From Malus domestica (taxonomy: Eukaryota > Streptophyta > Magnoliopsida > Rosales > Rosaceae): a stretch of DNA of 64,000 bases. The notes beneath the pieces are model-generated. The model was not told where the DNA came from. It did not search any database and saw only the letters and a list, made by a program, of their open reading frames with translations. The translations under genes and the position numbers were made by a program. The stretch covers positions 29,746,501-29,810,500 of the forward strand of contig NC_091664.1 of NCBI RefSeq assembly GCF_042453785.1, read 5' to 3'. Below, one piece after another: positions 1 through 64,000 of the stretch. Position 1 is the first letter of the stretch, and each line of letters opens with the position of its first letter.

Positions 1-530
1 TTCTTCCTTCCTCCTTCATCTTCTTCCTTCTTCTTCCTTCTCCTCCCCAGATTCGGAAGAAGAAGAAGAAGAAGAAAAAAAAAATTCCCTAGATTTGGAG
101 GAAGAAGAAGAAGAAGGAGAAGGAAGAAGAAGGAAGAAGGAGAAAAAGGGGAAGGAAGAAGGAGGAAGGAAGAACAAGAAGGTCTTCTTCTTCTTCTTCT
201 TCTTCTTCTTCTTCTTCTTCTTCTTCTTCCTTCGACTGCAACTTTTTTTTTCTTCCTCCTTCTTCTCCTTCTTCCTTCCTCCTTCTTCTTCTTCCTTCCT
301 CCTTCATCTTCTTCCTTCTTCTTCCTTCTCCTCCCCAGATTCGGAAGAAGAAGAAGAAGAAGAAAAAAAAAATTCCCTAGATTTGGAGGAAGAAGAAGAA
401 GAAGGAGAAGGAAGAAGAAGGAAGAAGGAGAAAAAGGGGAAGGAAGAAGGAGGAAGGAAGAACAAGAAGGAGGAAGAAAAAAAAATTGCAGTCGGAAGAA
501 GTAGAAGAAGAAGAAAAAAAAACGTGGACG
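1..530. repeat. GAA/TTC low-complexity tract with a 288-bp tandem duplication
   Basis: Purine-only and pyrimidine-only blocks (GAA/GGA and TTC/TCC) alternate, so the blocks can pair with each other as hairpins. The block starting near position 13 recurs at 301, an offset of 288 bp, including the same CCCCAGATTCGG and TTCCCTAGATTTGG islands. CGACTGCAA (232-240) and TTGCAGTCG (485-493) form an inverted pair around the second unit. The open frames here are repeat translations, not genes. Confidence 0.85.
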
Positions 531-721
531 ACACGTGGCGCCCAGTCATTGTTCACATGGGTACCACGTCACAATTAACGGCAGATTTAACAGTTTGACT
601 AATGGATGTATGAGACTGTCCCAAAATTTACATTTTAGGTATGAATCTGAGACAAAAAAAAACTTGATGTACTAAATGTTGAAAACCACGAAACATGAGG
701 ATAGTAAACAATCTTTTACCC
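531..721. mobile_element. right end of an unclassified non-autonomous element (left end outside window)
   Basis: After the GAA tract comes a unique block with ACGTGGCGCC and ACCACGTCA motifs, ending at CTTTTACCCT. Intron sequence homologous to the second EGF-like gene resumes at about 733 (GTTGGTTTCTTTCTTC; compare about 6887). The block before that is absent from the paralogue, so it is an insertion in intron 1. Family is unknown; a Mutator-like or other terminal-inverted-repeat element is a guess. Confidence 0.5.
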
Positions 722-775
722 TATTATATATATAAGTTGGTTTCTTTCTTCTTACACATCTTCTTCTTGTTACAG

Positions 776-2125
776 CTCAAATATGTGATCAAGTTGAGTG
801 TGGAAAGGGAACATGCAAATTTGATATAAACGAACCATTAGGTTTCACGTGCGAGTGCGACCCTAACTGGAAGCGAACGCGTGATGGTGACGATGATTTG
901 AAGTTTCTCCCCTGTGTCATCCCCAACTGTAAGCTCTAATTCTTGTTGGATTTTTGGATCGTCGGGCCTGCCCCACTCTAACGATACCGATATTGTCCTC
1001 GCCTTTAACACCTGCCCAATTCGTCAGGTGTGGAGTTTTACCACAAAAGGTCTCGGTACTAGTTAGAGTGGAGTAATCATATTTAAACCCCTTGGTTTCT
1101 TTTCCCACCACTGATTTGGGACTTTAACAATTCTCTCCCTCTCGAATAAAACTTGAGGAGCAAGATTTTGTTTTGCAGGATGTCACTTAGGATCGATTCT
1201 AATTTTTCGTGTTTCGCAGGCACACTGAACTACAACTGCCAGCCCGCTCCACCTCCAGTTCCTCAGAAAGAAGTCCCTCGCAATTTGTCTGCCTTTGAAC
1301 GTAATTACCACTAAGCCAGCTCAATTATCTCATCCATTAATTCACATAATTAAATTAATCGCTTGGTTATTATTAATTTGTTACTAATAACTCAAAATTT
1401 TGGGGTTTAAACAGCTTGTTACTGGGCTTACTGCGGAGAAGGTAACTGCGTAAGGAACAGTACATACCATTACACCCCCATCTGTGAATGCAACTCCGGC
1501 GCCACTAATCTTCTCAATGTCACATTATTCCCCTGCTACAATCAATGTATGAACTCTAACTAATTACTTGTCTTAATTCTGGTTTAAAACATAATTAACA
1601 AACTTTCGAGAAGCTGGAGACAGTGACAGGAACTCTAATTTTTTCGTAATCTTTCAGGCACGCTTCAGAGTGACTGTGCGAGCCTTGGAATCAAGGTTGC
1701 AAACTCAAATTCCTCCACTAGCCCTGGGAGCACCACTAACTCTGGGAGTGACAATAGTCAAGGTGAGACTGTAATTTGTTTGTTCTTTTTGGGTTATCAA
1801 ATTTTAGACTTGAGATTAAGGCAAACTAATTAAAAGCCCGTTCGATGACCATGTTATTTTTAGATTAATTTCTAATTAACAATAAGGATCAAGACTTGGT
1901 CAAGGGGCTTGAGGTTTCAAAAGTCGACATTTCTTCGTAATTAACTATGAAAATAAAACCTAAAATCTATAACTCAGCCATGTTGAGCACTCAAATAACA
2001 CAATATGCTGATTTTTTTTTCTTCTCCTTTTTTCCCCTCGTTTTCCAGCTACGTCGTTTTTGCCCGGAAAGTTCCAGTTGATGGCTGTAGCGATGGTGTC
2101 TGTGGGTCTGATTCTGAGGAAGTAG
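776..2125 (+). CDS. EGF-like small secreted protein, copy 1 (5'-partial)
   Basis: Exons at 776-928, 1220-1300, 1415-1546, 1658-1762 and 2049-2125 (stop TAG) have GT-AG junctions in the same phases as the intact copy at 6655-8061. The encoded part (about 182 aa) is open and has two C-x4-C-x4-C EGF-like modules (ICDQVECGKGTC and CYWAYCGEGNC), a proline-rich spacer (APPPVP), a Ser/Thr/Asn-rich stalk about 10 residues longer than in copy 2, and a C-terminal hydrophobic tail (MAVAMVSVGLIL) suited to a GPI-anchor signal or membrane tail. Exon 1 with the signal peptide is not found: a transposon end occupies intron 1 up to about 721, so exon 1 is either left of the window or lost. Intron 2 holds a small LTR-type insertion (944-1129). 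Molecular function is unknown; an extracellular, wall or membrane location is inferred. Confidence 0.75.
944..1129 (-). mobile_element. short solo LTR / TRIM-like element in intron 2 of EGF-like copy 1
   Basis: A 186-bp unit starts TGTTGGAT and ends TTTAACA, flanked by the 5-bp duplication ATTCT (939-943 and 1130-1134). The paralogous intron at 7079-7183 lacks it, giving an empty site. It resembles, in opposite orientation, the 44610-44803 element (shared CCCACTCTAAC and CACACTTGACGGATTG-like blocks). It has no coding capacity. It is a fossil LTR of a TRIM-like family. Confidence 0.75.
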
Positions 2126-2997
2126 GGTGCAAGAAACCGCCACGGCCGAGATTGTGCATTACATTTGTTCTTGTTTGATCATACTATAGTTTCACTCACT
2201 TCAGATTCATTTTTTTGTTGTAAAATTACTTTGATGTTTCCCCAGTTCATCAGTTTGTATACAGTCAGTTTGTGTAAATAGATCGACACACGGTCATAGC
2301 CCGATGACCCATATATTGCACTTGTATACAGATTCTTATGAACCATCAATATGTTGACATCTTCCTTTTGTTTTGGCTTAAACCTTTGGAAAACGCCTTC
2401 CTCGGTTTCTTTTTTTGGTCCTGAAAAGTAAATTTCATTAATCTAAAATAAGGTTACGGGCCAACACCGTGGAAGGCAAAATAATCCAAGTATATTGGAG
2501 GAAAATAGATAAATAAACGCTTAGCCCAATTAAATAAACAAAAACGAAAACCCAAATCCCTAATATCTAACTGCAAAAAACAGCGTCCGCCGCTGTCATC
2601 GCCACAAAAGTCTTGCCAGCAGCTGCCTAAGCAGCAATAGTAGAGAAAATGACCGAGTGGTGAAATCAACCAAGACAACACCACACAACCAAACCTGCAA
2701 CCAAAAGCACACCACATCCAGATTTCTTCACCAAATACGCAGAACCAAGAGATAGTCACCGGATTCAAATCTTATTCACTAATCTTTGCAAATATATACA
2801 AACACAGTAACACATGGGTATAAGGTGAGGCTAAGGATATGTAAAATACCCTACTTTAGTCATAGCCACAGAACACTTGACCTTGAGGGAATTGTAGCAT
2901 GCTGGTTGGGGGAGAGAAAGTGAGGGAGAAAAATAAATTTGACAACCATATCCGGCCTGGAGTCCTCAAATCAAAACAAAGGACGGGGTGGGATGGA
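2126..2997. other. 3' flank of EGF-like copy 1 and unassigned intergenic DNA
   Basis: 2126 to about 2340 is similar to the 3' flank of copy 2 (8062 to about 8290), including GATCATACT and GACACACGGTCATAGCC, so the tandem duplication covers the 3' UTR. From about 2440 to 2997 I see only unassigned AC-rich sequence with no convincing gene. Confidence 0.6.
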
Positions 2998-3000
2998 TTA

Positions 3001-4222
3001 GAGCAAGTCCGCCGTTGAACCTTGCTCGGGGGATAGGCGAGAGGAAAGGGCCCGAGGGCCGGTGGGTTCGGCTCCAGCGTTGGGCAGCTCGAGTGAGGGT
3101 GGGAGCCCGAGGGCCAGGCCCGTGAAGGATTGACAGCCCTTCAGCCCGAGGGGTGTGACGTCAGGCTGACGCCATGCCTGGCGTCGGTCCTTTTTTTTAT
3201 TTTTTTTGTGTCGGGCGCATGCCCCTCATGCACGCGTGGGGGTGCGTCAGCTGACACGTTTTCAGTCTGAATGACCAGCGCGCAGTGACCTTTGGGAAGC
3301 CACGTGGCTTCCCACGGTTCGTTCGATCCCAATAGCTCTTTAATACGAGCCGTCCGATTTCCAACGGTAATAAAAAAAAAAGCTGATTTAATATCAACCA
3401 TTTGATCTGAGATCAACGGTTGATGTTACTCTGCTTTATAAATTAAAAAAAAAAGTTTTAAAATTAAGAAAAATTACCGTTGTGACACGTGGCACAATCT
3501 GGAGTGTTGGAATTCAATTTTTTTTTAAATCCAACGGCAGAGATTAATTATTTGAATAAAAAAAATTTAAAAATTTTAAAAAATCTGAAAAAAAAATCTG
3601 AAAATTAAAAAAAAAAATGTTTCTACTTTTCGATAAATACCTTCTCATTATCATCTACCTTACACCACAATTTTATATGTTCTCAACTACTTTCAATCAC
3701 ATTCCTATCTTTCTCTCAAAGTTTCAATCCAATTTTTTTCAACATAATGACTACTGATGCAGGTACGAATTGGACGTCTCTTGAAGATGTTGCATTGTGT
3801 ACTAGCTAGGTTGAAGTTACTCATAGTTCGCGTACGGGTAATGAGACGTGGCACAACGAGAACGATTTAAAATCTGATCGAAATCTATCTTCAAATATTT
3901 TGAAAAGATAACAACACGTGGCACGATGACATTGGATAAAAATCTTATCGAAATCTATGACCAATAATAGTCGTTTTGGGTAAATAACACGTGGCACAAC
4001 GAGAACGATTTAAAATATCTTATCCGAAATTACAAATAAATTTATTTAGTATTATTTTGTAAAAAAAAAATTAATAATATTTTATTGCCTATTGCTAGGG
4101 CTATTCAAGTGCAACGGTGAAGATGCAAAAGACAGTTACTGTTCATTAAGGCAGTTACTGTTCACAGAGTGGATTGAATAGTAGATTGCCTGGAGGGGAT
4201 GACTCCAAGGGTGGAATTGCTC
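3001..4222. mobile_element. PIF/Harbinger-like non-autonomous DNA transposon, copy 1
   Basis: Terminal inverted repeats begin GAGCAAGTCCGCC and, at the right end read inward, GAGCAATTCCACC. They are flanked by the 3-bp duplication TTA (2998-3000 and 4223-4225), as expected for PIF/Harbinger. The 1222-bp unit has no transposase. The interior shares blocks with 29498-30177: an ATCCAACGG stem near 3520, AT-rich runs, and GTTACTGTTCA near the right end. Assignment rests on the TWA-type target duplication; the TIR sequence was not compared with a library. Confidence 0.7.
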
Positions 4223-4225
4223 TTA

Positions 4226-5409
4226 TGGGGGAAGGGAGGCAAAGGGAAAAAGTAAGGGAAGGTGGAGTTTTGGGTTTAGACAGTAGAGGCCAGAGGAGAG
4301 AGGGAAGGGAGGAGAGAAGGGTCATGAAGCCCAAAACTTGTTTAATTAAGAAACGGCTTAATGAAGGGGAAATGTTGACTTTGTTGGAGCCCTAAACTTC
4401 TTCCACGTGTCACTCTTCTAGAATTACAACTTCCCCTTTTGAATTTTGCACACCTTGTTGAATTTAGTAATTAGCACAAGTCTTTCTGTGCAAAAGGCAA
4501 GAAAGAAACTTTAATCAAGTTTAGTTACGTAATTTATAGTAAAATATGATTACGATTAGGTCACCTTTAACCAAATGTATTGTTCTGTACAACAATACAT
4601 TTGCTCACTAAATTATAATACTAAACAACAAATATAATAGGATTTTGTGGTACAACTGTTAACGGGTTTTGAATTTAATTGGCACCGAAATGAATCAACA
4701 TCTCATAATTATTGAAAATTCATATAACTTGTTGGTTTTATGGTACAACTAAAGATCACTACGTCTTAGTTTCATCCAGTCTTTAATAACTTGATTAATT
4801 TTAGATAATAGTTGATAGAAACAACACTTGTAAGGAGTTTGTTGAAACTAAGAAATATAAGCATGCCTTCTATCCACACAAGAATAAATGAAGTTATTTG
4901 AAAATACCTGCTAGTGGAGGAAGACCACCTAAAGATAAGAGACATAGGGCTAAAGAGAGCCAAAAAAGTATTATTTGTGTATAATCATGCATAATTTCGA
5001 ATGCTATCAATTCTATTACGTAGATCAAATGATACAATTCAAGCAAAAGTTCTTAGATTCATGCAATTTGATTGACACCTAGTTAGATCAACATCTCATA
5101 ATTACATATAATTCTTGTGACTTATTGATTTTGTAATACAACTCAAAATTAACATGTCTTGAATTCGATTGACACTCGTTCGGACCAGCATCTCATAATT
5201 ACCAAACTCTATGGTTTTTTCGTTGTCATCAAATATTAGGATTTGAAAGGTGATTATGTCCATAAACTTGGAGATCAAAACCTGAATGATTCTTTGTACT
5301 AGTAGTATCGACGTGTTGACTTTGGCAAACCCTAGGTGGACCCAAAGAGAAAAAAATCCCATTTTATTGAAGATAACTTTGACGTGAACAATTGGCTTGG
5401 CAATTACAA
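4226..5409. other. intergenic, no gene seen
   Basis: AT-rich intergenic sequence. The phrase ATCAACATCTCATAATTA recurs at about 4695 and 5088, with a variant at about 5188, suggesting an old local duplication. No supported gene or RNA. Confidence 0.6.
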
Positions 5410-5417
5410 CCCCTCTT

Positions 5418-6306
5418 CAATGGCGGATCCACAGTGGGGTCAATGGGGTCACACGACTCCTTGGAAGCCATGGAAACAACCTTAGAGACCCCTTGGAGCT
5501 GCTGGTGTGACCCCTTGGCTGCACACCAAGTGTTTGACGAAAGGTCTGAAAGAACTCCATGGCGAAATTGTACGGATTTGTATCCACCATGAAGGAGGGA
5601 AGGTCTCGGCTTGTGAAAGATAATGGCAAACCTGGTAATTCTATTGGACATGGAAGGACATTGTTCGTACCAGAACTAGTATTATCCCGGATGAGATCTT
5701 TGTACCCGTTAAAGTAATAGTAGTAGATGTCGAAAACCGTGGCTGGCTGAATCCAAAGCAGCACGCGTGGGAGGTGAAGTTCATGTGCCATCCCTGCCGA
5801 CCAAGGGAGAAGTAATGAGTAGACTAGGCAAGTGTAAGGGTGACCCTCGTTTGCACTTGCGACTACAAGGTCGGTGATGGCTTGTGCTCCGTGGTGCCGC
5901 AACTCCGACATGTAGTGGTCGATGTTGTCACCGGGCTTAAACCTGTCATCGTACCCATCAGAGAAGGGCGCATAAGTCAATCCATCTGGAATTGAGCCAT
6001 TGCCTATGTGATGATGAGCTAAGAGACTGGTAACGAAGGTGACATGCGCACCTGTAGTGTTGATAAGGCGCTTGGCGTATTGGAGGGAAGGGTTGATGTG
6101 GCCTTGAGTCGGATATGTGACAAGTAGAAAGCGGTGTTGCACCATGGCAGCGCATGTGATTGCGGAGGTGCGTGGAGTTGTTGGAAGTAGAATAAGTAGA
6201 CTTGATGAAATGACGATATGCATGTCGTTTCTGTTAAAAAAAATTTGCGCGCTGCGCGCGCTATCCTTATTGACCCCCCAAACATTATTTCCTGGATCCG
6301 CCACTG
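5418..6306. mobile_element. hAT-like transposon carrying a captured UGT gene fragment
   Basis: An 889-bp unit has inverted ends CAATGGCGGATCCA (left) and, read inward from the right, CAGTGGCGGATCCA. It is flanked by a perfect 8-bp duplication CCCCTCTT (5410-5417 and 6307-6314). An 8-bp target duplication with CAGTGGCGGA-type ends suggests the hAT superfamily. Inside are no transposase remains; most of the interior (5528-6145, minus) is the 5' half of a UDP-glycosyltransferase gene, so this is a transduplicating (Pack-type) element. A GCGCGC palindrome lies near the right end (6248-6260). Confidence 0.75.
5528..6145 (-). pseudogene. UDP-glycosyltransferase N-terminal fragment (UGT75-like), captured
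   Basis: From ATG at 6145 the frame encodes about 206 residues of a family-1 plant glycosyltransferase: MVQHRFLLVTYPTQGHINP with the acceptor-side catalytic His at residue 16, VYSLLLPW, and the LLWIQPATVFDIYYYYFNGY stretch typical of UGT75 members (anthocyanin 5-O- and crocetin-type glucosyltransferases). Homology stops after EFFQTFRQTL, where the frame runs into the transposon end. The whole C-terminal nucleotide-sugar domain with the PSPG box is missing (full length is about 460-480 aa), so it cannot be a working enzyme. The captured frame has stayed open, which suggests a fairly recent capture or chance. No promoter is evident. Confidence 0.8.
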
Positions 6307-6523
6307 CCCCTCTTCACGTTTGTTTTTAAAAAAAATTATGGAACCTTCTTCCAGTTGACAAACTCAGGCCGCCATTGGAAGCTTCTCTTCCACTTTGATA
6401 CCTTCACAAATTTTCAGTCTTAATCTCATATCAATTATGCTCATAAGCGTGTTGATTTAGTAAATAATTAATTCTTTTATTTTCTTTGTTTGGGTGCTAA
6501 GAAATCTTGAAACCCCTTCAAAC

Positions 6524-6538
6524 TTTATATATATATAT
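6524..6538 (+). promoter_or_regulatory. TATA box of EGF-like copy 2
   Basis: TTATATATATATATAG lies about 115-130 bp upstream of the ATG at 6655 and just upstream of a CT-repeat leader, the usual arrangement of a plant core promoter with a pyrimidine-rich 5' UTR. Confidence 0.55.
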
Positions 6539-6591
6539 AGAGAGAGCCTAACATCATCAGAAACAACACCCCCTTCACATCTTCACATAAA

Positions 6592-6593
<2 letters not shown>

Positions 6594-6637
<44 letters not shown>
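6594..6637. repeat. (CT)n microsatellite in the 5' leader of EGF-like copy 2
   Basis: An almost uninterrupted CT dinucleotide tract ends 18 bp before the start codon, probably in the 5' UTR. Confidence 0.85.
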
Positions 6638-6639
<2 letters not shown>

Positions 6640-6654
6640 AAAAAACTGATACAA

Positions 6655-8061
6655 ATGGCTTTCTCTAACTCCATGGCCTTTTTAGCTGTGCTTCTGATAG
6701 CGCTGCCCATCGCTGCCTTCGCCTGGGACTTGCCGAATAACTCTACTATTGGCGGTAAGCACTTCATTTTCTCTCCGAAACATTTTTTTTTTCAAACTTT
6801 GTCTGAAACTCACATAGGCTCGACGAACAAAGAGAAGATGTTTATGAACGACATATAATCCTTTTTATTATTATTATTCGTATCAGTTGGTTTCTTTCTT
6901 CTTACACATCTTCTTGTTGTTGCAGCTCACATATGTGACCGAATTGAGTGTGGAAAGGGAACGTGCAAAGCCGATTTAACCAAACCATTAGGTTACACAT
7001 GTGAGTGTGACGCTAACTGGAAGCGAACGCGTGACGGTGACGATGATCTGCAGTTTCTCCCCTGTGTCATCCCCAACTGTAAGCTCAAATCCTCTCCCTC
7101 TCAAATAAAATGTTCAGAAGCGAGATTCCGTTTTGCAGGATGTCACTTATGATCGATCAATTCTAATTTTCACGTTTTTGCAGGCTCACTGAACACCAAC
7201 TGCCAGCCAGCTCCACCTCCAGTTCCTCAGAATGATGTTCCTAACGATATATCCGCCTTTGATCGTAATTACCACTAAACCAGCTCGATCATCTCATCCG
7301 TTAATCCACAATTAAATTAATCACTCGGTTCTTTTTACTAATAACATGTATTTTCGGGTGTTAAACAGCTTGTTACTATGCTTACTGCGGAGAAGGTAAA
7401 TGCGTAAGGAACACCACATACCATTACACACCCTTCTGTGAATGCAAATCCAGCGCCACTAATCTTCTCAACGTCAAGGCTTTTCCCTGCTACTATCAAT
7501 GTAAGAACACTAAATAAACTTGTTTTAATCCTGGTTTAGAACATACTTACAAACTTTCAAGAAGCTGGAGAAAGTACTGGGAGCTCTAATCTTTTCGTAA
7601 TCTTTCAGGCGCGCTTCAGGCTGACTGCGAGAGCCTCGGAATTAAGGTTGCAGACTCAAATTCCTCCACTGACAATAGTGAAGGTGAGATTGTTTGTTCT
7701 TCGTTTTGGGTTATCGAATTTTAAACTTAATGTGAAGGCAAACTAATTAAAAGCTTGTACGATAACCACGTCGTTTTTAGATTAATTTTCTAATTAACTT
7801 GCTTGACAAGAAGGATTAAGACTTTGTCAAGGGGCTTGAGGTTTCAAAAGTTCATTTCTACGCAATTGACTTTGAAAATATAGCTTAATTTATTTCTACA
7901 ACTCAGCCATGTTGAGCACACAAATGACGCAATATGTTGACTTTTTTTTTTTTTTTTTTTTTTTTTGCTCCTCTCGTTTTCCAGCTACGTCGTTTTTGCC
8001 CGGAAAGTTCCAGTTGTTGGCCGTGGTGATGCTGTCTGTGGGTCTGATTCTGAGGAAGTAG
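6655..8061 (+). CDS. EGF-like small secreted, probably GPI-anchored protein, copy 2
   Basis: Six exons: 6655-6754, 6926-7078, 7184-7264, 7369-7500, 7609-7683 and 7985-8061, all with GT-AG introns, total 618 bp, 205 aa. Residues 1 to about 23 form a signal peptide (MAFLAVLLIALPIAAFA core). Two EGF-like modules follow (CDRIECGKGTC and CYYAYCGEGKC, each with a downstream CxC), 16 cysteines in all, separated by a proline-rich linker. A Ser-rich stalk and the C-terminal hydrophobic LLAVVMLSVGLIL plus a short RK tail suggest GPI anchoring or a tail anchor. The start is the first ATG after the TATA box and CT leader. It is the intact member of a tandem pair. Role unknown; an apoplastic or cell-surface protein is inferred. 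The start, frame and splice sites are all clean. Confidence 0.85.
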
Positions 8062-9521
8062 GGTGCAAGAAAACGCCACGGTCGAGATTCTGCATTACAT
8101 TTGTTCTTGTTTGATCATACTTTAGTTTCACTCACTTCAGATTCATTTTTTTGTTGTAACATTGCTTTGATGTATCCCCAGTTCATCAGTTTGTATAAAG
8201 TCTGTTTACGTAAATAAATCGACACACGGTCATAGCCCGATGACTCTCATATACGGCACTTGTATACAGATTTTTACGAGTACAATAATTTTATGAACCA
8301 TCTATCATTGACAGAGCAGATTTTCAACAAGTATTGTATGGCTTTCTAAGCTACACAGACACAGACACAGACACAGACACGCACACAGACACGCACACAC
8401 ACTAACATACACCGGGTAGATATAGATTTCTCGACGTCATAAGCAAATCAACTTTCCGCAACAAAGGAAAAGATTTTACAAGTCGATAAAATCCACCCTC
8501 GTGAAACAATTAGAACTGATGCAATCAGCATAAGAAATGAAGACAAAGAGGTCATACACTAATAAAAAAATTCATTAGAACACTTCCAAAACAATCGAAA
8601 AGCTTTTACACGTTGATCAAACCTGCCGTTACCAGACAATTAGAAGGACAGATGCCATCAACATAAATAGAACACAACCAAAAACATGATCAAGTTATAA
8701 ATACGCCACTCAGGTTGCAACCGAAATCATATCGCAGGTTCTGTATGATTTAGGCTTCAAGTTAACTGGTAACACGTAGTAATCCAAGCATTGAGTACAG
8801 GTGTACCATCGAGCGTTTTACTCCATAACTTTTTAAGATGCCATTGCAAAGAGAGAGCCACATGCATCATACATCACACAAGAGAGCGATTAACTACTAA
8901 CATAAGTGGTTCACCGATCGATACTCAGTTCATTTTCGAGTAACATTGATCACAAAAAGCTACCAAGTTTAAATATCAGTTCAAAAGAAATGTTGTTGAA
9001 ATCTTACCTATTCTGGAAGACAAACTGAAACGCGGGAATCACTTGACCCTCGAAAGCCTCAAGAAAAGCTTGGGTTACAGTTGATGGAGGCAGTTCTCAG
9101 TATACTCTCCTAAAATTATACAGAAACAGGACTGCCAATAACTCAAAATATAATAGCAGAAGTGTGAGCTAAGAATCTAAGACAGTAACGAGGTCCATTC
9201 GGGTGACTGAAAATCGCAGAAGCACGAAGGTAATTCATTTCACATTATTTCACAATTCACAATTCCATCATTCTTTAGTATCATTAGTATACCACTGGTC
9301 GAAACCGCAATGCTCAACAAACAATAAGACTATCGAATGCAGAATTTTCGACAAATTTCCCATTTCGCCAATCTAAAATTACACCAAAGCAGCTAAATTT
9401 CACCAGTAAATACTGAACAACAAGCAGCAAGTACCAAAACCCCCCAAAAATATGGAAAAAAACAGAGTACTAATGGAGATTCCAAATACTCACCACCACC
9501 GGAGAACCCGAAAAAAGCCAA
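8062..9521. other. 3' flanks between convergent EGF-like copy 2 and RPI
   Basis: 8062 to about 8290 is the EGF-like 3' UTR region shared with copy 1. About 8356-8402 is a (CACAGA/CACACG)n microsatellite. The rest is the 3' side of the isomerase gene. GGTGAGTATT (minus strand, about 9488-9497) lies just past the RPI stop and resembles a splice donor, so a spliced 3' UTR is possible. No other gene seen. Confidence 0.5.
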
Positions 9522-10370
9522 TCACTTGGTCTTCACATCCACTCCATCCGTGCCCGCAATGATCACCGCCGTCGCCATGTCCAAGAACAACCCATGTTCC
9601 ACAACCCCTTCAAATTTCAAAATCTCCTTCCCTGCCGCCGGCCCGTCTTTAATCGGAGTCTGGAAGTACAAATCCACAATGTAATTGAAGTTATCAGTCA
9701 CATACGGCTTCCCGTCGCCGTCGATCCTCAATTTCGCCTCCACCCCTTCTTCCTTAAACAGCTCCTGAAGCCTCACCAAGTTGTACTTCCAGCAGAACTG
9801 CACCACCTCCACGGGCATTGCCAGCCCGCTTCCACCGAGCCCAGTCACTAGCTTCGTCTCATCCGCCACCACCACAAACTTCTCCGACGCCGCCTCCACC
9901 ATCTTCTCCCTCAGCAAAGCTCCGCCGCGCCCTTTGACCAAATCGAGATTTGGGTCGACCTCATCGGCGCCGTCGATCGCCAAATCGATCTTCGGGTGGT
10001 CGTCAAGCACCGAAAGGGGAATACCCAACTGGCGAGCTTGGTCCTCCGTGCGCTTGGAAGTCGGGACTCCGACGATGTCCTTCAATTCGCCGGATTTGAG
10101 AAGCTCCCCGAGCTTGGAGACCACGAAGGCGGCAGTGGAGCCAGTTCCGAGGCCAAGGACCATACCGGATTTGACGTACTCGACGGCCTTGTCGGCGGCT
10201 AGCTTCTTGAGGTCGTCTTGAGTGAGGGCAGGGACTGTGCGGGCTTTGACGGACATGGGCCTGTAGGAAGAAGGTGAGCGCATGTTAGGGGATTTGGGGG
10301 TGCGCAGGAAAAGGTGGGTGGCGGTGGAGGCATTGTGGGGGGAGAGGAGGGATATGGCGGAGGAAGCCAT
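9522..10370 (-). CDS. RPI3: ribose-5-phosphate isomerase A, chloroplastic
   Basis: A single exon encodes 282 aa. Residues 1 to about 43 are Ser/Thr/Arg-rich and poor in acids, a chloroplast transit peptide. The mature part is a type A ribose-5-phosphate isomerase interconverting ribose 5-phosphate and ribulose 5-phosphate in the Calvin cycle and pentose phosphate pathway in the stroma. GLGTGSTA (73-80) is the phosphate-binding loop. IDGADEVD gives Asp133 and Asp136, KGRGGALLREK gives Lys146 and Glu155, and ADETK gives Lys173. All sit at a constant offset of 52 from the E. coli RpiA catalytic residues Asp81, Asp84, Lys94, Glu103 and Lys121. The length matches plant orthologues. It is divergent from the PITH gene upstream, a pairing I recall from Arabidopsis (At3g04790/At3g04780). 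The gene symbol follows the Arabidopsis name. The GC-rich coding strand is normal for a nuclear plastid gene. Confidence 0.95.
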   Translation of the reverse strand: MASSAISLLSPHNASTATHLFLRTPKSPNMRSPSSYRPMSVKARTVPALTQDDLKKLAADKAVEYVKSGMVLGLGTGSTAAFVVSKLGELLKSGELKDIVGVPTSKRTEDQARQLGIPLSVLDDHPKIDLAIDGADEVDPNLDLVKGRGGALLREKMVEAASEKFVVVADETKLVTGLGGSGLAMPVEVVQFCWKYNLVRLQELFKEEGVEAKLRIDGDGKPYVTDNFNYIVDLYFQTPIKDGPAAGKEILKFEGVVEHGLFLDMATAVIIAGTDGVDVKTK

Positions 10371-10602
10371 TGAAGAAGTGGAGAGTGGAGGAGGAGGAAG
10401 ATAGAAGAAGGAGAATTGGAGAGGAAATAAGAGGTGGATTTTGCTTCCTCTGTTTTTTGTTTGTTCCTGTGAGCTCTGTTTTTTTGTATTTTCAAAGGTT
10501 TATGCTTTGGATATACAAAATGTGACGTTTTTGGGGTGGGTGGTTGGTGGTGGTGGCTTGCTATTTGGTTTGGTTGAGATAAGAGGTTGTGGGTGAGGAT
10601 TA

Positions 10603-10732
10603 AGAGTTGTTAGATTCGATTCTCGTTAAATGTGAATTTGAATCACATTATTGTTAACCTATTATGAGGTTAAGCTCACATTCTTTCCTTTAGTGTATAT
10701 AATATCGTTTGTTTAAAAAAAAAATAAAAATA
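10603..10732 (+). mobile_element. 5'-truncated tRNA-derived SINE (Au-like), 3' part
   Basis: The unit ends TATAATATCGTTTGTT plus an A-rich tail and is flanked by GAGGATTA (10595-10602 and 10733-10740). It matches the 3' half of the longer minus-strand copy at 37335-37504 (AATTTGAATCACATTATTG..., GAGGTTAAGC). The box A half is missing. Confidence 0.65.
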
Positions 10733-10943
10733 GAGGATTAGGATTACACATCTTTTACCTTTCATTAGAGTTTCAATATAATTTAAGTTCGTACTTATAG
10801 TCTAAAATAATATTTACTGTTATTGTACTTTAAAAAAAAAAATATATATTTTCTCTCTAAGTTTGAATATTCGAGTAACTGATTCTCTTTTGATTTATAT
10901 GATTTGAATGACATAAATAAACAAAAGTATGTAAAAAAAATGC

Positions 10944-11097
10944 GTGTGAAAATCACTTGCCGTGAATATAAGTTCATGGGGTTAAGTTTTACACTTTTGA
11001 AATTTAGATGATTTGAAAACGTGTGAAAATCACTTCCTGTGAATGTAAGTCCATGGGGTTAAGTTTTACACTTTTGAAATGTAGGTGATTTGAAAAT
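10944..11097. repeat. two tandem copies of a 77-bp unit
   Basis: GTGTGAAAATCACTT begins units at 10944 and 11021. The two differ at only a few positions (ATAAGTTCATGG versus GTAAGTCCATGG). Confidence 0.8.
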
Positions 11098-11163
11098 AAG
11101 GTAAATTGTTAATCATACATTTTCTTAACAAATAATTGTGTCATTAGAATAGAAAGAAATATC

Positions 11164-11276
11164 ACAAGTGACCCTCAACTACAGTGGTAGAGAAGAGTGT
11201 TCGCTTTGCACTACGACGTGAGTTCGAACCTTGTCGGCTCTCTAATATAATATATTTATCGTTTGACAAAAAAATA
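11164..11276 (+). mobile_element. tRNA-derived SINE, family B
   Basis: Pol III box A (AGTGGTAGAG, about 11187) and box B (GTTCGAACC, about 11222) are followed by an A-rich tail after ATCGTTTGAC. Imperfect flanking duplications (16 of 18 matches) lie at 11146-11163 and 11277-11294. It is related to 37537-37669 on the other strand. Confidence 0.75.
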
Positions 11277-11294
11277 AGAATAAAAAGAATTATC

Positions 11295-12509
11295 TCTTTT
11301 ACAAGATGAAGAATCGAGGGCAGATATGTTGAAATTTAATTCATTGGAACAAAAATTAGATTCAATGGATTTGCGGGTGGTAAATTTCAATTTGTGTATA
11401 TTATATTTATCTTGTTGGCGTGATTGTTTGGTAACCATCTGTGATTCAATCAAATCTATGAAAATTGAGTGCTGACCAGCTGCTCCCACAACTAGATCAG
11501 TACTCACCAACTAGATAGCAAGAACACAAGGACCTTTATTTATTTATTTATTTATTTTTGTTGAATAAAGTAATTGTTAATTTGCATCAAATTTGTGTAA
11601 CCAAAGTCAACTACAATATTTGTATTGCTAAAAACATGTTTCATCTCAACATAAACCGTTTTGGAAGAGAAAGAAAACATCTAATCTGAAAAATTCTTTA
11701 GTTCGAACGTTTTTGTATGATAACCTAACACAAGAAAGTAGGATCGATACTAGACTAAGAAGGTGGCATTGGAAGAAGGGGGTTGGAAGGGATCAAAATA
11801 AATAGAGTAGTCATATATATTGACAGACGAACAATCATGTGGTACGGTCGTTTGAGTTTACAAATTTTTCCACTCTAAGACACATCTACTTGCCACTTAA
11901 TGATATGATCGAGTGATATTTTTTTCAACTTGTAAATAAAGATATTTAATTTCAATGGTCATAGATGAAGAGTTCAATACTAATATATAAAAAAAGCATG
12001 ATTTAACTCTAAATCTACCTATTAAAAAAATATTTTATTTTATAGAAAAGAGAAAAGTAAATTTATAGTAAGAAAAAAAACTAACAAAATAAATTTATCC
12101 TCTTCTGTGTGACATTCCTTGTTTAATAATACACTTGTGTTGTAAACATTGATGGATTAATGAATGCCCACGTAGTAATGTGGACTTGGAAAAATAATGA
12201 TGATTGTATTTGTGTGATACTTTCAAAAAATGTGTGCTGTGCTTTTTAAGATGTAATTATTATGTTCGTTTGGGTTGCTTTATAAATAGAATTAAAGATC
12301 AATAACATCAGTATTTCTTCCTCCCTCATTTATCTCTCATCCTCTTGTTATAGGCAAAATACGATATTTAACATCTGCTTCGTTCGTGTCACTAATAAAA
12401 ATTATCACTTTAACTTTTGCTTATTTATAACAACTTGTTATATGTAAGTTTTTATTCCTAAGCGGTAAACCTGCATCTCTTCGGCTTCGGATTCTTCAAC
12501 TGACCCACA
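11295..12509. other. AT-rich intergenic upstream of the PITH gene
   Basis: No gene or defined repeat seen apart from short (TTTA)n and CT runs. The 3' part should contain the promoter of the PITH gene. Confidence 0.5.
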
Positions 12510-12516
12510 ATATATA
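12510..12516 (+). promoter_or_regulatory. TATA box of the PITH gene
   Basis: ATATATAG lies about 100 bp upstream of the ATG, followed by a CT-rich leader (about 12538-12569). Confidence 0.5.
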
Positions 12517-12614
12517 GCTTTCGTACCCCAAACTCCCATCTCTCTCTCTGTCTCTCTCTGTCTCTCTCGTTCCCGTCGTCCAAATTTCAACTCAAACTGT
12601 CAATCTCGTCAACC

Positions 12615-14907
12615 ATGTCTGCAGAATCGGCTAGTGCAATCCAAAGAAGCCAAGTAAGTAAAACACCCTCTTCCCAATTTCGTCGCTAAAAGTAAAAACA
12701 ACATCCGAAAATTGGTGGGAAAAAGTTTGAATCTGGCATCTGGGTTTCTCCTAAAGATCAAAACCCAGTTTTTGAATTACCCAATTTCTTTCCCGGCCCA
12801 GAGAATTCCAAATTCTGATCCTGCAGTACGACACTGCTTAAAGGCTGCTAATTTTGTTTTTGGGGCAGGTTGATCTATTGGACTTCATAGATTGGTCAGG
12901 TGTTGAATGCCTCAACCAAAGCACTTCTCACTCTGTTGCCAACGCTCTCAAGCAGGTAAATTTTATAATTGTTCACTCTGTTTCACTTGTTTTAATCTTT
13001 TTTACCTGGAGAATTATTTGTTTTGTTATTGTTTCTTGGATGTAATTTGATGGGGTTTTGTTAAAATATTGTTAAGATTTACGATTGATGTTGTGTAATT
13101 TCAGTTTTTGTGTTTTAATGATATAGTTCGATTAGTACTTGAACATGTGTTGGATTGGATGTAACGGGGAGTTTTACTTACTTACTCTTGCTGATTAACG
13201 ATTAGGGTTATAGAGAAGATGATGGTTTGAATCTGGAGAGCGATGCGGATGAGCAGCTTTTGATTTATATACCTTTTCTTCAAGTCGTAAAACTACACTC
13301 TATCATCGTCAAGGGGCCTGAAGACGAAGGTAGCATTCAATGTTTCTTAATACAGTTCAGCTGCATGTGACCGTGCTTGCTAAATTAATCTTGTTAGTGC
13401 TATGCTTGAATACACTGATATGCTTTGATCTGAATGCATAGGCGACTGTTCTTGAAGGTGTTATTTGTTTTCGGTATTGATGTTACGTTTCTTTGATTTT
13501 CTTGGCACTTGCTTCTATCTTTCGTTATAAAATCTTATGACAGTGGAGCCGTCCCAACATATTTCATTTAGGGTTCACAGTAACAATGTATTTGATCTCT
13601 TGTCATATTCACTGTTTTACGGTTTATAAGGACAATGAAAGTTTTGATTATACATAAATATATGTTTTTGTAACCATGGAGATTAAGAAGCTACCGATCT
13701 CAACCAAATTGCAAAAGGATCATGTTTTTTCTCATTTGGTGATTGTAATCCAAAAATTGGTGTAATGTCATTGTATTTAAAAAAAAATAAGCCTAAGCAG
13801 CAACTACTAATTGAGTGAACACGAAAGTTGATAATGGAGCATTTTTGGCCTGCATATCGTAACTGTTATCGCACAAAGTTTTCTTCTTTGCTGGAAAACC
13901 ATTGAACAAATGAATGTTTTCTCAATGTTGGCATTGTTCAAGGTTATATTACAGGAATGGGATATGAACTTCCCCTGAGAAAGATGGTTTTCCAGCCTTC
14001 TTGGCTTTTATACCACTTTGCTTCGTCTATGTTTTTTCATTTTTCTTTTCTCTTTACTTGGCCTCTTAGTTAACCAAATTGTAGTTTTCGTTATATGTTT
14101 TATCCTGAAATTTTTTCTTCGGAACGATATATGAAATGATGTTTGATACTGTTCTAACCTTAAGAATGATATTTAGGTCCCAAGACCATGAAACTTTTTT
14201 CAAACAAGGAGCACATGGGATTCAGGTATTATTCTGCAACAATTACCTTCATCGATCGTGGATGAATGCATTCAGTTTAATTGATAAATGCATTTCTTAT
14301 TGATTATGGCAGCAACGTCAATGACTACCCAGCAAGTGACACCATTGATTTATCCCCTGATAATTTAAAGGTTAGGATTCTGTAACTACGACATCTACTA
14401 TGTGATTCTTTTGCTTGGCGAAGCCAATTCAGCGATGCATATTTGGAAGAGTTCTGTGTTATATTTGATGTTATTTTTATACGTTACAGGGAAAACCAGT
14501 TGTTTTGAAGTATGTCAAGTTTCAAAATGTTCGCAGGTATCTTACTCAAACCTATTTTCTGTTCATATACTAGTTTATTTGCTCTTAGTCGATCTGATTC
14601 AATTGAAAGTCGTTATATTTGTTTCAGCTTGACTGTTTTTATCGAGGACAATCAATCCGGCTCAGAAAGCACAAAAGTTCAAAAGATTGTTCTTTGTGGA
14701 ACAACGTAAGTTTCTATTATTCCTCAATCACATTACACGGTCTACGTTCTGTTGATTTGTACATCTGACATGTGACCGATCTTCCATTTTGATAACAGTA
14801 TCGACGTATATTACATGCTGTACGTATCTGATGGCTTTTTCATCGTGTTATGTAGGGTGGAAACGACAGACATGAAGGGCTTGAAGAAAATTGAGGACGG
14901 ACACTGA
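12615..14907 (+). CDS. PITH domain-containing protein (At3g04780-like)
   Basis: Eight exons: 12615-12653, 12869-12955, 13206-13329, 14177-14225, 14313-14370, 14490-14536, 14628-14705 and 14856-14907. Introns are GT-AG and the spliced frame of 534 bp gives 177 aa. The protein starts [20 protein letters not shown] and contains the full PITH domain (the C-terminal domain of thioredoxin-like proteins), with [52 protein letters not shown] and the final [15 protein letters not shown]. There is no thioredoxin domain, as in the short plant members. Proteasome association is known for the thioredoxin-like relative TXNL1; the role of the stand-alone plant protein is not settled. The order RPI-PITH is conserved with Arabidopsis as I recall it. 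Confidence 0.92.
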
Positions 14908-15256
14908 AGAAGGAGAGAAAAGTAGAAGAAGTAGAAGAATGAACAAATTGGATCATCCAAATTTAAAAACCATAGTGATCATCTAGCAACCCTATTTGGT
15001 TTATGTTGCATATTATATTTCAGGATTATTATCTACTTTCTGTTGGGATTCTTCACCGAACTTGTTACACTATCCCAAGGTCAGCGCATACGACAAGTCT
15101 TTTTAGGGACTTACTCTCTCCAGTTTTTCACATTGATGTGTCACGTGAGATATTTTATCTCTCTTGGCTTTGCTGCGCAATTTAACTAGAAACTTTGCAC
15201 TTCTCTCTCATAGTATATTTATGAAAGAAAAAAAATTATAAAAAGATGGTAAAATT

Positions 15257-15264
15257 AAAAAAAA
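15257..15264 (-). terminator. Pol III T-run terminator of tRNA-Gly copy 1
   Basis: Eight T residues on the minus strand lie five bases past the discriminator base of the tRNA. Confidence 0.7.
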
Positions 15265-15268
15265 GAAA

Positions 15269-15339
15269 TGCACCAGCCGGGAATCGAACCCGGGTCTGTA
15301 CCGTGGCAGGGTACTATTCTACCACTAGACCACTGGTGC
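15269..15339 (-). tRNA. tRNA-Gly (anticodon GCC), copy 1
   Basis: A 71-nt cloverleaf reads on the minus strand GCACCAGTGGTCTAGTGGTA..., with GCC in the anticodon loop (CTGCCACG), GGTTCGATTCC in the T arm, a closing acceptor CTGGTGC and discriminator A. Box A and box B are intact. It is identical in sequence to the copy at 20703-20773 and has a T-run downstream. It lies about 650 bp beyond the stop of AKR copy 1 on the same strand. Confidence 0.97.
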
Positions 15340-15789
15340 TAATGTGTTGGATGCGGCTCCCCCTTAGTTATTGAACGCAGCATAGAGGAACTGAAAAAGA
15401 AACTAAACTGGATTTGTCCTCAATTGCAAAATGACTCATTGGCAATTATTTTATTAATTTTGTCTAACATTGCCTATAAACAAATGATAAAAAAATAAGA
15501 TAGTTACGATAAAAAGAATAATACCAGAGAGATTCAAACTCTATTTAAATTACACAACAGCTTATAAAAAATTCAATGCTTAATTTGCTAAACTCAAGCC
15601 CAAAAGCATGAGTGACTACTATAAAAAAAATTCCAAAGTTTAGACGTATAAAAATATCACCTCGCACTCTTCTCTTATGTATTTTTCATACAAGAAAAAG
15701 TGCACGATGACCGTCTAAGGGTGTAAATAGCAGGGTCAGTTCACAAAGAACAATGTTAGTCAAGTCCGACAGTGAGGAGAGATTTTTTT

Positions 15790-15925
15790 AGTGTGATCGG
15801 GGTGATACACGTATTGGGGTGATACACGTATTACTATATAAATTGTGAGATATGTGTACTAAAAAGTTAATAACTTAAAAAATAAAATTTCCCACCACTT
15901 CTATTAAAACACGTGGTGTACCACT
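15790..15925 (+). repeat. MITE-like repeat, copy paired with 31549-31676
   Basis: The block from GTGTGATCGGGGTGATACAC to CACGTGGTGTACC is similar to the reverse complement of 31549-31676 (shared AAAAGTTAATAACTTAAAAAA and TTTCCCACC). Ends show GGTG-TACAC type inverted similarity. Non-coding. Both copies lie beside AKR remnants. Confidence 0.6.
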
Positions 15926-15989
15926 TGTGTTTTTGTCAAAATTAAAAATTTCTCGACAGGGAGATCGAAACGTTTCCATGTCCTAAAGC

Positions 15990-18900
15990 TCAGATCTTAG
16001 AGCCTTTCAGAGGAGGAGTGTTGGCGAGCTTCCATTGCAACCCTATCAGGCGCCCATTATCTCTATCACCAGCTACTTGGTGGATTGATACAGCATCAGA
16101 AACTTCTTTCACGTTTTCTTCCTTCAGCTTCACTGCCAAGGAGCCAATGTTGGAGTCCAGGTTCCTAATCTTTGTTGTCCCTGCAGCCGAAATTCAAAAG
16201 CCGATGAACAATGTGTCGATGGAGAGTAATTATTTTTCGTCGCCTGATTCCCGGGTGTGTAAAATATACTTAGGAAGATTTGTAACCACAAAAGAAACAT
16301 GAAATATCAAGCGAGTTAAACTCACTAGCATGGAAACAATGAGCTTCAGGTGCTATGTAGCAGATTTTACATCGATCGAAGTTGAAGAGAATGAAAGTGT
16401 TACGAGGACTCACCCGGGATAGGTACAACATCATTTCCTTGGTGGAGAACCCATGCTAGTGCTAGTTGAGCAGGAGAGTTTTTTACTGAGGATTTCTACT
16501 CGATTGTACGTGTTCTTGTTCTTGTCTAAGTTTTCTCCTACCGGGGCTGTGAGGTCTTACAAAACGAAGAAAAACAAGGTTTCAATAGGAATCTTGTGGA
16601 TGCAACACTTTTAATGATTACGCGAGCTCCGTTAACCCCAAGTGTTATTCCACAGGACCAACATTTACTTTTACAAAGGACTGAGGAGAAGAAATTACCA
16701 CATAACTATTTGCAGAAACACTGTCAACTACACCTTTGCCACCGAAAAATCCACGACCAAGTGTACTATATGGAACCATTCCAATGCGAAGCTCCCTGTA
16801 TGCGATAACATTGAGAAAAACATTTCATAAACACTACGAGATCATCTTCAAAAACATTCCCTTTTCTACTTACAGAATGGAATTATGGAAACAATTCATG
16901 GTAACAGTTTTGCATAACTCAGAGTTTCAGATTGGATTTTGAACGTACCTGCAAAGTGGAACAATATCTTCCTCAATATCACGAGTCCAGAGGGACCACT
17001 CGATTTGTAAATCTGTGATCGGATGAACTGTGTGTGCCCTCCTTACTGTGTTCGGGCTGGCTTCAGATAACCCGATATACTTTACTTTTCCTTCTTCCAC
17101 TAGTTTCTTCATCTCATGCATCTAAGCTCCACGAAAATATAGGTATCTAAGAAATTTTTATACAAGTTTGGTGCTTAGTGGATTGAGGAAGAGAATGACG
17201 TTCAGTTTCCTCAATAGGCACCGAAGTGTCCACCCGGTGGTAATAGTACAGATCAATGTAGTCCACATCAAGACGTTTCAAGCTCCCCTCGCAGGATAAG
17301 CGGACATACTCAGGAGTTCCCTTCGCTGAAATAATAGGAGGATCCGCCTGTCCAACAATACCAAACTTTGTAGCTACTTGAACTTTCTCCTTTGGCAACT
17401 GCTTCAAGGCCTAAATTATGCAAACGTTGCAGTTAGAATTAATGAACACATTGTTGTGCGGAAGCGTCAAATATGAAACCAATAAACTACAACGGCAAAA
17501 TATGACAAGACAAATAATCCAAAAGACACAAGGATTTATACTTGTTCGGCGTAAGCCTACATCCAGTTTCGAGACGGCGAGGAAATTCCACTAATATCAA
17601 AAGGAGATTACAAATAGAGTTTTAACTCTCAAACCTAAATCCCACATACAACCAATAGCTCTCACTCAAACTAAGAAACAAATGGAGAAGAAGAAACACA
17701 TATCAAAATTCTTCTCTCCCAAAAGCTACACAAGTAGCACCAACATCTTTGATTGAGTGATTACTAATAAAATAGAATAAGGAAAAGGGGGACATCATTA
17801 TGATGTCTAGCCCTGATTTGTGGCTTTTAGAAAGGCAAAGAATATGTGGCATTGTGTGATGAGTGCAGCCGAAAGAGAGAAACGGAGAGAGAGAAGGCGG
17901 GGCCTTTTGTTTATATTAAGGCATTTGGTTATGCCTTTGGATGTGGGGGAGCGGCAGATGAGAGAAACCAGGGAGAGCATTCGGCTCTCCCATTTGAATA
18001 TGAGCTGCTCCTTTCCACCATTTGTAATAATCCTATTTTGTTAGTAATCACTCAATCAAAGATGTTGGTGCTACTTGTGTAGCTTTTGGGAGAGAAGGAT
18101 TTTGATATGTGTTTCTTCTTCTCCATTTGTTTCTTAGTTTGAGTGAGAGCTATTGGTAGTATGTGAGATTTAGGTTTGAGAGTTAAAACTCTATTTGTAA
18201 TCTCCTTTTGATATTAGTGGAATTTCCTCGTCGTCTCGGAACTGGATGTAGGCTTACGCCGAACCAGTATAAATCCTTGTGTCTTTTGGATTATTTGTCT
18301 TGTCATATTTTGCCGTTGTAGTTTATTGGTTTCATATTTGACGCTTCCGCACAACAAGTGGTATCAGAGCTCCGGATTTCAACTTTAGGGTTTTGTACTA
18401 GTATGTATATGAAACCTTCGAATATGTTGGTGAAATATGATATTGAAAATTTTGACAGGAGGAATGACTTTGGCATTTGGTTAATTGGAGACATAAGTTT
18501 TGTTTGCATTGCTGCGAAATGCGTGGCGTTGAAGAAGGATGGTAAGGGACCATGCTGCAGTCCCTGAGCTCGCAGATTGGAGAATGGTTCCGAAAACAGC
18601 ATATCTGCTGCAATGTTGTTGAAATGTTGGTGTTCGAAGGCTGCAGGTGTAGTGTACTGTTTTGGTAGATTCTTTGTTGGTCATCTTTGCACCGGCGGTG
18701 TTTGTGGGCTGTTGTCGACGAGTTGAGTGGGAAGGAGAAAAAGTAGAAGCTGTTGAGCATTGAAAAGAAAACGTTGGTTCCTTTTCTTTCGGCATTTGTT
18801 TTGGTAGAATGACATCATGATGACAAATGATGTTGTTGGCTGAAAAAAAAAAGGATTAAGTTTTCTTCTCTTTGGCATTTTTTTTTCAACGGCAAAGGAT

Positions 18901-20435
18901 TTTTTTTTCTTCACTCCCACTAGTTGCCTTTGGAGCAAGTTGATGGAAACATTGGAGGAGTTTGTGAGGGCCAATTTGTTGAGTTATGCAAGTTTGGATA
19001 GTGAGGCACCACACTATTTTGGATACACCACATGCACTGCAGAACTTTTGTGTGGAACCCTCTTGTAGAAGGCAAGTTATATGCTTTCTAACTTTGTTTG
19101 GTTTATGTACATTTGGTTGGATATGTTTGCCACTGCTATTTGGTTGGTTTTGGATCTCCTGCTGATTATTTGAATTTGAAATTTTGGTTGTCCTGTTGGT
19201 GCTCATGTGATGATGGTAAACTTGAGTGAAGGGCATATTTTTGTATGTGGTATGTGAGACCTTGTTGCCAAATTTGTAATCAGTTTTCACTTGGAGAATG
19301 TGCCATGCTATGTGAATGAGTCTATTGGTGCAGTTTAAGACCATGGTGTTTGTGAGCAGGTGGAGTTCGTTGTGTGTCCAACTTTGGTATGGTGTGCTTG
19401 ATCTTTTGTTGGTGATATTGAAGAATTTCAGTTCTTCGTTTGAATCACCTTTTGTTTTGATCAAGGCACTTATGGTTTGCAAATTTGGAGAAGACGGTAG
19501 AGAAATGTTCACTTTCGTTGGCTTTGGTACAATTTGAGTCGAGGTGGAAATTGTTATGAGCACTGGTAAGTTTGGGGAATTTGATTTAGTTTCCGTTGTC
19601 TTTAGTTTGTACTTTGGGTGCTTATGGTGATTGTTGATTCGATTCTCTGTGATGCTTTCGGAACTTGGTCAAGGTGGAGATTGTTGGATTTGTGACCAAG
19701 TGGACAACAAGCCAAAATACCTTTCGGCTAATAAAATAGAATAAGGAAAAGGGGGACATCATTATGATGTCTAGCCCTTGATTTGTGGCTTTTACAAAGG
19801 CAAAGAATATGTGGCCTTGTGTGATGAGTGCAGCCGAAAGAGAGAAGAGGAGAGAGAGAAGGCGGGGCCTTTTGTTTCTCCTCTTCTCTCTTTCAGCTGC
19901 ACTCATCACACAAGGCCACATATTCTTTGCCTTTGCAAAAGCCACAAATCAAGGGCTAGACATCATAATGATCTCCCCCTTTTCCTTATTCTATTTTATT
20001 AGCCGAAAGATATTTTGGCTTGTTGTCCACTTGGTCACAAATCCAACACACATAGCATGTACGGAAGCTGCATATTTCTGCTCCTTTATCCAAAACACAT
20101 ACGAAACACGGAGACATAGACAATTAGCAAATTGTCTGCTACTTCACAATTTATATCTATCATGCATGCATCAAGGCTGTATACCTTAGACGTTCTCCCA
20201 ACCCTCGCAAAGCAGGAAGCCTTGTTGGCTTGGGGTCCCTTTTTACGCATGCATGCAGTAAATTCTCAGTTAAGTAACTTCATAAACTCGTGAGCGGAAA
20301 TACATACCTTCCCAAGAAGAATTTCATTCGCATGAGGTCCGTACACATCGGCTGTGTCAAAGAAAGTGATTCCTTTACTGAAGGCATGTTTTATTAGGGC
20401 GATACCATTCTCATCGGCGGCAATAGACATCCCTT
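15990..20435 (-). pseudogene. aldo-keto reductase (perakine reductase/PCNT115-like), copy 1, decayed
   Basis: Remnant exons align with the nearly intact copy at 22606-24325. Exon 2 (about 20435-20308) encodes GIALIKHAFSKGITFFDTADVYG, with a degenerate first half. Exon 3 is 17410-17204 (VATKFG, DLYYYHR), exon 4 17121-16949 (KYIGLSEAS), exon 5 16795-16699 (GRGFFGGKG), exon 6 about 16560-16428 and exon 7 16180-15990, ending at a TGA. Catalytic Asp, Tyr, Lys and His positions are still recognisable. Defects: exon 1 is absent, the exon 3 donor reads ACT|GA rather than GT, and exon 6 needs frame changes to follow the family. A 2.6-kb LTR element sits in intron 2. Active relatives are NADPH-dependent cytosolic oxidoreductases of about 345 aa. 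The pseudogene call is secure. Confidence 0.85.
17452..20048. mobile_element. Copia-type non-autonomous LTR element with palindromic ends, in AKR copy 1 intron 2
   Basis: A 2597-bp insertion has a perfect 5-bp duplication CACAT (17447-17451 and 20049-20053) and outer ends TGTTGTGC...CCAACA. Inside is a plus-oriented element: an LTR-type segment ending at 18356, a primer-binding site TGGTATCAGAGC (18359-18370, Copia type), about 1.3 kb of interior with a short gag-like start, a purine tract (19671-19681) and an LTR start TGTTGGATT at 19682. Each end is followed by an inverted copy of the same LTR: 17452-17766 mirrors 18041-18356, and about 19878-20048 mirrors about 19682-19852. No polymerase region is present. 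It is a fossil and non-autonomous. The close match of the arms suggests it is fairly young. Confidence 0.75.
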
Positions 20436-20689
20436 GCCCTCGCAAAGCAGCAAATAATTTGTTAGATTAATTATGCAAACTGGGCAGTAGAAGAATGATT
20501 TTTGTAACACAAACAATGAAGAAAAGATATATTGAAAAATTGGGTGTTGCAAAATCTAATATGCGATGTTAGATATATTTTATTTCAAGTTCTTGGCTGG
20601 CTGCCCAATTTGACTCTACAAACTTTGCACTCCTCTCTCTCTCTGATAGTATCTTTCTGGAAAAAACAAAACAAAAAAGATGGTAAAAT

Positions 20690-20695
20690 AAAAAA
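20690..20695 (-). terminator. Pol III T-run terminator of tRNA-Gly copy 2
   Basis: Six T residues on the minus strand lie seven bases past the discriminator base. Confidence 0.65.
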
Positions 20696-20702
20696 TAAGA
20701 AT

Positions 20703-20773
20703 TGCACCAGCCGGGAATCGAACCCGGGTCTGTACCGTGGCAGGGTACTATTCTACCACTAGACCACTGGTGC
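20703..20773 (-). tRNA. tRNA-Gly (anticodon GCC), copy 2
   Basis: 71 nt, base-for-base identical to the tRNA at 15269-15339, with the same anticodon stem-loop and T arm and its own T-run. Flanks on both sides are also similar to those of copy 1 (AAAGATGGTAAAAT on one side, GTCCTCAATTGCAAAA on the other), showing it was copied as part of a larger segment together with an AKR gene. Confidence 0.97.
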
Positions 20774-21317
20774 CCACATGTCGGTTTCAGCTCCCGCGAG
20801 AGTATTGTATGCACAAAAAGTGGAGCAAGTGGTGCTAAAGAAGAAATTAAACCGAATGTTGTCCTCAATTGCAAAAAGACACATTGGAGATTATTGTCCA
20901 GTAGTCAGATAAGACAAACGACTCCGGGTTGGAATTGAAAATATCCAAAAATACATAATGTCCTTTCTACCCTAATACAACGTGTAAAAGCCAAGGGCAT
21001 TTTTGACTATCTAAATATTTTTTTAAAAGCATGAGTCGTGACCATCTTGAACCATAAAATACAAAACCTTAGCACGAGGAATAGGCGCCCCTGTTTATTT
21101 CGATCTTGTTTTATCGTTGTTTCTCGTGATTATATTCATCCAGTGTATTTTCTAACTAAAACGAGACAGATTTTATTTTTGATATTCACCTTTGAGTTAT
21201 GAATTAAATACTGTAGGTTATCTTATGCACTTTTTTTTAGTGTTTTTTATTTCTACTTTTCGACTTGGGTTATCGATTAAACTCGATAGTTGTGATTGTA
21301 TGTGTAAATTTAGGGTA

Positions 21318-21454
21318 GTGCTATCCACATACTAATTTTTACTTTTTACACATCTTTTTCAGTTTTCGATTATCAGATTGAATGAATAGAAGAAGATCAA
21401 TGACAAAAATTAACAAATGTGTGTAAAAATAAAAATAGGTGTGTGAATAATACT
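21318..21454. mobile_element. MITE of the TGCTATCCACAC family, copy 1
   Basis: About 137 bp with inverted ends TGCTATCCACATACTAATTT and, read inward from the right, AGTATTATTCACACACCTA. The centre holds AAGAAGATCAATGACAAAAATT, shared (with changes) with the copies at 34453-34589 and 49511-49649. No coding capacity. Confidence 0.7.
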
Positions 21455-21652
21455 TTCTTAAATTTATAGCATGTAAGTACATGAACGTTTCCAATGTCAA
21501 GCCTCCAAGTGGAGTTGGGAGGCCATGGATAGAGCATTAGAGCTTTTGCTTGAGGTACTATAGGTACGAGTTTTCTTTAGAGATCGGACGTCCATCCTTC
21601 GTTAAAGATTCAATCCATTAACAAGTTGTCGATATAGTATATTATATATTGT

Positions 21653-22363
21653 GTTCTAAAAATTGGTTTAAGCACTCGGCGGTGGAGCCCCAATCCGATT
21701 TGGGCTAAATCATTTAGGTAAGGCGGGAAGGATTTAGGCGGCCGCCTAGGCGTCTTTAGGCGCTCAAGGCAGCCTAGGCGATGCTAGGCGGCCAACTGAT
21801 TCTCGCTACAAATCTCCCCTCACATCTGCATGATCCACCGCCCACAACCCAAATCTTCAAACCTGCGCTCTTGCACCCAACATCAATCAATGAACCCAAG
21901 TAGATTGAGAATATACAGGGATGAATAATACACATAATCCGTCCATTGGGTTTTACTGCAGAGAGAGAAAAGGATCTGTTGAAGAGAAGAGAGAGAAAAA
22001 CTGAAAAAGGGAGGAAAGGAAAGGCATAAATGCTTAAAGCCTAGAGCCACTAAACAAATGATGGTTGATTGGGACTAGCATTGGAGAAAGGCTGTGGAAA
22101 ATGAGAGGTCTGTCAATTTAATTGAAAAAAAGGGCTTTTCGTTCAAGTTCGGTCCATTTTGTGGCCTACTATTTTGTTCGAAGAAAAAACAAACTAGACC
22201 CACTATTCTTTGTACAATTTTTTTTATTTTAAAAAAAGTCCTAAAAGTATATACATATACTCATATTTTATAATATATATTGTAAATTTATGTAAATCCG
22301 TCTAGGCACCTAGACGCTAGGCCCTAGTCCGCCGCCCAACTAGTGCCTAACATTTTTTAGAAC
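21653..22363. mobile_element. non-autonomous TIR element with GCCTAGGCG-rich subterminal repeats
   Basis: Ends GTTCTAAAAATTGG and, read inward from the right, GTTCTAAAAAATGTTAGGC. Near both ends are clusters of CCTAGGCG/CTAGGCGG motifs (21734-21800, 22303-22340). About 710 bp with no open frame of note. No clear target duplication, so the superfamily is open. Confidence 0.55.
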
Positions 22364-22605
22364 TTTGATTATATATATATATATATATCAATAAGGTTAG
22401 TATATAACATGTCAATAGTAGAATGCATTATTTTGTTATCGATACAAAATTAGTTATTTAACAAAGAACAAAAGTTTTGTGTTGAATTACTATTATAGAT
22501 ACCGTGAATACAAGAAATGAAGCAGACGCATTGGCATTGTAGCCAACACATCATATAGTCTTATTAATGCACACATACAAAAGAATCGAATGCATAAACA
22601 AACAT

Positions 22606-24325
<1,720 letters not shown>

Positions 24326-24564
24326 TCTTCTTCGTCTTCTTCTTCTTCTTCTGTGATCTTGCTGCACTCTTGGAACCCTTTTTTTTCACCTGTTTGGTGA
24401 AGTGAGCGAATTTAAAGGCGTTTTACGCACTAAACTTCATGTCATCATTGCTTACATCAGTGTATCTTTTAGATCACTGCGTGTGTCATTAGTGAATAGT
24501 CATTAAGGAACTAAACTATTGAGTATTATATCAAATGTTATTTGGAAGTTTGGTAGTGTCCTAA

Positions 24565-26229
24565 CCAAGGATTTAAATATCGGTAATATTGGTAGTCCGA
24601 AAACACGGAAATATCGATGGAAATATCGGTATAATATCGATATCAATAAAAATTACATGGAAACCACGGAAATTGTAAGAAAAACTTGGAAATTTTTATT
24701 GAAACTTTGCAGGATGTTTATTTAGTCAATTATCTATTAATTTATCACAAAAAATTGGAAGGAAATGCATTGCATGATGGATTTAACATTATCAAGTTGA
24801 TTATATAGCGAGCTGGCAAACATTGTGAGTGTAGAAAATATGTAGTAATTAATGAAAGAAGTTTAAACACACCATAATCATTTATATATAATGAATTAGT
24901 ACAATATTTTACACTTTATACATTGCATGGAAAGATACATGAATGACTTAGTACCACATAGAGTTCCTATGAGGTTCAAAATTTTCACCTTGGTGTTTTT
25001 TAAAGTATAGAAATTTATCTTAGATAATAAATATTAGCTTGCAAACCTTGCAGACATCTTAATGACCATATAAGGCTGAATATGTAATCACAAACACATC
25101 TGTAACGAGTTGGATAAGGCCCAGGTACGTGGTTGACAAAGGAAGGGTTCAAATATAACCTGCTTGCTTAGTTAAAAAAAACAAAATATTATCTAAATAA
25201 TTTATAATTTATATAATATATATATATATATATATAATATATCCTAAACTTTTAAAAATATAAATGGATGGCCTTCATTATTAAAAGTTAAAACCATGCA
25301 CCTCTTTCACGTCACTTGTCTAAAAGTTTTAGACTAAAACCATCAAAGCCAAAGGTTTTGTTTTTTTTAAGTCTCGCGTCCCACCACCAAGGTTTTCTCT
25401 CTCTCTCTCTCTCCCCGCACCGTCCCCTCCTCCTCCCTCATCTTCACAGATCTCTGTTCCTCTCTCTATCCCCGCATCACAGATCTATGTTCCTCTCTCT
25501 CTCCCCGCATCGTCTCCTCCTCCTCCCTCATCTTCACAGATCTCTGTTCCTCTCTCTCTCCCCGCACCGTCTCCTCCTCCTCCCTCATCTTCACAGATCT
25601 CCCCCTTCTCGATCCTTCTCTCTTCTTCTCTGAGGCCCTCGATCCTTCTCTCTTCTTCTATGAGGCCTGACCTCTCTTCTCCCCCTTCTCCATTCGACCC
25701 ACACACACACAGATCTCCCCCTTCTCCCACTATCTCGATCCTTCGCCCACTCTCTCGATCCTTCGCTGCCGTTGATCGTGGCTCTGGCGAAGTCGGACTT
25801 GGCTCAGTCGTCTCTGGTGGTGCGCCGCTGAGCAAGGAGTTGGCCCAGTCATCGATTTTTCAGGTGAGATTCCATTGAAACCCTAAGTCCTAAACCGACA
25901 TCACATATGTTGAATCGTTGATGCATGCGTGAAATTTGAAGCTTATATGTGAAATTGAAGTTAAAAATCGTGTTTTTGCAAGGTTTTTGGGACGAAATGG
26001 GCTCGTGAATAGGCACACCATCTCTGGCGTTCTTCTCCGGCGTTCGATATCGGAGGCCGATTGCACCGTTCAACAAAATATCTCGATATTTCCAAAATAT
26101 CGCGATATTATCGATAATATCGCGATATTTAGACGAAAACTACACGGATACCTATTTAAATATCTATTCCCCGAAAAATCGATATTATCGGCGATATTTC
26201 GCCGATAATATCGATATTTAAATCCATGG
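24565..26229. mobile_element. large non-autonomous TIR element with AATATCG-rich ends and gene-like cargo
   Basis: 1665 bp with ends CCAAGGATTTAAATATCG and, read inward from the right, CCATGGATTTAAATATCG, flanked by TCCTAA (24559-24564 and 26230-26235). The right end holds a near-perfect palindrome of about 44 bp built from CGATAT/GCCGATAAT (about 26175-26220). The interior at 25316-25863 is GC-richer, CT-rich and gene-like, ending in TTTTTCAG|GTGAGA at 25864, which looks like an exon-intron junction. This suggests a captured 5' gene piece, but I do not recognise the gene. Confidence 0.6.
25399..25600. repeat. CT-rich minisatellite inside the TIR element
   Basis: Three to four imperfect units of CTCTCTCCCCGCAC-CGTCTCCTCC-TCATCTTCACAGATCT of about 35-65 bp. 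The long open frames across it on both strands are repeat translations. Confidence 0.75.
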
Positions 26230-26433
26230 TCCTAACTTATACTAATATTATACTAAAATCATATCCCTAATTGCGTGAAACAATAAAATAGTCTCTCTTA
26301 TGGCATATAATTTCACACTAATGTGGCTGCTGCATGGATTCCAAATCTTCTGCACCCACAATCTTTTGTCGCCTCTCTGTGATTTATCCATTTGTTAGAC
26401 ACCTAAGAACCCACATCAGGAATTAAAAAAAAA

Positions 26434-26945
26434 AAGCCAAAATTTGGACCTTGAATAGAATTTTGGCTAACCATTATAACTTTTCATAATTCTAATTAAA
26501 ACTTAACATGAAAAATACTACAATACCCTTTATATCTTCTCCAGCTATTCATGGTCCAAATTTCAAAGCTCCAAAACCTCCAAATAGGAGCAACTAATAT
26601 CAAATCCTTCACCGTCGGATTGAGTCCTAATTTCTCACCATTCCCCATAAAGGAGAACTGAAAATCGTAGTACTTGACTACTTCGTCAAGGAATCAAAGA
26701 ATTCAAATTCGATTTCCCGAGCGCGAAGGTGAGTTACGGAGAATTGAACCCAAGAATCGATAAGGGAGCAGTACTGATTGTTTTGCGAGAAAGAGAGTAG
26801 GAAAGACTGCACAATGGATGGAGAAGATAAAGTTTTGTAATTATTTTAGTTAAGAAATTGTAATATTTTCACGTCAAGTTTTGATTAGAGTTTTGAAATG
26901 TTATAGTGGTTGGCTAAAATTCTATTCATGGTCCAAATTTTGGTT
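26434..26945. mobile_element. MITE-like element with about 70-bp inverted ends
   Basis: The left end AGCCAAAATTTGGACC and the right end read inward AACCAAAATTTGGACC continue to pair for about 70 bp (TGAATAGAATTTT, AACCA(T/C)TATAAC). About 510 bp, no coding capacity, target duplication unclear. Confidence 0.6.
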
Positions 26946-27378
26946 ATCTTTTCAAATTTCCCAAGCCACGGAGGTTTTAGGTGCAGAACATTTGAGCTCT
27001 GCCGTGTATGAATCTTGTATAATATACTATAAATAGAATTTAAGGTTAAATTTTCATAACAGTTTCCGGGGTAAGTAGTCCCCGGATCTTTGTTTTGTTA
27101 ATGAGCTTTACAATTTTGAAATGGAAATTACACTTAGAAATGATCTTATAATGTTGTTGAAATTACATTCCAAATAACTACTTAAAGTTTTGAAAATGGA
27201 CATTTATAAGGTTCACTAGCATTAAGTGATGACATGGACAAATATTAAATCATGTTTTCACTTTCATGTCATCTATGGAGCTTTGAATCTCCAAATCTAT
27301 ACATTTTAACTAAGCAAATTACAGTTTAACTAAGCAAATTTACAATTTAACTTGGATAAAAGATGTGGTTTTGAATTA
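26946..27378. other. intergenic between MITE and solo LTR
   Basis: AT-rich. AACTAAGCAAATTACAGTTT is followed directly by a near repeat (27309-27345). No gene seen. Confidence 0.5.
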
Positions 27379-27383
27379 GAGTT

Positions 27384-29138
27384 TGATAAGCTCATATTTA
27401 TATATATTTTACATCAAATTCACTTGTCTTTTCTTAGTTAGTTCCTTATATTTTTGAGCTATTTACTTTATTTTTGTGTTTTGTGGGATTTGTCAAGCAA
27501 ATAAAAGAAAAATAGCACAAGTACGATTTTTAGTAACAAATTCGTCAAAACTGCATGTGCAGATCAGCTGACTTTGGAAGCAAGTTGCGAATAGCTCAGA
27601 ATGAATTAGAGAATGAGCCTTATATTCTTGAACAGCTACGGATGTCTATTTTCTGGAGCATTTCGCGGATTGTTAATATCATTTTTCTAGAAGAAGTTAT
27701 GGCCGTTTTAACACTGAAAGGTTTCCAAGAAGCTGAGCAGTTTGTAACTGCATTGAAGGCAATAAATCCAATAAAACTAGCAGCCAAAACTGATGCAGCC
27801 AAGAACAAGCCAGCTGGCACCTATTCAAATATCAGATGAAATGGAATTAAAGATGAGGATTAAGTGGGAGTAATTAGCATAAAGGTTGCCCAAAGAGTTA
27901 CAATTGTTTTACCATTTCCTCTCACTTATTGTCATCACTAAATGGCTGTTAGTGGGGTGAGTTATGGAGCAGAAATGGGGCAGCAAGCATGGGCATAAAG
28001 GCTGCAGGTTGCAGCGGCAAAAGAGGTTTTCTTTTAGAGGAAAAAAAGATAGAAAAAAAGAAGGAAAGGAAGGAGAAAGAGGACAAGGCAGCTGCGTTGG
28101 GGAAGGAAGGAAAGAAAGGAGGAAATCTTGGCATTCTCTTCTTTCGGTTTTATCTTCTCAAACTCATGTCTTTCTTTTGGTTTAATTTGAGAACTATGTG
28201 TAACTAAATTTTTAGAAGTTAGGGGCTGTTTTGAAGCCCCAAATATGATTGCAAGTTTGTTATGACATTTCGTTTGAATTACTTTTATGAATGGATGCAA
28301 ATTGGTTCACTACTTGTCTCATTGATGAATTCTATATTTGTTTTCTATGGATGCATACTTAGTAAGCATATCTAGGATTCTAATGCTATGAATATGTGTG
28401 TGCCTGCCCTTGTCGAATGAGGACCTACATATGTTCTAGAGTAGTACTTGTTAATTGCGATTAACATGTGAACCAATTTCTAGGATAAGTAAGACAACGC
28501 TAGTACTTACGATGCCTTGTGATGACTTAAACTCTTTTCGTTCTTAATGATTTCTTCTTGTTAAATCTATGAACACGTCATTCTAGATTGTATGCTAGGA
28601 ACTAAGTTAAGTTGAAAACGCCATTCTCTTAACATACTACGTAAGAAAGAGTAATAGGTTGAGTTTTAACATTGAGCCAACTTGAGCATATTCATCCGGA
28701 AATAAAAGATATTTGAATGAAACATAACATGTTTGCATGATTATTTGGTGGTGGATAGTAATACCCCTAACTCGTTTTTCGTAATTTGTGAACTACTTAA
28801 TACCTGTTTCTGTCCTGTTTTTGTTCGATTTAATTTAAATAGCAAATCAACTCCAAAAATCCCAAAAATTTGTGTGAGTGTATCTCTTTGTGTCTAGTAT
28901 CTGCATATAAAATTTCGTAGAATTTAGATAAGTGTAAGTCGGTCTAATAATTATGTTTCGGTGGCTGGTCAGTAGGGACAGCAACCAGTTTTTGTGACAT
29001 TTTAAGTAGTTAGATAAAACAATCTTCTGCGGGAAAGACCCTTATTTTCATATGCTACAATTAACAAATCTTATTGTTAATAAGGAAAATCAATAGGATA
29101 TTTGTGTGCTACTTTATGGTGTGCTTTTAATCCTATCA
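27384..29138 (+). mobile_element. solo LTR (long, probably Ty3/Gypsy)
   Basis: A 1755-bp unit begins TGATAAGCTCATATTT and ends TTAATCCTATCA, with a perfect 5-bp duplication GAGTT at 27379-27383 and 29139-29143. No primer-binding site, polypurine tract or second LTR is present, so it is the product of LTR-LTR recombination. Small open frames inside (such as 27555-27839) are not recognisable proteins. Assignment to Gypsy is by length and style only. A fossil. Confidence 0.75.
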
Positions 29139-29494
29139 GAGTTCAAAAGATTGTGCTTGGTGAAAACCAACTTCAGTATTCATCCAACTCATTATTTAAT
29201 GATAGTAATGTCATCACATAGTGCTGGCAAAGTCCTTACTTAACACCGGTAATCTAACAAATGTCTAAATTTCAAGATATTAAGTACTTGTTGGAAACGT
29301 TTTAAAATGTTGAGATTAATTTGGAATCACTCGAAAATTTTGAGATTTTATCCGTACTAACCCTTATATTTCCTAAACACGGAGAATTAAGAATCATAAT
29401 AATTTCAATATCAAGTAAGTAAACTTCATAATAAGAAACGGGCTCAAGTTTGTGAAGAAAACTAAGCCCAAGCCCAAAACATTAAAATAGTCTC
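29139..29494. other. intergenic with fragment of the 43.3-kb TIR family
   Basis: About 29265-29350 resembles the right arm of the element at 43308-44050 (GTTGAGATTAATTTGGAAT versus GTTGAGACTAATTTGGAAT). Nothing else recognised. Confidence 0.45.
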
Positions 29495-29497
29495 TAA

Positions 29498-30177
29498 GAG
29501 CAAGTCCAGCCCTCCCAAATAGGCTAGCACAGAGTCTCCCAAAACAACCTAACCCCCCAAAAACCCACTCCACCCGACAAAATAGCCAGGCCCAAAGTCC
29601 ATCCTAGCTTCTTGGCCAACCCAAAATGGACTGAGGGAGGAATCGACCTATCTCATGACGTCAGCCACGAGTTGAGTCTTTTTTTTGCGATTGGAGTGTG
29701 GGCGCGCGTTCCTGCATTAAAAAAAGTGAGAATCTTACCATGGGCCACATGTCCACTTTTGAGTTGTTGGATTTCAACCTTTTTGAAATCCAACGGTCCA
29801 GATTAATTGACTTAATACATTTTTTTTATAAAAATTGTTTAAAAATGCAAAAAAAAATTAAATGAATTTATTTTTTATTTCTTTTATATAAATACCTAAC
29901 CATCAACCACAAAAATTGTATTTTCGAAAAATAACATGTGACATAACAAGATTAGTTAAAAATTCTATCCAAAATTAAAAATAAATTTATTTTATTATTA
30001 TTTTATAAAAAAATTAATAATATTTTAATACGAATTGACTGAACTCTTGCCCAGCTTATTTTTTAGGGTGGCGATGCACTTGGTCAAATACTGTTCATTG
30101 CAGTCAATTACTATTCATTTGGGTGGATTAAATGGGCTTTGGGCCATCTCTCTCATTTTTTAGGGATGAAATTGCTC
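29498..30177. mobile_element. PIF/Harbinger-like non-autonomous DNA transposon, copy 2
   Basis: 680 bp. The left end is GAGCAAGTCCAGCCCT and the right end read inward GAGCAATTTCATCCCT, with the 3-bp duplication TAA (29495-29497 and 30178-30180). The interior shares GAAATCCAACGG, AGATTAATT and ACTGTTCATTGCAGTCAATTAC-like blocks with copy 1 (3001-4222). No transposase. Its right edge is 84 bp from the SmB retrocopy start codon. Confidence 0.72.
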
Positions 30178-30261
30178 TAATCGAATTTCAAAAACCCTGC
30201 AAACTGAACCCAGAAGGGTACACACACACGGTAGGGATTTTTTGGAACTCCATCGTCGACA

Positions 30262-31059
30262 ATGTTGATGTCGAAGAGCTCGAAGATGCTGCAATTCGTA
30301 AACTACCGCATGCGGGTCACGATCCAGGACGGTCGCCAGCTCGTCGGAAACTTCATGGCCTTCGACCGCCACATGAACCTTGTCCTCGGCAACTGTGAGG
30401 AGTTCCGCAATCTCCCCCTTCTCAAGGGCAACAAGAAGGAGGACTGGGATGACCGCCGCACCCTCGGCCTCGTCCTCCTCCGCCGCGAGGAGGTCGTCTC
30501 CATGATCGTCGAGGGCCCGCCTCCTCAGGAAGAATCCTGCACCAAGGCTACCAGCGCCGCCCCGTTGGCCGATCCCAGTATAGGCCGCGTCGCTGGGAGA
30601 GGTATTCCTACAACCCCTCTCGCCCAAGCGTAGCCTGGACTTTTCGGTCCTGTTCGCGGCGTGGGTGGACCTGCTCTTGGGATGATGTAGTCTCAGATTT
30701 CCTAGCCACCGTAGATGTTCGCGTCTCCCATGACTTATCCGGCTGCGCTAGTGATTTGGCCTCCAGCTCAGATGGGTTACCCCGGGCAGGGGCATTCGCA
30801 GATGGCGCGGGGCCCCGCCCCCCTGGAGTGCCGCCTCCGCAGTTTGCTAGGCTGGGCATACCACAGCAGTTCTCGGGCCCATAACCGATGCAGTTCGGGC
30901 AGAGGCCTATATATGGCGCCTCCACCGCAGATGATGAGGGGACCGCCCCCTCCCCGCCTGGTAATGCCTTCTCCGCCGGGTGGAGTTCCAATGTATGGAC
31001 CACCCCGCCCCGGCATGCCTCCGCCTCCACCCAATCCTCAGAACCAGCAGCAACATTGA
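30262..31059 (+). pseudogene. SmB/B' snRNP protein retrocopy (processed pseudogene)
   Basis: An intronless copy of the spliceosomal Sm core protein SmB. The N-terminal Sm fold is present and open (MLMSKSSKMLQFVNYRMRV, DGRQLVGNFMAFDRHMNLVL, RRTLGLVLLRREEVVSMIVEG, residues 1 to about 90). At residue 124 (LAQA) the frame stops at TAG where the family has glutamine (QAQPGL). The proline/glycine-rich tail continues through several more stops and shifts to NPQNQQQH and TGA at 31059. Parental SmB proteins bind U snRNAs in the nucleus within the heptameric Sm ring. The lack of introns suggests retroposition; I see no poly(A) tract or clear flanking duplication. An expressed 123-aa truncated Sm protein cannot be excluded, but is unlikely. 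Confidence 0.82.
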
Positions 31060-31463
31060 AAGAATATGCTTTGTTTTGTTTGTCTAGAGTGTAAATTCTG
31101 AATGTATGCTGTGGATGATGAACTAGCTGACTTAGTTATGTGAAATTGAACCCATTTTCTAGTGTTACAACTGTGAAAGAACAAGTTTTTTCTTGCTGAA
31201 ATCATCGTTTCGAAACACAAAGAATTCATTTTAGTATCTCAATTTACGTGACAATGCATGTGGGTTTTAAGTTTTGAGTACATATGATGCGATTCTCATG
31301 ATTTGGTTTCAAGTTTCACTACTTGTGATGTTAGCATTGTGCAGAAAAACCAAATATATGGTAGAACTGATAATGCTAATCGAAACACAATCTAAACGAG
31401 ATTTTTTTAATTTTCGTCGTGTTGATTGAAAGTTAAAATAAGGGAAGTGAACGGGGGTTTTAC

Positions 31464-31519
31464 CTCAAATCCCCGATTTCCTAGTTCACTCTCGGAATTT
31501 GGACAACCTGCTTCTCGAG
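31464..31519 (-). pseudogene. orphan first exon of an aldo-keto reductase
   Basis: The minus strand encodes EKQVVQIPRVN then a stop, followed by a near match to LGNRGFE and a GT donor at the expected exon 1 boundary (GATTTGAG|GTAAAA). It matches MAEEQKVQIPRVQLGTQGFE of copy 2. No further exons follow in the 3' direction before the SmB retrocopy. It is a fragment of another array member. Confidence 0.7.
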
Positions 31520-31548
31520 AAATATTTTATTGTGACCGGAATACGGAT

Positions 31549-31676
31549 GGTACATCACCTGTTTTTATACAAGCGGTGGGAAATTGTATTTTTTTAAGTT
31601 ATTAACTTTTCAACACATATATCTCATCATTTGTATAGTAACATGTGATATATGTTCTGATCACATTGAAAAATAT
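31549..31676 (-). repeat. MITE-like repeat, copy paired with 15790-15925
   Basis: The reverse complement is similar to 15790-15925 over about 130 bp (AAAAGTTAATAACTTAAAAAA, TTTCCCACC). Non-coding. Confidence 0.6.
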
Positions 31677-31821
31677 CTCCTGCTCCTCAGCCATTCCGCT
31701 TCTGCTTTTTCCCCAATTCTTTCCTTCCCTAATTCCTTTTGATGCTGGAGTTGGGGTCTGTTAGGAGTTCCGAAAACAGCCTGTTTGAGGACGACTACAG
31801 ATACAATTAGTTATTGGACCT

Positions 31822-32018
31822 GGATTGTCTGCTCTCCCCATCCCATGCCCTTCTCATGCCCTCCTATATTCTGTGGTCACGGTTAAGTCACGTCAACATT
31901 TTATATTGATTTTTTTTTTTATAGAAATAATAAGACAAAAAGTGATGGGAATATAAAATATTATTGTGGCTTAACCGTGATCACAGAAATATGAGGGGAT
32001 GGGGAGGGCAGACAATCC
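31822..32018. mobile_element. foldback MITE with about 90-bp inverted repeats
   Basis: 197 bp, nearly all inverted repeat: GGATTGTCTGCTCTCCCCAT at the left and, read inward from the right, GGATTGTCTGCCCTCCCCAT. Arms continue through TGATCACGGTTAAG/GGTCACGGTTAAG, with a small indel. Non-coding; target duplication not clear. Confidence 0.8.
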
Positions 32019-32312
32019 AAATCCTTAGTCATTATGTTCTATATTTTGTGCCATCATCAAAACAAAAGATTGCGTTTTTGAACTTCTTTAGTTGTGATAT
32101 TTCTTGTTGTTTGTTCGTTTTGGCTCACTTTCCCCTTGTATCCGAAAAAGAAAAAGACGACATCAATTTGCATATCGACATATTCTGCATTGTAGCAAAC
32201 ATTTGTTCTACTTTTGCCCGTCATATCTATTTCGTTCCTGAAGGATGAAGCAGAAAATAGTTTTACGTGTTTACGTTTGCTTCCATACATTACATCTTAA
32301 TTTGTAACTTTG

Positions 32313-34140
32313 CTATCCTTCACCGGCTATGTATTTGCCTAACTTCCATGGGTAGCGAGATTCAAAGTATCGATTCCCTGCAACTTCACTAGGCACAGCA
32401 TCTGAAATCTCTCTCAAGCCATGCCCTTCTAGCTTCACTCTCAAAGACCCGATATTGTCCACCAAGTTTATAATCTTTGTCGTCCCTGAAAGATAGATCA
32501 AAGAGAAGATCATGAAACCGTAATGCAATTAGCTCGTTTTGGTAAGTTTGTAATAGTTTCGATAAAGAAATCACCTCGAATATAGGCACCACATCACCCC
32601 CTTGATTGAGAACCCATGCTACTGCTAGGGCTACTGTTTGAGCAGCGGTGAATCCATGCTTCTTGGCCCAATTTTATATTTGGGTAAACTTTGTTCTTGT
32701 CAATATTTTTGCCTTTTGGATCTTGGGTATGATTCTGTGATCAAATTAAACACGAACAGTGGTTGAGCCAGCATGAGGTCATTGGATGTCCGTGATCTCA
32801 ACAACTTCAAAAACCGCATGTATATTAATGTGTTTGTATATTGTATTTGACCCCTATAAACAAGCTAAGACAAACTAAATTGAAACCTCCTCCTCTTACT
32901 TCTATTTTCTTCTATCATTTTTGTCTTCATTTTCTCTATTCTTGTACGAAATACTTTAGTTGAAAAGCTTTGACAATCTTCAACATTACTCTACAATATC
33001 CTGCATCCACCTCGACAAGCTTCAACAAATGTTGGCATATATTTCGTCATATGTTTATAGGAATTGGAAGGTGCCTATTAGGTACTTGATGAAATGGCCC
33101 AATAAATTTTTTTTGGTTGATATTATGATTCTATTATTTGAAAATCCTGGCTACGCTCACGAACACGAGTTAAGTTGCTGTAAACCTCGAACATGATTTC
33201 GGTAAACATTTATATTAAGTTCCATACAGGTTGAGAATTTGCAGGTAAATTGTCCCCGACTGTCCTGCCACCGAAAACCCCACGACTGTCTTGCCATAGA
33301 AAACCCCACGACCGAGAGGTCTGTACGGAACAATACCAATTCCAAGTTTCCTACATTTGATGTACCATTAGACTAAGAGCTACTTGGTTGCATAATACTC
33401 TGAAATTGAACACGTACTGGCATAGCGGAACGATTCGTTTCTCGATGTCACGTCACCAAAGGGACCATTCCATTTGGACGGCAGTGATGGGATGAACAGC
33501 AGGAGCTCTTCTTATGGTGTCTGAACTTGCTTCTGTTAATTGGACGTGCATAACCTTCCACCAACTTCTTGAGCTACCCCATCTACGCCGCCCAGATGAA
33601 ACAGTAACGAAAAAGGTGATATTGAAGTAATTACTACTTGGATTAAAAAAGAAAATTACTGCTTACAGTTTCCTCTATGGATCTTTAGGAGAAAACTTAC
33701 ATAGTTACATGCCACCGACAAGGTACGAGCACCGTAGGATTCCGATTACACGCAAATTTTTCTCTTTATCGTAGGCACTTGCATTTTAGGATAAAGTCAT
33801 CATTACGCTATCTGACTAGGAGAAAACGGCCGTATAAGTTCGGGTAGTACCAAACTATAGGGTGTCACGCGCTTTTGTGCGAGAGATATTGGATAACCTC
33901 TACAAAAAAAAATTTCTCGCATTTAGAGATGTACTTGATAGTTATTTGATATCATAGCAAATGGTAAGTCCACAAATTTATTTTATTTTACCTTTGCCAG
34001 CATTACTTGGTTCGTGTAGGGACCATAAACATCTGCAGTGTCGAAGAATATGATCGTGCTTTTGAAAGTTAATTTGATGATTGACATGCCGACACCTTCA
34101 GGGACAGGGGAATTGTAGTTTCCAGTAAGTCCTAGGCATA
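32313..34140 (-). pseudogene. aldo-keto reductase, copy 3, degraded
   Basis: Pieces in the same order and strand as the other copies: exon 2 (about 34140-33997, LGLTGNYNSPVPEGVGMSII and FFDTADVYGPYTN), exon 4 (about 33590-33420, several in-frame stops), exon 5 (about 33350-33265, GIGIVPYRPLGRGFF with a short internal duplication), part of exon 6 (about 32740-32575) and exon 7 (about 32487-32313, TTKIINLVDNIGSLRVKLEG, EISDAVP). Exon 3 with the catalytic Lys and His is missing, and no exon 1 is seen upstream of 34140. It is the oldest-looking member of the array and certainly non-functional. Confidence 0.8.
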
Positions 34141-34452
34141 AAATAAAATAAAAACCAACTTTGACACGTGTAGATTGCCAAAATATATCTTTTGCAAGCA
34201 TCTTCCATGAGGGTTTAAGGGAATATTCGAATCCTTAAAAGAATATTGTCTACCGTGAGAAGTTCTTATAGTATAATTCTTAAATGTACGAACTAAAATA
34301 TTTAAAAAAAATCATTGTTCATTTCGTTTGAGTATTGTTGCCGTTGATAAAAACCTAAAAAGCTGTCTTTACCGTTGGAAGAGAAAAACCAAAGAAAAAA
34401 CAAAAAAATAGAAGATGATGCGCAACATTCCCAAAAACAGGAAAAAAAGGAT

Positions 34453-34589
34453 GTGATATCCACACACCCTATTTTATTTCTCACACACCTTTTTAATTTT
34501 CGACCGTCGGATCGGATGAATTGAAGAAGATCAACGGACAAAAATTATCAAGGGTATGTAAGAAGTAAAATGAGGTGTGTGGATAGCAC
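34453..34589. mobile_element. MITE of the TGCTATCCACAC family, copy 2
   Basis: Ends TGATATCCACACACCCTATT and, read inward from the right, TGTGCTATCCACACACCTCA. The centre holds AGAAGATCAACGGACAAAAA as in copies 1 and 3. Confidence 0.72.
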
Positions 34590-36828
34590 ACAAAAAAATA
34601 AAAAAACCAAAAAAAAGAAGGCATTCCCACGTGAGTGGGTTGCTTCCCATTAAACATCAACAATGGACACACTCTTTGAGTTTCTATATATAGTTGAGGA
34701 ATTATTTTAGGTATTCGGCGGATTCCTATATATTGAGATACTTTGAGGATTTATATTCCAACTTTTAGAAGCCTTTTGTCTTTATATTTAGAGACTATAC
34801 GAATTTACCTCAATTCCCTGATCAAGTAAAATTGAATTTACCAAAATATATCACTCATGAGTTCCAAGTTTTCACCCTTGGTATCTAAACACTGGAGTTT
34901 TACACTTCTTTCTTGTACTTTGCACGTCCAATTTCACACTTCTTTCTCTTTCTATAGATTTATTTTTCGCTTTGGTTTCCATGGTTCCAGAATCATATAT
35001 ACACAAAAGAGAAGTGATGCGATGATCACACTGTTACGTGGTGTCATTACTAATTTAAGTATTCAAATATAAGTGACATGATTGATTAATTTGTCATGAT
35101 AAATAGATCGGTGCATCATCTTACATGAATGAATTGGTAATAACACTTAGTAACTTGACAACCACGTTGAAAAGCTTCTTGTAAAAGGTTATTACCAGAC
35201 TCATACATTTGATATTCATCTATATATGGACTAATGATGTTGGTTTCAATATGAGACTCATACATTTATAGTTACTTACTCATGTGCACATTAGATATTA
35301 TTTTTCCTGCAAACTATTTATGTGAAATTGAGTATAGTTATTTGAATTTTGACCAACTATATATACATTCAAATTCTATTCGTACAAGGCACTTTAGTTA
35401 AAAGCCAAAGCTAAGTGGAAAGCATGAATAACTTTTTCGAGTATTGTTATAAGAAATTGATTCTTGGAGCCATTTAACAGCTACCATCTAAGTTTTAAAT
35501 TTGGTAGATCAACCGCGCAACACAATTCTATGAAAATAACATGTATGACAATTTTTTTTTTTCAATTATACATACCACTGAGTGATTTGAAAAATCAATA
35601 GTTATAAATTGAAAATAGAAGTTTATTGTATTTTCAACGGTTAAATTTGCGTAAAACTCGCACCAAAAGTGAAACGTAACATTGTAATCGGACCCGATAA
35701 CTACATAGTACAAGTAAACTGTGGAAGTACCTTTTGACTTGTAATTGACTTCCGATTTCCCTCATGAAGTTAATTACTCTTTAGAAAATTAAGAACGCAA
35801 ACAAACTTTTTAGCCAATTTTTCTACAGGGTCTATTTTATTCACGTTCCATCCAAACTGTCGTTAAAACAGAGGCATGTGGAAAAAAAATTAAAAAAAAA
35901 AAGAGTTAATAACCAACCATAACTTCATATGTGAAAGTTTATCTTACGATGTTGGTCTCAATTCCGGATAAAAGAGTAAGAAGAGGGCGTCAAAAAATCG
36001 ATAGCTGGCACTCAATATTCATGACAAATTCCTATGATATCCCACCTTAGTTAGTGAGAGAAAACTTTGTTGTTATTGTAATAACCAACTATATTCAAAA
36101 GAGAGCTGCATATGCTCAACTTAATGGAGGAGAAAGAGAGCAATATATGAGATAAGTATTTTACTCCCTGAAATTGTATTCACCAATTAACTCAATGTAA
36201 AGAAAATAAAAACAAAGAGCTAACCAAGATAACCACGGCGGTGTGGGGTCACAGCGGCGTGCCGGAGACTAGTGGTACCAAGAGCGAGCATGCATGCATG
36301 CAACAGAGATGGACCACCAAATTTTAATCCTTATTCAGTCTCTGCAATACTATTGATGAACAACCTGCAGAAAATTATAAGTATATATGTTTTTGGAGAG
36401 TTGCAGAGTGGTTTTAATTACATGGTGGTGCACAACGAAATTGGTAACTATGCGTTCTTACTAAATTTCTTGCTAATCAAATTTATGATAGATCGATCTT
36501 GACCATAAAAAATAACTAATGAGAGAAGGAAACAAAAACCCTACAACCAACGCAAAGTCCAAATTGTTGAAGCATGTCTCGCATCGGAAATCTAAAGAAG
36601 TTTAATTCTTCACATACCAAATGGTTTCAATATTAATTTGCATCGGTGTTCCTCTTGTATAAAACGCTACAACTATATATTAGTATCGTGTTCCACTGGA
36701 CTGTCATTAAAACTTTAATTAACAAGGTTGTTAACATCACACCGAACGAAAGGTAAACAAGGCAATCAACACGCAGGCCATGACACTATATGTAGACTAG
36801 TAGCACATCACTAGCTAGGTCTTCATAG
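34590..36828. other. gene-free AT-rich interval
   Basis: No coding region, RNA gene or bounded element that I can support. A GCATGCATGCATGC run lies at about 36289-36302. Confidence 0.5.
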
Positions 36829-36839
36829 CTATATAAAAG
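36829..36839 (+). promoter_or_regulatory. candidate core promoter upstream of MIR167
   Basis: CTATATAAAAG followed about 45-60 bp later by a GAGAGAGAG leader-like tract (about 36887-36900), a typical plant promoter layout with no open frame after it. It could start a non-coding transcript or an upstream exon of the MIR167 primary transcript. Speculative. Confidence 0.3.
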
Positions 36840-37334
36840 GGACAAAAGGAAAAAACAGTTCAGAATACAACCTACCTGCTAATTAGAGAAGAGAGAGAGG
36901 GGTCAGGTTTCTGGTGCCAGCTGCTTAATTTCCTTTTTGCGTGACCTTATGCAGCCCTGATGAGCCATGCAAAAATAATGGTCCCCCATTTGCTATGTGG
37001 TTTTATACTTTTTTTGGGTTCATGCTTGATGCTTACCTTACAGAACAGGCAGGCAGAGAGAGAGAGAGAGAGATGCCCAGAGAGACAATGTGAAAAGTTC
37101 TCCAACTAAAGTTACCAAAAGAACTTCATAGAAATATAGAAACTCTCACACAAAAGGGCCGGTCTGCATGTGGTGGCGTGGGGGTGTGACAATATTAAAG
37201 TTCAAATTTCCTTTTGGGGCCACATGCATCCTTCATCTTTTCCCTTGTTTTACTTTTCATCTACTAGCTAATCTAACCCTAGTGCCTAATTTTCTCACTT
37301 TCAACCCTCTAATTAATCACTCTTTAATTAAGAT

Positions 37335-37504
37335 ACGTTTAACAAACGATATTATCTATATTAAGGAGGTGGGGAAGTGGGTTAGGCCTCACACTGAGTT
37401 AGCCATAATAATGTAGTTTAAATTCGTCTTTAACGATAATCAAGCCAAAAACCTCTCACTTACAAGTGAAGAGGAATACCACTAGACCGTAATACTAAAT
37501 GGCT
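37335..37504 (-). mobile_element. tRNA-derived SINE (Au-like), full-length copy
   Basis: Read on the minus strand: box A-like GGTCTAGTGGTATTCCTCT, a weakened box B, and the tail ATAATATCGTTTGTT, flanked by ATTAAGAT on both sides (37327-37334 and 37505-37512). It shares its 3' half with the element at 10603-10732. Confidence 0.72.
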
Positions 37505-37536
37505 ATTAAGATGCATTTTGTATAATCAATTGAGTT

Positions 37537-37669
37537 TTTTTTTTTTTTTTTTGGTCAAACGATAGATTTGTTAGATTAAATGTTAGATTAAGAAGCCGGC
37601 GAAGTTCGAACCCACGTCATGGTGAAAGGGCTACATTCCTCTCTACCACTGTGGTAGAGGGTCACTTAC
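37537..37669 (-). mobile_element. tRNA-derived SINE, family B
   Basis: A 133-bp insertion with a perfect 17-bp duplication GTATAATCAATTGAGTT (37520-37536 and 37670-37686) and a poly(A) tail at the minus-strand 3' end. Box A ACAGTGGTAGAG and box B GGGTTCGAACT are intact. Same family as 11164-11276. Confidence 0.88.
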
Positions 37670-37686
37670 GTATAATCAATTGAGTT

Positions 37687-38294
37687 AAATGTTCACAAAA
37701 AATATGATAATCTCAACAAATATGATAATCTACAAGCCAAATGAAGCTATGAATAATACTTGCGTTTTTTCTTTATCGTAAAACTATTTTATTTCTGTTT
37801 ATGTTTTATTGCTATGTATAGGAGGATTTTGAATGTATCCTAACATGTATGGTGGAATGAAATTTGAATTTCTTTAGTACAAGACAAATCATAACGGAGC
37901 ATATAATTTTCCTAACTTTTTGACAAATTTCGATAGGCTAATCTACTCAAATTTACGAGATCAAGAGTTCAAATTTAAATTATGACAGCAACGAACATTC
38001 TACTCTGATCACGTCAACCCAACGCATTTCTTTCTCAAACATTAATATACATACATGTCTTTTTTTTTCTTTTTTTTTTTGTCAAATCAAAAAGTATTTA
38101 TTTCGAAAATTAAGTTATAAAACATCCATCCACATGAGACAAAAAAAGATGGAGTGGAAGGTGCAAAACTTTGGTTGGAAGAAGCAAAAATTGAATAGAC
38201 CTCTATATCCTATTCACATGAGACAAGGAGAGAGAGTGGAAGATGCAAATAAAGTAATTGCCTGGAAGAAGTAGGAAATTAAGGACCTCTGGCT
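37687..38294. other. 5' region of MIR167
   Basis: AT-rich with no open frame. GGAGTGGAAG-GTGCAAA-TGGAAGAAG phrases occur twice (about 38150 and 38230), an imperfect duplication of about 75 bp just upstream of the MIR167 TATA box. Confidence 0.5.
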
Positions 38295-38305
38295 CTATTT
38301 ATATC
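38295..38305 (+). promoter_or_regulatory. TATA box of MIR167
   Basis: CTATTTATATC lies about 115 bp upstream of the mature miRNA and is followed by a CT-rich tract, fitting a Pol II pri-miRNA start. Confidence 0.5.
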
Positions 38306-38397
38306 CTCTCATCTCTTCTTATCTCTGAAGCCTCCAAGATGAAAGAAGAACAGAAAGAAGGAGAAGAAGAATGACCTAGCTACTTGCTATCTTATCG

Positions 38398-38496
38398 TGC
38401 ACCTCCAATAGTTGAAGCTGCCAGCATGATCTAAGCTTTCTTTGTACATAGGACAGGCTAGATCATGTGGTCGCTTCACCTGTTGAATGAAGCACG
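38398..38496 (+). ncRNA. MIR167: MIR167 precursor
   Basis: TGAAGCTGCCAGCATGATCT followed by A (38413-38433) is the canonical plant miR167 sequence. The 3' arm carries GATCATGTGGTCGCTTCACC (38461-38480), complementary over most of its length and giving a 2-nt 3' overhang, as expected of the star strand. Pairing extends below the duplex (CAATAGTTGAAGC with GCTTCACCTGTTG) and above it, closing a loop of about 25 nt. miR167 directs cleavage of ARF6 and ARF8 mRNAs in auxin signalling, controlling flower and root development. A TATA box at 38295 suggests its own promoter. No other gene lies within several kb. The exact ends of the hairpin are estimated. Confidence 0.95.
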
Positions 38497-40878
38497 AGAA
38501 AACCCTAGATTCACAGCCATCGACCTCCTCAAGAACCCATTAGGGTTTTTTTTTTTTTTTTCGGAGAAAACCCTAGAAACGGTCTGTTTACAGATATGAA
38601 TATATTATTAATTTCGTAATTAGTTATCAGAATTTAATTACTAGATCCATGTCTTTTTTTACTCATCTGGGTATCTCACAATTTACTCTCTTTTTTTCAC
38701 CATTTTATTTGATTTTGTGAACAATTCTTGTATGATGTTTTGGACGTTGTGCATGTTGTTGATAAAGTATGAAAACCTGCTTCCAGCTGTAGCTTGTGGA
38801 GAATCTCATTAGCAAATGAGAGAGGTTGGGGTTGGAGTGACAGAATTTCTCTTCTCTGTGTCAAGCGGTTTGGTGCTTTTGAGATCCATCCTCGTTCACT
38901 GGGAAAAGTGTACTGTATTTTTTTTCCCCTTTCTAAATTCCTTCAACTCATGTACAGTTAATTGTATCTCCTCTAATTCATGTTGCTGTATGCTTTCCCT
39001 TGTACTCATCTGTTCTGATCTGTTCACATCAAAAGATTCCTTTGAAATCTATAAATTTTATTATTTTTATTATCTTAATGAGATTCGGTCCTCTTCAATA
39101 TATTTGTCTTAATGAGATTCGGTTCTGATCTGTTCATATAGTGCATACTGAATGTGTTTTTTGTTTGTAACAAACAAATATTATTAATCTAATTTTTTAA
39201 GGTAAAAATATTATAATCTAATTAAATTTATTTAAACTACAAGAAAATATATTCGAATTTGGATACAGAGAGAAAAACACATTGTTCTAGTCAATTATGT
39301 GGTTCACCTCAAATTAATATGATGAAGAATCTTATGTATATGCAAAATTAACTATTTTTCTCAAGAATATGCCCTGTGTATGCAATATGATACTGAACTC
39401 TTTCTATCTCTCAATGTCAAGCAATCAAGCTATTGTTAACTCGCTAGATTAATTAGCCTGGTTTATATAAATATAGTAATTAAGTAACATGACAACAGTA
39501 ATGTACATAGTTGCAGATTTGATAGATATGGTCCTATGGACAAGGGCCCTTAACAGCCCTAAATATATTAAGCTTCATGATAGGAAACATAATTTCAGAT
39601 CTGAAAGAGGACAAGAGAACCCATATTTTCTTTTGGTTTTGGTCTTCATTGAGAGAGAGACAGATATATAGGTAGATAAATAGATGCATAAATTTATCTA
39701 CCATGGAGAAATAAATATGCAAGATTTCTGCAGTGCCCCAAAACATGTGGTTATGCCTATTGTTCTATCCCATAAATCATGTGTAACCGAAATTGGGCAA
39801 ACATCTCTTCATTTGATGAGGATTTCCTAATTTTTAATACATTATTTGTGGACCAAACTTTTACATCCTCAAGGTCGAGAAATAAACAGTATGCTACATG
39901 AAAGAGAAACACCTCTCTCTCTCTCTCTCTCTCTCTCAATGAAGACAGCTGCTATGCAAGGCAAGAGGCAAGTATGATGTGTGACGTATATAGTATTTTC
40001 AAAAGTTATCAATCTCATTACGCTATGAAATTGAATGTCAAACATGCATCTTATAAGAAGCAGCTACCTAACCTCTTCATCAATATAACATTTTCTCTTT
40101 CGAGCAACTTATACATGACATAGATAAGGTGTTATTGTGTCATCCCATGCCCATAAAAATGTCATAGAGAGTAAAAATTATAAGTATTTTATGCTATCGA
40201 CACGACGCCACTACAATAGTGTATTTATACATACGCCGAAGGTGGAATTTACAAAATGTTAGCAACTGTGCATGAACCCAAGTTTGATTGATGGACCTGT
40301 AACTTTTAATTTGGTTGTTAGTTGTGTGCTCACTCAACACTTCATTTTTGTTTGCAAGCCCCATATGGCTACACTCCATATAAGCTTTATGGAGAATGAG
40401 TGCACCGTCACGTCACCCATTTGTTGCTTACAAACCTTTGCAGGCTTGCCTCAACAAGAACAACTGGTTGGCGTGGGTTGCTTGCCAGAGTTTGTTACAT
40501 GCTATAATTAGGCATGACCATGAGCTGGGGAGATTCTCTATGAGGATATCCACCATCACAATTATATAGCACTCATCATGCGTTAAAGTGATACTCTTAC
40601 TTTGAAAGTCACCCACCCATAAACGAGTATAGTTTTGTTGCTTAAGCTCAAAAGATGTGCATGAGATAAGAGGTTTTGGTGTAAATGGTTAGATGACTCA
40701 ATAAGATTTAATATATGTTGAAAGAAGAAAGCAATGCCAACTTTTAACTTTTATATATCAAAGTTGATGATAAAAGATATTAGTTGTGAGGAAAATTAAT
40801 CTCTTTTAATTCTTACAAAAATGATCGGACTGGAAGAATATTACCCAATAAAATAAAAAAGACACCCTAATAACTCTA
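38497..40878. other. 3' flank of MIR167 and gene-free interval
   Basis: No supported gene. A direct repeat TTAATGAGATTCGGT occurs at about 39076 and 39109, and a (CT)n tract at about 39913-39938. Short open frames here lack codon or family support. Confidence 0.5.
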
Positions 40879-43263
40879 TGTGACGACCCGTCCCTAATTT
40901 TCCATATAATTTTATCTCCGAGTGTGTAAAATGACGTTTATGCCCTGGTTGGCAAAGTGACGTCGACACAGTTATTCAGCTTTAAATTAATTTTCTCGAT
41001 ATCGTAATTAATTATTACCCATTGTTATGAATGCGTGAAAGAGAGTTAGACCCCGAATCAGACTTGTAACGAAAAAGTTACGTTTAGTTAAAGTGAGTTA
41101 ACAATGGGTAGATTTGTACACGTGCGTGTTAATTATTCAGTGTAGGAAACTACTGTTTTTGATAAGGCATGTTAGACTTCGTCTGATTTCAAATTGTACA
41201 AAACCTTATCATTTTTCTCTTTAAAAACCTGTCCCGTGCCCTTTCTCCTTCACCAACCAATCAATCACTCTCCTCACTTCCCTCACCTAATCAGACAACT
41301 ACCCTCTCTCTTCTTTATGTCCAATCAGAACCTCTCCCTCTCTCTCTCTCTTCTTCTTCTCTCCCTCACCCGAGTCTCCCTTCTTTCTACAACAACCAAG
41401 ACTCACCATCAAACTTCATAGATCGACCTTTAAATTACCACCATTATACTCTCCTCATCCCCACGAACCTATCGGTACGAACCGATCATGAAATGATCAA
41501 GTTTTGAACCTCCAACTAGGAGCAACTTGGAGCTCCGACTCGGGTGTGGATTCTTTGATGATTTATAGTTCGAGTTACAAGTTTTTGGGAAGCTTAGAAG
41601 CCACTACACAACTCCTGGTGGCCACTAACCTAAGTTGGGAGAGGAGCCAACGTTGAAACACGCAGTTTCAAGGAGTTGAAAATAGGTCCGAGACTTTTGA
41701 GCTTTGTCAGTCCACTTCTTTCTACTTTTTGGACTTCCAAAAGGTATAGACTTGTTCTACTCTTCATAAGCTTCATTTCCATATAAAGTACGTCAAAAAT
41801 GGTTGAGAAATGAAGAAGATATGAAGTTTTAAATTTTTTCCAGAATCCCGTTAAAATTCTCCAATTTCCAGCGAATTAGATGGCGGCATTGGAGCAGGCA
41901 GACGGTGGAGGACAATCGGAGAAGAAGGAGAATATTCCGTTAAAGTTAACAGAATATTCTATATATTCCGTCAAATCTGACGGAATATTCCTCTGTCATT
42001 TGTCAGCGTGTCAGGCGCGTGTGGCTGCAACTTGGCGGCATGTGAGGGCGCGTCCGGTCTCCGGGTGCCACGTGCTTGACGTGTACAGGTCCGTGATGTC
42101 GAGTAGAATGTTTTTGTATATTTAAACCATCCGTTTGAGCAAATTATGGGAGATTTTCCTAGCCTTTTAGTGTATGTCCTAATTAATTAATTAGTAAAGT
42201 TATTTCACATATAGGTGAGACTTACCCCGAGTAGGTATGAGGACAAACAAGGCTAGGATGCTACAATCCATCGATGTATCAGTGAGTGGGCATTTGTTTT
42301 TATATATTATATATAAAGTTTATAGTTTCCACATGTGCTTTTGGATTGAATTTACGCCAATCATGCCATGTTCTATTTAATTTTAAAAATGTCATATTAT
42401 TGTTGAGATTTTTATATATTGTCATGGCATGTTCTTATACATATTACTTGCTCATCATGCATGCTTGCACAAGTGTATTACTAGCCCTAACCAGGGCCAG
42501 GCTTAACGTGTATGTTCACATCACACCGCACACTCACCTTGGACCCATTGTAGGTGCCAGTACGGTCGTACAGGTTGCAATAGGCAACTTCGACTCGTAT
42601 GTGATGAGCCTAGCGCCAGTCTTCACGTGATTGTAGTACTATAGCGTATATTATGATTACACTCAGTCCTGTTGATGGCATAACTTATCTACATGAGCTA
42701 GTGTGTTAGTATAGATTGATGAACACCTGATTTTACTTATGCTACTGTTGAGATATTATGATTGGCGTATTTATGGATTTGTTGTTGATTTACAGTTGAT
42801 TTCATACTTATATGTAGTATGATTTTCTAGAAACTATATATGTTTTACGGCGATGGGTTAGTATGTTCATAAAATAAATGTGTTTTATAAACCTTTGTTT
42901 TTGCCCACTCACCCTTCTGTTTTTTGCCCCTTCAGGACCTAATTAGCTGAATACCCTGTGGCATTCGAGGAATCTCTGGCGTATTCTGACATTACCATAG
43001 ATAAATGTAGGGGCTTTTTCCTTGTTGTGTATTAAGTACTTTAACTAGTTTCGACTGCACTACTTATGTCATACTGTCATCTATGCTTTGAACAATATTT
43101 GTGTTTTATGTGTTTGTCCCACTACTGCGCACTTTCTACTTTAGATTAAATAAATGTTAGTTTTGGCTTAAATTTATCCATATTTTTATGCTTCACTTTC
43201 CTTTTTGGTTACGTCACCTTTGGGTGTAGGCCATCATGCCTCGACTTCGGTCGGGGTGTGTCA
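40879..43263 (+). mobile_element. solo LTR of the TGTGACGACCCGTCCC family (probably Gypsy)
   Basis: A 2385-bp unit from TGTGACGACCCGTCCC to GTCGGGGTGTGTCA. Flanks CTCTA (40874-40878) and CTCCA (43264-43268) look like a target duplication with one change. No second LTR or coding region. The start resembles the LTR at 50550-52900 (TGTAACAACCCGTCCCGG on the minus strand), and both end in GGTGT(N)(N)CA. A fossil. Confidence 0.65.
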
Positions 43264-43307
43264 CTCCATCTTTTTTAATTTATATTTTGAATAAACTATA
43301 ATTAAGT

Positions 43308-44050
43308 TTTAGGATTAAATGACATAAAAGCCCTCAACCATTTAGTGTTATTCCAAATTGGTCTCAACCTTTTTAATCATTCCAAACAAGTACCCAACCT
43401 TTTGAAAATGTCACATCCGTTAAGCCTAGTTAAAGTCAGTTAAATTAACTAGGGGTTACTTTGTCTCCAAAATAAATGGAAGGTCATGGAAGCATAAACT
43501 TCACCAACTAACCGTCACCACCACCCCATCATGCCATTACCTCCAGACCCCAATGCAAAACTACTAACTTCAACTACAACTCAAGCCACCAACATCGAGA
43601 AGAAGGTTATGGAGGTTGTTGAAATGGTATGGACTACCATGATGCAACACCGCCATCTTTACCGCCCACATAAACGAACCTGAAGCTTTACAATTCGCAA
43701 AATCAGCATATGAAGAAAACACATGATCAGAAACAAGCTCCTATAAGCCCTATCTGATGTAATTTCAATTTGGGTCCATTTTTTATTCAATTTAGTACCC
43801 CGTTTGATCATTGCGTTCCATATTGTATAATCTATGTTTGAAATTTAGATTTTGAGACAGTTAATACTAATGTTGACCACAATATACCCCGTTGGTGGGG
43901 TTTGAATATAATATGTGTTTGAAACTAATTGGGGCTTGATGGATGTGACATTTTCAATATATTGACACTTGTTTGAAATGTTTAAAAAATGTTGAGACTA
44001 ATTTGGAATGATACTAAAATATTGGGAGGTTTAAGGTACTTAATCCTAAA
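43308..44050. mobile_element. non-autonomous TIR element with about 130-bp inverted ends
   Basis: Left TTTAGGATTAAATGACATAA and right read inward TTTAGGATTAAGTACCTTAA. The arms continue together through ATTCCAAATT(G/A)GTCTCAAC and GAAAATGTCACATCC. 743 bp, no transposase, no clear target duplication. A related arm fragment lies near 29265-29350. Confidence 0.7.
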
Positions 44051-44604
44051 TTCTATATATAAAAAAAATAATTTAAGAGATACCCCGACAACTATAATTT
44101 TGTTTTTTAATATATTATAATTTTCGTAGAATTAACAGTATTGCACTAGAAAAATTATATCCATACAAGACGTCTAATGACATCAAAGACACTAAAGAAA
44201 TAAACCCAAAACGGAAAACTACCCACATCATAACATTTGAAGGATTTTTAACGAAACACTCCGGTACTGTTTACTTTAACCAAAACTACATTTTTACTCT
44301 AAAAAATCACTCATGGTACTATTTACTTACAACACATTTTTGTCATTTTGATTAAAACTCAAAGTTTTCAAACATTTTTTCGTTAGTTTCCTAACATTTA
44401 AAGCAACACTCATAACCATACCCATACAACCCACAATAACCAAATAACCCGTAACTCTAAACCTTGGCTGCCACCAACACCATATATCTCATTACATCTC
44501 ATCATAAAGAACTTGTGGAACAATTGAGTTGGTTATATCAAACGATCCAGTTGTGCATAAGAGCAAACAATATATAGACTTGATTTGACTTGATAGGTGA
44601 AAAG
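44051..44604. other. intergenic
   Basis: AT-rich; no gene or bounded repeat recognised. Confidence 0.5.
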
Positions 44605-44609
44605 CACAT

Positions 44610-44803
44610 TGTTGGAATTCCTTTGTCCCACATCGGCCAGAAGGCTTGAGAACAAACCATTTATATAGAATTACCCCACTCTAACTAACACCGATGCCTT
44701 ATGTATTAAAACCCCACACTTGACGGATTGAGCAGATGACCAAGTGGGGACAGTATCGGTGTTGTTGGAGTGAACCCATGACCCGTCTACCTAAAATTTA
44801 AGA
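44610..44803 (+). mobile_element. short solo LTR / TRIM-like element, copy 2
   Basis: 194 bp from TGTTGGAATTCC to AAATTTAAGA, with the perfect 5-bp duplication CACAT (44605-44609 and 44804-44808). Shares CCCACTCTAACTAACACCGA and the CACACTTGACGGATTG block with 944-1129 in opposite orientation. Non-coding fossil LTR. Confidence 0.75.
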
Positions 44804-44808
44804 CACAT

Positions 44809-46041
44809 GAGTTTATCTCAACAAAGTCTTTAAAATCTGTGATGCATTGAAGTATATTAAAAATAAAAGATGTTGAAATTTTATTTAAATTCATATTATA
44901 TTATCTCTCTCTACACTAATATTTTAGTTCTTATCTATTATAGTATCTCTTTAAATCTAAAATTACTACCTAAATTCTCTGACAAACCCAAAGATTACAT
45001 AGTGACGGGGAACTCATAATCACCACAACGAACTATTATTCACCCGGATAAAGACACCCAAGATTACATAACGCACGCAGAAAGTCAGGGTTCCAGGGAA
45101 ACAACTTTGCACCAACTCTCCCACCCTAAAACACAAAAACCAAACATTTGAACCGCTTATGACAATTCCAACAAAAAACAGTGAAAACACATGGAGCAAG
45201 GGCCTAGGTGTCGCGGGAAGACAACAATTTACGTTGGCAGCTGAAAGCAATCAAGGTTCGCTCTCAACTCTCTCTCTCTCTCTCTCTCTGTTAAAAGTTT
45301 CGATTTTGCATTTTGTGACTATGAAGCTTAAATACTATGCATATATCTTTAGGGAAGCAGAAAAACCAATAAAGAATCTGAATTTATAAATTAATCTGAA
45401 CTAGCTGAAAGAAGCTAATTAATCATAATCACCAACTGATTGTTCATTGTTTAATCTTCCATAACGCAGTGAATGAAGGGTTCATTGTTTATATTCATTG
45501 GAAGCATGTGCAAACTTTACCAATTTTTTATTTATTTATTTATTTTTTTCTGTTTGGTTTGGTTAATTAATTACTGGGAAAATTTGAGAAATCAGTAGCA
45601 ACAGTGAAAAAATCCTTTGTACCATTGTCTTGGAAGTTGTAAAACACCATTGTCTTGGAAGTTGTAAAACAATGTCACCTAAGAATTAATAGGGGCCAAT
45701 CTGAACTGAATGATTTATAGGGTTAGGGTTTTAGTTAATATGGTATGATTAAATTGCTTGATTGAAAAACGACTTGAGCTGTAGGCCTTTTCTACAGTGA
45801 TATATTTATTCTCGATTTAAATCAGAAGAAAAGGCATTAGTTTTTGTGCATGTGATTAAAGTGCAGAAACCTTAGGAAAGAAAAGAAAAATCTGAAGCTG
45901 TTTGAGAAAACCCCCATAGTAATCAAATTTCCGAACCCTAGATTGAGAAAATCTCTAAAGAAAAACTATTTACAAGCATAAAACTTGAACTGTAAAAGAC
46001 CTGAAAAAGATTACTGGTGTATATATGAGTACTTAATATTT
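44809..46041. other. 3' flank of the Ca2+-ATPase gene
   Basis: No other gene. A (CT)n microsatellite lies at about 45268-45289, a short direct repeat CCATTGTCTTGGAAGTTGTA at about 45622 and 45648, and ATTTATTT runs at about 45530. Confidence 0.5.
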
Positions 46042-49000
46042 CTATGTGTTTAACAATGCAGGTGCTCTTAGCCTTGGAACCTGCCATCCAGAAACTGGAA
46101 TGCCCTTAACAAGCCAGCCAATCGGCCAAGACAATGCTGCAATTCCAACGCAAGCACCCCATTGCCCCCAGTCCAGCCTCTCAGTGCTGGCAAACTTCTT
46201 CAGAAATTCCACCATTAGCAGTTGAAGAACTATGGTAATACCGATTATTGCCAAAAACAGCTTGCTCTTGAGTAACCCCTTGAATATGTTCTTCTTTTCA
46301 AGTTTTCTTGCGTTGAACTCGTTGAAGACTTGACAGAAAACAAATGTGTTGAAAATAAGGGTGTTCTTGACCTTTTCGTCCACGCCGAAAATGGATCTTC
46401 CCTTAAACTGTAGGGTTAGCAAGATTGTGATTTGATACAAGGCCTGAGCGATAAGGTTTCTCCACATGATTCTAGTAATGAGTGGTTCCGTTCGTCCCAC
46501 GGGCTTCTTTTCCATGAGATCATTTGTCGGTTCTTCTGTGGCCAAAGCTAAAGCCCCCAAGGTGTCCATGATGAGATTCAACCACAGCAGCTGCACTGCA
46601 GTCAGTGGAACTTTACCAGAAGAAACAGCAGCAACAAAGTTGATAACAAGCGCAGCGACGTTGACAGTGAGTTGGAACTGGAGGAACTTTTGAATGTTGT
46701 TGTACACACACCTTCCCCATCTCAAAACTGTCACAACAGATGCGAAGTTGTCATCTAAGATGACAATATCCGAGCTCTCCTTTGCAACTTCGGTGCCTTG
46801 GATTCCCATTGAAAGCCCAATGTCTGCTTCTTTTAGCGCAGGTGCATCATTCGTGCCATCTCCTGTGACCGCAACCACATGGCCTTTCTGCTTCAAGCAT
46901 TGCACCATCAGAAGCTTGTCAAATGGTGAGGATCTTGCCATCACACGTATCTTATCGATCCTTTCCATCCTCTCTTCAGGTGAGTAACCTCTGAATTGTA
47001 CCCCTTCTACTACAGACTCAGTAGTCTCCAAATCTTCATCTGTTTTGAGTATCCCACACTCAAACGCTATAGCTCTTGCAGTATGCAGATTGTCGCCAGT
47101 TATCATCTTAACGTTCACTCCAGCAGCTCTGCAACCGTCTACTGCTGTTCTGACTCCTGGTCTGCACGGATCCTTTATACCCACAAGACCTAAAAGTGTC
47201 ATTCCACCCTCTTCAAGCTTCTCAGGAACCTGATCATTCTCGTCTTCAAGCATTCTATGCGCAAAGGCAAGGCACCGGAGGCTTTTTGATGCCATGTTCT
47301 GAATGGTTGATCCAACACGCTTTCTTTCTTCGTCATCCATCACTCTTAGCGCCCCAGTTTCATCATAATAATTTGCGCACATTGTGAGTATCATCTCAGC
47401 AGCTCCTTTCCAATGCGTCTGAGTACCCTTTTCGTTGTTCCTCCTAATCAAAACACCGCTTCTCTTTTTCTGCGAATTGAAGGTTTCTACATGAATTATC
47501 TCACAGCCTTGTTTCACTTCATCAATGTTCATACCCAAATCAAACAAGGACCATGAAAGTATTGCTTTTTCAGTAGGGCTACCCGAAATCTCAGGGAATG
47601 AAGAATTTGGTTGACAAATACTTCCGGTTGTGTTTAAACCAACACCCTCTTGGAGTAAATGGAGGACCTTAGGCGCTATCTCGGTGATATTCTCTTCGGT
47701 CATTACTTGTGTACCAAGCCAGAACTCAGTGACCTTCATCTTATTTAAAGTAAGAGTACCTGTTTTGTCTGTGCAGATTGTTGTTGCCGATCCCATTGTC
47801 TCGCAAGCGGACAGCTTCCGAACCAAAGCATTGTCATTCATCATTTTCTTCATTGAATAAGCCAAGGTCAAAGTAACAGCCAGAGGCAGGCCTTCAGGAA
47901 TCGCCACCACGACAATGGTAATTGCTGCAGCTACAATCCCCACAACACCATTCATCACATCATCAAACTTCATCTTTCTGCCTCCAAATTCCCTATTTCC
48001 GCTGACATCTACGGTGTTTCCTGTGAAATAACGAATTAGAGAAACCACAAGAACAAGGAGAGCCACTGCCAAACCAACCTTCCCAATGTACGAAGTCAGG
48101 TTGTTGAGGCGCACTTGCAAAGGTGTTTGCTCATCCAAATCGCGGCTGATCGAGCTCATCATCTCTCCCCACAGTGTGTTCATGCCCACAGAAGTTACAA
48201 TCATCAAGCCAAACCCATCTGTCACCTTTGTACCTGATAGAAGAAAAGGGTTGCTTCTATCATTGATCTTAATGTGGTCGCTTTCTCCGGTCATGCTAGA
48301 CTCATCCACCTTCAACGAATGCCCTTCTAAGAACAAACCGTCTGCTGGAACCTGATCACCGACCTTCAAACACACAAGATCACCAACCACAACATCAAAG
48401 ATTGATGTAGGACGGCGCAGTCCATCCCTCACAACTTCCACACGTATGTCATCGCTCTTCGAAGAAAGCTTTTCAAATTGTCTTGACTGCTTAAAGTTGG
48501 AAAGTGCAGATACAATAACAACCAAGAATACAGCAACGATGATGCTGCCACCGTCATACCACCCATCTTTCAAGCCATGCTGTTTAATACCAAACCCTAG
48601 GGAAAGTATTGCACATACCAAAAGTATTATAATTGTGGGGTCCTTGAAAGCTTCAAGCACGAAACTCAGCAACCCTTTCACAGGCGGCTTCTGGTACTCA
48701 TTGGTGCCAAAAACATTCTTTCTGTGTATCAGATCAGGCTCAGCGCCGCTAACACCACCCTTCATGTCAGTCTCAAGAACTGCAGCCAATTCTCGAACCC
48801 CTCCAAATTGACTCAAAAGCTCAAGGTTCTTTTCCTTCACCATGTCAGCAAGCGTCTTCTGATCAATGTTGACAAAAGGAAGGTGTTTTTTGTCACGTGC
48901 ATTGTTGCGATCGTCTTGATTCTTGGGTTGCACGTCTATGGTTACAAACGAGAGGGAGTACAGCAACTGGGAATTGTTAACGGTTTGTAGTTTCTTGGCA

Positions 49001-49137
49001 AGTGAAGTAAGAGCCCTGGTGAAGTAAATGGCTGTGAGAGCTAACCGCCACCTCCGCTTGTAAGGTTTCGGGGTTGGAAACTCTTCTTGATCGGAGATGG
49101 CTGGTTCTCCAGCAGGTTTTCGAGACCTCAGTGACAT
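46042..49137 (-). CDS. autoinhibited Ca2+-transporting P2B ATPase, plasma-membrane type (ACA12/13-like)
   Basis: A single exon encodes 1031 aa. The N-terminal basic, aromatic segment (residues 25-50, RRWRLALTAIYFTRALTSLAKKL) fits the calmodulin-binding autoinhibitory region of plant ACAs. Core P-type motifs in order: TGES (284-287, actuator), PEGLPLAV (414-421, TM4), DKTGTLT with phosphorylated Asp457, KGAAE (577-581, nucleotide binding), TGDN (680-683), GDGTNDAPAL (759-768), and LNLIMDTLGALALATEEPT in TM6 with Asn854 and Asp858, the Ca2+-ligand pair of P2B pumps. Length and the intronless structure match ACA12/ACA13 (about 1020-1030 aa). It exports Ca2+ from the cytosol using ATP, and calmodulin should relieve autoinhibition. 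The start is the first ATG after a TATA box at 49271. The frame is intact. Confidence 0.96.
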   Translation of the reverse strand: MSLRSRKPAGEPAISDQEEFPTPKPYKRRWRLALTAIYFTRALTSLAKKLQTVNNSQLLYSLSFVTIDVQPKNQDDRNNARDKKHLPFVNIDQKTLADMVKEKNLELLSQFGGVRELAAVLETDMKGGVSGAEPDLIHRKNVFGTNEYQKPPVKGLLSFVLEAFKDPTIIILLVCAILSLGFGIKQHGLKDGWYDGGSIIVAVFLVVIVSALSNFKQSRQFEKLSSKSDDIRVEVVRDGLRRPTSIFDVVVGDLVCLKVGDQVPADGLFLEGHSLKVDESSMTGESDHIKINDRSNPFLLSGTKVTDGFGLMIVTSVGMNTLWGEMMSSISRDLDEQTPLQVRLNNLTSYIGKVGLAVALLVLVVSLIRYFTGNTVDVSGNREFGGRKMKFDDVMNGVVGIVAAAITIVVVAIPEGLPLAVTLTLAYSMKKMMNDNALVRKLSACETMGSATTICTDKTGTLTLNKMKVTEFWLGTQVMTEENITEIAPKVLHLLQEGVGLNTTGSICQPNSSFPEISGSPTEKAILSWSLFDLGMNIDEVKQGCEIIHVETFNSQKKRSGVLIRRNNEKGTQTHWKGAAEMILTMCANYYDETGALRVMDDEERKRVGSTIQNMASKSLRCLAFAHRMLEDENDQVPEKLEEGGMTLLGLVGIKDPCRPGVRTAVDGCRAAGVNVKMITGDNLHTARAIAFECGILKTDEDLETTESVVEGVQFRGYSPEERMERIDKIRVMARSSPFDKLLMVQCLKQKGHVVAVTGDGTNDAPALKEADIGLSMGIQGTEVAKESSDIVILDDNFASVVTVLRWGRCVYNNIQKFLQFQLTVNVAALVINFVAAVSSGKVPLTAVQLLWLNLIMDTLGALALATEEPTNDLMEKKPVGRTEPLITRIMWRNLIAQALYQITILLTLQFKGRSIFGVDEKVKNTLIFNTFVFCQVFNEFNARKLEKKNIFKGLLKSKLFLAIIGITIVLQLLMVEFLKKFASTERLDWGQWGACVGIAALSWPIGWLVKGIPVSGWQVPRLRAPALLNT

Positions 49138-49270
49138 GAGAATCGAAAAGAAAATTAATATTTAAGTTGATCAAGAACACAGAATTAAGAAGAAACAAGC
49201 AACGCAGGAACAATATATCAAAACAAAAAGTAAGGCTTCACTAGTGAGGAGGTATACGTAACACTACTTG

Positions 49271-49278
49271 TTTATATA
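49271..49278 (-). promoter_or_regulatory. TATA box of the Ca2+-ATPase gene
   Basis: The minus strand reads CCTATATAAAC about 135 bp upstream of the ATG. No upstream intron is evident. Confidence 0.55.
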
Positions 49279-49510
49279 GGATTGATCTGAATCTTGATTT
49301 CCATGAAATTTCATGGAAAGAGGAAAGAAAGTTCACTGTAGCTTCTCTTGTGTTTGGTTTCCGAAGAGAGAATTAAGGAATCTGGTTCTGATTAAGGGGA
49401 TCATTAATCACAATCTTTTTGTTAATCACACAATCATGGCTTTGAAGGAAAAAGAAAAAAACCGTGTCCTAGTTTAACGTTACTTGTTTTGCTTTCTTAG
49501 ATTTACGTAA

Positions 49511-49649
49511 TGTTATTCACACACTTATTTTTACTTTTCTTACACCCCTCTCAATTTTCAGTCATCGAATCATATAAATTGAAGGAGATCATTGGCCAAA
49601 AATTAACAAGGGTGTGCTAGAAGTAAAAATGGGTGTGTGAATAGCACTT
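49511..49649. mobile_element. MITE of the TGCTATCCACAC family, copy 3
   Basis: Ends TGTTATTCACACACTTATTT and, read inward from the right, GTGCTATTCACACACCCATT; the centre GAAGGAGATCATTGGCCAAA is related to copies 1 and 2. Lies about 370 bp upstream of the Ca2+-ATPase start codon. Confidence 0.72.
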
Positions 49650-49650
49650 T

Positions 49651-50110
49651 CCTTTATAAAATCTTGCATGTTAACCAATACCCCCATTAATGCCTTTTTT
49701 GGCTCAACTTATATCTTACTTGAGATGGGCATTTCCTCTTATATTTCAAGAGAATCATGTTGTTTGCCAAATTTCACATTTAGATCAATGGATCTAACTA
49801 ATGGAAAGTTCGTGGAGATTTCTCTTTTCTTTAGCAAAAGGGAGCGTAGTTTCTTGGGACACCCTTTTGGTATAAATGCTGTTATTTTCCTTTACAAAAT
49901 CTTGCATGTTAATCAATGCCCCCATTAATGCTTTTTTTGCTCAATATATTTCTTACTTGAGATGGGGATTTCCTCTTATATTTCAAGAGAATCATGTTAT
50001 TTGCCGCACTTCACCTTTAGATCAACGGATCTAACTAATAGAAAGTTCGTGGAGATTTCTTTTTTCTTTAACGAAAGGGAGCATAGTTTCTTGGTACACC
50101 CTTTTGGTAT
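49651..50110. repeat. 235-bp tandem repeat, units 1 and 2
   Basis: Units start near 49655 and 49891 (AAAATCTTGCATGTTAA...) and run through GATCTAACTAAT(G/A)GAAAGTTCG to CACCCTTTTGGTAT. Unit 3 lies at about 56702-56940 beyond the LTR nest; the join (GGTAT, AAATG) is split between 50110 and 56690. Confidence 0.85.
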
Positions 50111-50549
50111 TGTTGACCCTAAAAACTATCAAGCCTACGTGGTGCGCAAGCCGAGTAATCAATAAGCTAACTATGTCCTTCCGTTATGTGCGGGGCGTGC
50201 CAACTAAAATACATGGATGTGGCGTTGAGCACACTGCTGACTTCTTGATCTTGCGACTGCGGCCGAGGAAGGATCATGTCTCGGCCTTTGGGTTCTAGAG
50301 CCTGAAGACAAGGCTACTAGTCTTGCGAAGTTCATAGATCGTTAGCGTCGGATTCGGTCACGGTGATTATATTCGTAAAAGTATAAACACGTTGAACCGG
50401 CACCAAACTATACGAACACAAGTACTCGAAAGAGATGTATGCCTTAATGGCGAATGTGGTTCGACCGTCAGAATGCCGAACTCTAAAACTAACTCGTGAA
50501 TATCCAATCATAAAACAACATGGCGTTTAATGTGCCAAGCCCAGTAATC

Positions 50550-52900
50550 TGTAACACCTTACTTTGTCGAGAAAGCTAATGAGATGATCTCTGCCAATAA
50601 GGACTCGAAAATTCTTCTTGACCGAGACTTGGATAGGTAACGAGTCGACATCGACGCAGTGCTGCTTATCCAAACTGAAGGTGCTCCGCGGTCAACTAAT
50701 TCTACGACAACAGTGCTGTTTATCCGAGGGTGACGAAAGCAATTTATTGAGTGCAAAAGCTGAAAACAAGAGATAGATAAGACTTATAAATATAAGAGAA
50801 TAAAGAATGTTCATTTAAGAAACGTGTTCAGAGTATACAATTATCTAGAACACTAAAAGAATAATATAAAATTTAATGAAACAAAGGATGAATCCTACAC
50901 CAAGAAGACTCGAAGATGCCGATGTGGAAATGCCTTGACGTCGGGATTGTATGCCTCGATTCTAAGTCTTGAAGGGGGCGCAAAACAAACATGAGTGGAC
51001 CAAGTTGATATATATATAGTAAAACAATTATCAACGTACTAACCCCCAGTTTTTATGAAAACACATATATAATGATAAACATAGGTTTTCCGAAACCTAG
51101 CATGTCGTGTAATGTCTCAAATCATAACTTGTATATATAATAATCACTAGTGAATGTCCAATAACCCCCATGCCCCATGTCCGCTCCTCGTCTCTGAGCA
51201 GACAGTCAGAGGAAAATACACTCCAAGCCCTATGCCGGCTCCCCGTCCCTGTGCTAATAGCTAGAGGAAACACACTCCAGGCCCTATGCCAACACCAAAC
51301 CGTTGCCCAGGACGGACCAGAATCTATTCCAATGTCCCGTAGTGGAATAAGGACCACTAGGTAAGTACAAAACCATTGAACATACATATATTGAAAAACA
51401 ACTTCATAGTATAAAGTCATCCATCATCTATACTATAAAGAGGTGTTCGAAACATGTTCTAAATATTATATCGTCATCCATCAGATATTCTATAAGAACA
51501 CGGGTTATAGGAAAAATAGTAATAATTCAAAATAGCCTCAGTAAGCATGTTATCTCACAAAACGTTTCATAAAACGTAATCATTAAATCATGCTTTTCAT
51601 GTATGCATTTCTACTATTAAACATGCATTTTTAGAAGGGGTCCACTCACAGTACTTCGCCGCCGAAGAGCCATGCAACTAGCGAAGACAGAAACGCTACT
51701 ATAATTGCCCCTAAGTCCATAAAGGGTACATTTAGTCAAACTCTACTCAAAAGATTTTATTTGAGAAAACAGACTTCAAAAACAGGTCCAGGACATTGAA
51801 ATTAGCCTAGGAAGGATCTCGGACGAAACCTGAAAAAGTCAACCCAGGAAGTTAACGTTGATCGTTGACGGTTAAAGTCAAAGTCAACACTGACCGTTGA
51901 CTGAGTTAATGGTCAGACGGGGTCAAAGTCAACGGATCCGGGTCAATGGTATTGGGTTAGACCAGGTTGGGCCTAAAGGGTTTGGGTCCAAGGGTTTAAA
52001 AGTTTTGGGCTTTAAGCCCGGCCCAGTAGTTTTGGGTTTGAAATAAAATAAATAGAAACAAAATAAAATAAAAAGGGTTTTGGGCTTAAGTGATCCGACC
52101 CAAAGGCCTGGGTTTGAGTTTCAGACTTGGGCTTGGGTAAATGGATTGGACCTTGGGTTAATGGGTCGGGTTGACCTATTTCCAGGCCAAGGTTTTGGCC
52201 GGTTTCTGGGCAAACTTCAAACGCCCATAACTTCTTCGCTACTCAACGAAATTGGGTGAAACAAAAAGGAAAGTTGTAGTACTTAGTGAGACGAAGAGAT
52301 TGATAGCTTTCAAGTAGGCCAAATCACCATGGTTTGGTCAGAAATTTCCTCGAAAGGGGCGGTACCTGTAGTAAATTTTGGAAAAACTACTCCAAGCTAT
52401 TTTCTGCGATTCAAACGTATACACAACTTAAAAAAAGCTTCGATCTAACCCTAAAACACATCCCCAAAGGTTTTTAGAAGCTTACCAATGTTGGAAAGAC
52501 CATGAAACGCATCGGGAAAGACGATGAACAGTACCGGCTGAATAGAAGATGAGGGTTTAAGGTGTTCTTTCTTCGATTCTAAGCTTACTAGGGTGCTAAT
52601 GGAGATGTTGATGTTGTTGTGGTGTTGATTGTTGGTAAAAAAAACCCTCGGAGAGGCTGAGATAGAGAAAGCCGAGAGGGAGTGATAAGGGAGAGTGAGG
52701 GAAAAGAGAGAAAAAGGAAGACTTTTCAGAAGAAAGAAGAAAAAAAAAAAGAAAGGGAAAGGGAACCAGAGGAAAAAACAGGGGGTAGGCCCTTTGGGCA
52801 CATCATTTAAGACCAAAAAATTCATTTTTAAAAGGAAAAATATCCCCAAACTTAATGAAAATACAAAAGTACTCCGTAAATACCGGGACGGGTTGTTACA
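50550..52900 (-). mobile_element. solo LTR of the TGTAACAACCCGTCCC family
   Basis: On the minus strand it starts at 52900 with TGTAACAACCCGTCCCGG and ends at 50550 with AAGGTGTTACA. The central part closely matches 59581-61033 (TCAACGTTGA motifs, CGCCGAAGAGCCA, AACATGAGTGGACCAAG). No matching target duplication is seen. Probable Gypsy family; a fossil. Confidence 0.6.
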
Positions 52901-53959
52901 ACCTACCCCTAGCCGAATCAGAGATGTATTCAGACTAAAACTCCTTACCCTAGTTGATGCACAAAACTGGAGGGACTTGGAACAACGTAAATCCGACCGT
53001 GAATCTGCAAGAAGTAAATAACACAAGATGTATCGTGGTTCACCCCAAAGTTTGGGTTACGTCCACATTGATTATTGTATTTCTCTGAGAGGATTGTGAG
53101 GGAGATAACCTCTGTAATGTGATAGGAGATGTGAGAGGGTGAGGGGGCTTCAGGCCTAAGAGTTGACTTCCTCTAATTGTGAGGGTGAGGAGTCATTTTA
53201 TAGAATAAGGGCTCCTCACTTATTACATATTTGCCCATTCCTTTATTACATAATTACATTTAAGTCCCCCGAGTATTTGTACGAGATCTAAATACGGAGG
53301 CCCTAAGTATGGTATAAACAATAGTCCCCCAAGTTTTCAGTCAAGAGAGTATTTTGGCTAGAGACTTGAAATTCAGTCCATGTGTGGGCCGAGGTAACTA
53401 GATGTCGTCTAGGACTGATACTTGGTATGAGGTGGTGCTCAATCCGAAATGATGCTCAACCAGAAGTACCACATGTTGTGAGGCTGTTCTGCTTATAACT
53501 TATGTTGCCTTGGTTGGCTCGGCTTGTGGCGTTCGAAATGAGGGAGTCCCTTTTATAGAATAAGGGCTCGATCCTCAATACATAAATGATGGGCTAAAGT
53601 CGATGCTCGTAGCGAGACGATTGCTCAGTAGGTACGATGTTCTCTAATGATGGTGATGGAGTCCCTTTTATAGAATAAGGGCTCGCTTCTCAATACATGA
53701 ATAATGGGCTATAGTTGATGCTCTCTAATGATGGTGAGAGAGTCCATTTTATAGAATAAGGGCTCGCTCCTCAATACATAAATGATGGGCTAGAGTCTCC
53801 CAAGTATTTTTCATGAGGCCCAGTTGAGGCCCAATATATGGTACCTAATGTAGTCCCCCAAGTTTTCGGTCAATAGAGTCTGTTGGTTGGAGACTTCAAA
53901 TTGAATCCATGTATGGGCCGAAGTGGCGGTTGTTCGGAGGCGGTATTTGTACTTTGTAG

Positions 53960-54490
53960 GTGAAGCTTTACAAGTGAAGCTTTGAAGATGAAGCTCTGTA
54001 AATGAAGCTTTTGAAGCTAGAGCTTTTGTAAATGAAGTTTTTGAAGCTAGAGCTTTTGTAAATGAAGCTTTTGAAGTTGATTGACATGAGTGATGCTCAT
54101 GAATGTTTATGTTGATTGACATGAGTGATGCTCATGGATGTTGACATGAGTGATGCTCATGAATGTAGACATGAGTGATGCTCATAAATGTTTATGTATG
54201 ATTGAATGAGTGATGCTCATGAATTTTTATGTATGATTGACATGAATGTTTATGTATAATTGACATGAGTAATGCTCATGAATGTTTATGTATGATTGAC
54301 ATGAGTAATGCTCATGTATAATTTGAAGTATTGGGCGTACTTTTGATCACCTGGTTGGTGGTAATAGCGGCAAGTTGCCGAATAATTTTGGAGTACTGGG
54401 CGTACTTTTGATCATCTGGTTGGTGGTAATAGCGGCAGGTTGCCGAATAATTTTGGAGTACTGGGCGTACTTTTGATCACCTGGTTGGTG
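53960..54490. repeat. clustered short tandem repeats inside the LTR element
   Basis: Three arrays: GAAGCTTTTGAAG-type units (53960-54080), GACATGAGTGATGCTCATGA-type units (54080-54320, about eight copies) and a 65-bp unit GTACTGGGCGTACTTTTGAT... repeated at about 54326, 54392 and 54459. An older array, TTTTATAGAATAAGGGCTCG, precedes them (53550-53765). Confidence 0.75.
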
Positions 54491-54889
54491 CTATTTTGGG
54501 CTTATGGGCCTTCGCCCTCCACACAACATTCCAGCCCATTTATTTTGGGCTTTACCGTTTTTTTATTATTTTTTTATTTTTACCCTCTGATGGGGTTTAT
54601 ACAGATATCTCCGAAAGATACGAAAAATAAATTACATCATTCAAAAATAAGGAAAGTAAACCACATCATTATGGTGGGGTGTTTATTCCTTGCTTTTGCT
54701 TGTGTTTTTCTGCTGCACTCTCTCTATCTCTTCAACTGGCAGACAGAAGGAATCATAATAATAGGAAAATCTTTTGCTTTTCTTTTTTTCTCTTTTCCTT
54801 TTTTCTTTTCTGTTTTACTTTCGGCCTGGTTGCTGAGAAAACGGACTCGAATGAGGAGTTGATGATAACGGACTGGAGGCTGACCCAAC

Positions 54890-56060
54890 CACCAAGCTTT
54901 AGCTTTTCTGGAGAGAGAAAGTGAGGGTCGGAGTTCCCAGAAACTCATTGTCCTCTACTCTTTGGGGAGGGTCATCGGATAAGGCCAATTCGGCACCCTT
55001 TACCTCTGCACCGAAATCTCCTCTGGACACCCCTACGCCTGCAAGTCCATCAATTTCCACATTCCACAAGATTTCTCCAACAAAACATCTCAGCCCATTG
55101 CTGCCGTAGCTTCTCCTCACAAAACACGTGAGCCAGAATCCCATTTCGAGCAAGCTCAAAGCAGGAGGATGATATTGTCGAGATTCGCCGGCCGTCGACC
55201 GTGAGGGGAGAAATGTGGCGAAGATAGTGGAGGACGACGAGGGGGTCTGCAGCACCAACATTGTTCTTAAGCAGCCTGCAATCTTTGTGGGCGTGATCGA
55301 GCTTATGCTGCTGTTAGTTGCTGGAGAATGGTCATTGTCACCTTTCAGCTGGCGTCGAAGAGCTTCTGTGTTGATCTCGTCCAGCAACTCTCCTACCCAG
55401 CATCTCTCTCCCTCATGAGCAGTTTGCTGGGTCCCAATCGAACGGATCCGCTGTTGTGTTGGGTCATGATCGAACAGATCTGCTTCTGTACTGTGATGGT
55501 TGGATTTTTGGACATCCACCTTCTGCTTATTTCTCTCGATGAGCAAAGAATACCAAGTTTACAGCGGCCATATCTTTGCTGCAGGTCTACCCTTTCAGTT
55601 GGACATTTATGTCAGGTAATTCTTCCATTCACTACATTTTTCATTTGGTAGCACTTCTCTTGTCTGAAAGCTTCCATCACTATACGGAAACTAGATTTAT
55701 TTGTACACAGTATGTAGCTCTCCGAATCGCTTCTCCAGCCAAAGAAATTGAAATATATTTGGTGAAAGAGCTGCATGCCGAATTCGGTCAATCAACTGCC
55801 ATCAATATTAAAATTTCCAAATCTCTTGTTCTCGATTCAAGCAAAGAAAAACTGCAACTTTTAAAGGAGGAAGAAACTTTGGTAGAACTTAGGGATGAGA
55901 ATGTGGCTCCGTGGGTTGGGTGGATTCTATCTTGCAGTTGCAAAGAGAGACTGAGTGAGAGAGAAGGTGGCTCCGTGGATTTTCTGGAAAAGTTTTGGGT
56001 TCTTGGTTTCTGCAGATTCACTGTGGAGGTGAAAAAAATGAAAGAGAACCGACATAACTT
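54890..56060 (+). other. gene-like cargo of the LTR element, function unknown
   Basis: Plus-strand stretches look like exons of a host gene. A Ser/Pro-rich frame starts near 54921 (ATGAGGGTCGG...). CTGCAG at 55579-55584 followed by GTCTACCCTTTCAGTTGG, and TTATGTCAG|GTAATTC at 55616, look like splice borders. 55680-56157 is open (ELHAEFGQSTAINIKIS, KLQLLKEEETLVELRDE). I do not recognise the protein. This may be transduced host sequence, but could be old element sequence. Confidence 0.3.
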
Positions 56061-56689
56061 TTCGTGTCGATTCCCACAGACGGCGTCAAATGTTGATGCA
56101 CAAAACCGGAAGGTTTTGGAACAACGTAAATCTGACCGTGAATCTACAAGAAAGTAAATAACACAAGATGTATCGTGGTTCACCCCAAGGTTTGGGCTAC
56201 GTCCACACTGATTATTGTATTTCTTTGAGAGGATTGTGAGGGAGAGAACCTCTGTAATGTGAGAAGGGATGTGAGAGGGTGAGGGGGCTTCAGGCCTAAG
56301 AGTTGGTCTCCTCTAATTGTGAGGGTGAGGAGTCCTTTTATAGAATAAGGGCTCCTCACTTATTACATATTTGCCAATTCCTTTATTACATAATTACATT
56401 TAAGTCCCTCGAGTATTTGTACGAGATCTAAATACGGAGACCCTAAGTATGGTATAAACAAACCAGATTCAGTCCCTGATTCTCAGTGCCTTCAGCTTTA
56501 AATCCTCTTGTGCTATCAAGACTCAACCCTCGCTTTTATCCAAACCAATCCTTCTCACAAAAGGACTTGGCTAAACCCGACTGGACAACCCATAGTGACC
56601 TAGTCGGCCCATGAGACCCCTGGAAGATCGCTGGGCTGAGAGTAGCTACAAACTCGACCCAAATTATCATTTTGGGCCCAAGTAGGTAT

Positions 56690-57065
56690 AAATGTTGTTA
56701 TTTTCCTTTACAGAATCTTGCATGTTAATCAATGCCCCCATTAATGCCTTTTTTAGCTCAACATATATCTTACTTGAGATGGCGATTTCCTCTTATATTT
56801 CAAGAGAATCATGTTATTTGCCACACTTCACATTTAGATAAAATGGATCTAACTAATGGAAAGTTTGTGGAGATTTCTCTTTTCTTTAGCGAAAGGGAGC
56901 ATAGTTTCTTGGACACCCTTTTGGTATAAATGATGTTATTTTGATCATATTTATCAACTAAATTTTATAATATAGGTGAGTCACACCTATTTAAATAGGG
57001 TCTAGTAATTTAATTTATCAACTAAATTTTATAATACATGTGAGTCGCACATATTTAAATAGCCT
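56690..57065. repeat. 235-bp tandem repeat unit 3 and a 57-65-bp tandem pair
   Basis: About 56702-56940 is the third unit of the array begun at 49651. It is followed by two copies of TTATCAACTAAATTTTATAA...GTGAGTC(A/G)CAC(C/A)TATTTAAATAG (about 56950 and 57018). Confidence 0.8.
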
Positions 57066-57420
57066 AACCATCATTTGGCCCCCTTACTTTTTTTTATATC
57101 CTTCACATACTTCATTATTATATTATGAAAAACGTTTTTGGGTAACAAGAAACGTACAAAATTGAGACATGTCTAGCGTTACTCTTTCGGGTAAGGCTTA
57201 AAGATGGTAACTAATAAGGATTTCAGAACTAAGACCATTTTCAATCGAGATGCATATGGATCTCTTGTTGCCCGGAAATTATAAGAAATTTTAAGAAGAT
57301 GTAAATACTCATCTTGGCTTAAAGATGTAATTAATTATGTTACGTGTTTTTTTTATATCTCCAATATGAAAAAAAAAGAAAAAAAAAGAAACAATAGCCC
57401 CGAGAGTTGAACAATGTAAA
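57066..57420. other. AT-rich spacer
   Basis: No gene seen; one A-rich run at about 57368-57388. Confidence 0.45.
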
Positions 57421-59580
57421 CAGAAGGAGAAAGAACTATCTTGTAGAGGAAGAAAGTATATTTGTGTATTGTATTGAGAATAATACTATATTACACTTAT
57501 ACAATGTGTATATATCTAGTTACATTGCTTAACTACTAAGCTACTACAAAGCTCACAAGATGTTAACACTTGTCACAATCTCAGCTCATAGAATCCTAAC
57601 CAACTTAACTACCTTACACACATTATATTTAACATCCTCCTTCAATCTCAGAGTGAGGCTTGCCAAGTCTGAGATTGTAGCAGTGTGTTTGAAACAAAGG
57701 AGTGGATAAACCCTTTGTAAGAATATCAGTAAATTGTTCATTGGAAGAAACAAAATGCACATGCAGAAGCTTCTTTGCAACCCTCTTTCAAACAAAATGG
57801 ACATCAACCTCAATATGTTTTGTCCGCTGATGCATTATTGGATTGTAAGCAAGGGCTATGCCAGAGAGATTATCACAAAACAGTGTTGTAGGATAAGGAA
57901 CATCTATCTGCATAAACTGAAGAAGCTGTTTGATACAATCAATTTCTACAGAAGTACTTGAGAGGGCTCGATATTCAGCCTCTGTAGATGATCTCGAGAT
58001 TGTATTTTGTTTCTTGGAAGACCAAGAAATAAGATTTGGCCCTAAATACATAACTAAAGATGTGGTAAACCTCCTGTCATTAGGATCTCCAGCCCAGTCA
58101 ACATCACTAAATGTATGGAGATCCTAGTCACTTTTGCTAAACTGAACTCCAAACTCAGTAGTTCCTTTCAAATACCTAAAAATCCTCTTCACAGCAGCAT
58201 AATGAGATTTCATAAGATAGTGCATAAACTGACAAACCTGATGAACTGAGAAAGATATATCAAGTCTGTTAAAGGTTAGGTATTGAAGAGCACCCACAAT
58301 ACTTCTATACAGAGAGGGATTATTGAAATGATGGCCATCACCTTCTAATAATCTGTTATAAGGTAAGCAAGGTGTGGAGCAAGGTTTGGAATGAACCATG
58401 TCTGCCTTAACCAACAAATCTGAAACATATTTGGATTGAAAGAGAAACATTTCACTTGAATTCTGTGTGATTTGGATCCCAAGAAAATAATGAAAGGAAC
58501 CTAAATCTTTAATATCAAATTCCTTGGTCAAAGCACTAATCATTGTAGCAATGGACTCTGAATCACTTCTTGTAATTATAATGCTACCCATATAAAGAAG
58601 AAGGATGACCACATACCTTCCAATATATGTTGAAAGGAACCCCAGAGAAGGAAGAAATGATGTAAATATTTCATTCCATGCCCTTGAGGCTTGTTTTAAG
58701 CCATACAATGACTTAAGCAATCTGCAAACATGTGTAGGATTGTAAGGATCACTAAATCCAGGTGGCTGTGACATATACACTTCTTCCTGAAGAATGCCAT
58801 GAAGAAAGACATTCTTCACATCAAGTTGACGCACTCACCATCCAAAGTTAGTTGCTAAAGCTAGAACCAACCTCACAGTTGTAGGTTTAACAACTGGCTA
58901 AAGGTTTCTCCATAGTCAATACCCTCTTCTTGATTGAAACCTTTAGCAACAAAGCGTGCTTTATACCTGGAAATAGATCCATTAGCATGCTTTTTAATCT
59001 TAAACTCCCACTTATAGCCTACCAAGTTCTTGTTTCTAGGCAATGGAACCATAGACCAAGTGTTTTGAGTTTTAAGAGCATTCAATTCTTCTTCCATAAC
59101 AGAGAACCATAAAGGAGACTTGAGAGCAGACTTGTAAGTAGCAGGTTTAACTTGTGAAAGATCCAATGGTTCACCGTCTTGAACCACTGAAAAAAAAACT
59201 TTTTTCTTCGAAATACCATTCTTAGCTCTTGTTTGGGTAGAGTGAGTGTTTATAGGAGGAATATGGAGAATAACCTGCAAGCTATCAAGTTGAAACTCAT
59301 GCTGCAATTCAAATCAGTAACACTAAAGATCTCAGAATTGGACTCACTAGAGGTCTCAAAAGATGACCCATTTGGAATCTCATAAGCCATAAGAATTGTA
59401 GAAGAGGATTGTTGATATGTTGATGCAGTAATGGATTGTAATGAGCTGGGATTACCACTTTGTTGATAAGAATTTTGTGACATAGTATTAAGGTTGTAGC
59501 TGGCAGATGATGGAAATGACCATTAACTAATATGGATGAAGATGATGGAAGGACAATAGATGCAGGAGTGGAATGCATCG
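57421..59580 (-). mobile_element. Copia retrotransposon remnant (RT, RNase H, 3' LTR side)
   Basis: Minus-strand similarity to the Ty1/Copia polyprotein C-terminal half: KWEFKIKKHANGSISRYKAR and the reverse-transcriptase region (LDVKNVFLHG, LYGLKQASRAW, FHYFLGIQI), then RNase H (SRSSTEAEYRALS, CDNLSGIALAYNP, RTKHIEVDVHFV). The AT-rich part at 57421-57640 is probably its 3' LTR side. The 5' half (gag, protease, integrase) is not in the window: another LTR begins at 59581. It is a broken fossil with several breaks. Confidence 0.85.
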
Positions 59581-59922
59581 TGATACACCTCAATTTCGAT
59601 ATTCCACGAATACCAGAATAGGCACGTGCTGGCCGATACCCAAGGGTGATGAAAGCCATTTATTAAATGCAAATGCTAAGAACAATGAATAAATAAGACT
59701 TATAAATTTAAATATAATGAATATGCATTTAAGGAACATGTTCAAAGCACATATCTAATCCGGAACACTAAAAGAAAAGTAATATAAAATTGAATGAACA
59801 AAGGGATGAGTCATACACTGAGAGGACTCGAATATATCGCTGCGGAAGTGCCTTGACGCCAGGAATGTACGCCTCGATTCTAAATCCTAAGGGGCCCCAA
59901 AACAAACATGAGTGGACCAAGA

Positions 59923-59976
<54 letters not shown>

Positions 59977-61033
59977 CTGAAATAGTTATCAACATACTAA
60001 CTCCCAAAAGTTTTATGAAAACTGGTAACATAATATGTAATAGGTTTTTCGAAAACCCTAACATGCTATAAAACCTTATACAACGTATCTCTTATATATA
60101 GTGTGCTACTAGTGGTATCAGTATCGCCCAAAGACATATAGAACTCTTCCTTCAGAAACTTCCTTCATACATATCAATCGCCTGTAAGCTCCTAAAACAC
60201 CTAACCCGAAGGTCAATATAAGTATCATCACCCGAAGGCTCCTACAACACCAAACCCAAAGGTAAACATAAGTATCAATCGCCCGAAGGCTCCTATAGCA
60301 CCCAACCCAATAGTCAACAATAGGGACCACTAGATACACACAAAACCATTGAACATAATCTTTCCAAACATAGGTACACATATCTCAAAAGCATTTTAAT
60401 AGTATAAAGTCATCCATCATCTATACTATAAAGAAGTGTGTAAAAACATGTTCTAAATAGTATATCTGCATCCATTAGATATCCTACAAGAACATAGGTT
60501 CGATAGAAAATATGATATTCCAAAATAAGCTCAGTATAGCATGATAATGAATTTCTCATAAAACGTAATCAATAAATCATGCTTTTCATGTATGCATTCC
60601 TACTATTAAAACATGCATTTTAGAAGAGGTCAACTCACAGATACTTCACCGCCGAAGAGCCACGCAAACTAGCGAAGACGAAATCGCCACAATATATGCA
60701 CCTAAGCACATAAAAGGTCTAATTAATAAAATTATATTATAATAATTGAATTTGGGAAAACGAACGTCGAAAACAGGTCTAGGACAAAAACATTAGCCTA
60801 GGAAGGGTTCCAGACGAAACCCGAAAAAGTCAATCTGAAAAGTCAACGTTGACCGGTCAAAGTTAAAGTCAATGCTAACCGTGACGGGGCCAACGGTCAG
60901 ACCAAGTCAGGTCAAAGGTCAAATCGAGTCAGGGGTATTGGGTCAACCGGGTTGGGCCTAAATGGTTTGGTCCAAGGGTTTAAAGGGTTTGGGCTTGAAT
61001 GCTCGGCCCAATGCCTTTAGATTAAAAAAAAAA
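59581..61033 (-). mobile_element. partial LTR, second member of the 50550-52900 family, inserted into the Copia remnant
   Basis: Starts TGATACACC at 59581 (LTR 3' end on the minus strand, ...GGTGTATCA) and matches 50.7-52.1 kb over most of its length, including AAACATGAGTGGACCAAG, CATGCTTTTCATGTATGCAT and AAAGTCAACGTTGACC-like blocks. The other end is lost where the LINE begins. A fossil. A (TA)n microsatellite lies at about 59924-59973. Confidence 0.65.
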
Positions 61034-61845
61034 GAACAACAACAACAAAGCCTTTTCCCACTAAGTGGGGTCGGCTATATGAATCCTAGAACGCCATTGC
61101 GCTCGGTTTTGTGTCATGTCCTCCGTTAGATCCAAGTACTCTAAGTCTTTTCTTAGGGTCTCTTCCAAAGTTTTCCTAGGTCTTCCTTTACCCCTTCTGC
61201 CCTGAACCTCTGTCCTGTGGTCACATCTTCGAACCAGAGCGTCAGTAGGCCTTCTTTGTACATGTCCAAACCACCGTAACCGATTTTCTCTCCTCTTTCC
61301 TTCAATTTCGACTACTCCTACTTTACCTCGGATATCCTCATTCCTAATCTTATCCTTTCTCGTGTGCCCACACATCCAACGAAGCATCCTTATCTCCACT
61401 ACACCTACGTGTTGATGCTTTACCGCCCAACATTCTATGCCATACAGCATTGCCGGCCTTATTGCCGTCCTATAAAATTTTCCCTTGAGCTTCAGTGGCC
61501 TACGACGGTCACACAACACGCCGAATGCACTCTTCCACTTCATCCATCCAGCTTATATTATATGGGTGAGATCTCCATTAAATTCTCCGTTCTTTTGCAA
61601 GATAGATCCTAGGTAGCGAAAACGGTCGCTCTTTGGTATTTCCTGATCTCCGATCCTCACCCCTAACTCATTTTGGCCTCCATTTGCACTGAACTTGCAC
61701 TCCATATATTCTGTCTTTGATCGACTTAGGCGAAGACCTTTAGATTCCAACACTTCTCTCCAAAGGTTAAGCTTTGCGTTTACCCCTTCCTGCATCTATC
61801 AACACTATATCGTTTGCGAAAAGCATACACCAAAGAATATCATCT
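61034..61845 (-). mobile_element. 5'-truncated RTE-type LINE
   Basis: The minus strand encodes the end of a LINE reverse transcriptase: MLFANDIVLID (the [FY]ADD box with Asp to Asn), then, after a frame change, GLRLSRSKTEYMECKF, SDRFRYLGSILQKNGEF, an in-frame TAA at 61553-61555 where the family has glutamine (HRIQAGW), then KFYRTAIRPAMLYGIECWAVK and RWFGHVQRRP to a stop at 61061. The 3' end AGTGGGAAAAGG-CTTTGTTGTTGTTGTTC with a (TTG)n tail is typical of plant RTE elements. About 810 of over 3000 bp remain; dead. Confidence 0.88.
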
Positions 61846-64000
61846 TAAATATTAAGTTTGTGATCTTCGCTAGATTGCTCCGGTCATTAGTGTGGATAAG
61901 TATGTAAATGGATAGAGACAGGAAGCAAACACAAGATGTACGTGGTTCACCCAGATTGGCTACGTCCACGGAGTAAAGGAGTTCTCATTAATTGTGAAGG
62001 GTTTACACAGTATATAGGTTCAAGCTCTCCTTTAGTGAGTACAAGTGAATGATTTAGTACAAATGACATTAGGAAATATTGTGGAAGAATGATCTCGTAA
62101 TCACGAAACTTTTAAGTACCGAAGTGTGGTATCGTCTTCACTTGCCTTATCTGTCTCATAGGTAGATGTGGCATCTTCTTTAGAAGTACTCTTCCTCCCT
62201 CCAAGGGTGGTATCTTTAACTGGTGGAGATGCACAAGGTAATGTATCAATTTCACTTAACGCTTACTTGTAGTTTCAGGCTTGGTCAAGCGCGATACAAA
62301 CCATGTAGTAGGAGTCCCCCAAGTCGCCGAGCTAGGGGATCTGCTGAAAGAGGTGACAGACAAGGTAAGCAATCAGAGCTCCAAGCAATCAGTCCCAGAT
62401 CAGAAGTTTGATTTCGAGTTCCGGCTGATTGTTATCTTTCTCCTTATCATGCAGGTAGCATGAAGGATAAATAGAAGAAAAGGAGAAAATGTGATATGAG
62501 ATACTTTTGCTTTTGAATAAGTAACTTTCCACAGGCTTATTCTTGAACTGGGCTGGAGGGTTTTCTTGTTTCCGCCAGAGTATAAGGCCGACTGAAGAAT
62601 TTGAGGGTCAAAACAAGTCCATCAAATCTAGAGTACGTTTGACCCTGCTGATATGGGATACTTTTGCTATTGACAAAGTAGTGGATGTATCGGCACGTGT
62701 TATGTTGCGCTTGTCTCCACATGTTTCCTTGTATCCTTCTCACTTGCCCTATTTGTTCCTCAGGCAGATGTGGTATCTTCTCGGGAAGCATAAGATGTTG
62801 AAGATGAGTACTCGAGAGCAATGGGGTTCCAGGCAGTCAGTTCCGGACTAGAAGCTTGATTCCAAGTGCTGACTGATTGCTCTCTTTCTCTTTGTCTTGC
62901 AGGTAAGAACAAGGCCAAAGGAAAAGACAGGGAAAAAGCATGATATGGGATACTCTTGCTTTTAACCCTGATGATATGAGATATTCTTGCTCTGGTGTAG
63001 CTTGTTTGCAGAGGTATTCTTGGGGGGAAAGAAAGCTGAGTATTTCGAGAGGCTTCGTTGAGAGTGCCCTCTCAGATATGAGGAAGGGTTGAGCATTTTT
63101 GCAGGTCTGCCTGTCCGTTGAGGATGGATGTCGACATATATAGGAGTTTCCCTAACAAGAAGGAGTAATACTATTCTTTTACCCTGCTTGGTCATAGCAC
63201 GGTAGTGGGAGTTGCCAGCTTCACTGTTTTAACTCTGTCAGAGCACTTTGAAAAAGTGGTATGTGGTATCTGGAAAGCTGATGTTACGTGTGAAGATTAC
63301 AGACAAGCTTTATCCAAGGAGATCTGGCTCTCGAAGTTGAGAAAGCGGTGTGAGGATTACATACAAGCTTTATCTAAGGGGCTCTCGAAGTTGAGAAAGC
63401 GGTGCCTCTTCGGTTTTCGAACAAGCAATCCTGTCGGGGATCTGTCTCTCGAGATTCGGAGAACGGTGCCTCTTCGATTTTTGAGAAAGCAATCCTGCTA
63501 GGAGTTTGGCTCTCGAGATTAGGAGAGCGGTGTCTCGTCGCTTTTTGAGAAAGTAATCATGTTGGGAGTCTGGCTCTCGAGATTCGGAGGACGGTGCCTC
63601 TTCGATCTTGAAGCAAGCAATCTTGTTGGGAGTGTTTTCTCGAATGTGAGTAAAGGTTAGGCCTGTTTGGTAGTCTACCTTGCCACGGAGCACAGAGGTT
63701 GATACACAGGGACTTTCCAATTATCCAGCAATTGTCCTGTTCCTTTACCCTTGTGGGTAATAATATGGTAGCTAGACCTTCAAAATTTATGTGTCTAAAC
63801 TTTGTTAGTGTTGTTTCTTTGCTATTCTTTTACCCTTCTTGGTCATAGCGATGTAATGGGAGCTGCAAGCTTCACGTGTCTAAACTTTGTCAGAGATTTT
63901 TGGCAAAGTTATCTGTGGTACCCGTGAGCTGATGTTGCGTGTGGAAAGTGGACGATTGAACAGTAACATTCACGTGCTTTCTACTTCACCAGAAATCTTC
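61846..64000. mobile_element. non-coding LTR-retrotransposon-derived sequence (continues past window)
   Basis: About 61885-62330 has LTR-like content (ACACAAGATGTACGTGGTTC and GGCTACGTCCACGG, motifs shared with the LTRs at 52952 and 56091, where the same block reads ATGTATCGTGGTTCACCCC). Downstream are repeating phrases (TGATATG(G/A)GATACTTTTGCT at about 62490, 62650 and 62940). No gag or pol is recognised. A fossil; family unassigned. Confidence 0.45.
63290..63625. repeat. degenerate tandem repeat of about 60-70 bp
   Basis: About five units built on GGCTCTCGA(A/G)(G/A)TT-GAG-(A/G)(G/A)CGGTG-CTC-TCG-TTTTGA-AAAG(C/T)AATC(C/A)TG. Open frames across it are repeat artefacts. Confidence 0.7.

Follow-up and report, generated by a model that had tools for sequence, protein, structure and literature searches.

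An 889-bp apple transposon, very probably a Pack-type hAT element, that carries the 5′ part of a UDP-glycosyltransferase gene

We analysed a 64,000-bp stretch of the apple genome, hereafter the window (C4:29746501-29810500). It contains an 889-bp unit, ~340 bp downstream of which an ATG at 6655 opens a reading frame. The original prediction of a unit of this length with matched 14-bp ends and a perfect 8-bp target duplication was borne out: the ends match at 13/14 positions and the duplication is exact. The features, in window positions, are as follows.

5410-5417, no strand: left target-site duplication, CCCCTCTT, identical to 6307-6314
5418-6306, no strand: very probable non-autonomous hAT-type element with host cargo, 889 bp; a full-length copy on C3 matches at 98.5% over 889 bp and has its own duplication
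5418-5431, plus strand: left terminal inverted repeat, CAATGGCGGATCCA, complementary to 6293-6306 at 13/14
5418-5560, plus strand: left transposon end, 143 bp, common to family copies and transposase-coding relatives
5417-6223, minus strand: 268-aa open frame, running from 6223 to 5417 through an extension made of right transposon end and leader, UDP-glycosyltransferase (UGT) residues 1-195 and the left transposon end
5561-6199, minus strand: captured host segment, a 54-bp 5′ leader followed by UGT codons 1-195, with 89.4-95.1% identity to the four intact UGT genes of C4:2.05-2.14 Mb
5561-6145, minus strand: captured coding part, codons 1-195, without the C-terminal half that includes the HCGWNS (PSPG) motif (HCGWNS is donor residue 369)
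6200-6306, plus strand: right transposon end, 107 bp, present in many copies; the coding elements read to their ends (n = 2) share its last 18 bp only
6293-6306, minus strand: right terminal inverted repeat, pairing with 5418-5431
6307-6314, no strand: right target-site duplication, CCCCTCTT; element-free counterparts at L065 ~987-1010 and L066 ~660-700

We scanned the window for 14-bp terminal inverted repeats (TIRs; at most one mismatch) with an exact 8-bp duplication at a spacing of 200-2000 bp. The scan returned two units, 5418-6306 and 24566-26228, compared to none in each of 20 first-order Markov resamples. The second unit (1663 bp) has ends CAAGGATTTAAATA matching at 13/14 and an exact 8-bp duplication, GTCCTAAC. 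With 40 of 3214 candidates scored it had at least 163 matches in the genome; it is therefore a high-copy repeat, and probably a non-autonomous transposon.

The region beside the 889-bp insertion (window 1-2341 and 6315-9315) is duplicated, with paralogous stretches at C4:29745205-29748841 and a counterpart on C12, at 29.95 Mb. Two sister sites, L065 (a tandem paralogue on C4) and L066 (a duplicate on C12), aligned across the insertion point with the element absent, at 83.5% over 946 columns and 73% over 290 columns, respectively, of the joined window flanks. The letters at the insertion point were ACACACCCCCCTTTCACG in L065 and CAACCACCCTCTTCACG in L066. A clean empty site had been anticipated in relatives. 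These two sister sites of the same genome, taken as stand-ins for relatives, do lack the element and hold the target once, but the target letters have drifted and are not identical to CCCCTCTT and its flank.

To locate the source of the cargo, we searched the genome (651 Mb, 19 contigs) with 5547-6199 alone and obtained 10 matches (10/10 candidates scored). Six of them fall in a UGT cluster at C4:2.05-2.165 Mb; the other four are the window itself, one complete copy on C3 and two parts of a single C17 copy. Within the cluster, four intact UGT genes stand in tandem (L041-L044), with single frames of 474, 474, 481 and 474 aa, and a further stretch (L045) holds two separated UGT pieces. The candidate donors are single-exon, so intron retention says nothing on the capture. 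Similarity to the UGT genes spans 5547-6199 by search and 5561-6199 by alignment; it stops inside the element, and no UGT homology was observed outside 5418-6306.

The cargo occupies 639 of the 889 bp (72%) and holds 195 of the 474-481 donor codons (~41%). This agrees with the earlier claim that about 70% of the interior is an uninterrupted host frame from the start codon. The predicted limit at codon ~206 was not upheld, as alignment places it at codon 195 (window 5561). When the L043 protein was compared with the window by tblastn, the single match (6145-5528) did run to residue 206, at window 5528, because a few transposon-end bases beyond 5561 resemble the gene. The catalytic His is present in the cargo, in the GHINPS motif at donor residue 16. 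The closest solved structure bearing a subfamily name was UGT74F2, in a search confined to solved structures; the subfamily label first given, UGT75, was not confirmed there. Pfam returned no match for the 268-aa frame at 0.001, and in both full donor proteins scanned (L041 and L043) the UDPGT match sits in the C-terminal half. Since that half is missing, no UGT activity is expected from the cargo.

We compared the cargo with each intact gene. Aligned identity was 95.1% to L043, 93.9% to L041, 93.6% to L042 and 89.4% to L044. Over the 3′ 330 columns there were 4 differences from L043, 23 from L041 and 27 from L042. Over the first 309 compared positions (segments summed) there were 27, 16 and 14, respectively. 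The cargo is nearest L043 in its 3′ part and nearer L041 and L042 in its first part, which indicates that no extant gene is the exact donor; none of the four matches throughout, and L043 is the closest. This pattern would be explained if gene conversion had altered the array once the capture had taken place, or if the donor has since been lost.

We also considered whether small RNA from the cargo silences the parent UGT array and the copies persist for that reason. The window cargo shares 8 to 11 exact runs of at least 21 nt with each of the four intact donors (longest, 119 nt). On the other side, capture of only 54 bp of leader means that little or no donor promoter came along, and only three cargo copies were found. 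We regard this explanation as improbable. Most likely the cargo has no role and is a passenger, with silencing cross-talk to the UGT array possible. For annotation, the 268-aa UGT-like frame at this position should be read as transposon cargo.

A search with the unit and its flanks gave at least 58 matches (40 of 387 candidates scored). Copies with and without UGT cargo were both found, each kind with its own duplications, as the original prediction had proposed to look for. The cargo copies lie at three sites with the duplications CCCCTCTT (window), ACAGTACC (C3) and CCTACAAG (C17). The C3 copy is complete, at 889 bp and 98.5% identity. In the C17 copy (L010) an insertion of ~5.9 kb interrupts the element and contains a stop-free frame of 1575 residues. 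This insertion is a retrotransposon inside the UGT cargo at L010 1648-7522, presumably of the copia type as judged by eye, and its 224-nt long terminal repeats differ at 2 positions. A 10-bp deletion in the leader is common to the window and C3 copies and absent from the C17 copy and the four donors. The shared deletion suggests that the window and C3 copies are probably sisters.

The window and C3 cargoes differ at 5 of 639 positions. Within the 195 codons there were 4 non-synonymous and 1 synonymous differences, and over the 168 codons of the larger C17 piece the counts were 4 and 1 (window-C17) and 3 and 2 (C3-C17), all too low to speak for or against selection. These data bear on the idea that selection maintains the 268-aa frame as a truncated protein. 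Both copies that are not interrupted keep the frame open, at 268 aa in C3 as in the window, but they are too alike for this to inform. The window-C3 comparison gives no sign of constraint, tiny as its numbers are, and the C17 copy is split by the retrotransposon. We regard a selected protein as very improbable.

We next turn to the element class. hAT elements make 8-bp target-site duplications, and the duplication at the window is exact. Short TIRs of the CAGTGGCGG type are characteristic of the hAT superfamily; the window TIRs are of this type and pair at 13/14. The left TIR reads CAGTGGCGGATCCA in 13/20 two-ended family copies, and the left end aligns over 62-160 bp at 82-96% in family copies. 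Related elements with the same left end carry transposase-like frames. The unit at 5418-6306 encodes no transposase; its interior is the UGT piece. Between its ends is host coding DNA whose donor array lies elsewhere in the genome (C4:2.05-2.165 Mb). It occurs with this cargo at three sites with three different duplications, and two sister sites are free of it. These data support the core of the original prediction, a hAT-like element with the 5′ part of a UGT gene. We conclude that 5418-6306 is very probably a Pack-type hAT element that moved with its UGT cargo.

The left end is common to 12 further loci (L029-L040). Mutually similar, transposase-like frames were seen by eye in 12/12 of them, with an N-terminal piece only in L032, which closed as a 1441-bp copy. 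For 11/12, the stretch first fetched held no acceptable right end (eight false candidates with 0-2/8 duplication letters, and three loci without a candidate). Two coding elements were followed to their ends. The one on C14 measures 3633 bp, is flanked by the duplication CCTACATC, contains a stop-free frame of 799 residues and matches the window left end at 94% over 140 bp. The one on C2 was followed to a right end with a 7/8 duplication. Compared to the window, the two elements match over the left 129-140 bp at 94% and, on the right, over the last 18 bp only.

Residues 1-480 of the C14 frame (L035, the only left-end locus given this test) matched Pfam DUF4371 at 7.9e-71, and the next 318 residues (L067) had no Pfam match at 0.001. 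DUF4371 is grouped with hAT transposases. The C-terminal frame of the C2 element (L068) scored 19.5 bits for the hAT dimerisation region, below the Pfam cut-off of 21.4. Among three right-end copies (L069-L071) we did not find a coding element with the family right end: L069 and L070 are short and complete, and L071 has no left end within 2.4 kb and a long frame that is retrotransposon-like by eye.

We then assessed the wider family. Twenty-five copies were completed at both ends (the window, L009-L028, L032, L069, L070 and L073), L010 being counted with its retrotransposon; the count leaves out 10 further loci, nine of L029-L040 plus L071. Duplications of at least 7/8 bp flank 25/25 of these copies and are exact in 21/25, in a set selected for having two ends, with the duplication helping to place the boundary in L032, L070 and L073 and scoring 8/8 or 7/8 in L013 depending on the boundary chosen. 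Recognisable host pieces were present in 12/25 completed copies. UGT cargo was found in three (window, L009 and L010).

RPL38 sequence of at least 65 bp was found in six copies, by Pfam in L013, L015 and L023 and by blastn to the L015 piece in L014, L069 and L070. From the same left-hand start, the remnants measure at least 130 bp (L015 and L023, lower bounds given the 130-nt query), 84 bp (L013) and 65 bp (L014 and L069), and shorter ones measure 40 bp (L016 and L017) and 19 bp (L011 and L018). The L070 remnant (75 bp) starts from the other end. The graded lengths (≥130, 84, 65, 40 and 19 bp) suggest serial captures.

Two of the RPL38-bearing copies hold two captured genes per element, the 65-bp RPL38 remnant adjoining beta-glucosidase (GH1) pieces. 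GH1 was identified by Pfam in L014 and, in L069, as a near-identical copy of the L014 stretch. With 40 of 60 candidates scored, the GH1 piece had at least four full-length matches including itself; on C14, positions 50-608 of its 655 are matched at 97%. PPR sequence was found in two copies, L026 (Pfam) and L073 (similarity). We found one further copy of the PPR piece, at 95%, and a match at 93% within an 804-residue stop-free PPR-like frame on C17.

The last of the 12 copies, L012, holds an unnamed host piece that matches C2 at 96% and has four copies including itself. The parts on either side of this piece match different loci, on C3, C5 and C11, and the interior perhaps reflects two captures, one nested in the other. 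A piece at C3:28342701-28342904, ~0.3 kb from the nearest family element (spacing inferred), was considered as a pre-capture form of the L012 element and dropped, as piece L076 and the spacing did not support it.

For the origin of the UGT cargo, the events would run as follows. The source of the piece would be the C4 UGT array, either one of its present genes or one that has since changed or disappeared, and the copy would have entered a break within an existing element through ectopic gap filling. The loaded element would then have moved by transposase supplied in trans from related DUF4371-type hAT elements with the same left end; the differing right end of the two coding elements, apart from 18 bp, and the sub-threshold dimerisation match speak against such a supply. 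At the junctions, GGC (left) and AG (right) are common to donor and family sequence, as seen by eye without a null model. Such microhomology of 2-3 bp suits ectopic gap filling and can be chance. Breakpoints of animal Pack-TIRs have a median microhomology of 2 bp, according to the consulted part of PMC8277862. We favour gap filling as the capture route, with moderate confidence. In its available text, the same paper assigns gap filling to single-copy Pack-TIRs; for those in multiple copies, a class that our three-copy UGT case resembles, it suggests a different route linked to replication.

The alternative model has two related elements inserting in tandem, one on each side of the UGT piece; after loss of the inner ends the whole would have moved as a single unit. 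Gisby and Catoni favour this model, which has been published for Pack-TYPE elements including hAT (PMC8903248, as far as its accessible sections go). A fusion of two elements is expected to give what we observed, a left end that is the coding elements' left end and a right end that is not. Against this, five 10-kb donor stretches contained no convincing element end (best E 0.009, 23 A-rich bases). The same left and right end types also hold RPL38, PPR and other pieces, and their pairing thus seems older than the UGT capture; the graded RPL38 remnants, moreover, fit interior replacement. We consider tandem insertion rather unlikely, and gap filling remains our preferred route.

Taken further, the family could be a serial gene shuffler. 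Its ends would be unlike in origin (the left from a DUF4371-type hAT, the right from elsewhere), and its interior would have been overwritten repeatedly by ectopic repair. Later cargoes, GH1 for instance, would then adjoin left remnants of an earlier RPL38 capture, and the UGT copies would keep the state of the array before gene conversion. We offer this as a tentative proposal, a little less probable than its opposite.

Among the open-licence papers retrieved, no title or abstract opening reported the present apple case, a scope that does not imply non-publication. The main text of PMC8903248, in the part consulted, does not mention Malus, apple or Rosaceae; the part consulted of a 2026 review (PMC13317346) does not mention hAT or apple; and the word 'capture' is absent from the portion consulted of a Rosaceae transposable element paper (PMC11197308). 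The statement that Pack-hAT elements are less often described was fair, though published cases exist, as the accessible parts of PMC8903248, PMC3260210 and PMC2528002 attest. Our data add a well-resolved hAT gene capture in a plant outside grasses and grapevine. Candidate donors, element-free sister sites, near-alike copies and a multi-capture family make gap filling and tandem-insertion fusion testable against each other in one genome.

We compared the apple element with known systems as the available portions of the respective papers describe them. Maize and rice Pack-hAT elements carry captured host coding DNA (PMC8903248). Like the apple element, these Pack-TYPE elements are non-autonomous, with TIRs, an 8-bp duplication and captured coding DNA, and some form multi-copy clusters. 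The apple case differs in its plant host; in addition, a single family here shows several cargo types, together with candidate donors and element-free sister sites. Maize Ds2 and Ds-l4 (PMC3260210) are likewise short hAT elements with gene-derived filler DNA copied from DNA (introns are kept in some Ds), but have 11-bp Ac/Ds ends, whereas the apple element has a relative of the DUF4371 type and its UGT cargo occurs in three copies. Grapevine Hatvine-6 (PMC2528002) is similarly a hAT family with common ends and variable, partly genic interiors; its copies share transposase coding sequence, and none was found in the cargo copies here. Animal Pack-TIRs such as frog hAT-N8_XT (PMC8277862) also place a host piece at three places with distinct duplications and show breakpoint microhomology, in an animal host and with a UTR cargo. 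Gene capture by plant hATs is already published, and the apple UGT element is a further example of a known event.
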